A stretch of DNA of 64,000 bases from Alcanivorax sp. S71-1-4 (lineage in GTDB: Bacteria > Pseudomonadota > Gammaproteobacteria > Pseudomonadales > Alcanivoracaceae). This document shows, in pieces, positions 1 to 64,000 of the stretch (position 1 is the stretch's first letter; the number at the start of each line of letters is the position of its first letter). The translations under genes were made by a program, and so were the position numbers. The notes under the pieces are model-generated. The model was given only the letters and a program-made list of their open reading frames with translations. It did no database searches and was not told the origin of the DNA. The stretch spans positions 1-64,000 of the forward strand of contig NZ_AQOR01000024.1 of NCBI RefSeq assembly GCF_009846755.1, given 5' to 3'.

Positions 1-14
1 TCTACCCACCCTAC
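1..14. repeat. Clipped end of the convergent-junction palindrome (copy E)
   Basis: The first 14 bases match the right terminus of the 169 bp palindromic element found complete at 4816, 25536, 44965 and 55663. The rest lies left of the window. The TAG stop of the minus-strand transporter (bases 13-11) falls inside it. Confidence 0.75.
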
Positions 15-643
15 GGCGCACTTCGGCCCGCATGTAATTCCCGCAGCGCCTGTCGCAGAATCAGCCAGGCGCTATGCAAAAACAGCGTCGCCATGGCTCC
101 CGCCACCAGCAAATCCGGCCAGCCACTGCCCAGCAGCAGCACCAGCCCCGCCGCACCCAGCACCGCCACGTTGCCGATGGCGTCGTTGCGCGAGCACAGC
201 CACACCGAGCGCACATTGGCATCGCCATCGCGGTAGCGCAGCAGGATCAGTGCGCTGGCCACGTTGGCTGCCAGCGCCATCAGCCCGATCACGCCCATCA
301 CCTCCGCCTGGGGCTGATGCGGTGCGAACACCTGCCACACGGTGGTGCCCAGCACCCAGGCACCGATCAGCAACAGCGAGCCACCTTTGACCAGCGCCGC
401 ATAGCTGCGCCAGCGCAGGGGTTTGCCCAGCACCCAGAAACTCAGGCCGTAGGTGAAGCTGTCGGCAAGAAAGTCCAGCGCATCGGCCTGCAGCGCCCGC
501 GAGCCGGCCAGCGCCCCGGCAAACATCTCTACCGCAAACATGCCGGCGTTGAGCGCCAGCACCCACATCAGCGCCCGGCGGTAACCGGCGCTCATGCCGT
601 CGAAGGCTTCCGCATGATCATGGCTGTCGCAATGCTGGGACAT
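11..643 (-). CDS. CDF-family cation transporter (short form)
   Basis: Integral membrane protein of 210 aa that probably exports a divalent metal (Zn, Cd, Co or similar). The N-terminus is His-rich (MSQHCDSHDH), followed by about six hydrophobic segments. The DALDFLAD stretch and a later RNDAIGN motif resemble the paired Asp/His sites in transmembrane helices 2 and 5 of cation diffusion facilitators. It is shorter than typical CDF proteins and lacks an obvious C-terminal cytoplasmic domain. The ATG at 643 was chosen because longer in-frame extensions run back through the divergent regulator gene. The MerR-type promoter at 678-708 points into it, so induction by the adjacent regulator is likely. 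Which metal it moves is inference. Confidence 0.8.
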   Translation of the reverse strand: MSQHCDSHDHAEAFDGMSAGYRRALMWVLALNAGMFAVEMFAGALAGSRALQADALDFLADSFTYGLSFWVLGKPLRWRSYAALVKGGSLLLIGAWVLGTTVWQVFAPHQPQAEVMGVIGLMALAANVASALILLRYRDGDANVRSVWLCSRNDAIGNVAVLGAAGLVLLLGSGWPDLLVAGAMATLFLHSAWLILRQALRELHAGRSAP

Positions 644-677
644 GGCATTTTCCTGGTCAGGTTCTGTGATGCCTGCC

Positions 678-708
678 AGAATAAAACCTCTAGTCACTGT
701 AGGTTCAA
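678..708 (-). promoter_or_regulatory. MerR-type promoter with 19-bp spacer and operator dyad
   Basis: Read on the minus strand there is a -35 TTGAAC (708-703), a 19-bp spacer and a -10 TATTCT (683-678). The spacer carries the imperfect dyad ACCT...AGGT (686-704). An over-long 19-bp spacer with a centred dyad is the hallmark of promoters activated by DNA distortion by MerR proteins. It drives the transporter and overlaps the regulator's own upstream region. Confidence 0.8.
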
Positions 709-712
709 GCCC

Positions 713-1153
713 ATGAGCGCCCTGAGTATCGGTCGGCTTGCCGCCGACAACGGCTGCAAGGTACAGACCATTCGCTACTACGAAGACATCGGCCTGTTGC
801 CGCCGCCCGCCCGCAGCGACGGCAACCAGCGCCGCTACACCCGGGCACACGCCCGCCGGCTGCGCTTCATTCTGCACAGCCGTGAGCTGGGGTTTTCCAT
901 TGCCGATATCCGCCAGTTGCTGGCGCTGACCGACCAGCCGCAACAGCCCTGTGCGGAAGTGGATGAACTGGCCGCCGCGCACCTGGCCACGGTGCGCCGC
1001 CGCATGGCACGCCTGCAAGCCATGGAGCAGGAACTGGAACGGATGCTGAACCATTGTCAGCATGGTGAAGTACGCGAGTGCCGGGTGATCGACGTGCTGG
1101 CCGACCATGCGTTGTGTGCCACTGAGCACGGGCCGGCGCAGGCGGAAGGCTGA
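713..1153 (+). CDS. MerR-family metal-responsive transcriptional regulator
   Basis: Regulator of 146 aa. The N-terminal winged helix-turn-helix contains the MerR signature VQTIRYYEDIGLLPPPARS (about residues 17-35), followed by a dimerisation helix. Candidate metal ligands are Cys80 at the base of that helix and Cys115, His117 and Cys123 in the C-terminal loop. This spacing resembles the Zn/Cd/Pb/Co sensors (ZntR, CadR, PbrR) rather than the CueR copper pattern. The ATG at 713 starts at the conserved domain boundary. It is divergent from the CDF transporter and likely controls it through the dyad at 686-704. The exact metal cannot be read from sequence. Confidence 0.9.
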   Translation: MSALSIGRLAADNGCKVQTIRYYEDIGLLPPPARSDGNQRRYTRAHARRLRFILHSRELGFSIADIRQLLALTDQPQQPCAEVDELAAAHLATVRRRMARLQAMEQELERMLNHCQHGEVRECRVIDVLADHALCATEHGPAQAEG

Positions 1154-1156
1154 CCG

Positions 1157-2140
1157 TCAGCCGCCGGTCATGTTCATGAAGCGTACCAGTTGCTCGCCGT
1201 CATCGACGCGGAAGTGATGACGCTCCGGCTTGATCGCCATGGCGGCGACAATGGCCTCACGCAGCGGTGCGTCGTCATGGGGATGCGCCCGCAGCAGGGC
1301 ACGCAGGTCCACGCTGTGCTCATTGCCCAGGCATAGCAGCAGCCGCCCTTCCGCCGTCACCCGCACGCGATTGCACAGGTGGCAGAAGTTATGCGAATGC
1401 GGCGAGATGAAACCGATCCGGCTGCGGTACCCCGGCACGCGCCAGTAACGCGCCGGGCCGGCGCTGACATCAGTGGCCGGCATCAGCGGCAGGCAGGCCT
1501 CCAGCGCCGTGCGAATGTCCCCCGAGGGCATGAACGCCAGCGCGCGGCTGTGCTCGTGAATGTCACCCAGCGGCATCTCTTCGATAAAGGCGAGGTCCAG
1601 CCCCTGCTCCAGTGCAAAGGCGGCCAGCGCGGGAATCTCGTCCTCATTGCGGCCACGCAGGATGACACTGTTGAGGCGGATACGGGGAAAGCCTGCGGCT
1701 TTCGCCGCCTGAATACCGGCCAGCACATCGTCCAGTTCGCCCGTCCGCGTCAAGGTGCGGAAACGGGCCGGGTCAAGGCTGTCGAGGCTGATGTTGAGAC
1801 GCTTCACGCCGGCAGAACGCAGTGCCGCGGCGTGGCGCACCAGCCGGCTGCCATTGGTGGTGAGGGTCAGCTCATCCAGCCCCGGCTCGGCAGCGATCCA
1901 GTGCGCCAGTTGCGGCAGATCACGCCGCACCAGCGGCTCACCGCCGGTCAGGCGAATACGACGCACTCCCAGGCGGATGAACGTGCGTGCCACCCGGTGC
2001 AGCTCTTCCAGCGTCAGTACCCGCTCGCGCGGCAAAAAAGTCATCTGCTCCGCCATGCAGTAGACACAGCGGAAGTCGCAGCGGTCGGTAACGGAGAGCC
2101 GCAGGTAGTCCACCTGGCGGCCGAAACGGTCGGTCAGCAT
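1157..2140 (-). CDS. moaA: GTP 3',8-cyclase MoaA (molybdenum cofactor biosynthesis)
   Basis: Radical SAM enzyme for the first step of molybdopterin synthesis, turning GTP into 3',8-cyclo-7,8-dihydro-GTP. At 327 aa it is the usual length. The N-terminal SAM cluster motif is Cys21-x3-Cys25-x2-Cys28 (CDFRCVYC). A GGEP SAM-binding motif follows. The second, C-terminal [4Fe-4S] site shows as CHLC, 13 residues, then Cys. The protein ends in the Gly-Gly tail required by MoaA. It is convergent with the MerR gene (3 bp gap). No other moa gene is adjacent, so it is a solitary copy in this window. Confidence 0.97.
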
Positions 2141-2236
2141 GGGCCGAGTCTACCCCAATTTGCCCCGCTGCGGTGGCCAGCACTGGCGCTGGCCGTTAGC
2201 ATGGAGTCCTCAATTCACTGACGTACCGGAATTTTC

Positions 2237-2722
2237 ATGCAGATCGCAGAGAACGCCGTAGTGGCGATCCACTACACCCTCACCAATGACGCGGGCGAGA
2301 CCCTGGACTCCTCTCGCGAGCGCAACGAACCGCTGGCCTATCTGCACGGCCACGGCAACATCATTCCGGGTCTGGAAAACGCACTGACCGGCAAACAGGC
2401 CGGCGATGCCCTGAAAGTCACTGTGCAGCCGGCTGAAGGCTACGGCGAGCGCCACGACGAGATGATCCAGGACGTGCCGCGCGACGCATTCCAGGGCGTG
2501 GATGATATCCAGCCGGGCATGCAGTTCCAGGCCAACACCGAGACCGGCCCGCGCCTGTTCACCATCACCGAAGTGAATGGCGATACCGTGACCGTCGACG
2601 GTAACCACCCGCTGGCCGGCGCCACCCTGCACTTCGACGTGGAAATCGCCGAAGTCCGCGAAGCCAGCGCCGAAGAACTCAGCCACGGCCACGTACACGG
2701 CCCCGGCGGGCACGACCACTAA
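2237..2722 (+). CDS. slyD: FKBP-type peptidyl-prolyl isomerase SlyD
   Basis: Cytoplasmic proline isomerase and chaperone of 161 aa. The FKBP half-domains (residues 1-65 and 125-150) flank the insert-in-flap chaperone domain (GYGERHDEMIQDVPRDAF and following). The C-terminus is His-rich (SHGHVHGPGGHDH), which in SlyD proteins binds nickel and other metals. The tail is shorter than in E. coli SlyD. It is divergent from moaA and followed by a strong terminator, so probably monocistronic. Confidence 0.93.
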   Translation: MQIAENAVVAIHYTLTNDAGETLDSSRERNEPLAYLHGHGNIIPGLENALTGKQAGDALKVTVQPAEGYGERHDEMIQDVPRDAFQGVDDIQPGMQFQANTETGPRLFTITEVNGDTVTVDGNHPLAGATLHFDVEIAEVREASAEELSHGHVHGPGGHDH

Positions 2723-2798
2723 GGACGGCTGGCGCCGCCCGGCTGTGCAGCCGTGACGCGCTGCGAGCCCATACTTCAGGCTCGTCGCACGTCGCTCG

Positions 2799-2827
2799 CG
2801 CCGCCCTCCGGGCGGCGTTGCTTTTTT
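2799..2827 (+). terminator. Rho-independent terminator after slyD
   Basis: An 8-bp stem CGCCGCCC / GGGCGGCG with a TCC loop, followed by TTGC and six T residues. It lies about 75 bp beyond the slyD stop. Confidence 0.85.
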
Positions 2828-2855
2828 GACTTCCGCCCGCAATGGGCGGAGCATT

Positions 2856-2905
2856 GTGAACGCGAACCGTTTGCCTTTACGTTCACCTCCTGAATTGGCG
2901 TTCAC
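2856..2905 (+). promoter_or_regulatory. Three GTTCAC half-sites upstream of the FTR1 gene
   Basis: The heptamer CGTTCAC occurs at 2880-2886 and again at 2899-2905 (19 bp apart), with an inverted GTGAACG at 2856-2862. The block directly precedes the FTR1 start codon and could be an operator. No regulator is identified and it does not resemble a Fur box. Confidence 0.35.
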
Positions 2906-2910
2906 TCTTC

Positions 2911-4812
2911 ATGAAAAATCCTTTTATCCGCTCTCTGAGCCTTTGCCTGCTCGTGCTCCTGGCTGTTTCCGCCCAGGCCGCCGGGCAAACCGCGCTGGTG
3001 CAACTGGCTGAATACATCGGTGCCGACTATATCAACGCCGTCGAAGACGGCGAGATCATCAGCGCCGAGGAATACGCTGAGATGACCGAATTCGCCGGCC
3101 TGCTGCGTGAAGGCGTGGCGGCACTGCCGGAGGCAGAGGGCAAGGCCGCTCTGGTGACGCAATCCGACGCCCTGGCCCAGGCCATCGGGGCGCGCGCGGG
3201 CAATGCCGACGTAAAGCAACTGGCGCAGTCCATCCGTGGCACGCTGGTCGGCACCTACGGCATCCCGGTACGCCCGGCCAGCGCGCCGGACATGGCCCAC
3301 GCCCGCACGCTGTACCAGCAGCAATGTGCCGTATGCCACGGCGACGACGGGCACGGTGATGGCCCCGCCGGCGCCATGCTGGAACCCGCCCCTACCGACT
3401 TCCATGACCTGACCCGCTTCGAAGGCCGTTCGCTGCTGGGCCTGTACACCACCATCACCGATGGCGTGGAGGGCACCGGCATGGCGGCCTTTGGTGAAGC
3501 CCTCGGCGACGAGGACCGCTGGGCGCTGACTTTTCTGGTGGGCAGCTTTGCGGTGGACGATGCCCTCGCCGCGCGCGGCAGCGAGGCGCTGGAGAACCTG
3601 CCCGGCCTGGCGCGCACGCTGGACCTGGACACCCTGCTCGGCAGCGCCCCGGAGGATATTCGCGACCGGCACGGCGAGGCCGCCTACGCAGCCTCGGCCT
3701 ATTTGCGCGGCACGCCGGATGCCCTGTTCGCCAGCAACCGTTTCCTCGATCACAGCGCTGCCCAATTGCGCGAGGCGAACAGGCTGTATCGCGATGGCCA
3801 CCGCGACGGCGCCCGCAGCGCGGCACTGTCGGCGTACCTCGATGGTTTTGAAATGATCGAACAGCAACTGGCCGCCGTGGACGGCGCGCTGATGCGCGAG
3901 GCCGAGCGTGCCTTCATGGCCGTGCGCGAGGCCATCGAGCGGCGGCGCCCGGCAGCAGAGGTCAGCACTGCGGTGGACGCCGCGCTGGCCCAACTTCAGC
4001 GTGCCGCCGATGCGCTGGAGGGGGACGGTCTTTCACCGATGGCCACGGCCACGGCCAGCTTTGCCATTCTGTTCCGCGAAGGGCTGGAGGCACTGCTGAT
4101 CGTCGCCGCACTGCTTGCCTTTACCCGCAAGGCCAACGCACCGCGCGCCACCCATTACATCCACCTGGGCTGGATCGCCGCACTGGCCGCCGGTGCCGTC
4201 ACCTGGTACGTGGCCGCCACACTGATCTCGTTCAGCGGTACCGCGCGCGAACTGACCGAGGGCATCGCCGGCCTGCTCGCCGCCGCCATCCTGTTTTACA
4301 TGGGCTTCTGGATGCACAGCCATGCCAACAGCCAGAAATGGCTTGGCTATATCCGCGACAAAGTGGACAACGCCCTGGGCAGCGGCACCCTCTGGGCCCT
4401 GGTGCTGGTGTCGTTCGTATCGGTGTACCGGGAAATTTTCGAGACGATCCTGTTTTACCAGGCACTCTGGAGCCAGGTCGGCGCCGCATCACAAGCCTGG
4501 GTTTTCTATGGCATCGGTGCGGCTGTCGCGGCGCTGGCGGTGGTGTGCGTGCTGTTCTTCCGGCTCGGTATGCGCCTGCCGCTGGGGCTGTTCTTCCGCG
4601 TCACCGGCATCGTGCTGCTGGTGCTGTCGTTCGTGCTGCTGGGTCGGGGTATCGCTGCATTGCAGGAAGCCGGCTGGCTTGGCGTGCGTTATCTGGATGT
4701 GCCGACCATCGACTGGCTGGGGATTTATCCGACGGTGCAGGGGTTGAGCGCACAACTGGTGCTGGTGTTGCTGGGCGTGGGCTTCTGGTGGCGGGAGAAA
4801 AGCAGGCGTTGA
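2911..4812 (+). CDS. FTR1-family iron permease with N-terminal cytochrome c domain
   Basis: Membrane protein of 633 aa, predicted to import iron through a high-affinity FTR1-type channel. Residues 1-23 form a signal peptide ending AQA. A periplasmic part follows, with a cytochrome c heme site CAVCH at 139-143, then an alpha-helical linker. The permease domain starts near 380 and carries both iron-binding motifs: REGLE at 389-393 and REIFE at 507-511. Fusion to a heme domain suggests coupling of iron oxidation to uptake within one polypeptide; that coupling is inference. It stands alone between a terminator and a palindromic repeat, 3 bp after its stop. Confidence 0.9.
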   Translation: MKNPFIRSLSLCLLVLLAVSAQAAGQTALVQLAEYIGADYINAVEDGEIISAEEYAEMTEFAGLLREGVAALPEAEGKAALVTQSDALAQAIGARAGNADVKQLAQSIRGTLVGTYGIPVRPASAPDMAHARTLYQQQCAVCHGDDGHGDGPAGAMLEPAPTDFHDLTRFEGRSLLGLYTTITDGVEGTGMAAFGEALGDEDRWALTFLVGSFAVDDALAARGSEALENLPGLARTLDLDTLLGSAPEDIRDRHGEAAYAASAYLRGTPDALFASNRFLDHSAAQLREANRLYRDGHRDGARSAALSAYLDGFEMIEQQLAAVDGALMREAERAFMAVREAIERRRPAAEVSTAVDAALAQLQRAADALEGDGLSPMATATASFAILFREGLEALLIVAALLAFTRKANAPRATHYIHLGWIAALAAGAVTWYVAATLISFSGTARELTEGIAGLLAAAILFYMGFWMHSHANSQKWLGYIRDKVDNALGSGTLWALVLVSFVSVYREIFETILFYQALWSQVGAASQAWVFYGIGAAVAALAVVCVLFFRLGMRLPLGLFFRVTGIVLLVLSFVLLGRGIAALQEAGWLGVRYLDVPTIDWLGIYPTVQGLSAQLVLVLLGVGFWWREKSRR

Positions 4813-4815
4813 GCA

Positions 4816-4984
4816 GTAGGGTGGGTAGAGCCAAAGGCGAAACCCACCGAGACCATGCAGCACACTGCTCGCACAAAACCATCGAAACTACCCACTTCCC
4901 AAGCCGGGTGATTTCGATGGTTTTGCGGGAGTGAAGAACGGGCATGGACCCGGTGGGTTTCGCCTTTGGCTCTACCCACCCTAC
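4816..4984. repeat. 169-bp palindromic element, copy A
   Basis: The ends are perfect 34-bp inverted repeats beginning GTAGGGTGGGTAGAGCC. The interior is also self-complementary (ACCATCGAAA against TTTCGATGGT), so the whole element can fold into one long hairpin or cruciform. It lies 3 bp after the FTR1 stop and 31 bp before the adhC stop, between convergent genes. No target duplication is evident. The arms translate into spurious peptides (for example VGFAFGSTHPT), which should not be annotated as genes. Confidence 0.95.
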
Positions 4985-5015
4985 CCCACAAAACGAGTGG
5001 CCGCGTCCGGTTCGT

Positions 5016-7132
<2,117 letters not shown>

Positions 7133-7143
7133 TCCGCACGGCG

Positions 7144-7773
7144 TCACTGCCGACCCTGTCCGCCGTGTTCTCGCAGGGCCTCTGCCCGCCGCCGGTAGTC
7201 CAGCGCCTGGCGATCACGATGCAGCGTCTGGTATAGCGCGGCCAGATTCTCCAGCACCGGTAACAGGTCAGCGTGCGCGTCACCCCGCTCCGCCTCCAGC
7301 AATCCCAGCGCACGCCGGAACAGCGGCTCGGCCTTGCCATACTGCCGGCGCATATATAACGCCGCCGCCAGACCATTGAGCACACCGGCCTGCGCCAGTG
7401 TCTCCTCCCGGGCTTCGTAAATGGCAAGCGCACGCACGTAAACGTCTTCGGCCCGGGCATATTGTTGCCGGGCCGCCATCGTGTCAGCGAGGCTGGCCAG
7501 CACATGAGCCACCTCGTTGCTGTCATCACCAAAATACGCCGCGACGGTCGGCAACAGGTGGTCGTAAAGCGCTGCCGCCTGGGCGTACTCCCCGCGGGCA
7601 TGCAATGCCATGGCCTGCTCATTGCACGCCTGCGCCGCATGAATGTCCGACAGGGCTTCCGTGTCGCCGTCACACAGAGGCTCCCCGCCTGCCAGGCTGG
7701 CAAGTGGCAGCAGACAGGCAAGGGTCACCAGGCAGAGTTGTCTTGCGCCACTGTGCGCAATCAGCCAATGCAT
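7144..7773 (-). CDS. Exported tetratricopeptide-repeat protein
   Basis: Protein of 209 aa with an N-terminal signal sequence (hydrophobic run LVTLACLLPLASLAGG). Three to four TPR-like helical repeats follow, e.g. ARGEYAQAAALYDHLLP and MRRQYGKAEPLFRRALGLL, of the tandem-repeat type seen in kinesin-light-chain-like TPRs. The ATG at 7773 has GGAG upstream and begins at the signal peptide; the longer reading frame adds a non-signal extension. It lies about 100 bp downstream of the PKD lipoprotein on the same strand and may be the last gene of the heme cluster. A scaffold role is the most that can be said. Confidence 0.75.
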   Translation of the reverse strand: MHWLIAHSGARQLCLVTLACLLPLASLAGGEPLCDGDTEALSDIHAAQACNEQAMALHARGEYAQAAALYDHLLPTVAAYFGDDSNEVAHVLASLADTMAARQQYARAEDVYVRALAIYEAREETLAQAGVLNGLAAALYMRRQYGKAEPLFRRALGLLEAERGDAHADLLPVLENLAALYQTLHRDRQALDYRRRAEALREHGGQGRQ

Positions 7774-7874
7774 TTTTTCTCCATGATGTGACAGTGTGGT
7801 TTTTCTTCGCCGCAAAACAACAACGTCCATCGTGCCGCGTATTGCCGCAACACGATGGACGCAAACGCCGTATA

Positions 7875-10394
7875 TCAGTGGCTCGCCGGGGAATATTCGA
7901 ACGTCCAGCCCGGTTTCTCGGCGATCTCGAAGGTGTAGGTCAGGCCCACCAGCACGTTGCCCGAGGCGTAGATATCACCCGCCTCCGGATCAGGGCCGAT
8001 CCCGCCATTCCTGATCAGATCATTGGCATTGGCCGGCGCGGTCAGGACCAGGCTGAACTCCACGCTCTCGCCCTGCGCAATCACCTGCCCTTCGGTGAGC
8101 CCGCCAAACTTTCCGGAAAACACCTCGGCACCCGGTCTTCTCGGTGCCGTGGTCCGCACATTGATGAGGGTGTAGTTGCCGCCGTAGGCGGTCAGGCGGT
8201 AATTCTTGACGATGTTGTCGCCTTCCTGCATGTCGTGCGGCCACACCGGGAAGCTGGTGTCGTCGTGGTTCCAGTAGGGGAACGCGCGCTGCCGCGGGAA
8301 TGCCTCGGGCGGATTGCTGTTGCGTTGCGACATGTCCCACTGATTGATGGTGGAGGAGTAATGATCCTCCAGCATCAGGCTGGGATAGTCGTCGCGTTCG
8401 ACGACACGGAAATCCAGTGTCAGCGGCTCGGAGGTGACGATACCGTCACTGACGATGGCCGTCGCGGAATACTGGCCCGCCACTTCGGGGGTACCGATCA
8501 TGAAGGTCGGATTAACACCGGCATCGACCAGCTCACTGCCTGCCGGTTGCGTCAGTGTCCACAGGTAATAAAGCACATCCAGATCCGGGTCCACGGCATT
8601 CTGCGCGTACAGTTCCACCGCTTCGCTGCCACCCAGCACATAGGGCTGATCGGTGTCATTGAAGTGCGTATTTCTGCGCCGCACGATGTAGTGATCGTTG
8701 TCATTGCTGATGCGGCCAATCACCGGCGGGTTATTTTCCGATTTGGCCAGCACGCGGCCGTAATAGGACGAAGACAGGTTGTTGGTCACGCCATGACTGT
8801 CGCGCACCGCCAGCTGCACCAGATAGATACCGGGCATGTCGGCGGTGAAGCCCGCTCGCGCATTGCGCAGCACCGCGCCGTCTTCGCGGGTGACGTTCTG
8901 GAATTGCAACGTCGCCGTGCTGCCGTCGGGGCGGTCGAGCAGGTGCCAGTGGTAGGTGAGCGGATCACCATCCTGATCTGTGCTGTCCGAGCCGTCGAAC
9001 CAGCCGGTGCTGCCCACCAGAATGGTCTGGGAATCCACGTTGATGATGGGCGACGGTGCCCGGTTGGCCCCCGTGCGCGCCGTGAACGTGCGTTGCACCG
9101 GCTCGCTGTCCAGTTCGCCGTCATTGACGATCATTTCCACGGTGTACTGGCCCGCCACGGACGGTGTGAAACTGAACGAGCCCCGGCCGGTCAGGTCTTC
9201 CTCCGCATAACCGGCGGGGGTGCTGATCCATTCATAGCGACGGTTGCTGCTGCCGATAAAGCCACCGTCCACATCCCACGAATTGCCGCTGGACCAGACC
9301 GTGGTACCGAGCTCCGCTTCATTGGTCGGCGTCGATTCGATGAAGCCGACACGGGGTGTGCCGAAAAATGACGCCACCGGCGCTGTGTTCGCTGCCCCGG
9401 CCGGCGCCGTCACGGTGATGCTGGCCGAACTGATGTTGCTGATCGAGGTGCCGTCATAGACCACCAGATACGCGCTCCAGGAACCCGCCACATCCGGTGT
9501 CAGTGTCGGTGTCGCGGTATCAAAATTCACCAGCGCATTTTCCACTCTCAGAGCCGAACCGTTCGGGATATAGATCGAGGCGAAATCCGATGCGTTGCCC
9601 GGATAGAACATGTACCAGCGGTAACTGAGCGCATCGTTATCAGCATCACTGCTGGCGGTGCCATCCAGCGTCAGCGTTTGCCCCCGCTCGATGGTGTACG
9701 GGCCACCGGCATCCGCCACCGGTTTGCTGTTGGCCGCCCCGGCAGTAATGGTGACGGTCAGCGGCTCGCTGGCCATGCCCTCGTAATGCACCACCAGCGA
9801 CAGGCTGTACTCCCCGGCCATGTCCGCGTACAGGCTGGTCAGCGCCGTGCCGGTCTGCGCCAGCGACGCACTGCTGCCGGCGGGCGCGGACAACAGCATC
9901 CATTCGTATACCAGCAGCGCGGCATCCCCGCCGGTCGGCGGCACACTGGCGCTGCCGTCGAGCAAGACGGTGGTGCCGATCAGCACATGATGTGCCGGCT
10001 GGGCGATGGCCACCGGATCGGGATTGGTCGCAGTGATGCGCACGCCATCCTGACCGCTGGCCGCCGTGCCGTCATGCACCACCAGGCTGGCGTCATACAC
10101 ACCCGGCAGGTCAGCAACGAAAGTCGGCATTGCCGCCGTGTCGCTGGACAGCTCAGCGACGCTGCCCACCGGCTTGCTGGTCAGCGTCCAGGCATAGGTG
10201 AGCGACGCGTCCTGCCTGGGCGAGCTGCTCTGCGAACCGTCCAGCGTAACGGTGGTGCCCATTTCGACGCTCTGGTCGACGCCTGCGTTCGCGGCGGGCC
10301 GGGGAGTGCTGTTGCCGCCACCACCACCGCCGCCGCAGGCGGCCAGCAGCAGTGACACACATAGCCAGAAATGCAGCCGGTTCAGGGGAAGCAT
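7875..10394 (-). CDS. Large PKD-repeat lipoprotein, partner of the TonB receptor
   Basis: Lipoprotein of 839 aa. The signal peptide ends in a LLAAC lipobox, and the lipidated Cys is followed by seven glycines, a flexible tether. Several PKD/Ig-like domains follow, recognisable from repeated LDGS(Q/A)SS, YxWxLxSxPxGS and GxYxxxLVVxDG patterns (about residues 25-215, 225-330, 345-445, 450-560 and 570-660). The last roughly 160 residues form a different domain, rich in Trp, Tyr, His and Met, that I do not recognise. The ATG at 10394 is preceded by GGAGA. It begins 27 bp after the TonB receptor stop on the same strand, so co-transcription is likely. Surface exposure and capture of a heme or protein ligand for the receptor is inference. 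Confidence 0.85.
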   Translation of the reverse strand: MLPLNRLHFWLCVSLLLAACGGGGGGGNSTPRPAANAGVDQSVEMGTTVTLDGSQSSSPRQDASLTYAWTLTSKPVGSVAELSSDTAAMPTFVADLPGVYDASLVVHDGTAASGQDGVRITATNPDPVAIAQPAHHVLIGTTVLLDGSASVPPTGGDAALLVYEWMLLSAPAGSSASLAQTGTALTSLYADMAGEYSLSLVVHYEGMASEPLTVTITAGAANSKPVADAGGPYTIERGQTLTLDGTASSDADNDALSYRWYMFYPGNASDFASIYIPNGSALRVENALVNFDTATPTLTPDVAGSWSAYLVVYDGTSISNISSASITVTAPAGAANTAPVASFFGTPRVGFIESTPTNEAELGTTVWSSGNSWDVDGGFIGSSNRRYEWISTPAGYAEEDLTGRGSFSFTPSVAGQYTVEMIVNDGELDSEPVQRTFTARTGANRAPSPIINVDSQTILVGSTGWFDGSDSTDQDGDPLTYHWHLLDRPDGSTATLQFQNVTREDGAVLRNARAGFTADMPGIYLVQLAVRDSHGVTNNLSSSYYGRVLAKSENNPPVIGRISNDNDHYIVRRRNTHFNDTDQPYVLGGSEAVELYAQNAVDPDLDVLYYLWTLTQPAGSELVDAGVNPTFMIGTPEVAGQYSATAIVSDGIVTSEPLTLDFRVVERDDYPSLMLEDHYSSTINQWDMSQRNSNPPEAFPRQRAFPYWNHDDTSFPVWPHDMQEGDNIVKNYRLTAYGGNYTLINVRTTAPRRPGAEVFSGKFGGLTEGQVIAQGESVEFSLVLTAPANANDLIRNGGIGPDPEAGDIYASGNVLVGLTYTFEIAEKPGWTFEYSPASH

Positions 10395-10421
10395 GGTGTC
10401 ATTCTCCATTCGTGTCAGGGT

Positions 10422-13223
10422 TCAGAAATTCAGTGTCAGGCTGACGCGCGCGGTGCGGCCGGGCGCGGGCACCATGCCCAGGCTGAGCGCGTCGAGGTAG
10501 TACTGGTCGGTGACGTTGTCGAGATTGACATCGACACTCAGGGTGTCGCTGTGGCGCCAGGTGGCGTACAGGTCGAGCAGCTTGTATTCATGCCACGGCA
10601 CGGGCTGGTTGAAGCCGCGCGCGGTGTCGTCGTTGAACGGCGGCGTCGGCGTGCGCTGGCCCATGAAGGTACCGCGTGCACCGATATCCAGCCGCCGCTG
10701 GAACAGGCGTGTGCCGAGCGTGGCGCTGGCATGCCAGCGCGGCGGAATCATGTTGTTGAAATAGGAATTGGCGACGCCGTAATCGTTGCAGCGTTCGCGG
10801 CGGTAACTGCCGTAATGGCAGACTTCAATGTGGTGGTAATAGGTGCCGCTGATTTCGCCGTACACCGTGCCCATGTCGTATTCCAGCGACAGTTCGGTGC
10901 CATGCACCTCGACGCTGTCGATGTTGCGCATGACAAAAATCTGGCCGCCTTCCTCCCAGGCATTCGGCGAGGTACGTGTCAGGTAATCACGGGTGAGGTT
11001 CTGGAACCGGGCCAGCTTGGCCGCCAGCCGGTCACCGCGCAGCAGCACATCCTGTTGCAAGAGGTTGATGCCCAGCTCGCGGTTGATGGCATGCTCCGGT
11101 TGCAGCGGCACATCCAGCGCCGGCTCAACGGACCAGCCCTGCGTCGTCTCGAACAGGCTCGGCATGCGGAACGCTTCGGCATAACGCGCATAAAACTGCA
11201 CGCCGTTGAGCCAGGGTTCCCAGGCCAGGCTGACCACCGGCGCGCTGTCGCTGTTGCGGGTGCGGTAGCGAATCGGGTCGCACGCACCATCGCCGTCGTG
11301 GTCGACACAGAACACGCTTTCCACGTAGACGGTTTCAGCGCATTGCCCGTCGTCGTTATATTCCAGACACTCTTCACGCCCCTTCGGCACGATCAGCTTG
11401 TGGTCATCGGTTTCGGCGCGGGTATAACGCAGGCCGGCGTCCAGCGTGACCGAAGGCACCGGCTGCCAGTGCCAGTTGAAAAACAGGCCGAGTTCGTCAC
11501 GGTCGCCGATACGGCCGTAACCGGCGTTGCTGATCGGCGCGCCCTGGTCGTCGAGCGGCACATCGGTATCGATTTCTTCGCGCTGCAGTGTCAACCCGTA
11601 ACTCAGCGTGTGTTCGCCCCACCGGTACAGGCGTGTTTCGTTGCTGAGATCACCGCCGTAGCGGTCATACCGTTCCGGCGAAGGATCGCCCCCATAGGTG
11701 CCCTGCAGGTCCTCGGAATAGCTGCGGTTCACGCTGTTGGTGTGGGTATGCCAGAGGTTGAAGCGCAACTTCACCCAGTCCATGCCCAGCGGCTCCCACT
11801 GGTAACGGCTGGTATAGGTGTGCGCGGTCACGGTGCTGTCGGTGGTTTGCTTGATCTGGTCGAGCCAGATCAGTTGCGACGGCATCAGCTCGCCGTACTC
11901 ACTGTCGTAACGCTGGTAGCCCAGCTCCCAGCTCTGGCCCGCAGGCAAAAACAGATTGCTCTTGAGCAGCAGCGTGTTGCTTTCGTTGTTGCTGTTGACG
12001 ATGCGTTCTTCGGCGCGGAAACGCGCGATGCCGTTGCGCACGGCCGTCACTTCCGTATAGAAGGGCAGCGGCTTCTCGATCAGTTCCACTTCCGGCACCG
12101 GGCCATGCCGGCCTGCATAGTAGTTTCCCTGGCTGCGCTGCGCGTAGGCGGCGAGAATATCGAACGACTCAAACCGCTTGGCGATGGCAATGCTGCCAGC
12201 CCAACTGCGTAAATCGAGCATGCCAGGGCGATCCATCCCCTCGCTGGTCCCGAACGAATCCGGCAGCGCGTATTCCCCCTGGCACAGGCTCGCCACGGCA
12301 CAGTCCACGCGATACGTCCGCCCGGTGCCGTTCATGCCCGCTACCGTCCCCGGCCGGGGTGGCGCACTGCTGTTGCCCATCAGGCTGCCGCGCAGGCGAA
12401 CCCCCTGGTCCTTGCCCAGCGGAATCACATCGTTGGCACTGAGGGTGCGCATGCTGACCACCCCACCGACCGCCCCGGTGCCGTCGGCGGTCATCACCGG
12501 CCCTTTGCTGATGTCGATGCCGGCAATCAGATCCGGGTCCACGTAAGTGCGCGAAGACACCCCCGCATACCCCCGGTAGACCGTCGTTTCCTGCCGCGCA
12601 CCATCCACCAGTACCGGCACCCGGCTCTGCCCCTGCATGCCACGGATGTTCACATCCAGGCCGCCGCTGTTGCGGTTTTCACCCACCAGCACGCCCGGCG
12701 TGCCCTGGAAAATGTCGCCCACTGATGTGCCGCGAAAGCGCTCGATCTCCTGGCGGGTGATCACGTTGGCCGAGCCGGCAGTGCGGTAGACCTCGTCGCT
12801 GGGGCGGCTGGCGGCGCCCTGCACGCGGATCGCGTCCAGCGAGAGCGTGCTCCCGTCCGGCGCCGGTGCGGCGCGTACAAAACGCACCAGCACCCGGCCC
12901 TGCTGCGTCTGGATGTGGTAGTGCGTCCCGGTCCCCGCCAGCAGGGCATCCAGGCCGGCTTCCAGCGAATACTGACCGGACAGGGGGTTACCGCGCAGGT
13001 CCGACAGCGAGGCGTCGACGAACACTTCCACCCCGGCCTGTTCGGCGAATATCAGCACCGCGCTGTCCAGCGGCAGCGCCGGTATCTCGAAGTGGCGCGC
13101 CGCCGGCACCGACTGCGCCAACGCCGCCCCCCAGCACAACCCGCACCACAGGCCCAGCAGATACCGGACAAGCAGATACCGGACAGGCATCCGGCGGCGG
13201 ACCAGGCAAGCAAAATCAGGCAT
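10422..13223 (-). CDS. TonB-dependent receptor with N-terminal STN signalling domain, HasR-like
   Basis: Outer-membrane receptor of 933 aa. After the signal peptide comes a secretin/TonB N-terminal (STN) domain (about residues 43-115: PALPLDSAVLIFAEQAGVEV, then LSGQYSLEAGLDALLAGTG). This is the module that touches a FecR-type anti-sigma factor. The plug domain has VITRQEIERF and IRGMQGQSRVPVLVDGARQ, the pattern of hemoglobin/heme receptors such as HasR. The beta barrel includes an FRAP-like motif (YAEAFRMPSLFE) and ends in an aromatic Phe. The start at 13223 has GGAG 5 bp upstream. It is divergent from the sigma and anti-sigma genes and followed by the PKD lipoprotein. Ligand assignment (heme or hemoprotein) rests on family resemblance. 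Confidence 0.9.
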   Translation of the reverse strand: MPDFACLVRRRMPVRYLLVRYLLGLWCGLCWGAALAQSVPAARHFEIPALPLDSAVLIFAEQAGVEVFVDASLSDLRGNPLSGQYSLEAGLDALLAGTGTHYHIQTQQGRVLVRFVRAAPAPDGSTLSLDAIRVQGAASRPSDEVYRTAGSANVITRQEIERFRGTSVGDIFQGTPGVLVGENRNSGGLDVNIRGMQGQSRVPVLVDGARQETTVYRGYAGVSSRTYVDPDLIAGIDISKGPVMTADGTGAVGGVVSMRTLSANDVIPLGKDQGVRLRGSLMGNSSAPPRPGTVAGMNGTGRTYRVDCAVASLCQGEYALPDSFGTSEGMDRPGMLDLRSWAGSIAIAKRFESFDILAAYAQRSQGNYYAGRHGPVPEVELIEKPLPFYTEVTAVRNGIARFRAEERIVNSNNESNTLLLKSNLFLPAGQSWELGYQRYDSEYGELMPSQLIWLDQIKQTTDSTVTAHTYTSRYQWEPLGMDWVKLRFNLWHTHTNSVNRSYSEDLQGTYGGDPSPERYDRYGGDLSNETRLYRWGEHTLSYGLTLQREEIDTDVPLDDQGAPISNAGYGRIGDRDELGLFFNWHWQPVPSVTLDAGLRYTRAETDDHKLIVPKGREECLEYNDDGQCAETVYVESVFCVDHDGDGACDPIRYRTRNSDSAPVVSLAWEPWLNGVQFYARYAEAFRMPSLFETTQGWSVEPALDVPLQPEHAINRELGINLLQQDVLLRGDRLAAKLARFQNLTRDYLTRTSPNAWEEGGQIFVMRNIDSVEVHGTELSLEYDMGTVYGEISGTYYHHIEVCHYGSYRRERCNDYGVANSYFNNMIPPRWHASATLGTRLFQRRLDIGARGTFMGQRTPTPPFNDDTARGFNQPVPWHEYKLLDLYATWRHSDTLSVDVNLDNVTDQYYLDALSLGMVPAPGRTARVSLTLNF

Positions 13224-13249
13224 GAAAACTCCGTTCCCGGTTTGTTTTT

Positions 13250-13268
13250 GCGAATAAATTGCATTCGC
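13250..13268 (-). promoter_or_regulatory. Possible Fur-like dyad upstream of the TonB receptor
   Basis: A perfect dyad GCGAAT-N7-ATTCGC lies 27 bp upstream of the receptor start. The outer hexamers fit the GNNAAT...ATTNNC part of a Fur box; the centre does not match well. Confidence 0.4.
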
Positions 13269-13353
13269 ATCACTGAGAACGGTGCAGCAGGAAAAAACCG
13301 GTAAGAACTTTTTGGAATATGAAGCGGCGACTCATATACACCACATCATGATT

Positions 13354-13372
13354 GCAAATGACAATCACTCTC
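13354..13372 (+). promoter_or_regulatory. Fur box at the start of the sigma factor gene
   Basis: GCAAATGACAATCACTCTC matches 14 of 19 positions of the Fur consensus. It overlaps the first ATG of the FecI-type gene, as expected for iron-repressed sigma factors. A real promoter here would place the transcript start close to, or inside, the annotated N-terminus. Confidence 0.75.
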
Positions 13373-13906
13373 ACTAATCTGGTCCGCGTACTCACCCGGA
13401 CCCCCACACCTGTGCTTGAAGAGCTGTTCCGACAATATTCGGGCAAGTTGCGTCATCACCTGCTGCGCAAGACCAACGACCCCGAACTGGCCGCCGACCT
13501 GGCGCAGGAGGCGTTTGCCCGCATTGCCCGGATGGATGGCCTGGAGCGCATTGCCAACCGCCCTTCCTACCTGTTCCGCACCGCCAACAACCTGCTGGTG
13601 GACCACCTGCGTACCGCGCGCGAACGCACCACGGCCGTCACCGCGCCCGAGACACTGGAATACGTGGAGGATCAGCGCGACGGCCCGGAATCCCTGGCCC
13701 AACGGGAGGTGGATATGGCCAAACTCAGGGCTATACTGCTCGCCCTGCCGCCGCGAACGCGGGCCGTGTTCCAGCTCTGCCGGCTGCAGGAGCGCACCCA
13801 CGAAGAAGCCGCCGCACACCTGGGCATGTCCGTCAGCGCCGTGCAGAAAAACCTGGCACGGGCCCTGGCGGCCATCACCAGTACACTCGGGGATGCGCGC
13901 CCATGA
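13358..13906 (+). CDS. FecI-type ECF RNA polymerase sigma factor
   Basis: Extracytoplasmic-function sigma factor of about 182 aa. Sigma region 2 runs from ELFRQYSGKLRHHLL to RPSYLFRTANNLLVDHLR (with DLAQEAFARI). Region 4 is LPPRTRAVFQLCRLQERTHEEAAAHLGMS and following. It belongs to the iron-starvation FecI/PvdS/HasI group. The N-terminal start is uncertain: ATG 13358 lies inside the Fur box, a TTG at 13352 extends it by two codons, and a GTG near 13413 would begin right at the sigma domain. It overlaps the fecR-like gene by 4 bp (ATGA), so the two are translationally coupled. It should activate the divergent receptor operon. Confidence 0.9.
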   Translation: MTITLTNLVRVLTRTPTPVLEELFRQYSGKLRHHLLRKTNDPELAADLAQEAFARIARMDGLERIANRPSYLFRTANNLLVDHLRTARERTTAVTAPETLEYVEDQRDGPESLAQREVDMAKLRAILLALPPRTRAVFQLCRLQERTHEEAAAHLGMSVSAVQKNLARALAAITSTLGDARP

Positions 13907-14886
13907 CAGGACGTCCCGTATCAGGGTGGGCCATGCACGAGCCAAACCGACAACCCGATCTGCTTGAGCGCCAGGCCGCCGAATGGGTGGTACGCCTGCA
14001 ACGCGCAGACCTCCCGCCCGCCGAACGCGCGCGCCTGACGCGCTGGCTGGCGCAGAGCCCGCGCCATGCCGCCGCCTATGACCGCGCCCGTCAGGCCTGG
14101 CAGCTCAGCGGCGCCCTGCGTGACGACCCGCTGTTTACCGCACCGGTCCCCCGGGCCAGCGCCGTGCGCCGCTACCAGCCTCTGTGGCTGGCCGCCTGCC
14201 TGATGCTGGCCGTTACACTGGGCTGGCAGACCCACTGGTGGCAGCCGCTGCACAGCGACTTCCGCACCGCCGCCGGAGAGATCCGCACCGTGACGCTGCC
14301 GGATGGCAGTGAAGTGACCCTGGGCGGCGCCACCGCGCTGCGGCTCGTCTACACCGACAGCGAACGACGCGTGGCGCTGCTGCACGGCGAAGCCATTTTC
14401 CATCCCAGCCCGCGCGCTGGCAGCGAAACCCGCCCGTTCGTGGTGGACACCGCCGGCACGCTCAGCCAGGCACTGGGCACCCGGTATCTGGTGCGGCAAC
14501 TGGACGACCAGCACGGCTGGGCCGGCGTACTGGAACACAGCATTCAGGTCTTCCACGCCACCGATGAGCGTCATGCACTGACACTCGCGGCAGGGGAAAG
14601 CGCCCGGTTCAGCCCCGAGGCCATCGACCGCAGCCCCCTGGACCCGCAACAGGAAGCGGCCTGGAGCCGTGGCATGCTGATGTTCCGCCAGCAACCGCTC
14701 AGCGAGGTGACCGCCCGGCTGCGGCAGTACGGTGCCCCCCGCACCCTGATCCTGAACCCGGCGGTGGCCAGAACGCCGGTGACTGCCGTCTTCCGGCTCG
14801 ACAACCTCCAGCAGGCCCTGCCCACCCTGCGCCAGGAACTGGCCCTGCGCAGTCTGCAACTGCCGGGCACGCTGGTGGTCTACTGA
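13903..14886 (+). CDS. FecR-family anti-sigma factor / sigma regulator
   Basis: Single-pass inner-membrane protein of 327 aa that relays the receptor's signal to the sigma factor. The N-terminal cytoplasmic DUF4880-type segment (AAEWVVRLQRADLPPAERARLTRWL) binds the sigma factor. One transmembrane helix spans about residues 92-109. The periplasmic FecR domain carries TAAGEIRTVTLPDGSEVTLGGAT (written in two parts: TAAGEIRTVTLPDG and SEVTLGGAT). The C-terminal STN-like part should contact the receptor. ATG 13903 overlaps the sigma stop; Met11 (13933) is an alternative start. Together with the receptor it forms a classic cell-surface signalling circuit. Confidence 0.93.
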   Translation: MTGRPVSGWAMHEPNRQPDLLERQAAEWVVRLQRADLPPAERARLTRWLAQSPRHAAAYDRARQAWQLSGALRDDPLFTAPVPRASAVRRYQPLWLAACLMLAVTLGWQTHWWQPLHSDFRTAAGEIRTVTLPDGSEVTLGGATALRLVYTDSERRVALLHGEAIFHPSPRAGSETRPFVVDTAGTLSQALGTRYLVRQLDDQHGWAGVLEHSIQVFHATDERHALTLAAGESARFSPEAIDRSPLDPQQEAAWSRGMLMFRQQPLSEVTARLRQYGAPRTLILNPAVARTPVTAVFRLDNLQQALPTLRQELALRSLQLPGTLVVY

Positions 14887-14953
14887 GAAGCTGATTGCGG
14901 TGCGCCGGCGCAAGCCCTAGCATTCCAGCTCAGCCCCACCTCACAGGCTTGCC

Positions 14954-15346
14954 ATGCAACGCTTTGCCCCAGCACCGCTTCCCGACGCCCGGCCAGGTCA
15001 CTGGCTGGCGGCGCTGGTACTGCTGCTGTGCGCAACGCTGACCAATCAATGGCCTGCGCAATGGAGTGTGGCGCTGCCGGACGCCGACGGCCCGCGCAGT
15101 GAACAGCATCACCAGAGCGCCGGCACGGCGCTGCTGCGCACCACGCAGGCGCTGTGGCCCGCCGGTGATGACCACAGCCTCGACGGCGGCAGCGCCGAAC
15201 CCGGCCCGCAGGCTTTCATCGCGGCCCTGCTGCCGGCTCCCCGGCCAGCCCTCGCCTTGCGGGCACAGCCGGTGGCCGCCGCCCACAACGCCCAGGCGCT
15301 GGGCAAGGGCCCGCGCCATCCACACGCCCCGCCTGTTCTGTCCTGA
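14954..15346 (+). CDS. Small hypothetical protein with one membrane segment
   Basis: ORF of 130 aa with a hydrophobic stretch (HWLAALVLLLCATLTN, residues 16-31), then a Pro/Ala/His-rich tail of low complexity. It sits 67 bp after the fecR-like gene and 76 bp before the secD-secF fusion, on the same strand. The ribosome site is weak. It could be a small periplasmic or membrane accessory of the heme operon, or not a gene at all. No family recognised. Confidence 0.45.
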   Translation: MQRFAPAPLPDARPGHWLAALVLLLCATLTNQWPAQWSVALPDADGPRSEQHHQSAGTALLRTTQALWPAGDDHSLDGGSAEPGPQAFIAALLPAPRPALALRAQPVAAAHNAQALGKGPRHPHAPPVLS

Positions 15347-15422
15347 TCCCTGCTGAACCCGTCCCGGCAGCGCCTTGCAATGCCTGCCCGGGCCGTCCGC
15401 ATACCCGACAGAGACAGACGCA

Positions 15423-17966
15423 ATGCAAACGAATTTCCGTACCCGCGCGGTGGTGTATGCCATCGTGATCCTGCTCGGCCTGCTGGCCGCGCTGCCAAAC
15501 GTGCTGCCCCAACGCACCCTGGAGAAACTGCCGGACTGGTATGCCGCCAGCCACCTCACCCTTGGCCTGGACCTGCGCGGCGGCTCGCACCTGCTGCTGG
15601 AAGTCGATACCGACGATCTGGTCAATGAGCGCACGCTGCAACTGGGCGAAACGCTGGGCCGCCTGCTGCACGAGGAGGGCATCCGTGCCGGCCAGCCGTC
15701 GCCGGTGGATACTGGCGTGCGACTGATCATTCGCGACCCCGCGCAACTGGAGAAAGCGAAAGCACTCGCCCATCAGGCGATTCGCGACGACAGCGAGGGC
15801 CGCGCCAGCCACTTCAGCGTCAGCACCGAGCGCAACGCACTGCTGCTGACACCCAACGCCAATCTGCGCAACGTGCTGACCGATGACGCCGTGGAACGCA
15901 GCCTGGAAGTGGTGCGCCGGCGCATGGATGAAACCGGCGTGGTCGAACCGCTGATTACCCGTCAGGGCAACACTGGCGTGCTGGTGCAATTGCCCGGCGT
16001 CGAAGATCCCGGCCGCATCAAGACATTGCTGGGCCGCACCGCGCGACTCACCTTCCATCTGGTCACGGACAGCCAGGACAGCGCCGCGACGGCCACCGTG
16101 CCCGGTCCCGAAGGCGAACAGTACACGCTGACCCGCACGCCGCTGCTGGAAGGCGGCCACCTGACCGACGCGCGCATGGCATTCGACCAGCGTACCGGCG
16201 AGCCCGTGGTGAATTTCAAACTGAACAAACAAGGCGCGGAACGCTTCGGCGCCATCACCCGCGACAACGTAGGCCGCCCGTTTGCCGTGGTGCTCGATGG
16301 CAAAGTGATCACCGCGCCGGTGATTCGCACGCCCATCACCGGCGGCGCCGGCCAGATCAGCGGCGGTTTCACCAGCACCGACGCCACGGACCTGGCTCTG
16401 CTGCTGCGCGCCGGTGCGCTGCCCGCCCCCCTGCATGTGGTAGAAGAACGCACCGTCGGCCCGGAGCTGGGCGGCGACTCGATCCGCATGGGTGTCACCA
16501 CCGGCCTGATCGGCGCCGCGCTGGTGCTGGCCTTCATGTTCGGTGTCTACCGCCGCTGGGGGCTGATCGCCAACACCGCGCTGGTGATCAATATCGGGCT
16601 GGTGATCGGCATTCTGGGTGCCCTCGGTGCCACATTGACGCTGCCCGGCATCGCCGGCCTGATCCTGACCGTCGGCATGGCAGTGGATGCCAACATCCTC
16701 ATCAACGAACGCATCCGCGAGGAAACCCGGCGCGGCAAGAGCGCGGCCGCCGCCTTGCAGGCCGGCTTCGACCGCGCCTACAGCACCATCCTCGATTCCA
16801 ACATCACCACGCTGATTGCCGTGGGCCTGCTGTTCAGTTTTGGCTCCGGCCCGGTACGCGGCTTTGCCGTGACCATGGCCGTGGGCCTGCTGGTGTCGCT
16901 GTTCACCGCCGCGGCCTTCACCCGGCTGGTGATGGAATGGCGGGTGCGCCACCTGCGGCGGCAACCGCTGGTGATTCCCGGCCTGGGTTTCATCGACCGT
17001 TTCACCGGCGGCGCGCCGATCCGTTTCATGAACGTCCGCAGCATGGGGCTGGCCCTCTCCGCCGTGTTGTCGCTGGCGTCCATCGGGCTGCTGTTCACGC
17101 CGGGGCTGACCGAGGGTATCGATTTCCGCGGCGGCACGGCGGTCGAGGTGCAGACCGGCAACGACACGTCCATCGAAGCATTGCGCACCACACTGCAACA
17201 GGGCGAAGGGCTGCACGATGTCGCCATCCAGCAGTTCGGCAAGGACGGGCATTTCCTGGTGCGCCTGCCCGCCGCACCGGATGCCGCCACCACCAGCGCC
17301 CAGGTCGATGAAGTGCGCGCCACCGTGCGCGAGATCGCACCGGACGCCAGCTTCCCGCGCGTGGACGTGGTCGGCCCCAGCGTCAGCAGCCAGTTTATCG
17401 AGGGCAGTATTCTCGCCGTGCTGCTGGCCGGCGCCGGCATGTTCTTCTATCTGCGTTTCCGCTTTGAGCCCTGGTTCGCCATCGGCGCCATGACCACCCT
17501 GGCCCTGGACCTGACCAAGACACTGGGTTTCTTCGCCCTTACCGGTATCGAGTTCAACCTCACCGCCATCGCCGCCCTGCTGACACTGATCGGCTACTCG
17601 GTGAACGACAAGGTGGTGGTGTTCGACCGCATGCGCGAAAACCAGCGCCTGCATCCGGACATGCCGATGCGCGAGCTGATCAACCGCAGCCTGACCTCGA
17701 CCCTGACCCGGACGCTGTTCACGTCCGTCACGACGTTCCTCGCGATCCTGCCCATGGGCCTGGCTGGCGGCGACGCGGTGGCCAGCTTCGCGCTGCCCTT
17801 GCTGTTCGGCATCGTGGTCGGCACCAGTTCGTCGATTTTCATCGCCGCACCGATGGTGTTGATCCTCGGTAGCCGGATGATGCGCAAGCGCGCGGAGGAA
17901 GACGCGCGCAAAGCCAGCCTGCCGGCAGCGGAACGAGCGTTCATGGCCGACCCCGACCGGCCGTAA
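15423..17966 (+). CDS. secDF: Fused SecD-SecF protein-export membrane protein
   Basis: Polytopic inner-membrane protein of 847 aa combining SecD and SecF, the RND-type subunits that use proton motive force to pull exported proteins through SecYEG. The SecD half starts with one membrane helix and the D1 motif GLDLRGGSHLLLE (about 48-60). It then has the P1 region and the transmembrane bundle with GMAVDANILINERIREE. The SecF half begins near 545, with GIDFRGG at 565-571, and ends with GYSVNDKVVVFDRMRE. It is shorter than separate SecD plus SecF combined. Gammaproteobacteria normally encode separate secD and secF beside yajC/tgt, so this is probably an accessory copy. The ATG at 15423 was chosen because the 16-codon upstream extension lacks membrane-protein character. 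Confidence 0.92.
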   Translation: MQTNFRTRAVVYAIVILLGLLAALPNVLPQRTLEKLPDWYAASHLTLGLDLRGGSHLLLEVDTDDLVNERTLQLGETLGRLLHEEGIRAGQPSPVDTGVRLIIRDPAQLEKAKALAHQAIRDDSEGRASHFSVSTERNALLLTPNANLRNVLTDDAVERSLEVVRRRMDETGVVEPLITRQGNTGVLVQLPGVEDPGRIKTLLGRTARLTFHLVTDSQDSAATATVPGPEGEQYTLTRTPLLEGGHLTDARMAFDQRTGEPVVNFKLNKQGAERFGAITRDNVGRPFAVVLDGKVITAPVIRTPITGGAGQISGGFTSTDATDLALLLRAGALPAPLHVVEERTVGPELGGDSIRMGVTTGLIGAALVLAFMFGVYRRWGLIANTALVINIGLVIGILGALGATLTLPGIAGLILTVGMAVDANILINERIREETRRGKSAAAALQAGFDRAYSTILDSNITTLIAVGLLFSFGSGPVRGFAVTMAVGLLVSLFTAAAFTRLVMEWRVRHLRRQPLVIPGLGFIDRFTGGAPIRFMNVRSMGLALSAVLSLASIGLLFTPGLTEGIDFRGGTAVEVQTGNDTSIEALRTTLQQGEGLHDVAIQQFGKDGHFLVRLPAAPDAATTSAQVDEVRATVREIAPDASFPRVDVVGPSVSSQFIEGSILAVLLAGAGMFFYLRFRFEPWFAIGAMTTLALDLTKTLGFFALTGIEFNLTAIAALLTLIGYSVNDKVVVFDRMRENQRLHPDMPMRELINRSLTSTLTRTLFTSVTTFLAILPMGLAGGDAVASFALPLLFGIVVGTSSSIFIAAPMVLILGSRMMRKRAEEDARKASLPAAERAFMADPDRP

Positions 17967-18028
17967 TCCCGCTTGCAGCGGGGCACCAATGCAGTAGATT
18001 ATGCCCCGCTGTCACCCCGGAGCCGGAC

Positions 18029-18568
18029 ATGAAAAACCTGGAACACCGCCTGGAAGCCATGATCTTTGCCAGCCGCTGGCTGCTGGCCCCGTTCTTCGTC
18101 GGCCTGATCCTGGCCATCCTGGTACTGCTGGCGAAGTTCGCCAAAGAACTGTATTCGCTGGTCGCGGACGTGTTCAGCCCGTCTTCCCATGACGCCGTCA
18201 TTTCGATCCTGACGTTGGTGGACACCGCCTTGATCGCCAGCCTGCTGCTGATCATCATCTTCAGCGGCTACGAGAACTTCGTCTCCAAGATCGGCGTCGG
18301 CGACCACGAAGACCGGCCGGCCTGGATGGGCAAAGTCGGTTTCTCCGACCTGAAGATCAAACTGATCGGCGCCATCGTGGCGATTTCAGCCGTGGAATTG
18401 TTGAAGGCATTCCTGACCAGCACGCAATACACCAACGAACAACTGGCGTGGAAAGTCGCCATTCACTTCACCTTCGTGATGTCCGGTGTGCTGTTCGCTG
18501 TGACCGACTGGATAGTGGAAGGGCGCAAGAACAAGGCCGAACAGGCGAAAAAAATCAAAGACATATAA
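18029..18568 (+). CDS. YqhA/UPF0114 family membrane protein
   Basis: Protein of 179 aa with three or four transmembrane helices. It matches the YqhA (TIGR00645-type) pattern: EHRLEAMIFASRWLLAPFFVGL at the N-terminus (first part FASRWLLAPFFVGL), then SGYENFVSKIG, DLKIKLIGAIVAISAVELLKAF, and a Lys-rich tail. The function of this family is not established. It lies 62 bp after secDF on the same strand and has its own plausible ribosome site (CCGGAG upstream of the ATG). Confidence 0.88.
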   Translation: MKNLEHRLEAMIFASRWLLAPFFVGLILAILVLLAKFAKELYSLVADVFSPSSHDAVISILTLVDTALIASLLLIIIFSGYENFVSKIGVGDHEDRPAWMGKVGFSDLKIKLIGAIVAISAVELLKAFLTSTQYTNEQLAWKVAIHFTFVMSGVLFAVTDWIVEGRKNKAEQAKKIKDI

Positions 18569-18707
18569 TGTGCGGCAGCGGCAATCTGCTCTGCCGCGCC
18601 GCCTCCGGCGGGCAAGCCAGCTAAAAGCTGCTTTTCAAATCGGCATATTGATCAATATTCTGAGCAGGCCAAGGATGAAGCTTCGATAACAAATGGAGCT
18701 TGTTGAA

Positions 18708-19148
18708 ATGAATAGCGGCCTGAATAAAAAAATCATACTTCCCGGCATAATCACCCTGGCACTATCAGCACACACCTACGCGGACACAGCGACCGGTCCC
18801 GCCATCGTTATCGTGCCACCACTCCCGCCAATAAACTGCACGCTGACCATTGAATTTGATTTCAGTGTTCCACCCCCAGCGTATTCACTGCACATCTACT
18901 CAGCACTCTTTTTTGGTGCGCCAACCTGCAGTTTTGTCTCAACATCCGGCTTTCCATGGTATGGCTCTGTCTCCACCGGCGCCTGGCCAGAACCGTTCAA
19001 TATATTCACGACGTTCAGTGCGGCATCCAGCAGTTGTGGAGGTTATGCAAACTACGAAGTGGACCCTTCGGCGGGAACCATTTCAATCAACGGCGCACTT
19101 CCCTGCTCCAGCGGTCCGGGGGAGATTTACGCTGACCTGACGTACTAA
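18708..19148 (+). CDS. Small secreted four-cysteine protein, unknown
   Basis: Protein of 146 aa with a signal peptide (KKIILPGIITLALSAHTYA). The mature part is rich in Ser, Pro, Phe and Tyr and has four cysteines (NCTL, TCSF, SCGG, PCSS), enough for two disulfides. A beta-rich extracellular domain is likely. ATG 18708 was chosen because GGAG lies 9 bp upstream; the ATG at 18693 has no ribosome site. Codon usage is visibly more A/T-rich than in the flanking genes, hinting at transfer or relaxed selection. A strong terminator follows directly. Family not recognised. Confidence 0.65.
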   Translation: MNSGLNKKIILPGIITLALSAHTYADTATGPAIVIVPPLPPINCTLTIEFDFSVPPPAYSLHIYSALFFGAPTCSFVSTSGFPWYGSVSTGAWPEPFNIFTTFSAASSSCGGYANYEVDPSAGTISINGALPCSSGPGEIYADLTY

Positions 19149-19166
19149 ATCCTGTATCACGCCCAC

Positions 19167-19197
19167 AAAAAAGGGAGCCTTGTGTGGCTCCCTTTTT
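19167..19197. terminator. Bidirectional terminator between the secreted protein and leuA
   Basis: A perfect 7-bp stem GGGAGCC / GGCTCCC with loop TTGTGT is flanked by AAAAAA on the left and TTTTT on the right. It can therefore terminate transcription from both convergent genes. Confidence 0.92.
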
Positions 19198-19212
19198 CAT
19201 AGCGCGCAAAGA

Positions 19213-20892
19213 TCAACCCGCTTTGGACAGCGCCTTTTCCACAGCCTCAACACGCCCCACTGCCGACAGCACCGCCTGCAACGCCGCCGAAGTAGTGTCA
19301 TCCGCCAGCGCCGCCGCGCTGCTGAACGACTCACCAACACGCACCCGCACACAGGCCATGGCGCGCGCATCAGTGCCTTCGTTCAGGGCAAACTCATCGA
19401 AGCCTTCCACCGCGATATCCTGACCGGAACGACGCTTGATCGCGGCCACCAGCGCTTCGACACCGCCCCGGCCTTCACCGGCCAGCACGGTCGCAGCGCC
19501 TTTGTCGTCACCAATGCTGATCCGGGCATGCACCACGTCGCTTTCACGATTGAGTTCGTAGGCGCGCAATTGCCAGCCAGCCGGTGTGTTCAGGTACTGT
19601 TCGTTGAACAGCGCATGAATCTGCGCACCGTCCACCTCGCCTTCCTGCTGCTCGGCCTGCGCCTGCACCACGCGTGAAAACTCGATCTGCAACCAGCGCG
19701 GCAGCGTGATGCCGAAGTCACGCTCAAGCACGTGCAATACACCGCCCTTGCCGGACTGGGAGTTGATCCGCACCACTTCTTCGTAACGGCGGCCGAGATC
19801 ACGCGGATCGATCGGCAGGTAGGCAATTTCCCACACATCCCCGTCGCCATACGTGCTGAGGCACTTGCGAATCGCGTCCTGGTGGCTGCCCGAAAACGCG
19901 GTGAAGACCAACTCGCCGGCATATGGGTGGCGAGGGTGCGTGCTGATTTCCGTCACCGATTCCACCGTCTCCGCAATTTCGCGGATGTTGGAAAAATCGA
20001 GCTCCGGATCAATGCCCTGGCTGTACAGGTTCATCGCCATGGTGACGATATCCATGTTGCCAGTACGCTCGCCATTGCCCATCAAGGTGCCTTCCACGCG
20101 GTCCGCGCCGGCCATCACGCCCAACTCGGCGGCGGCCACGCCACAGCCCCGGTCGTTGTGGGTGTGCAGGGAAATCTGGATGTGCTCGCGGTGGTCGAGG
20201 TTGTCGTTCATCCACTCGATCATGTCGGCGTAGACGTTCGGCGTGCTCACTTCCACCGTGGCCGGCAAATTGATGATCACCGGCTGGCCGTTCTGCGGCT
20301 GCCAGACATTGATCACGGCATTCACCACGTCGGCCGCCACATCGAGTTCGGTGCCGGTGAAGCTTTCCGGCGAATACTGGAACACCCACTCGGTTTCCGG
20401 CGCCTGGGCAGCATGGCGCTTCACTTGCTGCGCCCCGTTCACGGCGATGTCGCGAATACCGGCCACGTCCAGGCGGAACACTTTTTCACGCTGCACGCGG
20501 GAGGTGGAGTTGTACAGGTGCACGACGGCCCGGCGGGCGCCTTTCAGGGACTCGAAGGTGCGTGCAATCAGCTCATCACGGGACTGGGTGAGCACCTGGA
20601 TGGTCACATCCTCGGGCACCATGTCTTCTTCGATCAGCTTGCGCACGAAATCGAAATCAGGCTGGGAGGCGGCCGGGAAACCCACTTCGATTTCCTTGAA
20701 GCCGACTTTCACCAGCAACTGGAACAGGCGCGTCTTCTGGGCCACGGTCATCGGTTTGACTAGCGCCTGGTTACCGTCACGCAGGTCCACCGCACACCAG
20801 ACCGGCGCGCGTTCGATAACCTGGTCCGGCCAGCGCCGCTGAGGACGGGCCACCGGGGTGAAGGGACGGTATTTGCGATGGTCAAACGCCAT
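19213..20892 (-). CDS. leuA: 2-isopropylmalate synthase
   Basis: First committed enzyme of leucine biosynthesis, condensing acetyl-CoA with 2-oxoisovalerate. At 559 aa it is the long LeuA class. The TIM-barrel domain has DLRDGNQAL near the N-terminus and the metal-binding HTHNDRG motif, followed by GNGERTGN. The C-terminal regulatory (leucine allosteric) domain occupies about residues 430-555. It is divergent from an Lrp-type regulator across a 288-bp region, which suggests leucine-responsive control. Confidence 0.97.
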   Translation of the reverse strand: MAFDHRKYRPFTPVARPQRRWPDQVIERAPVWCAVDLRDGNQALVKPMTVAQKTRLFQLLVKVGFKEIEVGFPAASQPDFDFVRKLIEEDMVPEDVTIQVLTQSRDELIARTFESLKGARRAVVHLYNSTSRVQREKVFRLDVAGIRDIAVNGAQQVKRHAAQAPETEWVFQYSPESFTGTELDVAADVVNAVINVWQPQNGQPVIINLPATVEVSTPNVYADMIEWMNDNLDHREHIQISLHTHNDRGCGVAAAELGVMAGADRVEGTLMGNGERTGNMDIVTMAMNLYSQGIDPELDFSNIREIAETVESVTEISTHPRHPYAGELVFTAFSGSHQDAIRKCLSTYGDGDVWEIAYLPIDPRDLGRRYEEVVRINSQSGKGGVLHVLERDFGITLPRWLQIEFSRVVQAQAEQQEGEVDGAQIHALFNEQYLNTPAGWQLRAYELNRESDVVHARISIGDDKGAATVLAGEGRGGVEALVAAIKRRSGQDIAVEGFDEFALNEGTDARAMACVRVRVGESFSSAAALADDTTSAALQAVLSAVGRVEAVEKALSKAG

Positions 20893-21180
20893 GATCTTGT
20901 TCTCCAGAAACGTGCTTTTCAGAATCAGGAAACGGGCCGTGCGGCCCGTCCGTCAGGGTGCGTTGCACCGGATGTTCCCGCCGTGCGCTGGTGGCGCCGT
21001 GGCCGCTCCCGGGTCAGGAGGTTGTCTGGCGTACCGGTCCGGGCTTGTGGCCCCTGGGGTACCGCCGACAGGAACCAGTCTAGGCGCCGGACAGCGCAAT
21101 GTGCTTGCTTAAATCGGGTGATTTCCGGCCTTCACGCTGATAAATTGCTCTTTAACTCAATAATTCGGTGATTTATTGCC
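20893..21180. promoter_or_regulatory. leuA / lrp-type divergent control region
   Basis: This 288-bp gap holds a perfect 7-bp hairpin ACGGGCC-N4-GGCCCGT at 20932-20949, close to the leuA start, and a GGTGC/GCACC hairpin just beyond it. Near the regulator the octamer GGTGATTT occurs at 21117-21124 and again at 21167-21174, exactly 50 bp apart (about five helical turns). I found no leucine-rich leader peptide. The phased repeats are candidate Lrp-type binding sites. Confidence 0.5.
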
Positions 21181-21666
21181 ATGACACAGGAAAGGCTGAA
21201 ACTGGATCGCTTCGATCAACGTATTCTGGCTGCTTTGCAGCGCGACGGCAGCCTCAGCAACCAGCAACTTGCGGAGGAAGTGGGGCTGTCCCCTTCCCCC
21301 TGCTCTCGCCGGGTGCAGAAACTGGAGGAAGCCGGCGTGATCCGTGGCCGCGCAGTGCTGCTCAACCCCAAGGCACTGGGGCTGGACCTGACCGTGCTGG
21401 TGCAGATCAGCATGGACCGCCACACACCGGAGCGCTTCGAGCACTTCGAGAGCACCGTGGCGGGCTATGAGGAGGTGCAGTGGTGCTACCTGATCACCGG
21501 CCAGTCAGCCGATTACCTGCTCAAGGTGATCGTGCCGGACATGGACCACTACCAGCAGTTCCTGCTCAACAAGATCACCCGGATCGAAGGGGTCAGCGGG
21601 GTGCATTCCAGCTTCGTGATGCGCAAGGTGGTGGATTCCACCGCCGTACCGCTGGGCTATCTGTAA
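21181..21666 (+). CDS. Lrp/AsnC-family transcriptional regulator
   Basis: Regulator of 161 aa. The N-terminal helix-turn-helix (about residues 8-60: LDRFDQRILAALQRDGSLS, then NQQLAEEVGLSPSPCSRRVQ) precedes an Asp-rich hinge and the C-terminal RAM ligand-binding domain (about 70-145; GQSADYLLKVIVPDMDHYQQF). The CSRRVQKLEEAG recognition segment is typical of Lrp-like paralogues. Its divergence from leuA makes that gene a plausible target. The usual Lrp effectors are leucine or other amino acids; the effector here is unknown. Confidence 0.93.
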   Translation: MTQERLKLDRFDQRILAALQRDGSLSNQQLAEEVGLSPSPCSRRVQKLEEAGVIRGRAVLLNPKALGLDLTVLVQISMDRHTPERFEHFESTVAGYEEVQWCYLITGQSADYLLKVIVPDMDHYQQFLLNKITRIEGVSGVHSSFVMRKVVDSTAVPLGYL

Positions 21667-21681
21667 AAACGGCCGAACAGC

Positions 21682-22071
21682 TCAGGCATCATCCTCATCG
21701 GCCGCGGCCAGCGCGGCGGCCTTGCGCTCGGCCTCGGCCTGCAGCGCGCGCAGGCGCATCGTGGCCTGGAAGTTCATCATCACGATACCGATCAGCCCCA
21801 CCACGGGTACCACCATCGAGAACACCAGCAGCACCAGCGCCCAGCCCCAGCCACGCAGCACGTAGGCCAGCATCACCATGAATACCACCGCCGCGAAGCC
21901 GGTGGACATCATCGCGGTGAACAGATAGCGCACCATCCCTTCCGCAAGCGTCAGATGGCCGTACTGCACGGCGCCGAGCACCAGTGCCAGCACCAGGCTG
22001 ATCACCACCATGACCCACATGGCCTTGCGGCGCAGCCGGATGATCTGTTGCAGACGCTGGTTTTCGTTCAT
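21682..22071 (-). CDS. Small inner-membrane protein, unknown
   Basis: Protein of 129 aa. A charged N-terminal helix (NENQRLQQIIRLRRKAMW) is followed by three strongly hydrophobic segments (about residues 18-40, 52-78 and 80-105), then a charged Ala/Glu-rich C-terminal helix ending ADEDDA. The ATG at 22071 has GGAG 8 bp upstream and is preferred over 22098. No family recognised. Confidence 0.75.
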   Translation of the reverse strand: MNENQRLQQIIRLRRKAMWVMVVISLVLALVLGAVQYGHLTLAEGMVRYLFTAMMSTGFAAVVFMVMLAYVLRGWGWALVLLVFSMVVPVVGLIGIVMMNFQATMRLRALQAEAERKAAALAAADEDDA

Positions 22072-22151
22072 GACGGGGACTCCGGGCAGGGCGGACAAGA
22101 CGGGGCGTCATGATAGCGGGGCCGGCCGAAGAATGCCGCACCCGGGACTTT

Positions 22152-22170
22152 GACAATGACAATCATTGCT
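22152..22170. promoter_or_regulatory. Fur box 1 upstream of the HmuR-like receptor
   Basis: GACAATGACAATCATTGCT matches about 14 of 19 bases of the Fur consensus. It lies just before an A/T-rich TATATAT stretch that could be the -10 element. Confidence 0.85.
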
Positions 22171-22180
22171 TTTTATATAT

Positions 22181-22199
22181 AGGAATCATTATCATTCGC
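22181..22199. promoter_or_regulatory. Fur box 2 upstream of the HmuR-like receptor
   Basis: On the complementary strand this reads GCGAATGATAATGATTCCT, with a strong AATGATAATGATT core. It lies 10 bp after box 1, so the two sites bracket the presumed -10. Confidence 0.8.
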
Positions 22200-22230
22200 A
22201 AAAATCTGTACAACGCCCGGACCCAAACCC

Positions 22231-24213
22231 ATGCCCCGTTGCACCCCACTGCCCCTGCTCCCGGCCCTGCTCGCCCTGTCCCTGCCGGCAGGTGCGACCG
22301 ACGGCGGGCAGTTGGCGCCGATCGTGGTGACCGCCACCCGCACCGCGAAAACCCTGGATGACACCCCGATCCGCACCGAGCTGGTCAGCCGTGACGAGAT
22401 CAACCGCACTCACGCGCGCAACCTGAAGGAAGCACTGCAGAACATCCCCGGCCTGCAACTGCGGGAAATCCATGGGAAATCCGGTTACGAGGTCTCCCTG
22501 CAGGGCCTCACCAGTGACCAGGTACTGGTGCTGATCGACGGCCTGCCGATCTCGGCCAGCACCAGTTCCACCGTGGATCTGAGCCAGTATTCCCTGGCCG
22601 ATGTCGAACATATCGAAGTCATCAAGGGTGCCGCCTCGGCCCAGTACGGCAGCTCCGCCATGGGGGGCGTGATCAACGTCATCACGCGCCGCCCCGCCGA
22701 AGGCTTCGGCGGGCGCGTGACACTGGACGCTGGCAGCTACGGCCGCCAGAACCTGTCCGGCGACACGCTGGATATCGGCAGCAAACATGGCCAGCTCAAT
22801 CTTCACGGCGGCCAGGGCGACTGGCGCTATCGCCTCGGCGCAGACCGCCAGGACAGCGACGGCTTCACCACCGACCCGGCTACCTGGAGCCAGCAGGGCG
22901 ATGCCGTGCTGCGCGACCAGTTCAATGGCTATCTCGCCTGGCAGCCACAGGCCGGCAAGCGCGTCTGGTTCGACGGCAGCCGCTATCGTGAAGAAGCCGA
23001 ACAACGCTACACCGTCACCGCACCGCCCAACCTCGTGCCCCAGCGCAAAACCGAAATCATCGACCGCGACCGCCTGACCGCCGGCGCCGACTGGCACCAT
23101 GCCAACGGGCTGGGCTGGCAGGTGAAAGCGCTCAACGAGCAGTACGACAGCCACTCAACGTCGCGCTCGAACAGTGTGCTGACCACCGACCGCACCGCCG
23201 AACTGGAAACACAACATCTGAGCGCACAGCTCGACCTGCCCATGTGGCGCAACCAGCTCTGGCAGATCGGCGCAGACCTGCACAAGGAAACACTGGAACA
23301 GTACAGCAACGGCGTTTCCGAGCTGGGGCGCCCTGACGTGCAGCGGGACAGCCAGGAGCTGTTCCTGCAAAACGACATTCTGTTCAGCAACGCCCTGGAG
23401 CTGGTGCTGGGTGTGCGCTACCAGGACGACTCGGATTTTGGTGGCTACACCGCCCCCAAGGCGGCGTTGCGGCTGGATTATCTCGACGGCACCGACTGGC
23501 GCGGTACGCTGCGCGCCAGCGTCGGCCAGGGCTACCGGGTGCCCAACCTGAAGGAACGCTTCTTCCGCTTTGATCACAGCGCGCTGGGCTACATGGTGCT
23601 CGGCAACGCCGACCTGAAACCGGAGTCTTCCACCAGCTGGCAACTGGGCACCGTGCTGCAATGGCGCGACCGGATCACCTTCGACATCAACGGTTTCTAC
23701 AATCGCGTCAAAGACCTGATCCAGATCGACGAAGAGAACGGCACCAGCGTCGGCGGCATCATGGTCTACAGCTATAAAAATATCGCCCGCGCAGAAACCC
23801 GTGGCATCGAGAGCAGCGTTCGCCTGCACATGACACGCAGGCTGTCGACCCAGCTTGCCTACACCTGGACCGACACCGAAGACCTGGACACTGGTGCGAC
23901 ACTGACACGCCGCCCGGAACACATTGCCGTGCTGTCACTGGACCTGACATTGCCCTCGGAAACGACCTCCGTTTCCCTGCGGGGGCGCTACCAGAGCCGC
24001 GAACTGATCAGCACCGACCGCAACGCCTGGTCCCCCGAGTGGACCACCGTGGACCTGACGATCAATCAGGATGTTACGCCCTCACTGCGCGTGTTTGCCG
24101 GCGTCAACAACCTGTTCGACACCCAGCGTGATTTCAGCGACGCCGACGACTTCGGCCCACTCGCCGGCCGCTTCGGTTACCTCGGCGTGCGCTATCAGTG
24201 GGGTGTCCGCTAG
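22231..24213 (+). CDS. TonB-dependent heme receptor, HmuR-like
   Basis: Outer-membrane receptor of 660 aa. After the signal peptide (cleavage near AGA, residue 22) comes a TonB box-like stretch IVVTATRT and a plug domain with VLVLIDGLPIS and GAASAQYGSSAMGGVINVIT. The barrel has the three heme-receptor landmarks in order: an FRAP-like YRVPNLKE at 435-442, His449 in FRFDHSALGY, and an NPDL-like GNADLKPE at 458-465. It lacks an STN domain, unlike the receptor at 10422. Two Fur boxes precede it and an HmuY-like lipoprotein gene follows 53 bp downstream. Confidence 0.92.
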   Translation: MPRCTPLPLLPALLALSLPAGATDGGQLAPIVVTATRTAKTLDDTPIRTELVSRDEINRTHARNLKEALQNIPGLQLREIHGKSGYEVSLQGLTSDQVLVLIDGLPISASTSSTVDLSQYSLADVEHIEVIKGAASAQYGSSAMGGVINVITRRPAEGFGGRVTLDAGSYGRQNLSGDTLDIGSKHGQLNLHGGQGDWRYRLGADRQDSDGFTTDPATWSQQGDAVLRDQFNGYLAWQPQAGKRVWFDGSRYREEAEQRYTVTAPPNLVPQRKTEIIDRDRLTAGADWHHANGLGWQVKALNEQYDSHSTSRSNSVLTTDRTAELETQHLSAQLDLPMWRNQLWQIGADLHKETLEQYSNGVSELGRPDVQRDSQELFLQNDILFSNALELVLGVRYQDDSDFGGYTAPKAALRLDYLDGTDWRGTLRASVGQGYRVPNLKERFFRFDHSALGYMVLGNADLKPESSTSWQLGTVLQWRDRITFDINGFYNRVKDLIQIDEENGTSVGGIMVYSYKNIARAETRGIESSVRLHMTRRLSTQLAYTWTDTEDLDTGATLTRRPEHIAVLSLDLTLPSETTSVSLRGRYQSRELISTDRNAWSPEWTTVDLTINQDVTPSLRVFAGVNNLFDTQRDFSDADDFGPLAGRFGYLGVRYQWGVR

Positions 24214-24266
24214 GGCACTCACGCACGCCGTTTTTTATCTGCACCACGACACAACGGAGTTCACTC

Positions 24267-25517
24267 ATGACGGGGAAACAACCGACGCTGCGTAACGCAG
24301 CCCTGATCAGCACCGGCACTTTGTTGGCACTGGCCCTGACCGCCTGCGGCGGCGGGGGGAGCAGCAGTAACGGCGGCGGGGGCGGGGGCGATACCGACAC
24401 CTCGCAATTCACCGCCAACGCCACCTGGACGTTCGACCTGCCGGGCGCGGGCCAGGATGCCTGCTACGATTTCGACAACGCACTCCAGACCACCGATTGC
24501 AGCGGTACCGACTGGGATCTGATGGTCAGCAGCAGCGGCCTGACCGCCACGTTCTGGACCAACTCCGGCACCACCAACGCAGCTGGCCAGGGCGGCGCGC
24601 TCAACGGCCCGTTTGACTACACCTGGACTGAATTGCAAGCCTGGGTCTCCGGCCTGACCGACGGTGACGGCAATACCATCCCGGAATCGGTCTATTCTGC
24701 CGACGCCAACGATGGCGCCTTTGTCGGCAGCAATGCGATCCAGTCCGCCGCCTTCGAATATGGCATCGGCGGTGGCCACCAGTTGTTCCCGAACTACCGC
24801 GTATTCCTGATCACCAGTGACAGCAGCGACGACACAACCGAAAGCACTGTCGACACGCAAGTATTTGCACTGCAGATCACGGGTTACTACGGCGGCGCCA
24901 GTGGCACCACGTCAGGGCACCCGTCATTCCGCTGGATCGAGCGCACCGGGGGTGCCAGCGTGCAGAGTGACACCGTCAATGCCACCACCGGCTGGGTGTA
25001 CTACGACCTTGCCAACGCAACAGTGGTGGACGTACCCAATGCAACCAACTGGCATATCGCGTTCAATCGCTACAACGTGATGCTCAATGGTGGCGAGTCC
25101 GGCGACGGCAGCGTGGCCGGCTTTGTCGGCAAAACGCCGGCAGGCTTCTACGATGCAGAAGGCAACGTGGTGGAGAGCACCTTCACTTCCAGCGTCCCGG
25201 CGGACACACTCGCCGACCTGACCGCCTCCGACATGGCCACGCCAGCAGACGCCGGTGACTGGATCGTTGACGATGTGCGCTCGCGCCTGAATGCCGACTA
25301 TGAAGGCACCTACCCGATGCTGGACTACGGCTGGTTCACCTACAACGGCACCGTCCACATGCTCAGCGCCAACCCGGACAATGGCGCACTGATCCGCTCA
25401 GGCACGGGCGACAGTTACGCGCGGTTCCACCTGACCGACATTACCTATGCCGATGGCAGCAACCCGAGCAGCCAGCAGACCTGGACCATCGCGTTTGACG
25501 TTCAGCCGGCGCAATAA
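24267..25517 (+). CDS. HmuY-family lipoprotein with two tandem HmuY-like halves
   Basis: Lipoprotein of 416 aa. The lipobox is LTAC (Cys27), followed by GGGGSSSNGGGGGG, a flexible tether. Two similar halves follow. Each starts with Y(D/Y)D-x-x-NA (residues 67-72 and 245-251), then T(D/N)W(D/H)(L/I) (81-85 and 260-264), then a (T)N(S/G)G turn (98-101 and 273-276). Each ends with a beta-rich F/YxLxxTxY region (about 198-209 and 384-394). HmuY is the heme-scavenging lipoprotein that feeds HmuR, so here it should hand heme to the receptor encoded just upstream. ATG 24267 has GGAG 7 bp upstream. The duplication is my reading of the sequence. Confidence 0.83.
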   Translation: MTGKQPTLRNAALISTGTLLALALTACGGGGSSSNGGGGGGDTDTSQFTANATWTFDLPGAGQDACYDFDNALQTTDCSGTDWDLMVSSSGLTATFWTNSGTTNAAGQGGALNGPFDYTWTELQAWVSGLTDGDGNTIPESVYSADANDGAFVGSNAIQSAAFEYGIGGGHQLFPNYRVFLITSDSSDDTTESTVDTQVFALQITGYYGGASGTTSGHPSFRWIERTGGASVQSDTVNATTGWVYYDLANATVVDVPNATNWHIAFNRYNVMLNGGESGDGSVAGFVGKTPAGFYDAEGNVVESTFTSSVPADTLADLTASDMATPADAGDWIVDDVRSRLNADYEGTYPMLDYGWFTYNGTVHMLSANPDNGALIRSGTGDSYARFHLTDITYADGSNPSSQQTWTIAFDVQPAQ

Positions 25518-25535
25518 GATAAAACCTGTGTGGCG

Positions 25536-25702
25536 GTAGGGTGGGTAGAGCGCAAGCGAAACCCACCGGGACCATGTAACGCACTGCTCGCACAGAATCA
25601 TCGAAACTACCCACCTCCCAAGCCGGGTGATTTCGATGGTTTTGCGGGAGTGAATAACGGGCATGGACCCGGTGGGTTTCGCTTGCGCTCTACCCACCCT
25701 AC
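25536..25702. repeat. 167-bp palindromic element, copy B (arm-compensated variant)
   Basis: Same architecture as copy A. The subterminal arm reads GAGCGCAAGCGAAAC on the left and GTTTCGCTTGCGCTC on the right, where the other copies have GAGCCAAAGGCGAAAC and its complement. Both arms changed together, so base pairing is kept. It lies 18 bp after the hmuY-like stop and 8 bp before the DUF411 stop. Confidence 0.95.
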
Positions 25703-25710
25703 GCACCGCC

Positions 25711-26172
25711 TTAATGTTGCGAGGGGTGATGTTCAAACACGGACACCCGCCCATCCTCTTTCAGCAGCAACACATCGTACGGATCACTGCGGCCCGGCAT
25801 TTCCATCCCCGGTGACCCCACCGGCATCCCTGGCACCAGCAGGCCACGCCCGGCGTCCGGCGTTTCCGCCAGCAATCGCTTCACATCGTCCGCCGGCACA
25901 TGACCTTCCAGCAGATAACCGCCGACGGTGGCGGTATGGCAGGACGCGTACGCCGCCGGCACACCCAGGCCCACTTTAACGTCATGCATTTCCTGTGTGA
26001 CATGATCCTTTACCGTAAACCCCTCCTCGCGCATGTGCGCAATCCATGCGCCGCAGCAACCGCAACTCGGGCTGCGCCACACTTCCACTTCCGGCAGCGT
26101 CTCTGCCTGTACCGCTGGCGCGACCAGCAGGATGCTGCACAGCAGCGCGACAAACCCTTTTATTTTCCACAT
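25711..26172 (-). CDS. DUF411 periplasmic metal-binding protein
   Basis: Protein of 153 aa with a signal peptide (FVALLCSILLVAPAVQA). The DUF411 signature SPSCGCCGAW gives Cys37, Cys39 and Cys40, followed by conserved YASCHTATVGGYLLEGHVPA. Met and His residues are frequent near the C-terminus (MPVGSPGMEMPG; HHPSQH). DUF411 proteins are often encoded with copper or silver resistance genes, and this is the last gene of the multicopper-oxidase operon. ATG 26172 has AGGAGA 6 bp upstream. A copper chaperone or sink role is inferred. Confidence 0.88.
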   Translation of the reverse strand: MWKIKGFVALLCSILLVAPAVQAETLPEVEVWRSPSCGCCGAWIAHMREEGFTVKDHVTQEMHDVKVGLGVPAAYASCHTATVGGYLLEGHVPADDVKRLLAETPDAGRGLLVPGMPVGSPGMEMPGRSDPYDVLLLKEDGRVSVFEHHPSQH

Positions 26173-26194
26173 GGCCGTTCTCCTCATTTTCAGT

Positions 26195-27541
26195 TCAATG
26201 ATGTGCATGCCTGTCCGGCACAGGTAATGATGCTGCGTTGTCACTGAGCGGCGTGCCGCGGCGCACAGGCGCGCCATAGTGCGCATCGGCACTGACACGG
26301 CGGGCCACCGTGCCGGATGGGTGCGCATACCAGCCCGGATCGCGATAATCGCCCGGCGCCAGATCGTCACGCACTTTAACCAGCGTGAACATGCCCCCCA
26401 TACCGATGTTTCCGAAGGGCCCTTTGCCGGTCATCATCGCCAGCGTGTTGTCGGGCCCTGGCATATGACCGCTGTCGGTATGCTGCTGGTGTTCTTTCAT
26501 GCCGTGTTGCCCCATCGCCATATACCCCGGCAATAGCGTGCGGATTTCTGCCTCGATCCCGGACTGGTCCACGCCCAGCGTGTTGGGAATTTCATGGCCC
26601 ATGGCATTCATAGTGTGATGCGCCATGTGGCAGTGGAACGCCCAGTCGCCCGGCACGGCGACAAACTCGATGTCACGCATCTGCCCCACGCCGACGATTT
26701 CCGTCACTTCGTTGCGCCACTGCGCGCGCGGCCAGCGCCCGCCGTCACTGCCGGTGACCTGGAACTGCACACCGTGCATGTGCATCGGGTGATTCCACAT
26801 CGACAGATTGCCGATGCGCACCCGCACCCGCTCGCCGGTGCGGGCCACCAGCGGCTCGATGGCCGGGAACACTTTCGAGTTCATCGTCCACAGGTCGAAA
26901 TCCGTCATCACCGACGGGTCAGGCCGGGACGTGCCCGGATGCAGCGCCCAGTTGTGCAACAGCAACGCATAATCACGGTCCACCGGCTCGGGCTCGCCGC
27001 CTTTGGGATGGATGATGAACAGCCCCATCATGCCCATCGCCATCTGCACCATTTCATCCGCATGCGGGTGGTACATATGCGTGCCATGCTGGCGCAGGGT
27101 GAATTCATAGGCAAAGGTTTCACCCGGCATGATCAGCGGCTGCGTGACACCGGCGACACCGTCCATGCCGGCCGGCAGCAACAGGCCGTGCCAGTGGATG
27201 GTGGTCGGTTCCGGCAGGCGGTTGGTCACCAGAATGCGGACCCGGTCCCCCTCCATCGCTTCCAGCGTCGGCCCCGGTGTGGTGCCGTTATAGCCCCAGC
27301 ATTTCGCACGCGAACCCGGCGCGAATTCATGTTCGATTTCTTCGGCGACCAGATGAAATTCCTTGGCACCGTCTTTCATCTGCCAGGGTAATGTCCAGCC
27401 GTTCAGTGTGCGCACCGGGGTATAGCCCTGCCGGGGTGACCCGGCATGCCCGGCATGCGATGTCTCCGTGGCTGCGGCCCGGCTCATCGCACTGGCCGAC
27501 AGTGCCGCGCCGGCAGTGATCAGAAAATCGCGACGTTTCAT
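26195..27541 (-). CDS. Multicopper oxidase (periplasmic copper tolerance)
   Basis: Enzyme of 448 aa with a twin-arginine signal (MKRRDFLITAGAAL). All four copper-binding segments are visible: HWHG at 116-119, HMYHPH at 155-160, HPMHMH at 251-256 and HCHMAHH at 303-309. A Met/His-rich region follows (about 330-370: MAMGQHGMKEHQQH). Such enzymes oxidise Cu(I) to the less toxic Cu(II). The C-terminus ends HAHH. Its start codon overlaps the TolC-like gene's stop by 1 base, giving translational coupling. Confidence 0.93.
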   Translation of the reverse strand: MKRRDFLITAGAALSASAMSRAAATETSHAGHAGSPRQGYTPVRTLNGWTLPWQMKDGAKEFHLVAEEIEHEFAPGSRAKCWGYNGTTPGPTLEAMEGDRVRILVTNRLPEPTTIHWHGLLLPAGMDGVAGVTQPLIMPGETFAYEFTLRQHGTHMYHPHADEMVQMAMGMMGLFIIHPKGGEPEPVDRDYALLLHNWALHPGTSRPDPSVMTDFDLWTMNSKVFPAIEPLVARTGERVRVRIGNLSMWNHPMHMHGVQFQVTGSDGGRWPRAQWRNEVTEIVGVGQMRDIEFVAVPGDWAFHCHMAHHTMNAMGHEIPNTLGVDQSGIEAEIRTLLPGYMAMGQHGMKEHQQHTDSGHMPGPDNTLAMMTGKGPFGNIGMGGMFTLVKVRDDLAPGDYRDPGWYAHPSGTVARRVSADAHYGAPVRRGTPLSDNAASLPVPDRHAHH

Positions 27542-28938
27542 CAGTGGTGTGCTCCGTGTCCGTGGTCCATCGGTGGTGCGGTGCCGTCCGTATCCAGCAC
27601 GCCCATGCTCATCAGCGGCAGGCCGCTGCCCACCGTGCGCGACAATGCAGTGCGCACCTGCCAGTAATCCCCCAGCGTGCTCACCTGTTCACGGCGTGCC
27701 ACCAGCTCCGCCTGTTTGTCTGCCAGCAGCTCAAACACGCCATCGAGCATGTAATTGACGCGCTTCTGCCGCTGCTCGACCACCGCCGTCAGCGCCGGCA
27801 ACAATATGTCACGCTGCACGGCAAACGCCTGCCTGGACAACAGCAGTGACGCATGCAGCGCGCGCACGCGGTGACGGATTTCCTGATCCAGTTGCCGCTC
27901 GCGCGCCTGCGCCTCGCGCTGTTGTGCCTCCGCACGCCGCACGCCAGCCTGGTTGCGATGAAACAGTGGCAGGCTGAACGACAGGCTCGGGCCGGTCTTG
28001 CGGGTGCCGTCACCTTCGCGTTCGTGTTCCACGCCCAGTTCCAGTTCACCCAGCCAGCGATAACGGCGCGCCAGGGTCAGGTTGTCGTCGAACAACGTGC
28101 TGTCGAGTTGCAGCGCCTGCAGATCCAGCCGCCGCGACAGCGCCATGTCAGTCAGCGCCGCCGCCGATGGCTCATGATGCGACGGCAGCGGTAGTGCCGC
28201 CGGCACCGACCATTGCGCATCCGGCGGCGCATCGATCAGCTCGCCCAGCACCGCTTTGGCGCTGTCGCGCGCCTGACGCTGACGCAACAACGCCAGTTGC
28301 GCCTCGGCCGCGTCGCGCTGCAATGCCGCAAGCTCCATCGCCGGCAGGTTCCCCGCGCCGGCAAAGCGGGCTGCCAGTTCAGCACGCAGTTGTGCCGCGC
28401 GCGTGACCTGTTCCTGCACCAACAACGCCTGTTCAGCCGTCACCAGCGCATACCAGGCCTCTTCGGCGTCCACCGCCAGCTGCTGCACGGCGCTGCTGAT
28501 GCGCAGTGCCGCCTGCTGGTATTGATCCTCCGCCATGCGTATCCGCGCGGGGCGCAGCAGCAGGCCGGCAAATCCCTGCGCAATGCCAATGCCGGTGTCG
28601 TGGTCGCCACCGCCATGCGGGTACATCAGCGACAGCGACAGGCGCGGGTTGTCCAGCTGGCCGGCGGCCATGACGTCAGCGGCAGCGATATCCAGTTGCT
28701 GATATTCCACCGCCACCGCCGGATGGCGGGTCAACGCCAGCCGCACCGCCTGATCACGGCCCAGTTCGCCCGCGACGGTCAGGGGTTCGCCCTGGGGGGA
28801 CGGCAGGTCACGCGCCGCCAGATACTCATCAATACGTGCCGCACCCTCATCCGGTGGCTGTACGGCGCAGGCCGCCAGCCACCACGACAGCAGCAGCACT
28901 GCCGGCCATCGCAGGGCGCCGGCGCAGAAACGGGACAT
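27541..28938 (-). CDS. TolC-family outer-membrane channel protein
   Basis: Lipoprotein-type outer-membrane factor of 465 aa with an LAAC lipobox near residue 24. It has the alternating helix/strand pattern of TolC/CusC proteins: two repeats, each with a long coiled-coil region (e.g. QQLDIAAADVMAAGQLDNPR and RRAEAQQREAQARERQLDQE). The C-terminus is His-rich (MDHGHGAHH). Cognate RND pump and adaptor genes are not adjacent, so it may pair with a pump encoded elsewhere or work within this copper operon. It starts with an AAGGAG ribosome site. Confidence 0.9.
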   Translation of the reverse strand: MSRFCAGALRWPAVLLLSWWLAACAVQPPDEGAARIDEYLAARDLPSPQGEPLTVAGELGRDQAVRLALTRHPAVAVEYQQLDIAAADVMAAGQLDNPRLSLSLMYPHGGGDHDTGIGIAQGFAGLLLRPARIRMAEDQYQQAALRISSAVQQLAVDAEEAWYALVTAEQALLVQEQVTRAAQLRAELAARFAGAGNLPAMELAALQRDAAEAQLALLRQRQARDSAKAVLGELIDAPPDAQWSVPAALPLPSHHEPSAAALTDMALSRRLDLQALQLDSTLFDDNLTLARRYRWLGELELGVEHEREGDGTRKTGPSLSFSLPLFHRNQAGVRRAEAQQREAQARERQLDQEIRHRVRALHASLLLSRQAFAVQRDILLPALTAVVEQRQKRVNYMLDGVFELLADKQAELVARREQVSTLGDYWQVRTALSRTVGSGLPLMSMGVLDTDGTAPPMDHGHGAHH

Positions 28939-28998
28939 CAGAAGGCTCCTTGTACGAAACAGAACAACGCACTGCCCGCAGGCAGCGCTCCGGCCGGT

Positions 28999-29325
28999 TC
29001 AGCTCGACAAGGTTCGGGGCGGGCGCAACAGCATTTCGGGGAGCGGCACCGGCATTCGCCCGGCCAGCGCCGGGCGCGGCGCTTCGGCGGACGCACAAAC
29101 CGCCAGAGAGAGCGACACCGGCGGTAACGCCGTGGCCGCCAGGCACAGATTCACACACAGCACATCGCAACAGCCGTCGCTGTCGGCCGGCGCCGGCATC
29201 GCATGATCATGATGATGCGCATGCGCCACCGGTTCGTCCGCCACCGTCGCGCAACCGGCATGCGCCAGCGCCGCGACAGGCGCGGCGCAGATCAGCAGCA
29301 GGCTCAATAACAAACGCAACAGCAT
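28999..29325 (-). CDS. Small Cys/His-rich exported protein, first gene of the copper operon
   Basis: Protein of 108 aa with a signal peptide (LLRLLLSLLLICAAPVAALA). A metal-binding-looking stretch follows: HAHHHDHAM, then CCDVLCVNLC, five or six Cys/His clusters in 50 residues. A hydrophobic segment and basic tail follow. GGAG lies 6 bp before the ATG. It is divergent from the CueR-type promoter and copA, and begins the operon leading to the TolC-like, multicopper oxidase and DUF411 genes. It resembles small CopL/DUF2946-like copper proteins in character only; identity not established. Confidence 0.7.
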   Translation of the reverse strand: MLLRLLLSLLLICAAPVAALAHAGCATVADEPVAHAHHHDHAMPAPADSDGCCDVLCVNLCLAATALPPVSLSLAVCASAEAPRPALAGRMPVPLPEMLLRPPRTLSS

Positions 29326-29365
29326 CCGGTGCTCCGGTGGACAGCGGAACCAATTGGGCGAAGTA

Positions 29366-29396
29366 TTGACCTTACCATCATGGGAAGGTCAAGGAT
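29366..29396 (+). promoter_or_regulatory. CueR-type copper promoter of copA
   Basis: A -35 TTGACC (29366-29371) is separated by 19 bp from AAGGAT (29391-29396). The spacer contains the CueR-like dyad ACCTTACC...GGGAAGGT (29369-29389). CueR itself is encoded at the end of this transcription unit. Confidence 0.85.
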
Positions 29397-29430
29397 GGCG
29401 ACATGCCATACCCCTAACCGGAGAATCGCC

Positions 29431-31877
29431 ATGCCCGATGACACCCTCAGCCCCCCGCGTCAGCACACCCGGCTGCCTGTGGAAGGGATGCATTGCGCCT
29501 CCTGCGTCGGCCAGATCGAAGCGGCACTGAACAAGGTCCCCGGCGTGCTGGGGGCCAGCGTGAACCTGGCCACCGAAACCGCCGAAGTGAACGCGGAGGA
29601 GGGCGTGCGCCCGGCCCAGCTGATCCAGGCCATCACCGACGCCGGCTACACCGTCCCCGCCGAACAACTGACGCTGAACATCGAGGGGATGCATTGCGCG
29701 TCCTGCGTGGGCCGCGTACAGCAGGCACTGGAGGCCGTGCCCGGTGTGCTCGAGGCAAACGTCAACCTGGCCACCGAACAGGCCAGCGTATCGCTGGTCA
29801 GCGGCACCGACCCCGAGAAGTTACGTCAGGCGCTGGCCGCCATCGGCTACACCACCGCCGCGCCGGAGCAGACCGGCCCGGACCGGGACGCGCGCCGCGC
29901 GCAGGCGCAACGCAGCCTCAACCGGGATTTCTGGCTGGCGCTGGTGCTGACCCTGCCGGTGTTCATCATGGAAATGGGCGGGCACCTGTTTCCGCCGTTC
30001 CACATCTGGCTGATGACCAAGCTCGGCCACGACACCAGCAACCTGATCCAGTTCATCCTGGCGACGCTGGTGCTGATCGGCCCCGGCCGCCGTTTCTTCA
30101 TGCAGGGTGTCCCGGCGCTGCTGCGGCTGGCGCCGGACATGAATTCGCTGGTCGTGGTCGGCACCAGCGCCGCCTGGGGCTACTCGGTGGTGGCCACGTT
30201 CGTACCGCACTGGCTGCCGCGTGGTACTGACAATGTCTATTTCGAAGCGGCAGCGGTCATCGTCACGCTGATCCTGCTCGGCCGTTATCTGGAGGCACGC
30301 GCACGCGGGCGCACCAGCGATGCCATTCGCCATCTGGTCGGCCTGCGCCCCCGCACAGCACGGGTGCGCCGCGACGGCAGTTTCCAGGATGTCCCGCTGG
30401 AAGACATCCAGGCAGGCGATGAACTGCTGGTCCGTCCCGGTGAAAAAATCGCGGTCGACGGCGAAGTGATCGACGGCCGCTCACACATCGACGAATCCAT
30501 GCTCAGCGGCGAGGCAGAACCGGTGGCGCGCAGTGTCGGAGACGAAGTGATCGGCGGCACGCTCAACACCCACGGCACGCTCACCTACCGTGCCACCCGC
30601 GTCGGCAGCGACACCGTGCTCGCGCAGATCATCAGCATGGTGGAAACCGCGCAAGGCGCGCGCCTGTGGACAAAGTCACCATGTGGTTCGTGCCGGCCGT
30701 CATCGGCCTGGCCTTGCTCACCTTTATCGTGTGGCTGGTGTTTGGCCCGGCCCCGGCGCTGTCCATGGCGCTGGTGAATGCGGTGGCCGTGCTGATCATC
30801 GCCTGCCCGTGCGCCATGGGGCTGGCCACGCCGACCTCGATCATGGTCGCCACCGGCCGCGCCGCCAGCCTCGGCATTCTGTTGCGGCGGGGCGAAGCAT
30901 TGCAGGCCCTGCGTGACACCACCCTTATCGCATTCGACAAGACCGGCACGCTCACTGAAGGCAAACCGTCGCTGACCGATCTGCACCCGGCGCCCGGCTT
31001 CGATAACGACACGCTGTTGCGATGGATCGCCGCCGCCGAGCAACCTTCCGAACATCCCAGCGCGCAGGCACTGGTGCGTGCTGCCGAAGCACAGCAACTG
31101 TCGCTGCCGTCCGCCGAACAGTTCGAGGCCCGTGCCGGGTACGGCGTCACGGCCGTGGTCGAAGGCCGGCGCATCGCCATCGGCAATGCACGTTTAATGG
31201 AAACGCTGCACATTCCGGTCAGCAGCCTGCAGGCCGATGCCGACACACTGGCGGAAGCAGGCAAGTCACCCCTGTTCGCCGCCGTGGATGACCAACTGGC
31301 CGGCGTGCTGGCCGTGGCCGATACGCTCAAGCCCAGCGCACGCGCAGCCATCCAGGCGCTGCACGCACAACATATCGAAGTGGTGATGATTACCGGCGAC
31401 AACCAGCGCACCGCCGAGGCCATTGCCCGGCAGGCCGGTATCGACCGGGTGTTTGCAGACGTCCTGCCCGGCGGCAAGGTCGATGCACTCAAGACGCTGC
31501 GCCAGCACGACGGCCGCATCGCGTTTGTCGGCGACGGTATCAACGATGCCCCGGCGCTGGCGGAAGCCGATGTGGGCATTGCCATCGGCACCGGCACTGA
31601 TGTCGCCATCGACAGCGCCGACGCGGTGCTGATGTCCGGCGACCTGATGGGCGTGCCCCGCGCCGTGGCGCTCTCGCACGCCACGCTGCGCAATATTCGC
31701 CAGAACCTGTTCTGGGCGTTTGCCTACAACGGCGCGCTGATCCCGGTGGCTGCCGGCGCGTTGTATCCGGCGTTTCATCTGCTGCTGTCACCGATGTTCG
31801 CCGCCGGCGCCATGGCCCTGTCCAGCGTGTTTGTGCTCAGCAACGCGCTGCGGCTGCGGCGTTTCAAACCTGATTGA
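29431..31877 (+). pseudogene. copA: copA: copper-exporting P1B-type ATPase, frameshifted
   Basis: The reading frame is split. The first part (29431-30777) encodes two heavy-metal-binding domains (CASC at residues 22-25 and Cys89/Cys92), four membrane helices and the actuator domain with the TGE-equivalent SGEAEP. It then runs out of frame after AQGARL. The second part (open from GTG 30666 to 31877) resumes at [10 protein letters not shown] and has the CPC copper site (IACPCAMG), the phosphorylation site DKTGT and the hinge GDGINDAPA. Family members read AQG-x2-xPIQ-x-LVDKV at the junction. Here the PIQ segment is missing and the frame shifts, consistent with a 16-nt deletion between two CTG triplets. 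A sequencing error is possible. Start ATG 29431 has GGAG 7 bp upstream. Confidence 0.85.
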
Positions 31878-31890
31878 TGAGGAGTGCATC

Positions 31891-32280
31891 ATGAATATCG
31901 GTGAGGCATCGAAAGCGTCCGGCATCTCCGCCAAGATGATCCGGTACTACGAATCCACCGGCCTGATCACCGCCGCCAGCCGATCCGCGTCCGGTTACCG
32001 GCATTACACCGAAGACGATCTGAACATGCTGCGCTTTATCCGTCGTGGCCGGGACCTCGGTTTTTCCATGGCGCATATTGGCGAGTTGCTGAACCTCTGG
32101 CGTGATCAGCAGCGCGCCAGCGCCGATGTGAAACGCATCGCCAGGCAGCATATCGACGATCTGAACCAGCGCATCCGCAATCTGCAGGAAATGGTGGCCA
32201 CGCTGTCGCAACTGGCGCAGGCCTGTCATGGCGACAACCGGCCAAACTGCCCGATCATCGAGGCGCTGGAACATTCATGA
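31891..32280 (+). CDS. cueR: CueR, copper-responsive MerR-family activator
   Basis: Regulator of 129 aa with MerR helix-turn-helix (SAKMIRYYESTGLI). The Cu(I) ligands fall exactly as in E. coli CueR: Cys112 and Cys120 separated by seven residues (ACHGDNRPNCPI), with Ser77 at the position that fixes +1 ion selectivity. It starts 13 bp after the copA stop with a GAGGAG site, so it is probably co-transcribed from the CueR-type promoter at 29366. Its stop overlaps the convergent permease gene by 6 bp. Confidence 0.95.
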   Translation: MNIGEASKASGISAKMIRYYESTGLITAASRSASGYRHYTEDDLNMLRFIRRGRDLGFSMAHIGELLNLWRDQQRASADVKRIARQHIDDLNQRIRNLQEMVATLSQLAQACHGDNRPNCPIIEALEHS

Positions 32281-34047
32281 CAGTGGCCAGAACCAGGCAA
32301 TCGCCGGCACTGCCACCACCACGATGAGGATTTCAAGGGGCAGCCCGACACGCCAGTAATCACCGAAACGATAGCCGCCCGGCCCCATCACCAGCGTGTT
32401 GGACTGATGCCCGATGGGCGTCAGGAAGGCACAGGACGCGCCAATCGCCACCGCCATCAGGAATGCATCGGGGTTGACGCCCAGTTGCTGCGCCACCCCG
32501 TAGGCAATCGGCGCCATCACCAGCGCGGTGGCGGCGTTATTGACCACATCCGACAGGAACATCGTCACCACCAGCAACAGCGCCAACACCCACAACGGTG
32601 ACAAGGTGTCGGTCACCTGGATGATGCCGCTGACCAGCACTTCGGTGGTGCCGGTGGACTGCAATGCCTGCCCCACCGCCATCATGCCGCCCAGCAGCAC
32701 CAGCACCGGCCAGTCGATATCGCGATACAGGTCGCGCACCGGCAACAGGTCCAGCATCACGTACACCACCACCGCCAACAGCAATGCGATGGCGATCGGC
32801 ATCACCGTGGCACCAAGCGCCAGCGCGGCCGCAAACACCACCAGCCCGGTCAGCGCCCGCATCGGACGATTGACGCGAATGTCGCGTTCGGCCAGTGGCA
32901 ACAAGCCGAGTTCGGCAATGCTGTCGTCGAGGCTGTCCGGCTCGCCCTGCAACAGCAGGACATCGCCGGCACGAAACAGTTGGTCGCGCAGACGGGTGTG
33001 GATCGAGGTGCCGCTGCGTGCCAGCGCCACCACCCCAACAGTGTGACCGGTGCGGCGGCGCAGAAACGCTGAGTCGCGGCCTTCCAGCACCGAGCGTGGC
33101 GGCACGCTGACTTCCACCAGGCGCAACTCGCCGGGCTTGACGTTCTCCAGGCCGGACAACTTGCTGGCCACCAGTTCCAGCCCGAAGCGATCCAGAAACG
33201 CGCGCAGCTCGCCGGGGTCCGCACGCAGGATCAGCAAGTCGCCCTGCTCCAGCACCCGCCAGCCATGCGGGTGCAGGTACTCACCCTTGCCACGCACCAG
33301 GCCGACCGGCAGGGCGTCGTCAGTAAATTCGTCCGGCAGCGAACCGATGCGCATGCCCACCAGGGGGCTGTCTTCGGTCAGCCGTGCCTCACAGATATAG
33401 TTGTCGATCTCCACCTGGCTGATCCGGTTCGCACCGGTACCGCGTGGTAGCAGCCGCCAGCCGATCACCGACAGGAACACCAGCCCGATCAGCGCCACCA
33501 GGCCGCCCACCGGGGTGAAATCAAACATGGAAAACGCTTCGCCGACGCGGTCCGCGCGGTAGGTGGCGATGATGATATTCGGCGGCGTGCCGATCAGCGT
33601 TGCCAGCCCGCCCAGCAACGAGGCAAACGCCAGCGGCATCAACAGCAGCCCCGGCGGCCGCTCGCGCTTGCGCGCCGACGCCAGCGCCACCGGCAGCATC
33701 AGCGCCAGCGCGCCGACGTTGTTCATGAACGCCGAGGCAAACCCCACTGCCAGGCACAGTGCGCCGATATGGGTATAGACCGAGCCGGTCAGCGGCAGCA
33801 GCCGGGAGGTAATCAGATCCACCGTGCCGGCATTCACCAGCGCGCGCGAGATGGTCAGCACCGCCGCCACCGTAATCACGGCAGGGTGCCCGAAGCCGGC
33901 CAGTGCCTCCTCTGCCGGCACCCAGCCGGCAAGCACCACCGCCAGCATGGCCATCAAGGCCACGACGTCGTAACGCCAGCGTCCCCAGACAAACAACACC
34001 AGCACCAGCAACAACAGACCGAGCATGGCGTAATGGGGAAATTCCAT
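32275..34047 (-). CDS. SLC13/DASS-type anion permease with two TrkA-C (RCK) domains
   Basis: Membrane transporter of 590 aa. Two membrane blocks (residues about 1-190 and 385-590) each contain the SNT-like hairpin sequence of the family: ASAFMNNVGALALMLPVA with GTPPNIIIATYR in the first, VVNNAATALVMAPIA with TPIGHQSNTLVMGPGGY in the second. Between them sit two TrkA-C domains (about 195-370) that may bind a nucleotide or other regulator. Relatives carry sulfate, thiosulfate or dicarboxylates; the substrate here is unknown. ATG 34047 is preferred to an upstream ATG at 34083, neither with a strong ribosome site. Confidence 0.88.
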   Translation of the reverse strand: MEFPHYAMLGLLLLVLVLFVWGRWRYDVVALMAMLAVVLAGWVPAEEALAGFGHPAVITVAAVLTISRALVNAGTVDLITSRLLPLTGSVYTHIGALCLAVGFASAFMNNVGALALMLPVALASARKRERPPGLLLMPLAFASLLGGLATLIGTPPNIIIATYRADRVGEAFSMFDFTPVGGLVALIGLVFLSVIGWRLLPRGTGANRISQVEIDNYICEARLTEDSPLVGMRIGSLPDEFTDDALPVGLVRGKGEYLHPHGWRVLEQGDLLILRADPGELRAFLDRFGLELVASKLSGLENVKPGELRLVEVSVPPRSVLEGRDSAFLRRRTGHTVGVVALARSGTSIHTRLRDQLFRAGDVLLLQGEPDSLDDSIAELGLLPLAERDIRVNRPMRALTGLVVFAAALALGATVMPIAIALLLAVVVYVMLDLLPVRDLYRDIDWPVLVLLGGMMAVGQALQSTGTTEVLVSGIIQVTDTLSPLWVLALLLVVTMFLSDVVNNAATALVMAPIAYGVAQQLGVNPDAFLMAVAIGASCAFLTPIGHQSNTLVMGPGGYRFGDYWRVGLPLEILIVVVAVPAIAWFWPLS

Positions 34048-34169
34048 GGCGTGCGCATCCACAGGTGGGCGGGCTTTCAGCATGCCCGCTTCGCGCAGAG
34101 CGGTCGAGACGGCGGCGGATTCATTTTACACTGCGCCCACCGCACCACGTCGCAGCAACCGGAGTCACC

Positions 34170-34637
34170 ATGGCCGCACGCGAGTTACTGATTGTCGCCC
34201 ACGCCCCCTCACCGAATACCCGACGGCTGGTGGAGGCGGTGCTGCGTGGCGCACGGCATGCCGACATCGAAAACGTGACGGCGCGCTGGCTGCCACCGCT
34301 GGAGGCCGGGCCCGATGACGTGCGCCGCGCCGACGGCATTCTCCTCGGCACCACCGAAAACCTCGGCTACATGAGCGGCGCCCTGAAGGATTTTTTTGAC
34401 CGCAGCTATTATCCGGTACTGGAAGAAAAGCAGGGCCTGCCCTGCGCGGTATACATCCGCGCCGGCCACGACGGCACCGGCACGCGGCGGGCACTGGAAA
34501 GCATCCTGGCCGGGCTGCGCTGGCGCCTGGTGCAGGACATGCTGGTTTGTCGCGGGGAATGGCAGGACGCGTTTGCCGAACAATGCGAACAGCTCGGACT
34601 GGCCATGGCCGCCGGGCTGGACGCCGGCATTTACTGA
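34170..34637 (+). CDS. Flavodoxin-like / NADPH-dependent FMN reductase family protein
   Basis: Protein of 155 aa with a flavodoxin fold. The phosphate-binding loop is HAPSPNTRRLVEAV (residues 10-23), and the flavin-stacking loop is GTTENLGYMSGALKDFFDR (about 60-78). A redox partner or quinone reductase role is plausible. GGAG lies 5 bp before the ATG. Its last seven bases overlap the end of a convergent degenerate SDR gene. Confidence 0.85.
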   Translation: MAARELLIVAHAPSPNTRRLVEAVLRGARHADIENVTARWLPPLEAGPDDVRRADGILLGTTENLGYMSGALKDFFDRSYYPVLEEKQGLPCAVYIRAGHDGTGTRRALESILAGLRWRLVQDMLVCRGEWQDAFAEQCEQLGLAMAAGLDAGIY

Positions 34638-35137
34638 ATCACCTGCGGCGCAGGCCAGACCGTACGCGGTGGCACCGCCGGCAAGGCGGGCAAGGCATGG
34701 CCGGCACACCAGGCCGCCGCCACGGCACCCGGTGTCGGCACCACGGTCAGCAGGCCGGACGTTGTTGCCAATGCCTCGCGGATCACACTCAGCAGCGCCA
34801 CGACGTGCTGACAACGGGCCGCCGGCGACATGCGCGCCAGCAGACGCTGCCCGCCGCGACCAGTGCGTTGCACCAGCACATCAAGCCGGCCAAAGATTTC
34901 CCGCACCACGCTGAACAGGGTGGTCATATCGTCACGGTGCCGCGTGTCGGCGCGCAGCGCCACCGCCTGCCCGCCGGCATGAATGATTTCTTCCACCAGC
35001 GCCTCGGCACTGATCCGGCAGTCACTGTATCCCACCACCACCGCCGCGCCTTCGGCGGCCAGCGCCCGCACTGTCTGTGTGCCGGTGTCCGAGGTGCCGT
35101 CCACCACCACCATTACCCTGCCTTGAAGCTGCGTCAC
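34631..35137 (-). CDS. Degenerate short-chain dehydrogenase remnant
   Basis: Reading frame of 168 aa that resembles only the front half of an SDR. The Rossmann strand and Gly-rich loop are VMVVVDGTSDTGTQTVRALA, where intact SDRs have TGxxxGxG. RLDVLVQRTGRGG stands where LDVLVNNAG is expected. The catalytic Tyr-x3-Lys is absent, and the C-terminus is Pro/Ala-rich and unlike the family. GTG 35137 was chosen for its GGAGGAG site. It could be a decaying gene or a protein re-purposed for a non-catalytic job. An intact SDR gene lies 370 bp upstream on the same strand. Confidence 0.6.
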   Translation of the reverse strand: MTQLQGRVMVVVDGTSDTGTQTVRALAAEGAAVVVGYSDCRISAEALVEEIIHAGGQAVALRADTRHRDDMTTLFSVVREIFGRLDVLVQRTGRGGQRLLARMSPAARCQHVVALLSVIREALATTSGLLTVVPTPGAVAAAWCAGHALPALPAVPPRTVWPAPQVIQ

Positions 35138-35311
35138 CGTACTGCTCCTCCGCTCACGCCGCGCAAGAAAACCACTGCTGCGACCCGGATGCAATGCACC
35201 GCGTTCCCGTATTAATGAAATTTCACGAGCCCGCAACAAAACGTCCATGGCAGCCATCCAGGAAAGAACAGTCTAGTATGGCCAAAGGCATCAACCTGTC
35301 AGGAGACTGTC

Positions 35312-35482
35312 ATGCCCGCTTCCAACGCACTCATGCTGATGCTGGCCACCGCCGGCGTGATCCTGCTGAACATTGGCTATCACAAACGTCAGCAGAACAG
35401 CGGCCTGACCATGTTGCTGCTGGGGGTCATCTGCATGACCATCGTGATCGGCTATGGGATCTATGTCGCCCTGCATGGTTGA
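35312..35482 (+). CDS. Tiny two-helix membrane protein (56 aa)
   Basis: Sequence starts MPASNALMLMLATAG. Two hydrophobic helices (about residues 4-21 and 33-52) are joined by a basic loop (YHKRQQNSG). AGGAG sits 7 bp before the ATG. It lies between two minus-strand genes with no other coding use of this strand. No family recognised; it looks like a bona fide small membrane protein. Confidence 0.65.
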   Translation: MPASNALMLMLATAGVILLNIGYHKRQQNSGLTMLLLGVICMTIVIGYGIYVALHG

Positions 35483-35507
35483 TGCAGGCAAGGCAAAGCG
35501 TCTCTTC

Positions 35508-36278
35508 TCACAGCGCCCCCATGCCACCGTCAACACGGTATTGGGCCCCCGTGATGAACGCACTGTCGTCCGAGGCCAGGAACAGCACCAGCCGGGCAAC
35601 GTCGTCCGATTCACCGTAACGGCCCAGCGGTATGCTCTTTTCCAGTGCGGTCTTGGCCGAACCGGCATCCCGCGGATTCAACCCCGCTTCCAGTGAACGC
35701 ATCATCCGCGTATTCACCGGCGAAGGATGCACCGAATTCACCCGCACACTGAACGCCGCCGCTTCAAGGGCAGCACATTTGGTCATGCCGACCACGGCAT
35801 GCTTGGAGGTGACATAGGGAGAGAGGCCGGCGCTGCCGGACAGGCCCGCCACGGAAGACGTATTGATCACACTGCCGGCCCTGGCCTTCATCATGACCGG
35901 CAACACATGCTTCATGCCGAGAAATACACCGCGCACATTGACGGCGATCACTTTGTCGAAATCTGCCGTGCTCTGCTCCACCAGCGGCGCAACCTTGCCT
36001 TCGATGCCCGCATTATTGAAAAACACATCGATGCGGCCAAACCGGCCCAGCGTCTCGGACACGTAACGCTGCACGTCTTCTTCACACGTCACATCGGCCT
36101 GCACCGCCAGCACATTGCCCTTGCCTGCCAGTGCGCCCACCGCGTCGTCGAGCGAACCCTGATCAAGATCCACCAGCACCACGCTGGCGCCTTCTTCCAG
36201 CATCACACCAGCGGTATGGCGACCAATGCCACCGGAACCACCCGTGATGATGGCCACTTTGCCCTGTAATCGCGCCAT
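35508..36278 (-). CDS. Short-chain dehydrogenase/reductase
   Basis: NAD(P)-dependent oxidoreductase of 256 aa, classical SDR. It has the cofactor loop GGSGGIG (residues 13-19), FNNAG at about 86, catalytic Ser in INTSSVAG and the YVTSK (Tyr-x3-Lys) active site near 154, and the C-terminal VDGG. Asp following the second strand (VLVDLD) favours NAD over NADP. ATG 36278 has GGAG 8 bp upstream. Substrate unknown. Confidence 0.93.
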   Translation of the reverse strand: MARLQGKVAIITGGSGGIGRHTAGVMLEEGASVVLVDLDQGSLDDAVGALAGKGNVLAVQADVTCEEDVQRYVSETLGRFGRIDVFFNNAGIEGKVAPLVEQSTADFDKVIAVNVRGVFLGMKHVLPVMMKARAGSVINTSSVAGLSGSAGLSPYVTSKHAVVGMTKCAALEAAAFSVRVNSVHPSPVNTRMMRSLEAGLNPRDAGSAKTALEKSIPLGRYGESDDVARLVLFLASDDSAFITGAQYRVDGGMGAL

Positions 36279-36660
36279 TGCCGTTACTCCCTGATTGTGA
36301 AACGGATTCCCCATCCAGAGCGGCAAGCCAGAAAAAATATAGCCTTGCTTTTTTATGACGTGTGAGTGCTTACCGTATAACCCTGCCTTGCAGGGTGCCA
36401 TAACCACGCCGCCGTACCCTGACACGGGTCAATAACACTGCGATGCCCAGGTCGGCGTCCCCATGCTTCGAGCAGGCTTGCTTTATTCCTGTAACCGGCT
36501 ATGGTCATGACTGTCCTTTTTCCCGGTCATTGGTCATGCAACGCCCAACAAACTGCATCGCTGGTCACCCTCTCTTTCCGGCCTGAGCCGGGCGGGCAGT
36601 TGCCCGCCCGGCAGCGCCTGCCAAGCTGATTTTCCGTTTTCCTCTTTCAGGAGTGACATC
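36279..36660. other. 382-bp gene-free region with a perfect 12-bp inverted repeat
   Basis: No convincing ORF. At 36587-36612 the sequence GCCGGGCGGGCA-GT-TGCCCGCCCGGC is a perfect inverted repeat with a 2-bp centre, 48 bp before the start of the GreA/B-C gene. The left part is A/T-richer and should hold the SDR promoter. A short 42-codon frame from 36499 looks spurious. Confidence 0.6.
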
Positions 36661-37062
36661 ATGACTCGCGCCGCAACGCGCGTGGCATCGTTATGCCCGT
36701 CATTACGGCGGGCGGCGCTGGCCAGTGGCTGGTGTCTGCCGCCCGGGCCCGTCGAAATGACCCGCCTGGTCGCGGCACTGGACACGCTGCTCGGGCACGC
36801 TGATGCACCGGACGCACCACGCGCACGCCCTGGCTGCAAGGTTCACCTGCTCAGCCTGCACAACGGCGAAAAGCGTCATCTCACGCTGACATTGCCCGGT
36901 CAGGACGACGCGGGAGCCGCACGCATTTCCGTTTTTTCTCCCCTGGGGATCGCCCTGCTGGGCGCCCGTGCCGGCGATATCGTCCAGGCCCGGGCCTTCG
37001 GCTGGCACGAACGCGCCTGCGTGCTCGCCGTGACCCCACTGCCTCAGGAGACCTTGCCTTGA
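36661..37062 (+). CDS. GreA/GreB C-terminal-domain protein (Rnk-like)
   Basis: Protein of 133 aa. The C-terminal half matches the GreA/GreB C-terminal (FKBP-like) domain used by Rnk to bind RNA polymerase: HLTLTLPGQDD, ISVFSPLGIALLGARAGD (about 90-107). The N-terminal region lacks the long coiled coil of Gre factors. AGGAG precedes the ATG by 7 bp. A role in modulating RNA polymerase is inferred. Confidence 0.78.
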   Translation: MTRAATRVASLCPSLRRAALASGWCLPPGPVEMTRLVAALDTLLGHADAPDAPRARPGCKVHLLSLHNGEKRHLTLTLPGQDDAGAARISVFSPLGIALLGARAGDIVQARAFGWHERACVLAVTPLPQETLP

Positions 37063-37158
37063 AGCACTGACTGCCGCCGCATGGAACATATTGTTTTCGG
37101 GCATCGCCGCCGGCACACGGCGGGCCGGCTGGCGCCCCGGCAGAATGAGTGAACCGTC

Positions 37159-37242
37159 ATGAGCAAGGAAAAAGAGAAAAAGAAACCGCAGAAATCCCTG
37201 AAGGAAAAACGGCGCGATAAAAAATCCCGCCGCGACGCCTGA
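37159..37242 (+). CDS. 27-residue lysine/arginine-rich protein
   Basis: Begins MSKEKEKKKPQKSLKEKRRD and ends KKSRRDA. Over half the residues are basic. Similar very short Lys-rich SK-EK-x-KR-x-KK proteins occur in pseudomonads, from memory only. It follows the Rnk-like gene by about 100 bp. No clear ribosome site (ACCGTC directly upstream). It may bind nucleic acid, but that is inference from charge. Confidence 0.5.
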   Translation: MSKEKEKKKPQKSLKEKRRDKKSRRDA

Positions 37243-37279
37243 GGGCAACCGGGGCCGACGCCAAGCGCCGGCCTCATCA

Positions 37280-37942
37280 TCACGCCTCGTCTGACGGAAT
37301 TGGCAGGGGAAACAGGTGCCGGTACGGCCGGGCCTCGTCCACCGCCCGCGCAAATGACGGCCGTGCCAGCAGGCGCTGCCGGTAGCCATGCACGGCGTCG
37401 AGGTGCGCCGGTATCGGGTGCGTCCAGTGCGCATAGAACAGCGCCGGTGCCGCTGCGCAGTCCGCCATCGAAAACCGTTCGCCTGCTGCCCAGGTGCGTG
37501 TACGCATCACGTCGTCAAGCCAGCCATAGGCAGTCTCCAGCATCTGCCGGGCCTCGGTGACACCGGCCGGGTCGCGCGGCGCTTCGCCACGCAGTACGTC
37601 GATAACCACACGTTGCTGGGGCGTCGAGATATAGTTGTCAAAAAAGCGGTCCATGAAACGTACCTCCAGCGCCTCATCAGCCAACGCCGGTACCAGGCTG
37701 ACCGGGCCGGGATAATGCACCGCCAGATATTCGATGATGATGCTGGCCTCACGCACCGGATGAGCGCCGTCCACCAACACCGGAAACTTGCGGAGCGGCC
37801 AGTATGCCGTCAGTTCGGCCAGGGCTGTTTCGTCCCCCGGCTCCAGCAGACGCCAGTCAAACGAGGTGTCGTTTTCATACAGCGCGATCAGCGCCTTCTG
37901 GCAGTAGGACGAGAGTGGGTGGGCATACAGCGTCAATGACAT
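37280..37942 (-). CDS. Glutathione S-transferase
   Basis: Protein of 220 aa. The N-terminal thioredoxin-like domain has SSYCQKALIAL (about residues 10-20) with a Cys/Ser active-site region, the cis-Pro KFPVLVDG and the glutathione-binding REASIIIEYL. The C-terminal helical domain has WAAGERFSMADCAAAPALF. ATG 37942 has AGGAG 6 bp upstream; the longer frame to 38041 is not supported. Substrate unknown. Confidence 0.92.
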   Translation of the reverse strand: MSLTLYAHPLSSYCQKALIALYENDTSFDWRLLEPGDETALAELTAYWPLRKFPVLVDGAHPVREASIIIEYLAVHYPGPVSLVPALADEALEVRFMDRFFDNYISTPQQRVVIDVLRGEAPRDPAGVTEARQMLETAYGWLDDVMRTRTWAAGERFSMADCAAAPALFYAHWTHPIPAHLDAVHGYRQRLLARPSFARAVDEARPYRHLFPLPIPSDEA

Positions 37943-38063
37943 GATCGGCTCCTGGATGACGAGTGTTTCCTCCTGGTCGTCCGCCCCTGGCCCGTTTCGA
38001 CACCCCGGCATTGATGTCCGATTTTGGCGAGCGGGCCGCACAGGGCTGCACTAGACTGGCCCC

Positions 38064-39545
38064 ATGAACCAACAGCCCCCTTATTCACCGCTCCCTGAGG
38101 CGGACATCTGCTACCGGGCCATGCAGGCCAAGGACGCCCGTTTCGATGGCCGCTTCTTTGTCTGCGTGACTTCCACCGGTATCTATTGCCGTCCGGTCTG
38201 CCCCGCCCAGGTGCCCCGTCGCGCGCATTGCCGCTTTGTGCCCAGCGCGGCGGCAGCCGAAGCCGCCGGCTTTCGTTCGTGCCTGCGCTGCCGGCCGGAA
38301 TCAGCGCCGGGCACGCCCGCCTGGAGCGGTACGGCAGCGGTGGTGTCCCGTGCGCTGCGCCTGATCGAAGCCGGCGCGCTGGATAACGGCCGCCTGGAAA
38401 CTCTGGCCACCCGGCTCGGGCTGGGCGAACGCCAGTTGCGCCGGCTGTTCATGACCCACATCGGCGCAGGCCCGCAGGCCGTTGCCGCGAACCGGCGCCT
38501 GCTGACGGCCAAACAGTTGATCAGCGACACCGACATGCCCCTCGCCGATGTTGCCTTCGCCGCCGGCTACCGCAGCCTGCGACGCTTCAATGACGCGATC
38601 CTGGCCGCCTATGGGATGCCGCCCGGCGCGCTGCGCCGCACCGCCACGCCCTTGCCGGGGGGCAGTATCCGCATCCGGCTCGGCTTCCGCCCGCCGTATG
38701 ATTTCGCGCACCTGCTGGGTTATCTCCGTGACCGCGCGCTGCCCGGCGTGGAGCAGGTGGACGCCGGCCACTACCGCCGCCTGTTCTGCCTGGACGCGAC
38801 CCAGGGCCTGATCGACGTCAGCCTGGCCAGCGATGGCCGCGCGCTGGAGGCACGTATCACCCCCCTGGCCGGCGGCGGCATTCTGCCTGTGCGGCAACTG
38901 GCGGCCCGTCTGCGTCGGCTGTTTGATCTGGACGCCGACCCCGACGCCGTCCGCAACGTACTTGGCGACGACCCGCTGATCGGCCCCCGGCTGGCACGCG
39001 TGCCCGGGCTGCGCGTGCCCGGCGCCTTCGACGGTTTTGAGCTTGCGGTGCGGGCCGTGCTGGGCCAGCAGGTCTCCGTGCGCGGCGCCACCACCCTGAC
39101 CGGGCGGCTGATCGCCCGCCTCGGCACACCACTGGCCACCCCCGTGGGCGGCCTGACCCACCACTTCCCGACAGCGGCTGCGCTCGCCGCCGGTTCGCTG
39201 GAGGGCCTGGGCATTACCGGCCAGCGCATCCGCACCCTGCAACATCTGGCGCAGGCCGTGGTGGACGGCACGCTGGATTTCAGCCCCGGCACCGCGCTTG
39301 CGTCCCTGACATCACTGCCCGGCATCGGCGACTGGACCGCACACTACATTGCCCTGCGCGCGCTCGGCGAACCCGATGCCTTCCCCGCCGCCGATCTGGG
39401 CCTGCGCAAGGCGGCCGGCCAGGGGACACCGGTCAGCGCGCGATACCTCGCACAGCTCGCCGAACCCTGGCGCCCCTGGCGCGGTTACGCCGCGCTGGCG
39501 CTGTGGAGCATCGAGCGCATCGCATCAGGAGACGACCATGTTTGA
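38064..39545 (+). CDS. AdaA-AraC-AlkA fusion: DNA alkylation-response regulator and 3-methyladenine glycosylase II
   Basis: Multidomain DNA-repair protein of 493 aa. Residues 15-80 form the Ada-A zinc domain with Cys42 (GIYCRPVC; methyl acceptor position), Cys46, Cys73 and Cys76. Residues 90-190 form an AraC-type DNA-binding domain (LADVAFAAGYRSLRRFNDA). Residues 195-490 form an AlkA glycosylase with the helix-hairpin-helix LPGIGDWTAHYIALRALG and a downstream Asp in FPAADLG. This combines adaptive-response sensing with base excision. It overlaps ogt by 8 bp, so both direct-reversal and excision activities are translationally coupled. Confidence 0.92.
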   Translation: MNQQPPYSPLPEADICYRAMQAKDARFDGRFFVCVTSTGIYCRPVCPAQVPRRAHCRFVPSAAAAEAAGFRSCLRCRPESAPGTPAWSGTAAVVSRALRLIEAGALDNGRLETLATRLGLGERQLRRLFMTHIGAGPQAVAANRRLLTAKQLISDTDMPLADVAFAAGYRSLRRFNDAILAAYGMPPGALRRTATPLPGGSIRIRLGFRPPYDFAHLLGYLRDRALPGVEQVDAGHYRRLFCLDATQGLIDVSLASDGRALEARITPLAGGGILPVRQLAARLRRLFDLDADPDAVRNVLGDDPLIGPRLARVPGLRVPGAFDGFELAVRAVLGQQVSVRGATTLTGRLIARLGTPLATPVGGLTHHFPTAAALAAGSLEGLGITGQRIRTLQHLAQAVVDGTLDFSPGTALASLTSLPGIGDWTAHYIALRALGEPDAFPAADLGLRKAAGQGTPVSARYLAQLAEPWRPWRGYAALALWSIERIASGDDHV

Positions 39546-40047
39546 CGACGCCTCGCTGGCCACCCGGGAAATGGCCACCCCCATCGGCCCCCTGCGACTG
39601 GCCGCCATCGATACCGGCCTGCGCGCCGTGCTGTTCCCGGTACAGACGGATATCGAACTGCCTGCCGTCCGGGGCAGTGCCGCAGCACGCGCTCACCTGG
39701 CCGAAGCACAGCAGGCCCTGGCGCAGTATTTTGCCGGCGACCCGGCGGCGTTCGGGGCGCTGACACTGGCCCCGGCGGGCACCGCGTTCCAGCAACAGGT
39801 CTGGCAGGCGCTGCGTGGCATTCCGTTTGGCGAGACACGCAGCTACCGCGACATCGCTGAGCAGATTGGCAATCCGAAGGGGGTACGCGCGGTGGGGCTG
39901 GCCAATGGCCGCAATCCGATTCCGGTGATCGTGCCCTGCCACCGGGTGATCGGCAGCAACGGCACCCTGACCGGGTTCGCCGGCGGCCTGCCGCTGAAAA
40001 AGTGGCTGCTGGAATTCGAGCATCCCGGCACGTTGCGGTTGCTGTGA
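39538..40047 (+). CDS. ogt: Methylated-DNA--[protein]-cysteine S-methyltransferase
   Basis: Suicide repair enzyme of 169 aa that removes alkyl groups from O6-guanine. The active-site PCHRV motif is present, preceded by the helix-turn-helix RSYRDIAEQIGNPKGVRAVG and ANGRNPIPVIV. The downstream GFAGGLPLKKWLLE is typical. AGGAG lies 6 bp before the ATG at 39538, inside the end of the AlkA-fusion gene. Confidence 0.96.
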   Translation: MFDDASLATREMATPIGPLRLAAIDTGLRAVLFPVQTDIELPAVRGSAAARAHLAEAQQALAQYFAGDPAAFGALTLAPAGTAFQQQVWQALRGIPFGETRSYRDIAEQIGNPKGVRAVGLANGRNPIPVIVPCHRVIGSNGTLTGFAGGLPLKKWLLEFEHPGTLRLL

Positions 40048-40051
40048 AGGA

Positions 40052-40087
40052 GGGAAAAACAGCGCCTTCCCCCTGCGGGGAAGGCGC
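40052..40087 (-). terminator. Terminator of the PPC-repeat lipoprotein gene
   Basis: A perfect 11-bp stem GCGCCTTCCCC / GGGGAAGGCGC (40062-40087, loop CTGC). Read on the minus strand it is followed by TGTTTTTCCC. It lies just beyond the convergent ogt stop, without a T-run on that side. Confidence 0.85.
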
Positions 40088-40095
40088 GGGAGGCG

Positions 40096-41481
40096 TTACT
40101 GGCGGGTCACGGTCAGGCGGTAATCCCCGCTGCCGCTGCGGCTGTAGGTGCGCGCCACCAACAGGTAGTCACCGGCCGGCAGTTCAGCCGTGATGCGCGC
40201 GTCCACGTTCTGGCTGCCGCTGTCGTCATCGGACAGGGTCACACCCTCTCCGTACAGCTCCAGAAACGCATCCAGTTCACCGGAACTCATCTCGATGGCG
40301 TAGGTGCCGGTGCGCGGGATGGTCAGCTTGTACTCGTCCTGTGTGCTGGTCAGCCGGGACGAATGATCCGCACCGGGGCGCAGCGAGGTCAGGCCCTGCA
40401 GACGTTCCTGCAGGTTCTGGGATTCGACCACCGTACTCAGCGTAAACAGACCGCTCTGCCCACCCACCTGAGAGGCGCGCACGGTATAGGTGCCGGCGCC
40501 CAGGAAAGTACTGATCCGGGCATCCAGGCCGCTGCTGCCGCCACCGCTGTCGTCGTCAGAGAACGAGACCGCCTCACCATTGATCTCCAGATAGGCGTCC
40601 AGCGAGCTGGAGGACATGGTCAGTGTCACGGAGGCCGCTTCGCTCAGCACCAGCTGGTATTCCAGCGGCGAACCGGCCAGATAGCCATTGATGGTGTCGC
40701 CGTGTGGCAGTTCACCGCCCATGGTCAGGTCCACGTCCGTCGGCAGTGGTTGCGAGGTCACCGTCAGCGTGTAGGACCCGCGCTCGGAGGACATGGCCCA
40801 GCCCGCTTCCACACGATAGCTGCCCGGCTCCAGGAACGCCGCCACTTGCGCATCCAGATTGCCGGCGCTGTCGTCATCCTGCAGGTCGACGCCGTTGCCG
40901 CTGACCTTCAGCAGCGAATCCATTTCCGCCGAGCGCTGAACGATCTGGTACAGGCCGGTTTCAGTCACTTCCAGGGTGTAAATGTTCGGGGCACCTTCGA
41001 GCCAGCCGAACACTTCATCGCCCACAGCCAGTGCGCCACTGTTACGGACCGTCATTGCCCGCGCGTCGACGCGGAACGGACCGAAGCTGCGATGGTCCTG
41101 CCCGCTGACGGACAATACATAGGTGCCGGCTTCTTCGGCACGCTGGCTGAGCGAAATATCGCCGCCGGCCATGCCCGCCGACGCACCGAGGAAATCGCCT
41201 TCCCCATTTTCCAGTGACAGCACCCCGGTCAGGGCACCGGACAGCGCGAAGCGCACCACCTGGCCAGCGTCGAGTGCGACGCTGAAACGCTCATAATGGC
41301 TCCCGTCCTTGGCGTTGCGGGGGCTGGTCGAGGTCAGCTCGCCGCGCTGAGAACCGCCCACTTCCAGCGGCTTGCTCGCGCTTTGGCCGGCACCGCCCAT
41401 ACTTGCGCAGGCACCCAGCATCAGACTGGACGTGAGGACCACAGAGGCCGATAACAGCCTTGTTTCAGTTTTCATCAGCAT
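40096..41481 (-). CDS. Lipoprotein with repeated pre-peptidase C-terminal-like domains
   Basis: Lipoprotein of 461 aa with lipobox LGAC (Cys near 25). At least three beta-sandwich repeats share the pattern (D/S)-x-L-x(4)-G-x(3)-x-DDDS-G-x-(L/V)DA-x-(I/V)-x(4)-x-GxY. The DDDS turns occur in LQDDDSAGNLDAQ, FSDDDSGGGSSGLDARI and LSDDDSGSQNVDARI. This is the bacterial pre-peptidase C-terminal type, usually a secreted adhesion or protease accessory module, and the acidic turns suggest Ca2+ binding. No catalytic domain accompanies the repeats. The start at 41481 is tentative (a weak GGA site); 41475 is also possible. Confidence 0.8.
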   Translation of the reverse strand: MLMKTETRLLSASVVLTSSLMLGACASMGGAGQSASKPLEVGGSQRGELTSTSPRNAKDGSHYERFSVALDAGQVVRFALSGALTGVLSLENGEGDFLGASAGMAGGDISLSQRAEEAGTYVLSVSGQDHRSFGPFRVDARAMTVRNSGALAVGDEVFGWLEGAPNIYTLEVTETGLYQIVQRSAEMDSLLKVSGNGVDLQDDDSAGNLDAQVAAFLEPGSYRVEAGWAMSSERGSYTLTVTSQPLPTDVDLTMGGELPHGDTINGYLAGSPLEYQLVLSEAASVTLTMSSSSLDAYLEINGEAVSFSDDDSGGGSSGLDARISTFLGAGTYTVRASQVGGQSGLFTLSTVVESQNLQERLQGLTSLRPGADHSSRLTSTQDEYKLTIPRTGTYAIEMSSGELDAFLELYGEGVTLSDDDSGSQNVDARITAELPAGDYLLVARTYSRSGSGDYRLTVTRQ

Positions 41482-41682
41482 GGTTCCGTGTAGTGACTGA
41501 AAAAGTGACTCGAAGAGATTAAAGTGGGAAGAAAAATCCCTGGGCACAAATGTAGCAAAAGGCCACCTGCCGCGCCCTCCTCTTGTCACGGGGATGCGGG
41601 CTTTTTAACAGATTTTCGATGTGTGGCGGAGCAATGACAGCGCACACCGCCAGGGAACCTCTGAATAACTCCCGGTGGCTCA

Positions 41683-42453
41683 CTAGGCTGGCCGACGCAC
41701 CCTCAATCCGGAATACCCCTTGCCCGCATCGCCCTCGATCACCACTTGGCCTTGTGCCGCCAGCACACGCGCCCGCCAATAGACAAAATAATCGGTCGGG
41801 AAATAACCGTCCGCCGCTTCCATGACCGCTGCCATCACCGCGGGCAACGGGCGCCATGCGCTATCACAGGCCGCCATCAGGGCCGCATCGGGCACTTCGT
41901 AGCCACCTGCCAGGAGCTGCCCGGCCCGCCAGCAACGCAGCACCGACGCCGATGCCCGTTGCGCCGACCAGTGTCCAGCCAGTTGCTGGCGGCGCGCCAT
42001 GGAGACCGCCTGCGGCACGAACGCGGCCAGTTGTGCCGGGGCACACATGCTGACAGCCCGCCGGCCGCCGGTGTGGCTTTCCCCCGTGCCACATTTCACT
42101 TCCTGAACACTGACCGGGGATTCACCCAGCCAGAATGCAACACGGGCAAGCATCAATTGTTCGGACGCGCTATCGCCGTGCCAGACGGTGACGGAATACG
42201 GTTGTTGCGGTAGCGCCTGGAGCCACCGGACATCAGAGGAAAGCGATCCCAAGTCCAGTTCAGCGCTGGCCTCCTCCGGCCAGACGGCTTGCCAGAACGC
42301 GGCCCGGGCAGCGCATGGCGGCATGTCCACATCCTGCAGCGGCCCCACCGCCAGGTCATCCCGCAACACCTTGATCTGCGCGCTGCCATTGCGCTTGATC
42401 AGCGGCGACAGCTGCCGGGCCGCAACGTCACCGCACAGAACATGCCACATCAT
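41683..42453 (-). CDS. DUF1835-domain protein
   Basis: Protein of 256 aa. The N-terminal region (HVLCGDVAARQLSPLIKR, then VLRDDLAVGPLQDVD) matches the DUF1835 pattern of a short strand, GD and a D-x-GP loop. The C-terminal region (about 190-250) looks like the companion DUF3658 helical domain. Function of this family is unknown. Its start overlaps the stop of the upstream membrane-protein gene by 4 bp (ATGA), so it is translationally coupled. Confidence 0.72.
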   Translation of the reverse strand: MMWHVLCGDVAARQLSPLIKRNGSAQIKVLRDDLAVGPLQDVDMPPCAARAAFWQAVWPEEASAELDLGSLSSDVRWLQALPQQPYSVTVWHGDSASEQLMLARVAFWLGESPVSVQEVKCGTGESHTGGRRAVSMCAPAQLAAFVPQAVSMARRQQLAGHWSAQRASASVLRCWRAGQLLAGGYEVPDAALMAACDSAWRPLPAVMAAVMEAADGYFPTDYFVYWRARVLAAQGQVVIEGDAGKGYSGLRVRRPA

Positions 42454-43625
42454 GACGCCTCTCTGTTTGCAGTCTCCGTGAGGCCCGTTGCCTCACACCC
42501 CATGACACTGATCAGACTGGACACGGGCACAAGATACACCGCGTCATGTTCAGCTCCTATCAGGCGCACCTGCAGCGTCCCGCCAATCTCCGCCAGGATA
42601 CGGACCGGCCGGCTCACCGCGCCCTTCTCCTGCGTCAATAGCATGGGAAAGTGTGCTGCAGCCTCGGTATACCATTCCATTTTTGCGCAATCACGGGCGC
42701 CGGATATGGAGCCTGCCAGCATTTGCTCCAACAGCCTGCCCCCTGCACCAGGGAATAAGGACAGGACCAGGACGATGACCAGTCCCAGACCACCGCCGAT
42801 CTTGAACAGGTTTTGCTGCTTGCCAAACTTGGCTAACACAACCGCTAACACAACCTGAAGGAAAGCCACCAGAATGAGCACCAGCACGATACCCAACGCA
42901 CGCCATATAAAGCCCCAGACCCCCATCAACTCTCCGGTGAATTCATGAAATATCGCTGAAAATAGCGCCAGAAAAGCGCCACACTGCGCCATCACCGATA
43001 GCAGTAGATTCATGCCGTAATCGAAACTGACCAGCCACTTTCTTTTTCTTAGTATGCCAATATAGAGATAACTGAGCGCCAATGAAGCCGTTGTTATCGG
43101 AAGTACAACAAGAGAGAAACGCTGGTATTCGGATAGCTTCAGCCAACTAATCAGAAAAAGAGAAAGGAAAAACATAAGGCCGGAGATAGCCCATACCAGA
43201 ATCCATCCTCGAACCATTCTCTTGGCGAACCTGATCCTTGACCGGCTCTCGGATTTCATCCCCAGTATATTACCCACCAGAGACGCCTCTCCCGCTCTTG
43301 GGGGAGACATAAAGACCAACAACGGCAAGCTCACAATAAAGACCGCAGCACCCACAGAAAAAACCACCAGACAAAAAACAAACGGCATGACCGTCAGCAC
43401 TTCCAGCGCCGAAAACCCCACCAGCAATCCAAGCCGGCTGATATAACCATGCAGCAGCATGACGGAAGCAAAAAAGACCAGCCCCGTCACCGGCAACCAG
43501 TGTTCCTGCAACCAGCCAAACAGGTCTTCCAGTTGCTGCCGCCAGCTCAGCACCGGCATATCCGGCGGCACTGCTTCCGCCACAGCCTCGACCGGGCCCG
43601 TTCCATCGGGTAACTGTTCTGTCAT
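42450..43625 (-). CDS. Polytopic membrane protein of unknown function, A/T-rich
   Basis: Protein of 391 aa with about nine hydrophobic segments in two blocks, and a soluble C-terminal tail (about 320-391) ending in ETANREAS. Codon use is noticeably richer in A/T than in the flanking genes, especially around 42930-43400. It forms a two-gene unit with the DUF1835 gene. No conserved transporter motif was recognised. ATG 43625 follows a GGGGAG site; an extension to 43679 is possible. Confidence 0.7.
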   Translation of the reverse strand: MTEQLPDGTGPVEAVAEAVPPDMPVLSWRQQLEDLFGWLQEHWLPVTGLVFFASVMLLHGYISRLGLLVGFSALEVLTVMPFVFCLVVFSVGAAVFIVSLPLLVFMSPPRAGEASLVGNILGMKSESRSRIRFAKRMVRGWILVWAISGLMFFLSLFLISWLKLSEYQRFSLVVLPITTASLALSYLYIGILRKRKWLVSFDYGMNLLLSVMAQCGAFLALFSAIFHEFTGELMGVWGFIWRALGIVLVLILVAFLQVVLAVVLAKFGKQQNLFKIGGGLGLVIVLVLSLFPGAGGRLLEQMLAGSISGARDCAKMEWYTEAAAHFPMLLTQEKGAVSRPVRILAEIGGTLQVRLIGAEHDAVYLVPVSSLISVMGCEATGLTETANREAS

Positions 43626-43810
43626 GCTCTCCCCCCTGACTATTTCACCCAGCCATCGTTGTACCCCATTCCCTGCCATGACTTCACGTCACGCCTGATC
43701 AGCTGGCCAATAATTCGCCAAACTGCCCACGCCCGCTTCATCTCCGGTCAGTGACACCCTGCCCGAACCCCTTACACTGCCCGCCCCAATCCGCTTTCCC
43801 GGAGCCTGCC

Positions 43811-44968
43811 ATGGCCCTGACATCCTTCCCTCGCTCCCTTGCCCGCGCCACCGGCAACGCACGCGCCTGGCTGCGCCGTGACCCGTCGGTGATTCAGGCA
43901 GAGCGCACCCCTTTTGAGGTGATCCACCAGCAGGACATCGTGCGCCTGCGTTACTACCCGCCGCTGCCCGCCGGGCAGATCGAGGTGGATGGGGAAATGA
44001 TGGACGTCGCGACCACCGCGCAGCCGGTGCCGCTGGTGCTGGTGTCACCGCTGGCCGTGAACATGCTGATCTACGATCTGTTCCCGGAACGCAGCCTGGT
44101 GCGTTATCTGCGCGCAAGGGGCTTTGAGTTGTATCTGGTGGACTGGGGCCGGCCGGGGCGGGCTCAGGATCACTGGACTCTGGGCACTTATATCGGCGAC
44201 CTGCTGCCACAGATGCTGGCGAAGGTGCGCGAGCACAGCGGCAGCCAGAAGCTGTCGCTGCACGGCTGGAGTTTCGGCGGCTTGTTCAGCCTGTGCTACA
44301 CGGCGCTGAGCCGTGATCCGGATATCGTCAACCTGGCCTTGATCGGCGCGCCTTGCGACTACCACGCCAACGGTGTGCTCGGCGAACAGTACCAGCGGCT
44401 GGCCGCCGGCATGCAGTGGATCCAGCGCCGCACCGGGTGGCGGGTACACCAGTCAAAGCCAGCCTTCTGGCGCTCGCCAGGCTGGGCCAACAGCCTGCTG
44501 TTCAAACTCACCGCGCCGGTAGCCAGCGCCCGCAGTTATGCCGAACTGCTGACACATCTCGGCGACCGCGACTTTGTCAGCAACCATGCGACCAACAGCG
44601 CGTTCCTGGATGACATGGTGGCCTACCCCGGCGCAACGGTGCAGGACATCCTGCAATATCTCTGGACCGACAATGTGCTGCCGACAGGCCGCCTGCCCAT
44701 TCGGGGATGCGCTGCGCGCTTCAGCGATGTCACCGCCAACACCCTGCTGGTCAGCGGCAGGCAGGACCCGATCGTGACCCGCGCCTGCATTGCGCCAATC
44801 CAGACGCTGGTGAGCAGCGACGATGTGTCGTTACTTGACGTCCCCGGCGGGCACATGGGTATTCTCGGCGGCAGCCAGGCCGCAAAAACCATCTGGCCGG
44901 CGGTGGCCGACTGGCTATCGGCCCGCTCCGGCCAGCAGAGCGATGCCACCCAGCAAGGGGTGGCGTAG
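43811..44968 (+). CDS. PhaC-like alpha/beta hydrolase with Ser nucleophile
   Basis: Protein of 385 aa that resembles class III PHA synthases (PhaC) and related alpha/beta hydrolases: QDIVRLRYYPP, PLVLVSPLAVNMLIYDLFPERSLVRYL and YLVDWGRPG. The nucleophile elbow is HGWSFGG with Ser154, where true PhaC has Cys; Asp319 and His348 complete a triad. It may be a polyester hydrolase or acyltransferase rather than a polymerase. The TAG stop lies inside the palindromic element (copy C), so the insertion set the C-terminus QQGVA. ATG 43811 has GGAG 6 bp upstream. Confidence 0.83.
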   Translation: MALTSFPRSLARATGNARAWLRRDPSVIQAERTPFEVIHQQDIVRLRYYPPLPAGQIEVDGEMMDVATTAQPVPLVLVSPLAVNMLIYDLFPERSLVRYLRARGFELYLVDWGRPGRAQDHWTLGTYIGDLLPQMLAKVREHSGSQKLSLHGWSFGGLFSLCYTALSRDPDIVNLALIGAPCDYHANGVLGEQYQRLAAGMQWIQRRTGWRVHQSKPAFWRSPGWANSLLFKLTAPVASARSYAELLTHLGDRDFVSNHATNSAFLDDMVAYPGATVQDILQYLWTDNVLPTGRLPIRGCAARFSDVTANTLLVSGRQDPIVTRACIAPIQTLVSSDDVSLLDVPGGHMGILGGSQAAKTIWPAVADWLSARSGQQSDATQQGVA

Positions 44969-45133
44969 GGTGGGTAGAGCCAAAGGCGAAACCCACCGGG
45001 ACCATGTCGCACACTGCTCGCACAAAAACATCGAAACTACCTGCCTCCCAAGCTAGGTGATTTCGATGATTTTGCGGGAGTGAATAACGGGCATGGACAT
45101 GGTGGGTTTCGCCTTTGGCTCTACCCATCCTAC
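44965..45133. repeat. 169-bp palindromic element, copy C
   Basis: Begins GTAGGGTGGG immediately after the penultimate codons of the PhaC-like gene and supplies that gene's TAG stop (44966-44968). The right end is CTACCCATCCTAC (one mismatch against the left arm). It ends 7 bp before the stop of the convergent membrane-protein gene. Confidence 0.95.
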
Positions 45134-45140
45134 CGGCCAT

Positions 45141-45533
45141 TTACGCGACTACTGGCCGGTCCACTTTCAGATTACGCCATTGGCACCAGGCGCAGAAACC
45201 TGTCAGCAGGGCAATATCCAGAATCAGTATCTGCCCCCAGAAACTCAGGAATCCGGCAGCGGCCACCACCAGCACCACTGACCCCGCCACCCAGGCCACG
45301 TCCGCAGCCGTAATCAGTTTCGCCAGCAACCGCGGGACCGGTTTGCGGGTGCCCACCCAGGCGACCTCTGCCGCAAACAGCACCAGGCCCACGCCCAGTA
45401 TCTGGCAGAGCATCACGGGTACTTCGCCCAACAGCGCAGCGATGGCATGCGGCGTGGCCAGCAGGGCCGCGCCACACACAAAAGAAAATACAGCGTTAAA
45501 CAGCAATGCATTACGAAGGGATTGCCACGGCAT
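45141..45533 (-). CDS. Small membrane protein, unknown
   Basis: Protein of 130 aa with four hydrophobic helices (about residues 8-32, 36-62, 72-95 and 98-118). The order of helices and the AEVAWVGTRKPV loop are not specific for a family I know. GGAG lies 6 bp before the ATG. It follows bioD by 76 bp on the same strand and may be transcribed from the biotin operon. Confidence 0.7.
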   Translation of the reverse strand: MPWQSLRNALLFNAVFSFVCGAALLATPHAIAALLGEVPVMLCQILGVGLVLFAAEVAWVGTRKPVPRLLAKLITAADVAWVAGSVVLVVAAAGFLSFWGQILILDIALLTGFCAWCQWRNLKVDRPVVA

Positions 45534-45609
45534 GTCGTTTCTCCTGATCGGTCGATGATGGCCTCAGGATCGTCTGTGGCAGACACGGCCGCAACGACGT
45601 GGCAGGTCA

Positions 45610-46239
45610 TCAGAGCAGGATGCGTGGCGCCGGCAGCCAGTGCTCCAGGGTGGCGATATTCTCTTCCAGGCCCGCCATGGCGTCGCCGGGCATGACATTC
45701 GCCACCCAGCCCGCCAACCGCAACCCGTCGCGCTGGATCGCCTCAGCCGTAAGCAGTGCGTGGTTGAGGCAGCCAAGCCGCATGCCGACGACAAGAATCA
45801 CCGGCAACCGCAATGCCACGGCGAGCTCAGCCAGGGTTTCGCGGTCGTTGAGCGGCACACGCCATCCGCCGGCGCCTTCCACCAGCAGCAGATCCTGCTT
45901 CTGCATCATCACACCGCGCACATAACCGGCGATGCGCGACACGCTCAGCATGCGTTGTTCGTGTCGTGCGGCAAGGTGAGGCGCCATCGGCTCGCGCAGC
46001 AGCACCGGATTGACCTGTTCGTAAGGCAATGGCACGGAAGACGCCGCCATCAATTGTCGCGCGTCGTCGTTCTGCCACTGGCCGTCATACTGTTCTGCGC
46101 CCGCTGCCACGGGCTTGAGGCCAAGCGCCGACAGGCCCGCGTCGCGCGCCTGTTCCAGCAGACGGCAGGACACCCAGGTCTTGCCCACTTCGGTATCCGT
46201 ACCGGTGAGAAAATATTTGCCGGTCAGCGGGGTCGTCAT
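45610..46239 (-). CDS. bioD: Dethiobiotin synthetase
   Basis: ATP-dependent enzyme of 209 aa that closes the ureido ring of dethiobiotin from diaminononanoate and CO2. It carries the P-loop-like GTDTEVGKTWVS (residues about 12-23), the DDARQL segment and VEGAGGW. ATG 46239 was chosen; a GTG at 46248 immediately after bioC is an alternative. Confidence 0.95.
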   Translation of the reverse strand: MTTPLTGKYFLTGTDTEVGKTWVSCRLLEQARDAGLSALGLKPVAAGAEQYDGQWQNDDARQLMAASSVPLPYEQVNPVLLREPMAPHLAARHEQRMLSVSRIAGYVRGVMMQKQDLLLVEGAGGWRVPLNDRETLAELAVALRLPVILVVGMRLGCLNHALLTAEAIQRDGLRLAGWVANVMPGDAMAGLEENIATLEHWLPAPRILL

Positions 46240-46248
46240 GGCGTCCAC

Positions 46249-47052
46249 TCACTCAGTGGGAGGTTTACGGAAAATGGCGTAATGCACCTGCCAGGTCAGT
46301 GGCAGGCCAGCGGCGGTACGACGGCGTTCGAAGGCGGCCTGCAAGGCGGCATAACGACGCCGGCTGGTGAGTCCGGGTGCCGCACTGCGGTGTACATGAT
46401 GGGCACCCGTGGCACGCAGCATGGTGCCGATGGCGCGCACGTCGGGGTAGTGTTCGCGTATCTGCTGGGTGTGCGCGATGTCCGCGTACAACCCGGCACT
46501 GCCGAGCGCCGCGTCCCAGTCATCAGAACGATAAAAATGATTCACATGCGGTGCGTCGTCCACCTCGGCCCAGCTTGCGCGCAGTTCATCCAGCGTGCCG
46601 GCTACCGGCAGGCACAAGGCGAGGGTGCCGCCTGGGGCCATGACACGCGCAATTTCTGTCGCCAGCGCCGGCAGGTCGTCGCACCACTGCAAGGCAAACG
46701 AAGACCACACCAGATCGACCCGCGCGGCCGCCAGCGGCAATTGCAGGGCGTCGGCGCAGACCGGCCGGCACTGGCCAACAAATCGCCCACGGACAACGCC
46801 CTCGCGCAACATCGGTTCGGCAATGTCCAGCGCCAGCCAGCGTGTGTCGGGCAGCCGTTCACACAAGGCGCGGGTGACCGGCCCGGTGCCGACGCCGATG
46901 TCCAGCGCCAGTGCCGGCGATACTGCCGGCAACATGCCGAGCAGTGTGCGGGCTGCCGCCAGCTGTAATGTGGCGTGGGCATCGTAGCTGCGCGCGGCGC
47001 GGCCAAAGCTCTCGCCCACCGCACGGCGCCCGGCACGATCCTGCTCAGACAA
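46249..47052 (-). CDS. bioC: Malonyl-ACP O-methyltransferase BioC
   Basis: SAM-dependent methyltransferase of about 267 aa that primes pimeloyl synthesis by methylating malonyl-ACP. The SAM-binding motif is ALDIGVGTGPVTRAL, with downstream VWSSFALQWCDDL and a C-terminal RRRYAALQAAFE. No ATG fits. The TTG at 47052 overlaps the bioH stop, is 7 bp after GGGAG, and yields the expected family length, so it is the preferred start. Confidence 0.93.
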   Translation of the reverse strand: MSEQDRAGRRAVGESFGRAARSYDAHATLQLAAARTLLGMLPAVSPALALDIGVGTGPVTRALCERLPDTRWLALDIAEPMLREGVVRGRFVGQCRPVCADALQLPLAAARVDLVWSSFALQWCDDLPALATEIARVMAPGGTLALCLPVAGTLDELRASWAEVDDAPHVNHFYRSDDWDAALGSAGLYADIAHTQQIREHYPDVRAIGTMLRATGAHHVHRSAAPGLTSRRRYAALQAAFERRRTAAGLPLTWQVHYAIFRKPPTE

Positions 47053-47848
47053 TGCCCCGCTCCCGATAGAAATCCAGCACGGGTTGCAGGAACAGCTCCG
47101 GCGCGGACACAAACGGCACATGCGCCATGTCCTTGAGCATCGCCAGCGTGGCGCCGGGATGCAGCGCAGCGATATCGGCCTGCACGGCAGCAGGAACGAG
47201 GTGATCGTTTTCGCCAAAGATCATCATCAATGGCACACCGATCTGGCGCAGTGTCTGGCGCAGGTCCGTATCGCGCAGCATGTCCAGGCCACCACGCAAC
47301 GCGCGGCCGGCGGGCAGGCCGCAAAAATAGAGAATATCTTTCAGCTTGCGCACGTCGTCGCGCAAGGTCGGGCTGCCCTTGCAGTTCAGGGCGAGGAAGC
47401 GGATCAGCGTGCCGTTCTCATCTTCGCGCAGCACCTCGGCGAATTTTGCCAGCACATCCGGTGCCATGGCCGCCGGCCAGTCGGGCGCCGAAATAAAGCG
47501 CGGCGACGTGCCGGTGGTGATAACAGACTGAACACGCGCCGGATGTGTCAACGCCAGCCGGAGCGCCACCAGCCCGCCCAGCGACCAGCCCAGCACATGG
47601 GCTTTCTCCGGCATCACGGCGGCCACCTGGTCGACCAGAAAATCCAGCGTGTAGTCGCCATTCGGCAAGGGGCTCTGCCCCATGCCCGGCAAATCAATCA
47701 CGGTCACCTGAAAATGCGCCAGCAGGCCCGGCATGATGTCGTCCCAGACAATCGAATGCAGGCCCCAGCCATGCAACAACACCAGCTCGCCTTTCGGCGC
47801 TTCGCGGGTGCTGCGATAGGTATTGTGGAACGGCAACAATGCAGGCAT
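47045..47848 (-). CDS. bioH: Pimeloyl-ACP methyl ester carboxylesterase BioH
   Basis: Alpha/beta hydrolase of 267 aa that removes the methyl group to release pimeloyl-ACP. It has the oxyanion LLHGWGLHS, the nucleophile GWSLGG (Ser near residue 90), Asp in FGENDHLVP and His in DMAHVPF. It lies 3 bp after bioF. Confidence 0.95.
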   Translation of the reverse strand: MPALLPFHNTYRSTREAPKGELVLLHGWGLHSIVWDDIMPGLLAHFQVTVIDLPGMGQSPLPNGDYTLDFLVDQVAAVMPEKAHVLGWSLGGLVALRLALTHPARVQSVITTGTSPRFISAPDWPAAMAPDVLAKFAEVLREDENGTLIRFLALNCKGSPTLRDDVRKLKDILYFCGLPAGRALRGGLDMLRDTDLRQTLRQIGVPLMMIFGENDHLVPAAVQADIAALHPGATLAMLKDMAHVPFVSAPELFLQPVLDFYRERGIV

Positions 47849-47851
47849 GGC

Positions 47852-49024
47852 TTAATCCTGTGGTGGCGGCGCTTCGCCGAGCGCGGCCAGCAATGCAACG
47901 ACGTCTTCGGGTTCATGTGCGGCAGACAGCGTCACCCGCAGGCGCGCGGTGCCGTCCGGCACAGTGGGAGGGCGAATGGCGGACACCAGTACACCCTGTT
48001 CGCGCAATCGTGCGCTGAGTTGCAGCGCCGCGGCATCGTCGCCAATCAGTAACGGCTGGATCGGTGTGGCGGAGTCCATCAGCGTGTAGCCCTGCGCCTG
48101 GGCGCCACCACGAAACTGTGCAATCAGCGCCACCAGTTTGTCGCGGCGCCAGGTGTCTGTGCGCATGATGGACAGGCTTTTCAAGGTTGCCGCTGCAACC
48201 GCCGGCGGCATCGCCGTGGTGTAGATATAGGGCCGGGCGAATTGAATCAGGGTTTCGATCAGGGCGTCGCTGCCGGCCACGAAGGCACCGAAGGTGCCCA
48301 GTGCCTTGCCGAGCGTGGCCATGTACACGGGAATGCGTGCGGCCACCTGTTGCGCTGCCGGCGTACCGGCGCCCTGATCGCCCAGCACACCGAAGCCGTG
48401 TGCGTCATCCACCATCATCCAGGCGTCGTGCGCGTCAGCTACATCACACAATGCGGCCAGCGGCGCGGCATCGCCGTCCATGCTGAATACGCCGTCGGTG
48501 ATCACGAGTTTGCGGCGTGCGTCGGCGCGTGCCAGTTGCGCAGCCAGGCTGTCGGCATCGTTGTGCAGGTAGCGGCGGAAACGCGCACCGCTGGCCAGGC
48601 CGGCATCGATCAGGGAGGCGTGATTGAGTTTGTCTTCGAACACGGCGTCGGGTTTGTCGAGCAACGCCCCCACTACGCCCAGGTTGGCCATGAAGCCGGT
48701 GGAGAACAACAACGCACGCGGCCGGCCGGTGGCCTCCGCCAGTTGCTCTTCCAATGCGTGGTGGAAACGGCTGTGACCACACACCAGATGCGAGGCGCCG
48801 CTGCCAACGCCGATATCATCGGCCGCCTGTTTCAGCGCGTGGATCACCTCCGGATGATTGGCCAGGCCAAGATAATCATTCGCGCAGAAATTGAGGTAAC
48901 GGCGGCCATCAATCACCGTCTCGCGACCAGCGGGGGCGTCGACAGTCAGGCGCGTGCGATAGCGATGCAGGCGCCGGCGTTCGGCCAGCGCCGTTTCAAG
49001 ATCAAAAGCAGACGTTGCAGCCAT
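47852..49024 (-). CDS. bioF: 8-amino-7-oxononanoate synthase
   Basis: PLP-dependent enzyme of 390 aa joining pimeloyl-ACP and alanine. It shows [16 protein letters not shown] near the N-terminus, [12 protein letters not shown] and the PLP-lysine region [17 protein letters not shown]. Ribosome site is weak (GGGCACTTTC). It belongs to the bioB-F-H-C-D operon. Confidence 0.97.
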
Positions 49025-49045
49025 GAAAGTGCCCGGCGCGACGCC

Positions 49046-50173
49046 TCAGGCGCGCTTGTCGAGCACACGCTTGGGGGCGCGTTTGCTCATGGCGTCATAG
49101 AACAGACCCTGCTCTTCGGCTTCCTGCTCGGCGATCTGCCGTTGCAGGGCGTCTTCGGCGGCTTCGTCGGAATAGTCACCGGCGTTCAGTTCCATCGGGT
49201 GAATGCCAAGGCGACGGAACAGTTCGCGATCGTGGTCGGCTTCCGGGTTGTCCGTGGTCAGCAACCGCTCGCCGTAGAAAATCGAGTTGGCCCCTGCCAT
49301 AAAACACAGCGCCTGGGTCTGGTCGTTCATTTCCTGGCGGCCAGCAGACAGCCGCACAAAGGATTGCGGCATCAGGATGCGCGCCACGGCGATGGTGCGC
49401 ACGAATTCGAACGGGTCGAGATCGTCCACTTGTGACAGCGGTGTGCCTTCGATCTTCACCAGCATGTTGATCGGCACCGACTCCGGATGCTGTGGCAGGT
49501 TGGCCAGTTGTTGCAGCAGACCGACGCGGTCCTGGCGGCCTTCGCCCATGCCGATGATGCCCCCGCAGCAGATTTTCATGCCGGCGTCGCGCACATTGGC
49601 CAGCGTGTTCAGACGATGATCATAGGTACGGGTGGTGATCACCTTGCCGTAATACTCCGGCGAGGTGTCGAGGTTGTGGTTGTAGTAATCCAGGCCGGCA
49701 TCGGCCAGCGCCTCGGCCTGCTCCCTGTCGAGCATGCCCAGCGTCATACAGGTTTCCATGCCGAGGGATTTCACCTGTCGCACCATCTCCAGCACATACG
49801 GCATGTCCTTGCCGCGCGGGCTGCGCCAGGCGGCGCCCATGCAGAAGCGCGAAGCCCCTTTGTCTTTGGCCTGCCGGGCCTCCTCGACCACTTTCTGTAC
49901 TTCCAGCAGCTTTTCCTTTTCCAACTCGGTGTTGTAGTGGCCGGACTGGGAACAGTATTTGCAGTCTTCCGGGCAGGCGCCGGTCTTGATCGACAGCAGG
50001 GTCGACACCTGCACGGCGTTCGGATCAAAGAACTGGCGGTGCACGGTGCCCGCGCGGAACAGCAGGTCGTTGAACGGCAGGTCAAACAGTGCCTGGATCT
50101 CGTCGCGGGCCCAGTCATGGCGTACAGGCGCAGTAGCGGATGTCGTCGGCAAAGTGGTGACGTCGGCGTTCAT
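49046..50173 (-). CDS. bioB: Biotin synthase
   Basis: Radical SAM enzyme of 375 aa inserting sulfur into dethiobiotin. The SAM cluster motif CPEDCKYC is present, with [23 protein letters not shown] and conserved [10 protein letters not shown] and [15 protein letters not shown] precedes the ATG by about 8 bp. First gene of the biotin operon, with a candidate BirA operator upstream. Confidence 0.98.
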
Positions 50174-50228
50174 GGGTGCAGCTCCGGGCGGGTTAGCATC
50201 CTGGCAGACTAGGGGCGGGCCCGGGGGC

Positions 50229-50260
50229 TGTCAACCACATGAATATGTCAAAAGTTTACC
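50229..50260. promoter_or_regulatory. Candidate BirA (biotin repressor) operator
   Basis: TGTCAACC, a 16-bp spacer, then AGTTTACC resembles the BirA operator TGTAAACC-N16-GGTTTACA (one and two mismatches per half respectively). It sits between bioB and comF and overlaps the comF start codon, so BirA might repress both directions. Confidence 0.5.
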
Positions 50261-50955
50261 TGTGGCCAATATTTAACCAGCACTTTGGGCAATGTGTGCT
50301 CTGCCAGGAGCCGGCCCCTCTGCAAGCCGGGTTTTGCGGCGCCTGCCGCCCGGCCCTGCCCGCCATCGGTGCTGCCGTATGCCGCTGCGGGCTGCCCAGC
50401 ACCGCCCCCCTGCCCGAGAGCGGCCTGTGCGGTCGCTGTCTGACGCGGCCGCCCCCCTTCCAGCAGGTGCACTGCCTCTGGGCCTATGACTTCCCCCTCG
50501 ACCGGCTGATCAACCGCTACAAGCATCACCGGCAGCTGGCCATCGAGCGGGCACTGCTGCCGCCCTGGCTGGCGTCCCTGCCCGCGCCCGGCGCGGTGGG
50601 CGCCCTGGTGCCGGTGCCCTCACACTGGCTGCGCCAGTGGCAGCGCGGTTTCAACCCGGCCCAGCGGCTGGCACGTGCCGCTGCCGACCATCTCGGACTG
50701 CCGCTGTTGCCGGCCCTGGCGCGCCCGCGCCGCACACGCCACCAGCAGGGCCAGCGGGCCAGGGCACGGCGGCGCAATCTGCACGGTGCCTTTACCCTTC
50801 GCCAGCCGGTCACGGGGCTGCATCTGGCGCTGGTGGATGATGTCGTGACGACAGGCAGCACGGTACGTGAGGCGAGCCAGTGTCTGCTGGACGCCGGTGC
50901 CGCGTCGGTGCAGGTGTGGGCGCTGGCACGCACATTGCCCACACGGGGGCGCTGA
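50239..50955 (+). CDS. comF: ComF-family phosphoribosyltransferase-like protein
   Basis: Protein of 238 aa, the ComF/GntX family linked to DNA uptake in competent bacteria. An N-terminal four-Cys zinc module (CVLCQEP, CGACRPA, CRCG, LCGRC) precedes a PRTase core with the signature LALVDDVVTTGSTVREA near the C-terminus. Start ATG 50239 or 50245; both sit inside a candidate BirA operator. Divergent from bioB. Confidence 0.92.
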   Translation: MNMSKVYLWPIFNQHFGQCVLCQEPAPLQAGFCGACRPALPAIGAAVCRCGLPSTAPLPESGLCGRCLTRPPPFQQVHCLWAYDFPLDRLINRYKHHRQLAIERALLPPWLASLPAPGAVGALVPVPSHWLRQWQRGFNPAQRLARAAADHLGLPLLPALARPRRTRHQQGQRARARRRNLHGAFTLRQPVTGLHLALVDDVVTTGSTVREASQCLLDAGAASVQVWALARTLPTRGR

Positions 50956-51081
50956 GCGGCGGTGTCACCGGCCGGGTCAGGCACGGCATAATACGCTGCG
51001 GGTTCATCGCAAGGATGAGCCCCTTTTTGTGCGCGGGCCGTGTTTGCCCGCTCTCCGGGGCCAAAGGAAGGAACTGCCGTC

Positions 51082-51636
51082 ATGACAACGATAATCCAAC
51101 GTGCCTGTCTCGCCATCTCGCTGCTCACCATCGTGCTGCTGTCGCCGCTCACGCGTGCCGACGACAGCCGCTATGGCGGTGTGCACCTGATCCGCGGCAC
51201 GGTCATTTCCGTGGGCCGGGTCGACCCCAGCGCCAGCGTCGGCACCGGCTATTTCATTGATGCCAATTATTCCAGCGTGGCGGTGAACTTCGGTGCCGCG
51301 ACAAAAAAATTCGGTGATTCGCCGCTGCGCGCCAGCGTCACGCCGGACGACGAGGATGCCCGCGCCTCAGACAAGCGCGTCAACAATGTCTACGCCGGCA
51401 TCGGTTTCGGCCGCATTTTTCAATTGCAGGCCGGCTACGGCAACCAGGGGCAACTGCTGAGATTGCGCTCGGATTTCAACTTCCGCTCCATCACCGATTT
51501 CCTCACCCAGCACAGCACCCCCAAGCAGCGCCTGACGCTGGCCGACCGCATCACCTTCACACTGGCGGCCGAGCAGTACAAAGGCGATGATGACATCTTC
51601 AACAACGTGACCTGGGGCGCAGGCCTGCTGTTTTGA
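51082..51636 (+). CDS. Exported beta-rich protein, unknown
   Basis: Protein of 184 aa with a signal peptide (ACLAISLLTIVLLSPLTRA). The remaining sequence alternates polar and hydrophobic residues (VGTGYFIDANYSSVAVNFG, IFQLQAGYGNQGQLLRLRSDF) and ends WGAGLLF, a terminal Phe, like a small outer-membrane beta barrel. AAGGAAGGA precedes the ATG. It overlaps the next gene by 4 bp. Confidence 0.75.
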   Translation: MTTIIQRACLAISLLTIVLLSPLTRADDSRYGGVHLIRGTVISVGRVDPSASVGTGYFIDANYSSVAVNFGAATKKFGDSPLRASVTPDDEDARASDKRVNNVYAGIGFGRIFQLQAGYGNQGQLLRLRSDFNFRSITDFLTQHSTPKQRLTLADRITFTLAAEQYKGDDDIFNNVTWGAGLLF

Positions 51637-52310
51637 ATATCCAGATTAGCCAGGGACATTTTCCGCCACCGAATCCGGACGGCATCACTGTCGTGATCGA
51701 TGTCATCCGCGCATTCACCACCAGCTTCTATGCCTTTCGCGGCGGGGTGACGCGCATCCTGCCCGTGCCTTCTGCAGAAGCCGCCTTCGCGCTGCGGGAG
51801 CAGTACCCGGACGCGTTGCTGGCTGGTGAAGTCGATGCCCTGCCCATTGAGGGATTTGATTTCGGCAATTCGCCCTGGGAGATCAGCCACGCGGACGTGC
51901 GTGGCCGCACCCTGATCATGCGCACTACCAACGGCGTCGCCGCCACCCTCAATGCCCGCCCCTGCGCCGGGCTGTTCGTCGCCAGCCTGGTCAATGCCCG
52001 CGCCACCGCAGCCGCCATCCTGGCGCGCAAGCCACCCCGCGTGGTGCTGGTGGCGTCCCACCCCACCGGCGATGAAGACGTGGCCTGCGCCGAATATCTC
52101 AGCGGCCTGATCGGCGGCCTCGGCATCAGCGAGGAACAGGCCATCGAACGCACCCGCAACGCGCATGCCGCGCGCAAATTCTATGCCGGTCACCACCCGC
52201 GCCTGCGGGCGGCAGACATCGAGATGGCCGCGCACTGCGAGAAGGAAGGCTTCGCCATGGAAGTCACCGACACCGAGGAACTGGCCATCCGGGCGCTCCC
52301 ACCCGCCTGA
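51633..52310 (+). CDS. 2-phosphosulfolactate phosphatase (ComB family)
   Basis: Phosphatase of 225 aa. Family motifs VVIDVIRAFTT (residues 20-30), AGEVDALPIEGFDFGNSP and MRTTNGVAA are clear. ComB acts in coenzyme M biosynthesis in archaea and related sulfonate pathways elsewhere; bacterial relatives often have unproven roles. It starts at TTG 51633 and overlaps the preceding stop, which implies translational coupling. No other sulfonate genes are adjacent. Confidence 0.85.
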   Translation: MNIQISQGHFPPPNPDGITVVIDVIRAFTTSFYAFRGGVTRILPVPSAEAAFALREQYPDALLAGEVDALPIEGFDFGNSPWEISHADVRGRTLIMRTTNGVAATLNARPCAGLFVASLVNARATAAAILARKPPRVVLVASHPTGDEDVACAEYLSGLIGGLGISEEQAIERTRNAHAARKFYAGHHPRLRAADIEMAAHCEKEGFAMEVTDTEELAIRALPPA

Positions 52311-52404
52311 CCGATCCGGTCAAGTCCGCTGTCATCCCCTGTCCTGTGCCCCATTGCTGCGGTGCGCTAGGCTGCTCTGCATGCCCGAGCAACCGGAGGT
52401 GGCC

Positions 52405-53625
52405 GTGATCGAGTGGAATGAACAGCAGCAGATGATCCAGAAAATGGTGCGCGACTTCGTCGAGAAGGAAGTGGTGCCGCACCTGGACGACATCGAATAC
52501 AACGGCGTGCCGCCCTACGACATCCTGCGCAAAATGATCCGCACATTCGGCATGGATGTGCTGGCCACCCAGCAGTTCAACAAGCAGATCGCCCGGGAAA
52601 AATCCGGCGAGGTCACCGGGAAGGCCCCGAACCCGGAAGCCGCCGCCGAGCAGGCAGCCATGCGCATGATTCCGATCATCGAGCTGTGCCGCCACGCTCA
52701 GGGGCTGGTCACCGCCATGGGCGTGTCCATGGGGCTGGCCGGCGGCGCCATCATGAGCAAGGGCTCGCTGGCCCAGAAAGAACGCTGGGCACTGCCGCTG
52801 CTGACACTGGAAAAAGTCGGCGCCTGGGCGATTTCGGAACCGAACGCCGGCTCCGATGCCTTCGGCCAGATGAAGACCCTGGCACGCCGCGATGGCCAGG
52901 GCGGCTATCTCATCAACGGCAGCAAGACCTGGATCACGAACGGGCCCTACGCCGACACCATCATCCTGATCTGCAAACTGGACGAAGACGGCGTGGCCCC
53001 CGCCCAGCGCAAGATCGTCTCCTTCATTCTCGATGCCGGCATGCCGGGCCTGACCCAGTCGAAACCCTTCAAGAAAATGGGCATTGGCTCCTCACCCACG
53101 GGCGAGCTGTTCCTCAGCGATGTGCACGCCGGCCCGGAACGCCTCCTCGGGGAAAGTGAAGATGGCTATGGCCGCGCCGGCGCCAAGGGCACCTTCATGC
53201 AGGAGCGCGCGGGGGTGGCCGCGATGGCCCTGGGCATGGTGGAACGCGCCCAGGAACTGAGCGTTCAGTACGCCCGCGACCGGGTGCAGTTTGGCCGGGC
53301 CATTGGCGACAACCAGTTGATCCAGCTGAAGCTGGCGAAAATGGAAGTGGCGCGGATGAACCTGCAGAACATGGTGTTTCGCTATATTGAGCTGGTCGCC
53401 GCCGGCAAGCAGATGACCCTCGCCGAAGCGTCCGCCATGAAACTCTATGCGGCCCAGACAGCCATGGACGTGACCACCGAGGCAGTGCAGATCCATGGCG
53501 GCTACGGCTACATGCGTGAATCGCGCGTGGAGCAGCTGATGCGCGACGCCAAGATCCTGCAGATCTATGCCGGCACCGACGAGATGCAGGTGGTGGCCAT
53601 TGCGCGTGACCTGCTGGCCCGCTAA
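52405..53625 (+). CDS. Acyl-CoA dehydrogenase
   Basis: FAD-dependent enzyme of 406 aa. It has EKVGAWAISEPNAGSDAFG (substrate and FAD contacts), GSKTWITNGPYAD, RVQFGRAIGDNQLIQLKLA and the C-terminal IHGGYGYMRESRVEQLMRDA. GTG 52405 has GGAGG 5 bp upstream and is chosen; ATG 52381 (8 codons earlier) has no ribosome site. Its chain-length preference is not evident from sequence. Confidence 0.93.
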   Translation: MIEWNEQQQMIQKMVRDFVEKEVVPHLDDIEYNGVPPYDILRKMIRTFGMDVLATQQFNKQIAREKSGEVTGKAPNPEAAAEQAAMRMIPIIELCRHAQGLVTAMGVSMGLAGGAIMSKGSLAQKERWALPLLTLEKVGAWAISEPNAGSDAFGQMKTLARRDGQGGYLINGSKTWITNGPYADTIILICKLDEDGVAPAQRKIVSFILDAGMPGLTQSKPFKKMGIGSSPTGELFLSDVHAGPERLLGESEDGYGRAGAKGTFMQERAGVAAMALGMVERAQELSVQYARDRVQFGRAIGDNQLIQLKLAKMEVARMNLQNMVFRYIELVAAGKQMTLAEASAMKLYAAQTAMDVTTEAVQIHGGYGYMRESRVEQLMRDAKILQIYAGTDEMQVVAIARDLLAR

Positions 53626-53643
53626 CCGGCGGGCGCCCGCCGG
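53626..53643. other. 18-bp perfect palindrome after the acyl-CoA dehydrogenase stop
   Basis: CCGGCGGGCGCCCGCCGG begins right after the TAA. A strong self-complementary GC stem without T-run, possibly an mRNA 3' end protector rather than a classical terminator. Confidence 0.5.
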
Positions 53644-53702
53644 GCTGGCAACGACGCCGGGTGTGCTATCATCACCCGGCATCAAACCTGACGGGGTGAA
53701 TA

Positions 53703-54428
53703 ATGAGAATAATCAACGCACCCGTATGGCTCGCCCTGGCGGCCCTGCTCGGCGGTTGCCAGAGCATGGAAGGCGAGCGTGACGGCGATATTTACTACGC
53801 ACCGGCGGCGGCCTACGCCATGGACCTGGGCATCAACACCTTCCGGGGGGAAGTGGTGCTGGATGAGCGCTGCGACGGCCAGGGCGGCTCCACCACGTTC
53901 TGGGATGGCAGCGGCCGGCAGTTTCGCATCGACTACCTGCGCATCGAAAACCACCCCCTGATCGGCGCACCGCGGTTTGCCTCGGACATGACGCTGCTGA
54001 ATCTGGTACTGAACAACTACCTGCGCGAACGCGTCGCCACGGCATCGCTGGTCACCTCTGTGGAAGCCGTGCATCGCGAGTTCCTGCAGGACAGCACGCC
54101 ACGCGCCCTGTTTGCCGTGGTCAGCCTGGACGTGGACAGCCAGCGCGCGCCGGAGACCGGCGCCGTGGACGGCACCCATTACTATGGCTTTCTGTTGTTC
54201 CGGCAGGGTGAGATGATCTACGTGGTACAGCATCGCCAGCCGGTGCTGATGCCCGAGAAGATGAAATCCGTCCTGCTGCGTCTGGCGGACGCCATGGAAA
54301 TTCCCGGCCGCCTGCGCAGCGACACCGACACCGAACGGCTGCGGCGTGCTCTCTCGCGCATGGCGCCCCAGGGCAAGAGTGAGCCGGCACGGCTGTGCAG
54401 CGCGGCAGCACAGGGAGAAAGCTCATGA
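53703..54428 (+). CDS. Lipoprotein of unknown function
   Basis: Protein of 241 aa with a lipobox LGGC (Cys19). The mature part contains a beta-rich domain (e.g. GGSTTFWDGSGRQFRIDYLRIE; FRQGEMIYVVQHRQP). No family recognised. It overlaps phhB by 4 bp (ATGA), so translation is coupled to a pterin enzyme. That coupling may be accidental. Confidence 0.75.
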   Translation: MRIINAPVWLALAALLGGCQSMEGERDGDIYYAPAAAYAMDLGINTFRGEVVLDERCDGQGGSTTFWDGSGRQFRIDYLRIENHPLIGAPRFASDMTLLNLVLNNYLRERVATASLVTSVEAVHREFLQDSTPRALFAVVSLDVDSQRAPETGAVDGTHYYGFLLFRQGEMIYVVQHRQPVLMPEKMKSVLLRLADAMEIPGRLRSDTDTERLRRALSRMAPQGKSEPARLCSAAAQGESS

Positions 54429-54763
54429 CGCTGAAACAGGAACACTGCGAGGCCTGCCGGGCGGACGCCCCGGCGGCCAGCCAGGCGGATATCAGCGCCT
54501 GGCGCGACGAGATTCCGGACTGGAAGCTGATCGAAGAGGAAGGCATCCAGAAACTGCAACGGCAGTTCAGCTTTGCTGATTTCGTCACCGCCATGGCCTT
54601 CACGGGCCAGGTAGCGGAGCTCGCCGAAGCAGAAGGCCACCACCCGGCCCTGCTCACCGAATGGGGCAAGGTCACTGTCACCTGGTGGTCGCACAAACTG
54701 CGCGGTTTGCACCGCAACGATTTCATCTGCGCCGCACGCACCGACGCCCTGGCCAACGGTTGA
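54425..54763 (+). CDS. phhB: 4a-hydroxytetrahydrobiopterin dehydratase
   Basis: Pterin-4a-carbinolamine dehydratase of 112 aa, which regenerates the pterin cofactor of phenylalanine hydroxylase. The conserved HHP motif is in AEGHHPALLTEWGKVTVTWW, followed by SHKLRGLHRND. A CEAC pair lies near the N-terminus. GGGAG precedes the ATG. No phhA is adjacent. Confidence 0.95.
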   Translation: MTLKQEHCEACRADAPAASQADISAWRDEIPDWKLIEEEGIQKLQRQFSFADFVTAMAFTGQVAELAEAEGHHPALLTEWGKVTVTWWSHKLRGLHRNDFICAARTDALANG

Positions 54764-54844
54764 TCGGCGGTGCCCTGCCATCGGCCTCCCTCGCGGGAAC
54801 AGGCCGGTGGCCTGTGTTTTCTGGCTTGCTGAGAGACCGGCCGA

Positions 54845-55657
54845 TTGAGAACCGCCACCGGACATCCTGCGACCCGGGCCCTGCTGCTGGCCAGCGTACT
54901 GATTGCGCTGGCGGCACTGGCCCTGTTGCCCACCCTGATCCTGCACTGGCAGGTGAACCAGACGGAGTTCGCCGACGACCGCGAGCCGCCGATCTGGCCA
55001 CTGCCGGACGACGAGACTGAAGCCCGCAAGGCGCAACTGGTCAATACCCTGCTGCCGGCCATTCAGGCCACCAACCGCGACCTGCTGGCACTGCGCGGAC
55101 AGGCCCTGGCGGTGCATGAGCGCTTCCAGGCCGGCAAGCCTGACCGGGGGGATCTGGACTGGCTGCAGACACAGGCCCGGCTGTACCGGCTCGACGCACC
55201 GGATAACCTTGAAGCGCTGACGCCAGATTGGTTCGCCACCCTGCTGCGCCGGATCGACATCATTCCGGCCTCGCTGGCCCTGGCCCAGGGCGCGATCGAA
55301 TCCGCCTGGGGCACCTCGCGCTTCGCCCAGGAAGGCAACAACTACTTCGGGCAATGGTGCTTCACCCCCGGCTGCGGCATGGTCCCGGCGCGACGGCCAG
55401 CAGGCGCAAAGTATGAGGTGGAGCGATTCCCCTCTGTGGAGGAAGCAGTGCGCCGCTATATGCTCAACCTGAACAGCCACCCGCGCTATCGGTACATGCG
55501 TGTGCTGCGCGAACAGGCGCGGGCGCAGGAGAAGCCGTTATCCGGCCGCGTCATGGCGGCCGGCCTGAACGGCTACGCCGAGATTGGCGAGGTGTACATC
55601 TCGCACATTCGCTCCGTAATCCGCCACAACGACTTTGATCGCTTCGCAGATTTCTGA
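54845..55657 (+). CDS. Bax-like glucosaminidase-domain protein
   Basis: Protein of 270 aa with one N-terminal membrane helix (about 13-33). A glucosaminidase-like catalytic region follows, with AQGAIESAWGTSRFAQEGNN (Glu is the likely catalytic acid) and NYFGQWCFTPGCG. It resembles E. coli Bax. It probably cleaves peptidoglycan. The only available start is TTG 54845, since an in-frame stop lies just upstream. Its stop is 5 bp before palindrome copy D. Confidence 0.83.
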   Translation: MRTATGHPATRALLLASVLIALAALALLPTLILHWQVNQTEFADDREPPIWPLPDDETEARKAQLVNTLLPAIQATNRDLLALRGQALAVHERFQAGKPDRGDLDWLQTQARLYRLDAPDNLEALTPDWFATLLRRIDIIPASLALAQGAIESAWGTSRFAQEGNNYFGQWCFTPGCGMVPARRPAGAKYEVERFPSVEEAVRRYMLNLNSHPRYRYMRVLREQARAQEKPLSGRVMAAGLNGYAEIGEVYISHIRSVIRHNDFDRFADF

Positions 55658-55662
55658 GTGAC

Positions 55663-55831
55663 GTAGGGTGGGTAGAGCCAAAGGCGAAACCCACCGGGAC
55701 CATGTTGCGTACTGCTCGCACAGAACCATCGGAACTGCCTGTCTCCCAAGCTGGGTGATTTCGATGATTTTGCGGGAGTGATTAACGGGCATGGACACGG
55801 TGGGTTTCGCCTTTGGCTCTACCCACCCTAC
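55663..55831. repeat. 169-bp palindromic element, copy D
   Basis: Same 34-bp terminal inverted repeats and hairpin interior as copy A. It lies 5 bp after the Bax-like stop and 5 bp before the polysaccharide deacetylase stop, filling the convergent junction almost completely. Confidence 0.95.
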
Positions 55832-55836
55832 GGGAT

Positions 55837-56898
55837 TTATTCTCGATACCACTCCCCATCGTGATGCATCCACAACCACGAATACCAGTAGAACCGCCCC
55901 TGCCCTGCGCTGGCGGTGCAATTCACCAGCGTGCGCCCCGGTGTCAGATCACGGCCCGGCGTCACTCGCAGTTGCACACCGTCCTGCACCGTTGCGCGCT
56001 CAACAACGGCCGCGCCACCGGCAAAACAGTTCACGTTGCGGTCGGCCCAGCTTGCCGGCAACCGCATCGTCAACACGGGCCGTTTTTCCGTGGTCACACC
56101 GCCGGCGGGCGACACGTCACGCACCGGCATCGGCAAGGCACGGACCTTGTCGCCCAGGCTGTCCCAGTCGGCGTAATGACGGTTCACGGGAATGCGCGGA
56201 ATATTCTGCCAGTCGGTGTCGGCATCCACCGCGCCGCTGCGCTGGGCGAAGCCGAGATAATCCAGGTCACGCAGCAAGGCACGTACCGCCTCGTCCTGCT
56301 CGCCGTAGGGGTATGCGACATAGCGTGGCGGCGGCTCGCCCAGCCAGTCACTCAGCAGCGCCTGGGCCTGCTCGATGTCCGCTCGCACCCGTTGCGCCCA
56401 GGCGCGCGCCGATTCACCGTCCTGGCGACGCACCAGATGCGCATGCCGGTGGCTGTGATTCAACAGCAGATGGCCGGCCTCCTGCAGCGCCTGGAGCTGC
56501 GCCACGTTCATCATGTTGCCCCCCTCACCCACTGCGCCGGTGGAGACAAACACGCTGGCTGGCCAGCCATGCCGCGCGAGCAACGGCATGGCGTTGTCAT
56601 GGATACTGCGGTAGGCGTCGTCAAAGGTGATGGCGGCCAGTTTTGTCTCGGCCGGCTCGCCAGCGCGCACGCGGCGCACCAGTTCGTCCAGGCGCACCAC
56701 CTCGAACCCTTCCTCCCTGAGATGGCGCAAATGCGTTTCAAACATCGCCGGGGTAACAGAAGTCGACGCCGGTGTATCCTCCGCCACATGGTGATACAGC
56801 AGGATCACCGCCGCCCTCGCTGGCGATGCCAGCGCCGCCAGTGTCAGGAACAGGATGAACATCGCCGCTTTGCCTGATGATCTGTTCAATTGCACCAT
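55837..56898 (-). CDS. Polysaccharide deacetylase family protein
   Basis: Secreted or membrane-anchored protein of 353 aa. After a signal sequence (FILFLTLAALASPARA) comes the NodB domain: AVILLYHHVAED, the metal-site TFDDAYRS (Asp pair) and NHSHRHAHL, which supplies the histidines. A C-terminal extension (about 230-353) is beta-rich and unassigned. The start is uncertain: ATG 56898 sits only 1 bp after AGGAGG, so GTG or TTG codons a few residues in may be used. Confidence 0.88.
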   Translation of the reverse strand: MVQLNRSSGKAAMFILFLTLAALASPARAAVILLYHHVAEDTPASTSVTPAMFETHLRHLREEGFEVVRLDELVRRVRAGEPAETKLAAITFDDAYRSIHDNAMPLLARHGWPASVFVSTGAVGEGGNMMNVAQLQALQEAGHLLLNHSHRHAHLVRRQDGESARAWAQRVRADIEQAQALLSDWLGEPPPRYVAYPYGEQDEAVRALLRDLDYLGFAQRSGAVDADTDWQNIPRIPVNRHYADWDSLGDKVRALPMPVRDVSPAGGVTTEKRPVLTMRLPASWADRNVNCFAGGAAVVERATVQDGVQLRVTPGRDLTPGRTLVNCTASAGQGRFYWYSWLWMHHDGEWYRE

Positions 56899-56990
56899 CC
56901 TCCTGTCAGTTTCGGTTAATCCCGATACCCCGTGCGGGTGCTAGCATGTGCCCACGCATCACGCTGCCAGAGCCACTCACGGAGACTGCC

Positions 56991-57449
56991 ATGTCACTGA
57001 CACGCGAACAACTCGACACCCTGAAGCAGGCCGCTTCGGCGCCGTTTCCCTTTGCCGAACGTTGCGGCGCCGTGGTGGAGGCGCTGGAAGTGGGTTACTG
57101 CAAAATGCGCATGCCGTTCGAACCGAACATCAACCATGTCGGCACCATGTATGCCGGCGCGCTGTTCACGCTGGCGGAACTGCCCGGCGGCGTGGTGTAC
57201 CTCAGCAGCTTCGATACCAAACGTTTTTATCCCATCGTGAAGGACATGCAGATCCGCTTTCGTCGCCCGGCCAAAACGGACATCACAGTGGAAGTGCACC
57301 TGAGTGACGACGAGGTTCAACGCATCCAGAACGAAGCCGACGCCAATGGCAAAGCCGATTTCGAATGGGAGTGCGAACTCAAGGACGCCAGTGGCGAGGT
57401 GGTGGCCATCTCGCGCAACCTGTATCAACTGCGCAAGATCGGGATGTAA
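56991..57449 (+). CDS. Hotdog-fold thioesterase-like protein (PaaI/YiiD type)
   Basis: Protein of 152 aa. It contains the hotdog core NHVGTMYAGALFTLAELPGG (residues about 47-66), where the HVG..YAG and central acid are typical of PaaI/DUF4442-type thioesterases, followed by IVKDMQIRFRRPAKTDITV. GGAGACTGCC precedes the ATG. It is 3 bp upstream of an acetoacetate-decarboxylase-like gene, so the two are probably co-transcribed. Confidence 0.82.
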   Translation: MSLTREQLDTLKQAASAPFPFAERCGAVVEALEVGYCKMRMPFEPNINHVGTMYAGALFTLAELPGGVVYLSSFDTKRFYPIVKDMQIRFRRPAKTDITVEVHLSDDEVQRIQNEADANGKADFEWECELKDASGEVVAISRNLYQLRKIGM

Positions 57450-57452
57450 CGC

Positions 57453-58100
57453 ATGATCGCACCGGCCCCCTGGCAACTGCACGGGCGCGCATATGCCTTT
57501 GCACTGAAAACCGGCGTTGCACAGCGCACGGCGCAATCGGGCGCACCCGACGCACTGGGTGAGCCCCGTGGCGCGCGCAGCATTCTCATGTTCGTGGATT
57601 ACAGCAGCTCGGATGTCGGCCCGTACCAGGAGTTGCTGTTCATTCCCGGACACTACCGCTTTCCCGACGGACACCGCTACAACTCCATTGGCCGCATTTA
57701 CGTGTCCAGTCAGGACAGTGTCGACAATGGCCGAAGCAACTGGGGTATCCCCAAGGACCGCGCGGATTTCGAGGTAACACAGACGGACGCTGGCGACCAG
57801 GTGACGGTATCGCTGGATGGCCGGCCGTTCTGCCGCCTGATGCTCGCGCACGGCGGGCCCGCGCTGCCAGTGTCCTCCGGCTGGGTGCCACAGAAGGCCG
57901 TGACGCTGGCGCAACTGCGGGACAGCCGCATGTTTCGCTATACGCCGAAAGCAAAAGGCCGCCTGCAGTTGGCACGGCTGAAACATTTCTGGGCGGACGG
58001 CGAACACTTCCCGGCACTGCAAGCCGGCAACTGGACGGTCGGCGGTTACATGCCGGCGTTTGACATGACCTTCCCGGTTGCGGCAATCACCGAGGCATGA
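57453..58100 (+). CDS. Acetoacetate-decarboxylase-like protein
   Basis: Protein of 215 aa with the ADC-like fold pattern: LMFVDYSSSDVGPYQELLF (about residues 46-64) and RIYVSSQDSVDNGRSNWGIPK (shown as two parts: RIYVSSQDSVDNG and RSNWGIPK). The catalytic lysine expected in true acetoacetate decarboxylase is not obvious; Lys in GIPKD is the only candidate. It is the second gene of a two-gene unit with the hotdog protein, followed by a strong terminator. Confidence 0.68.
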   Translation: MIAPAPWQLHGRAYAFALKTGVAQRTAQSGAPDALGEPRGARSILMFVDYSSSDVGPYQELLFIPGHYRFPDGHRYNSIGRIYVSSQDSVDNGRSNWGIPKDRADFEVTQTDAGDQVTVSLDGRPFCRLMLAHGGPALPVSSGWVPQKAVTLAQLRDSRMFRYTPKAKGRLQLARLKHFWADGEHFPALQAGNWTVGGYMPAFDMTFPVAAITEA

Positions 58101-58103
58101 AGT

Positions 58104-58133
58104 AAAACGGCGCGATGATTCGCGCCGTTTTTT
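58104..58133. terminator. Bidirectional terminator between the ADC-like gene and hemE
   Basis: Stem AAAACGGCGCG / CGCGCCGTTTT with loop ATGATT, continuing into TTT on the plus strand and flanked by A residues on the other. It terminates both convergent genes; the hemE stop overlaps its last T. Confidence 0.93.
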
Positions 58134-59194
58134 CAACGCTGGCTGAATTCGTGTACCGCGTTGATGAACACCCCGGCGTTGGCCGGGTCCACCTGCGGCG
58201 TAATACCGTGCCCCAGGTTGAACACATGGCCGTTGTGCGGCCCGAAATCCGTCAGAATACGTTTCACTTCCGCACGAATCGCATCCGGTGAGGCATACAG
58301 CACCGCCGGGTCCATGTTCCCCTGCAATGCCACACGGTCCCCGACGCGCTGACGCGCCTGGCCAATGTTGATGGTCCAGTCCACGCCGAGTGCATCGCAG
58401 CCGCTGGCGGCGATCTCTTCCAGCCACAGGCCACCGTTCTTGGTGAACAGGATCACTGGCACCCTGCGGCCTTCGTGGTCGCGAATCAGGCCATCGACGA
58501 TCTGCTGCATGTAACGCAGCGAGAAGGTTTTATACGCTTCAGCGGACAGCGCACCGCCCCAGGTATCGAAAATCTGTACCGCCTGCGCACCATGACGAAT
58601 CTGGGCGTTCAGGTAATCGGTCACCGAGCGCGCCAGCTTGTCCAGCAGCTGATGCGCCAGTTCCGGCTGGCTGTAGACCATGGCCTTCAGGTGACGAAAA
58701 TCCTTCGACGAGCCGCCTTCCACCATATAGGTGGCCAGCGTCCAGGGGCTGCCGGAAAAGCCGATCAAGGGCACGCTGCCGCCCAGGGCGTGGCGGATGG
58801 TGCTCACCGCACGCATCACATAATCGAGATCCTTCTCCGCCTCTGGCACAGGCAGCGCCGCAATGTCCGCCTCGGTACGCACGACCTTGCGAAAGCGCGG
58901 GCCTTCGCCGGTTTCGAAATACAGGCCCAGCCCCATGGCGTCAGGAATGGTCAGGATGTCGGAAAACAGGATGGCCGCATCCAGCGGGTAGCGCGCCAGC
59001 GGTTGCAGGGTGACTTCACAGGCCAGTTCGGCGTTCTTGCACAGGTCCATGAAGGAGCCGGCGCGTTCGCGGGAGGCGCGGTATTCCGGCAGGTAGCGGC
59101 CCGCCTGGCGCATCATCCAGACTGGCGTCATGTCCACCGGCTCGCGCATCAGCGCCTTGAGAAAGCGATCATTCTTGAGTGCGGGAAACGTCAT
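58133..59194 (-). CDS. hemE: Uroporphyrinogen decarboxylase
   Basis: Heme-biosynthesis enzyme of 353 aa converting uroporphyrinogen III to coproporphyrinogen III. N-terminal signature [16 protein letters not shown], the catalytic Asp in [12 protein letters not shown], and [17 protein letters not shown] all match. Encoded downstream of gltBD, an arrangement seen in pseudomonads. Confidence 0.98.
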
Positions 59195-59236
59195 TGCTCT
59201 GCCCTGCCAACAGAAGCCCTTTTCAGGGCCGAATAT

Positions 59237-59264
59237 AACAAGGCCCGCCAGAGCGGGCCTTGTT
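59237..59264 (-). terminator. Terminator downstream of gltD
   Basis: Perfect 12-bp stem AACAAGGCCCGC / GCGGGCCTTGTT with loop CAGA. On the minus strand it is followed by ATATT. It separates gltBD from hemE. Confidence 0.8.
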
Positions 59265-59283
59265 GTGCGTCAGATATCCGTCG

Positions 59284-64000
<4,717 letters not shown>

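Follow-up and report, generated by a model that had tools for sequence, protein, structure and literature searches.

Intergenic palindromes of Alcanivorax sp. S71-1-4 as a probable RAYT-associated REPIN family settled behind gene ends

Introduction

Why would one family of palindromes recur between the ends of converging genes, and does it serve those ends or simply survive there? The question is raised by a 64,000-nucleotide stretch of the Alcanivorax sp. S71-1-4 genome (contig NZ_AQOR01000024.1, positions 1 to 64,000; hereafter the window). An old suspicion holds that REP elements help to shape the ends of transcripts. In this study, the palindromes of the window were analyzed for their anatomy, genomic distribution and relation to neighboring genes. 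They very probably represent a RAYT-associated REPIN family that has expanded in this lineage and come to lie behind gene ends, chiefly those of convergent genes. The assignment draws directly on the anatomy and copy number of the elements, REPs of the same class beside a RAYT gene, the co-occurrence of arm and RAYT, sites that lack the element in a near relative, the placement bias and a tag that supplies stop codons.

Genomes, samples and gene calls

The genome of the strain (G000) comprises 4.18 Mb in 77 contigs. Placement relative to genes was assessed in a sample of 716 kb, consisting of the window together with contig C12 and the greater part of the large contigs C45 and C23; extra loci were added by similarity and contig order, without regard to orientation. 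Arm matches for placement were taken from the best strand only, with a less degenerate pattern, and genes were called with our own simple codon-usage caller. Filled and empty sites were compared with those of a same-genus relative, G006, which is about 90% identical to G000 and mostly collinear with it over the compared parts.

Anatomy of the palindromes

Four full palindromes of 167–169 bp, reported in an earlier note on the window, were recovered at 4816–4984, 25536–25702, 44965–45133 and 55663–55831. The end of a fifth lies at 1–14 on the minus strand, clipped by the start of assembly contig C17, whose base 1 is also the first of the window. The first copy (169 bp) comprises a left REP hairpin (4816–4848, plus strand) and an inverted right one (4952–4984, minus strand), each bearing its GTAG tag on the outer side, with a spacer between them; the second (167 bp) carries a GCAAG-type loop variant in both arms, and the third and fourth measure 169 bp each. 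The outer arms of the window copies pair over 41–50 nt with 90–98% complementarity, and folding predicts a single long hairpin per copy, at about -111 to -123 kcal/mol.

The arm reads GTAGGGTGGGTAGAGC-CAAAG-GCGAAACCCACC and forms a hairpin with the stem GGTGGGT/ACCCACC, outside whose foot the GTAG lies unpaired, as expected of a GTAG REP. Two arms stand head to head across about 103 bp of spacer, and the inverted pair and spacer form one joint hairpin, the arrangement of a REPIN. The spacer, too, can pair with itself, and each element thus consists of two related halves of about 85 nt. Genome-wide, element length varies, lying mostly between 160 and 295 bp with 169 bp the commonest, and the elements have no coding capacity. 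Of 48 arm pairs, 30 share one loop variant where 20 would be expected, and none of 5000 shuffles reached this number; such matching fits either the upkeep of pairing or spread as a unit. Searches with the Rfam 15 families gave no match at or above a gathering score anywhere in the window, and a search of the plasmid collection gave no match.

Two departures from the standard form were observed. At C13:26562-27180 of G000 (L074:6562-7180), a REPIN is followed by five nearly identical, head-to-tail copies of its right half with a 90-bp period, a small satellite that grew from half an element. Hairpins of 85–87 bp with related but different ends lie between convergent genes at C12:1856-1940 and C45:83407-83493 of G000; they are absent from G006 and perhaps constitute a second REP subfamily.

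Copy number and mobility

The arm occurs exactly 202 times in G000 (94 forward, 108 reverse), a copy number that may be underestimated because REPINs probably break contigs in this 77-contig assembly, while a reversed control pattern gave 0 matches in the same genome; the family is thus real and far beyond chance. High copy number is combined with an extragenic location typical of GTAG REPs and REPINs, 61 of 62 elements lying outside called genes. The contig of the window itself starts inside a REPIN, which suggests that these palindromes interrupt short-read assemblies.

Both flanks of 29 elements could be aligned to G006. Opposite 18 of these, all of the window type, G006 has only a short arm-free gap; five sites hold an element or remnant at the same place, two are related short hairpins that likewise face a short arm-free gap, and four correspond to larger gaps. 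Among the window copies, those at 4816, 25536 and 55663 are missing from G006 (the last faces a 17-nt gap), and that at 44965 is common to both genomes. The 18 empty sites mark the element as mobile, as GTAG REPs and REPINs are, and, together with the RAYT link described below, they back the proposal that the palindrome moves. Each difference could be a gain or a loss, and the 202 arms of G000 against 36 in G006 make gain in the S71-1-4 lineage the simpler reading.

Just outside the GTAG tag, 119 element ends show a base preference of about G-T-G-C-[C/G], at 0.2–0.7 bits per position. This preference is weak but real and may point either to preferred targets or to element sequence that has eroded. 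A stricter rule, insertion at GTAR, fits three clean junctions (C45 80952, 183120 and 191634) and fails at others, and was not adopted.

Association with a RAYT gene

The sole Y1 transposase detected in G000 is a RAYT of 183 aa, which scores 195 bits against the NCBIfam model REP_Tyr_transpos (cut-off 80) and whose nearest solved structure is TnpA_REP, 4ER8 (phmmer 4.5e-53). Its gene is flanked by REPs, GTAGGGTGGGAAGAGC..GCGAATCCCACC, of the same design as the window arm, with one stem pair exchanged in compensated fashion on both sides. A RAYT bordered by REPs of the same class is characteristic of GTAG REP systems, and most RAYT relatives in other taxa are bordered by GTAGGG hairpins of their own. 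The REPs beside the RAYT belong to a sister type and do not match the window arm exactly, which counts against the RAYT account. Among 57 genomes, comprising that of the strain and its relatives, the exact arm is found in only two, G000 and G006, and these are also the only two that carry the RAYT (96% identical in G006, next best 61%).

Long terminal inverted repeats, high copy number and the lack of coding capacity would equally suit miniature elements (MITEs) of a DDE transposon unrelated to any RAYT. We consider that origin highly improbable, since the ends of the palindromes are GTAG-tagged hairpins, the same class borders the RAYT gene, arm and RAYT co-occur, and the flank comparisons of G000 and G006 sites reveal no evident target-site duplication.

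The REPINs would be non-autonomous elements, two inverted GTAG-tagged REP hairpins around a self-complementary spacer. The RAYT (TnpA_REP), a tyrosine single-strand transposase of the HUH type whose gene lies elsewhere in the genome, would recognize the tagged hairpin and probably spread the elements in trans by a single-strand route. That this RAYT moves the window-type REPINs is likewise inferred.

Placement relative to genes

All four full window copies lie between convergent genes according to our own gene calls. Their distances to the stop codons on the plus-gene and minus-gene sides are 3/31, 18/8, -4/7 and 5/5 nt for copies 1 to 4; the overlap of 4 nt between the copy at 44965 and its left gene arises because that gene ends with the TAG of the element's GTAG. 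Intergenic length alone would predict 7.5 convergent, 12.8 unidirectional and 8.7 divergent dimeric elements within the 716 kb; the counts observed are 23, six and zero (binomial p = 3e-9 for the convergent excess, 23 of 29 elements). Copies distributed in proportion to intergenic length, the outcome that would have spoken against a special placement, were thus not seen. When the extra loci are included, 49 of 62 elements are convergent (about 79%), 12 unidirectional and one divergent. The earlier note had placed the family only between convergent genes; the strong bias holds and the exclusivity does not. For most elements the nearest stop codon is less than 60 nt away, and most non-convergent ones follow directly behind an upstream gene, so that location near 3' ends, in convergent or unidirectional gaps, matches that of GTAG REPs.

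The REPINs settle or survive right behind stop codons, mostly in gaps between convergent genes that contain no promoter to disrupt, and most of the bias probably reflects selection against landing in genes or promoters. Divergent gaps would be free of elements because promoters and coding sequence are avoided. The barest form of this idea holds that the repeats are purely selfish, survive only at gene ends and have no effect on transcripts, their placement being due to purifying selection alone. We give it an even chance. It agrees with the 0 of 92 divergent gaps occupied in the sample and the single divergent element overall, with the near-absence of elements from coding sequence, with the sharp difference in copy number between near relatives, and with protein ends that are mostly unchanged at filled sites (see below). 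Unidirectional gaps offer gene ends too, yet only 6 of 434 (6 of 211 when limited to at least 50 bp) are filled, compared with 23 of 93 convergent gaps, and terminators are reduced at filled sites. Promoter avoidance by itself leaves the excess over unidirectional gaps unexplained, and this counts against the REPIN/RAYT account; the excess calls for a further factor, be it selection against hairpins that separate co-oriented genes, an advantage of a transcript end common to both genes, or preferred targets.

Stop codons supplied by the tag

Of 110 gene ends, 21 show an offset of exactly -4, at which the GTAG tag gives the gene its in-frame TAG, and 14 of the 55 TAG stops in the sampled sequence come from an element tag. 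In the window, besides the copy at 44965, the fifth copy provides through its CTAC the minus-strand TAG stop of the gene at 11–1108. Seven tag-stopped ends could be compared with an element-free counterpart in G006. Protein length is the same at five of them, where the native G006 stops are TAG, TAA, TAA, TAA and TGA; the other two proteins are longer than their G006 versions, by four and seven codons.

Terminators at filled and empty sites

The element resembles an intrinsic (Rho-independent) terminator in presenting a symmetric hairpin soon after the stop codons of convergent genes. Unlike such terminators, it is about five times longer, repeated and mobile, and it does not follow the plan of a GC-rich hairpin and subsequent U-tract: its terminus on both strands is CCCACCCTAC, and no T-run belongs to it. 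With no U-tract on either strand, the element is not a canonical terminator, and the suggested bidirectional terminator was not borne out in that form.

A functional reading would nevertheless have the palindromes kept as bidirectional terminators or 3'-end stabilizers that replace intrinsic ones, the convergent bias being positive selection; we regard it as rather unlikely. The comparisons that favor it rest on a home-made terminator scan and on small, overlapping and correlated tests. Of 25 convergent gaps that hold an element, 6 also contain another intrinsic terminator, compared with 16 of 28 element-free gaps measuring 25 bp or more (p = 0.025). At sites where G006 lacks the element and has a terminator, G000 keeps one at 1 of 6 element sites versus 10 of 14 others (p = 0.05), and strong hairpins of any kind behave similarly (p = 0.015–0.03 at three overlapping thresholds). 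The G006 gaps at the 4816 and 25536 sites contain an intrinsic terminator in place of the element. For the 4816 gap, the outgroup G002 also has terminators and G000 has none, so the loss occurred on the S71-1-4 branch. Against the functional reading, besides the missing U-tract, stands the observation that 11 of 17 empty G006 sites had no terminator to replace (the gap opposite 55663 is one without), and element sites are inherently sites of sequence change. A general rule that elements always replace terminators was rejected on the same 11 of 17 sites. These comparisons suggest that the element displaces a native terminator at some loci (p about 0.015–0.05).

For the REPINs, a further and weaker step can be envisaged, in which both transcripts would share a 3' end at the long RNA hairpin, which would keep exonucleases out and/or assist Rho-dependent termination, and a native terminator at the site could then be lost. 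Such a real role at transcript ends, with a shared 3' end and a dispensable native terminator, is a tentative proposal whose chances fall somewhat short of even. Its broadest version, a REPIN family taking over gene-end functions in one lineage, with about a quarter of sampled TAG stops, about a quarter of convergent gaps and native terminators replaced as shared transcript end, appears decidedly unlikely.

Comparison with described elements

Among mobile elements, the palindrome belongs to an ordinary and well-characterized kind. Di Nocera et al. (2013; PMC3733652) described GTAG REPs, their head-to-head dimers with conserved structured spacers and their link to RAYTs; convergent REPs lay <20 bp from both 3' ends, and the supply of stop codons by GTAG REPs was already reported. 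The Alcanivorax elements share with them a short hairpin with the tag at its foot, outward tags, a structured spacer, high copy number, a RAYT in the genome, positions within about 20 bp of gene ends in convergent or unidirectional gaps, and a tag that gives TAG stops. They differ in their convergent share, about 79% here, and in a longer spacer, which at about 103 bp is among the longer ones published and counts against the assignment. The arm string GTAGGGTGGG was not found in the text of that paper, figures aside. The arm and REPIN family itself is new, and its kind, including GTAG REPs, dimers, RAYTs and 3'-end or convergent placement, is already published.

Bertels and Rainey (2011; PMC3116915) defined REPINs and described the doublets as random in extragenic space. 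The present elements resemble theirs in the inverted REP doublet, the single hairpin, the RAYT link and the occurrence of some tandem clusters; unlike them, they measure 169 bp rather than about 80–100 bp and show a strong bias to convergent gaps instead of a random extragenic distribution. In E. coli, biochemical work on TnpA_REP established the GTAG plus hairpin as the recognized substrate (PMC8266576), and REPs within 15 nt of stop codons have been discussed (PMC12306157). The RAYT reported here is a clear relative of TnpA_REP of the E. coli REP/BIME system (PMC8266576; 4ER8), whereas the hairpin differs from that of E. coli.

The present analysis adds one more family, a filled and empty genome pair, and numbers for the exchange of stop codons and terminators. 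Because G000 and G006 present the same gene ends filled and empty, the pair makes it testable whether a selfish repeat can replace host terminators and stop codons.

Other features

A further repeat, unrelated to the REPINs, spans about 262 bp at C45:102201-102462 of G000 (L080:2201-2462) and ends in inverted repeats of 31 bp (GGAACCTCTGAATAACTCCCCGG...); it has at least 18 copies in G006 and is probably another miniature mobile element. In the window, a copper-type P-ATPase gene at 29329–31877 is split into two overlapping frames by a frameshift near 30660. The gene reads through in G006, and the split form is either a real pseudogene or an assembly error.
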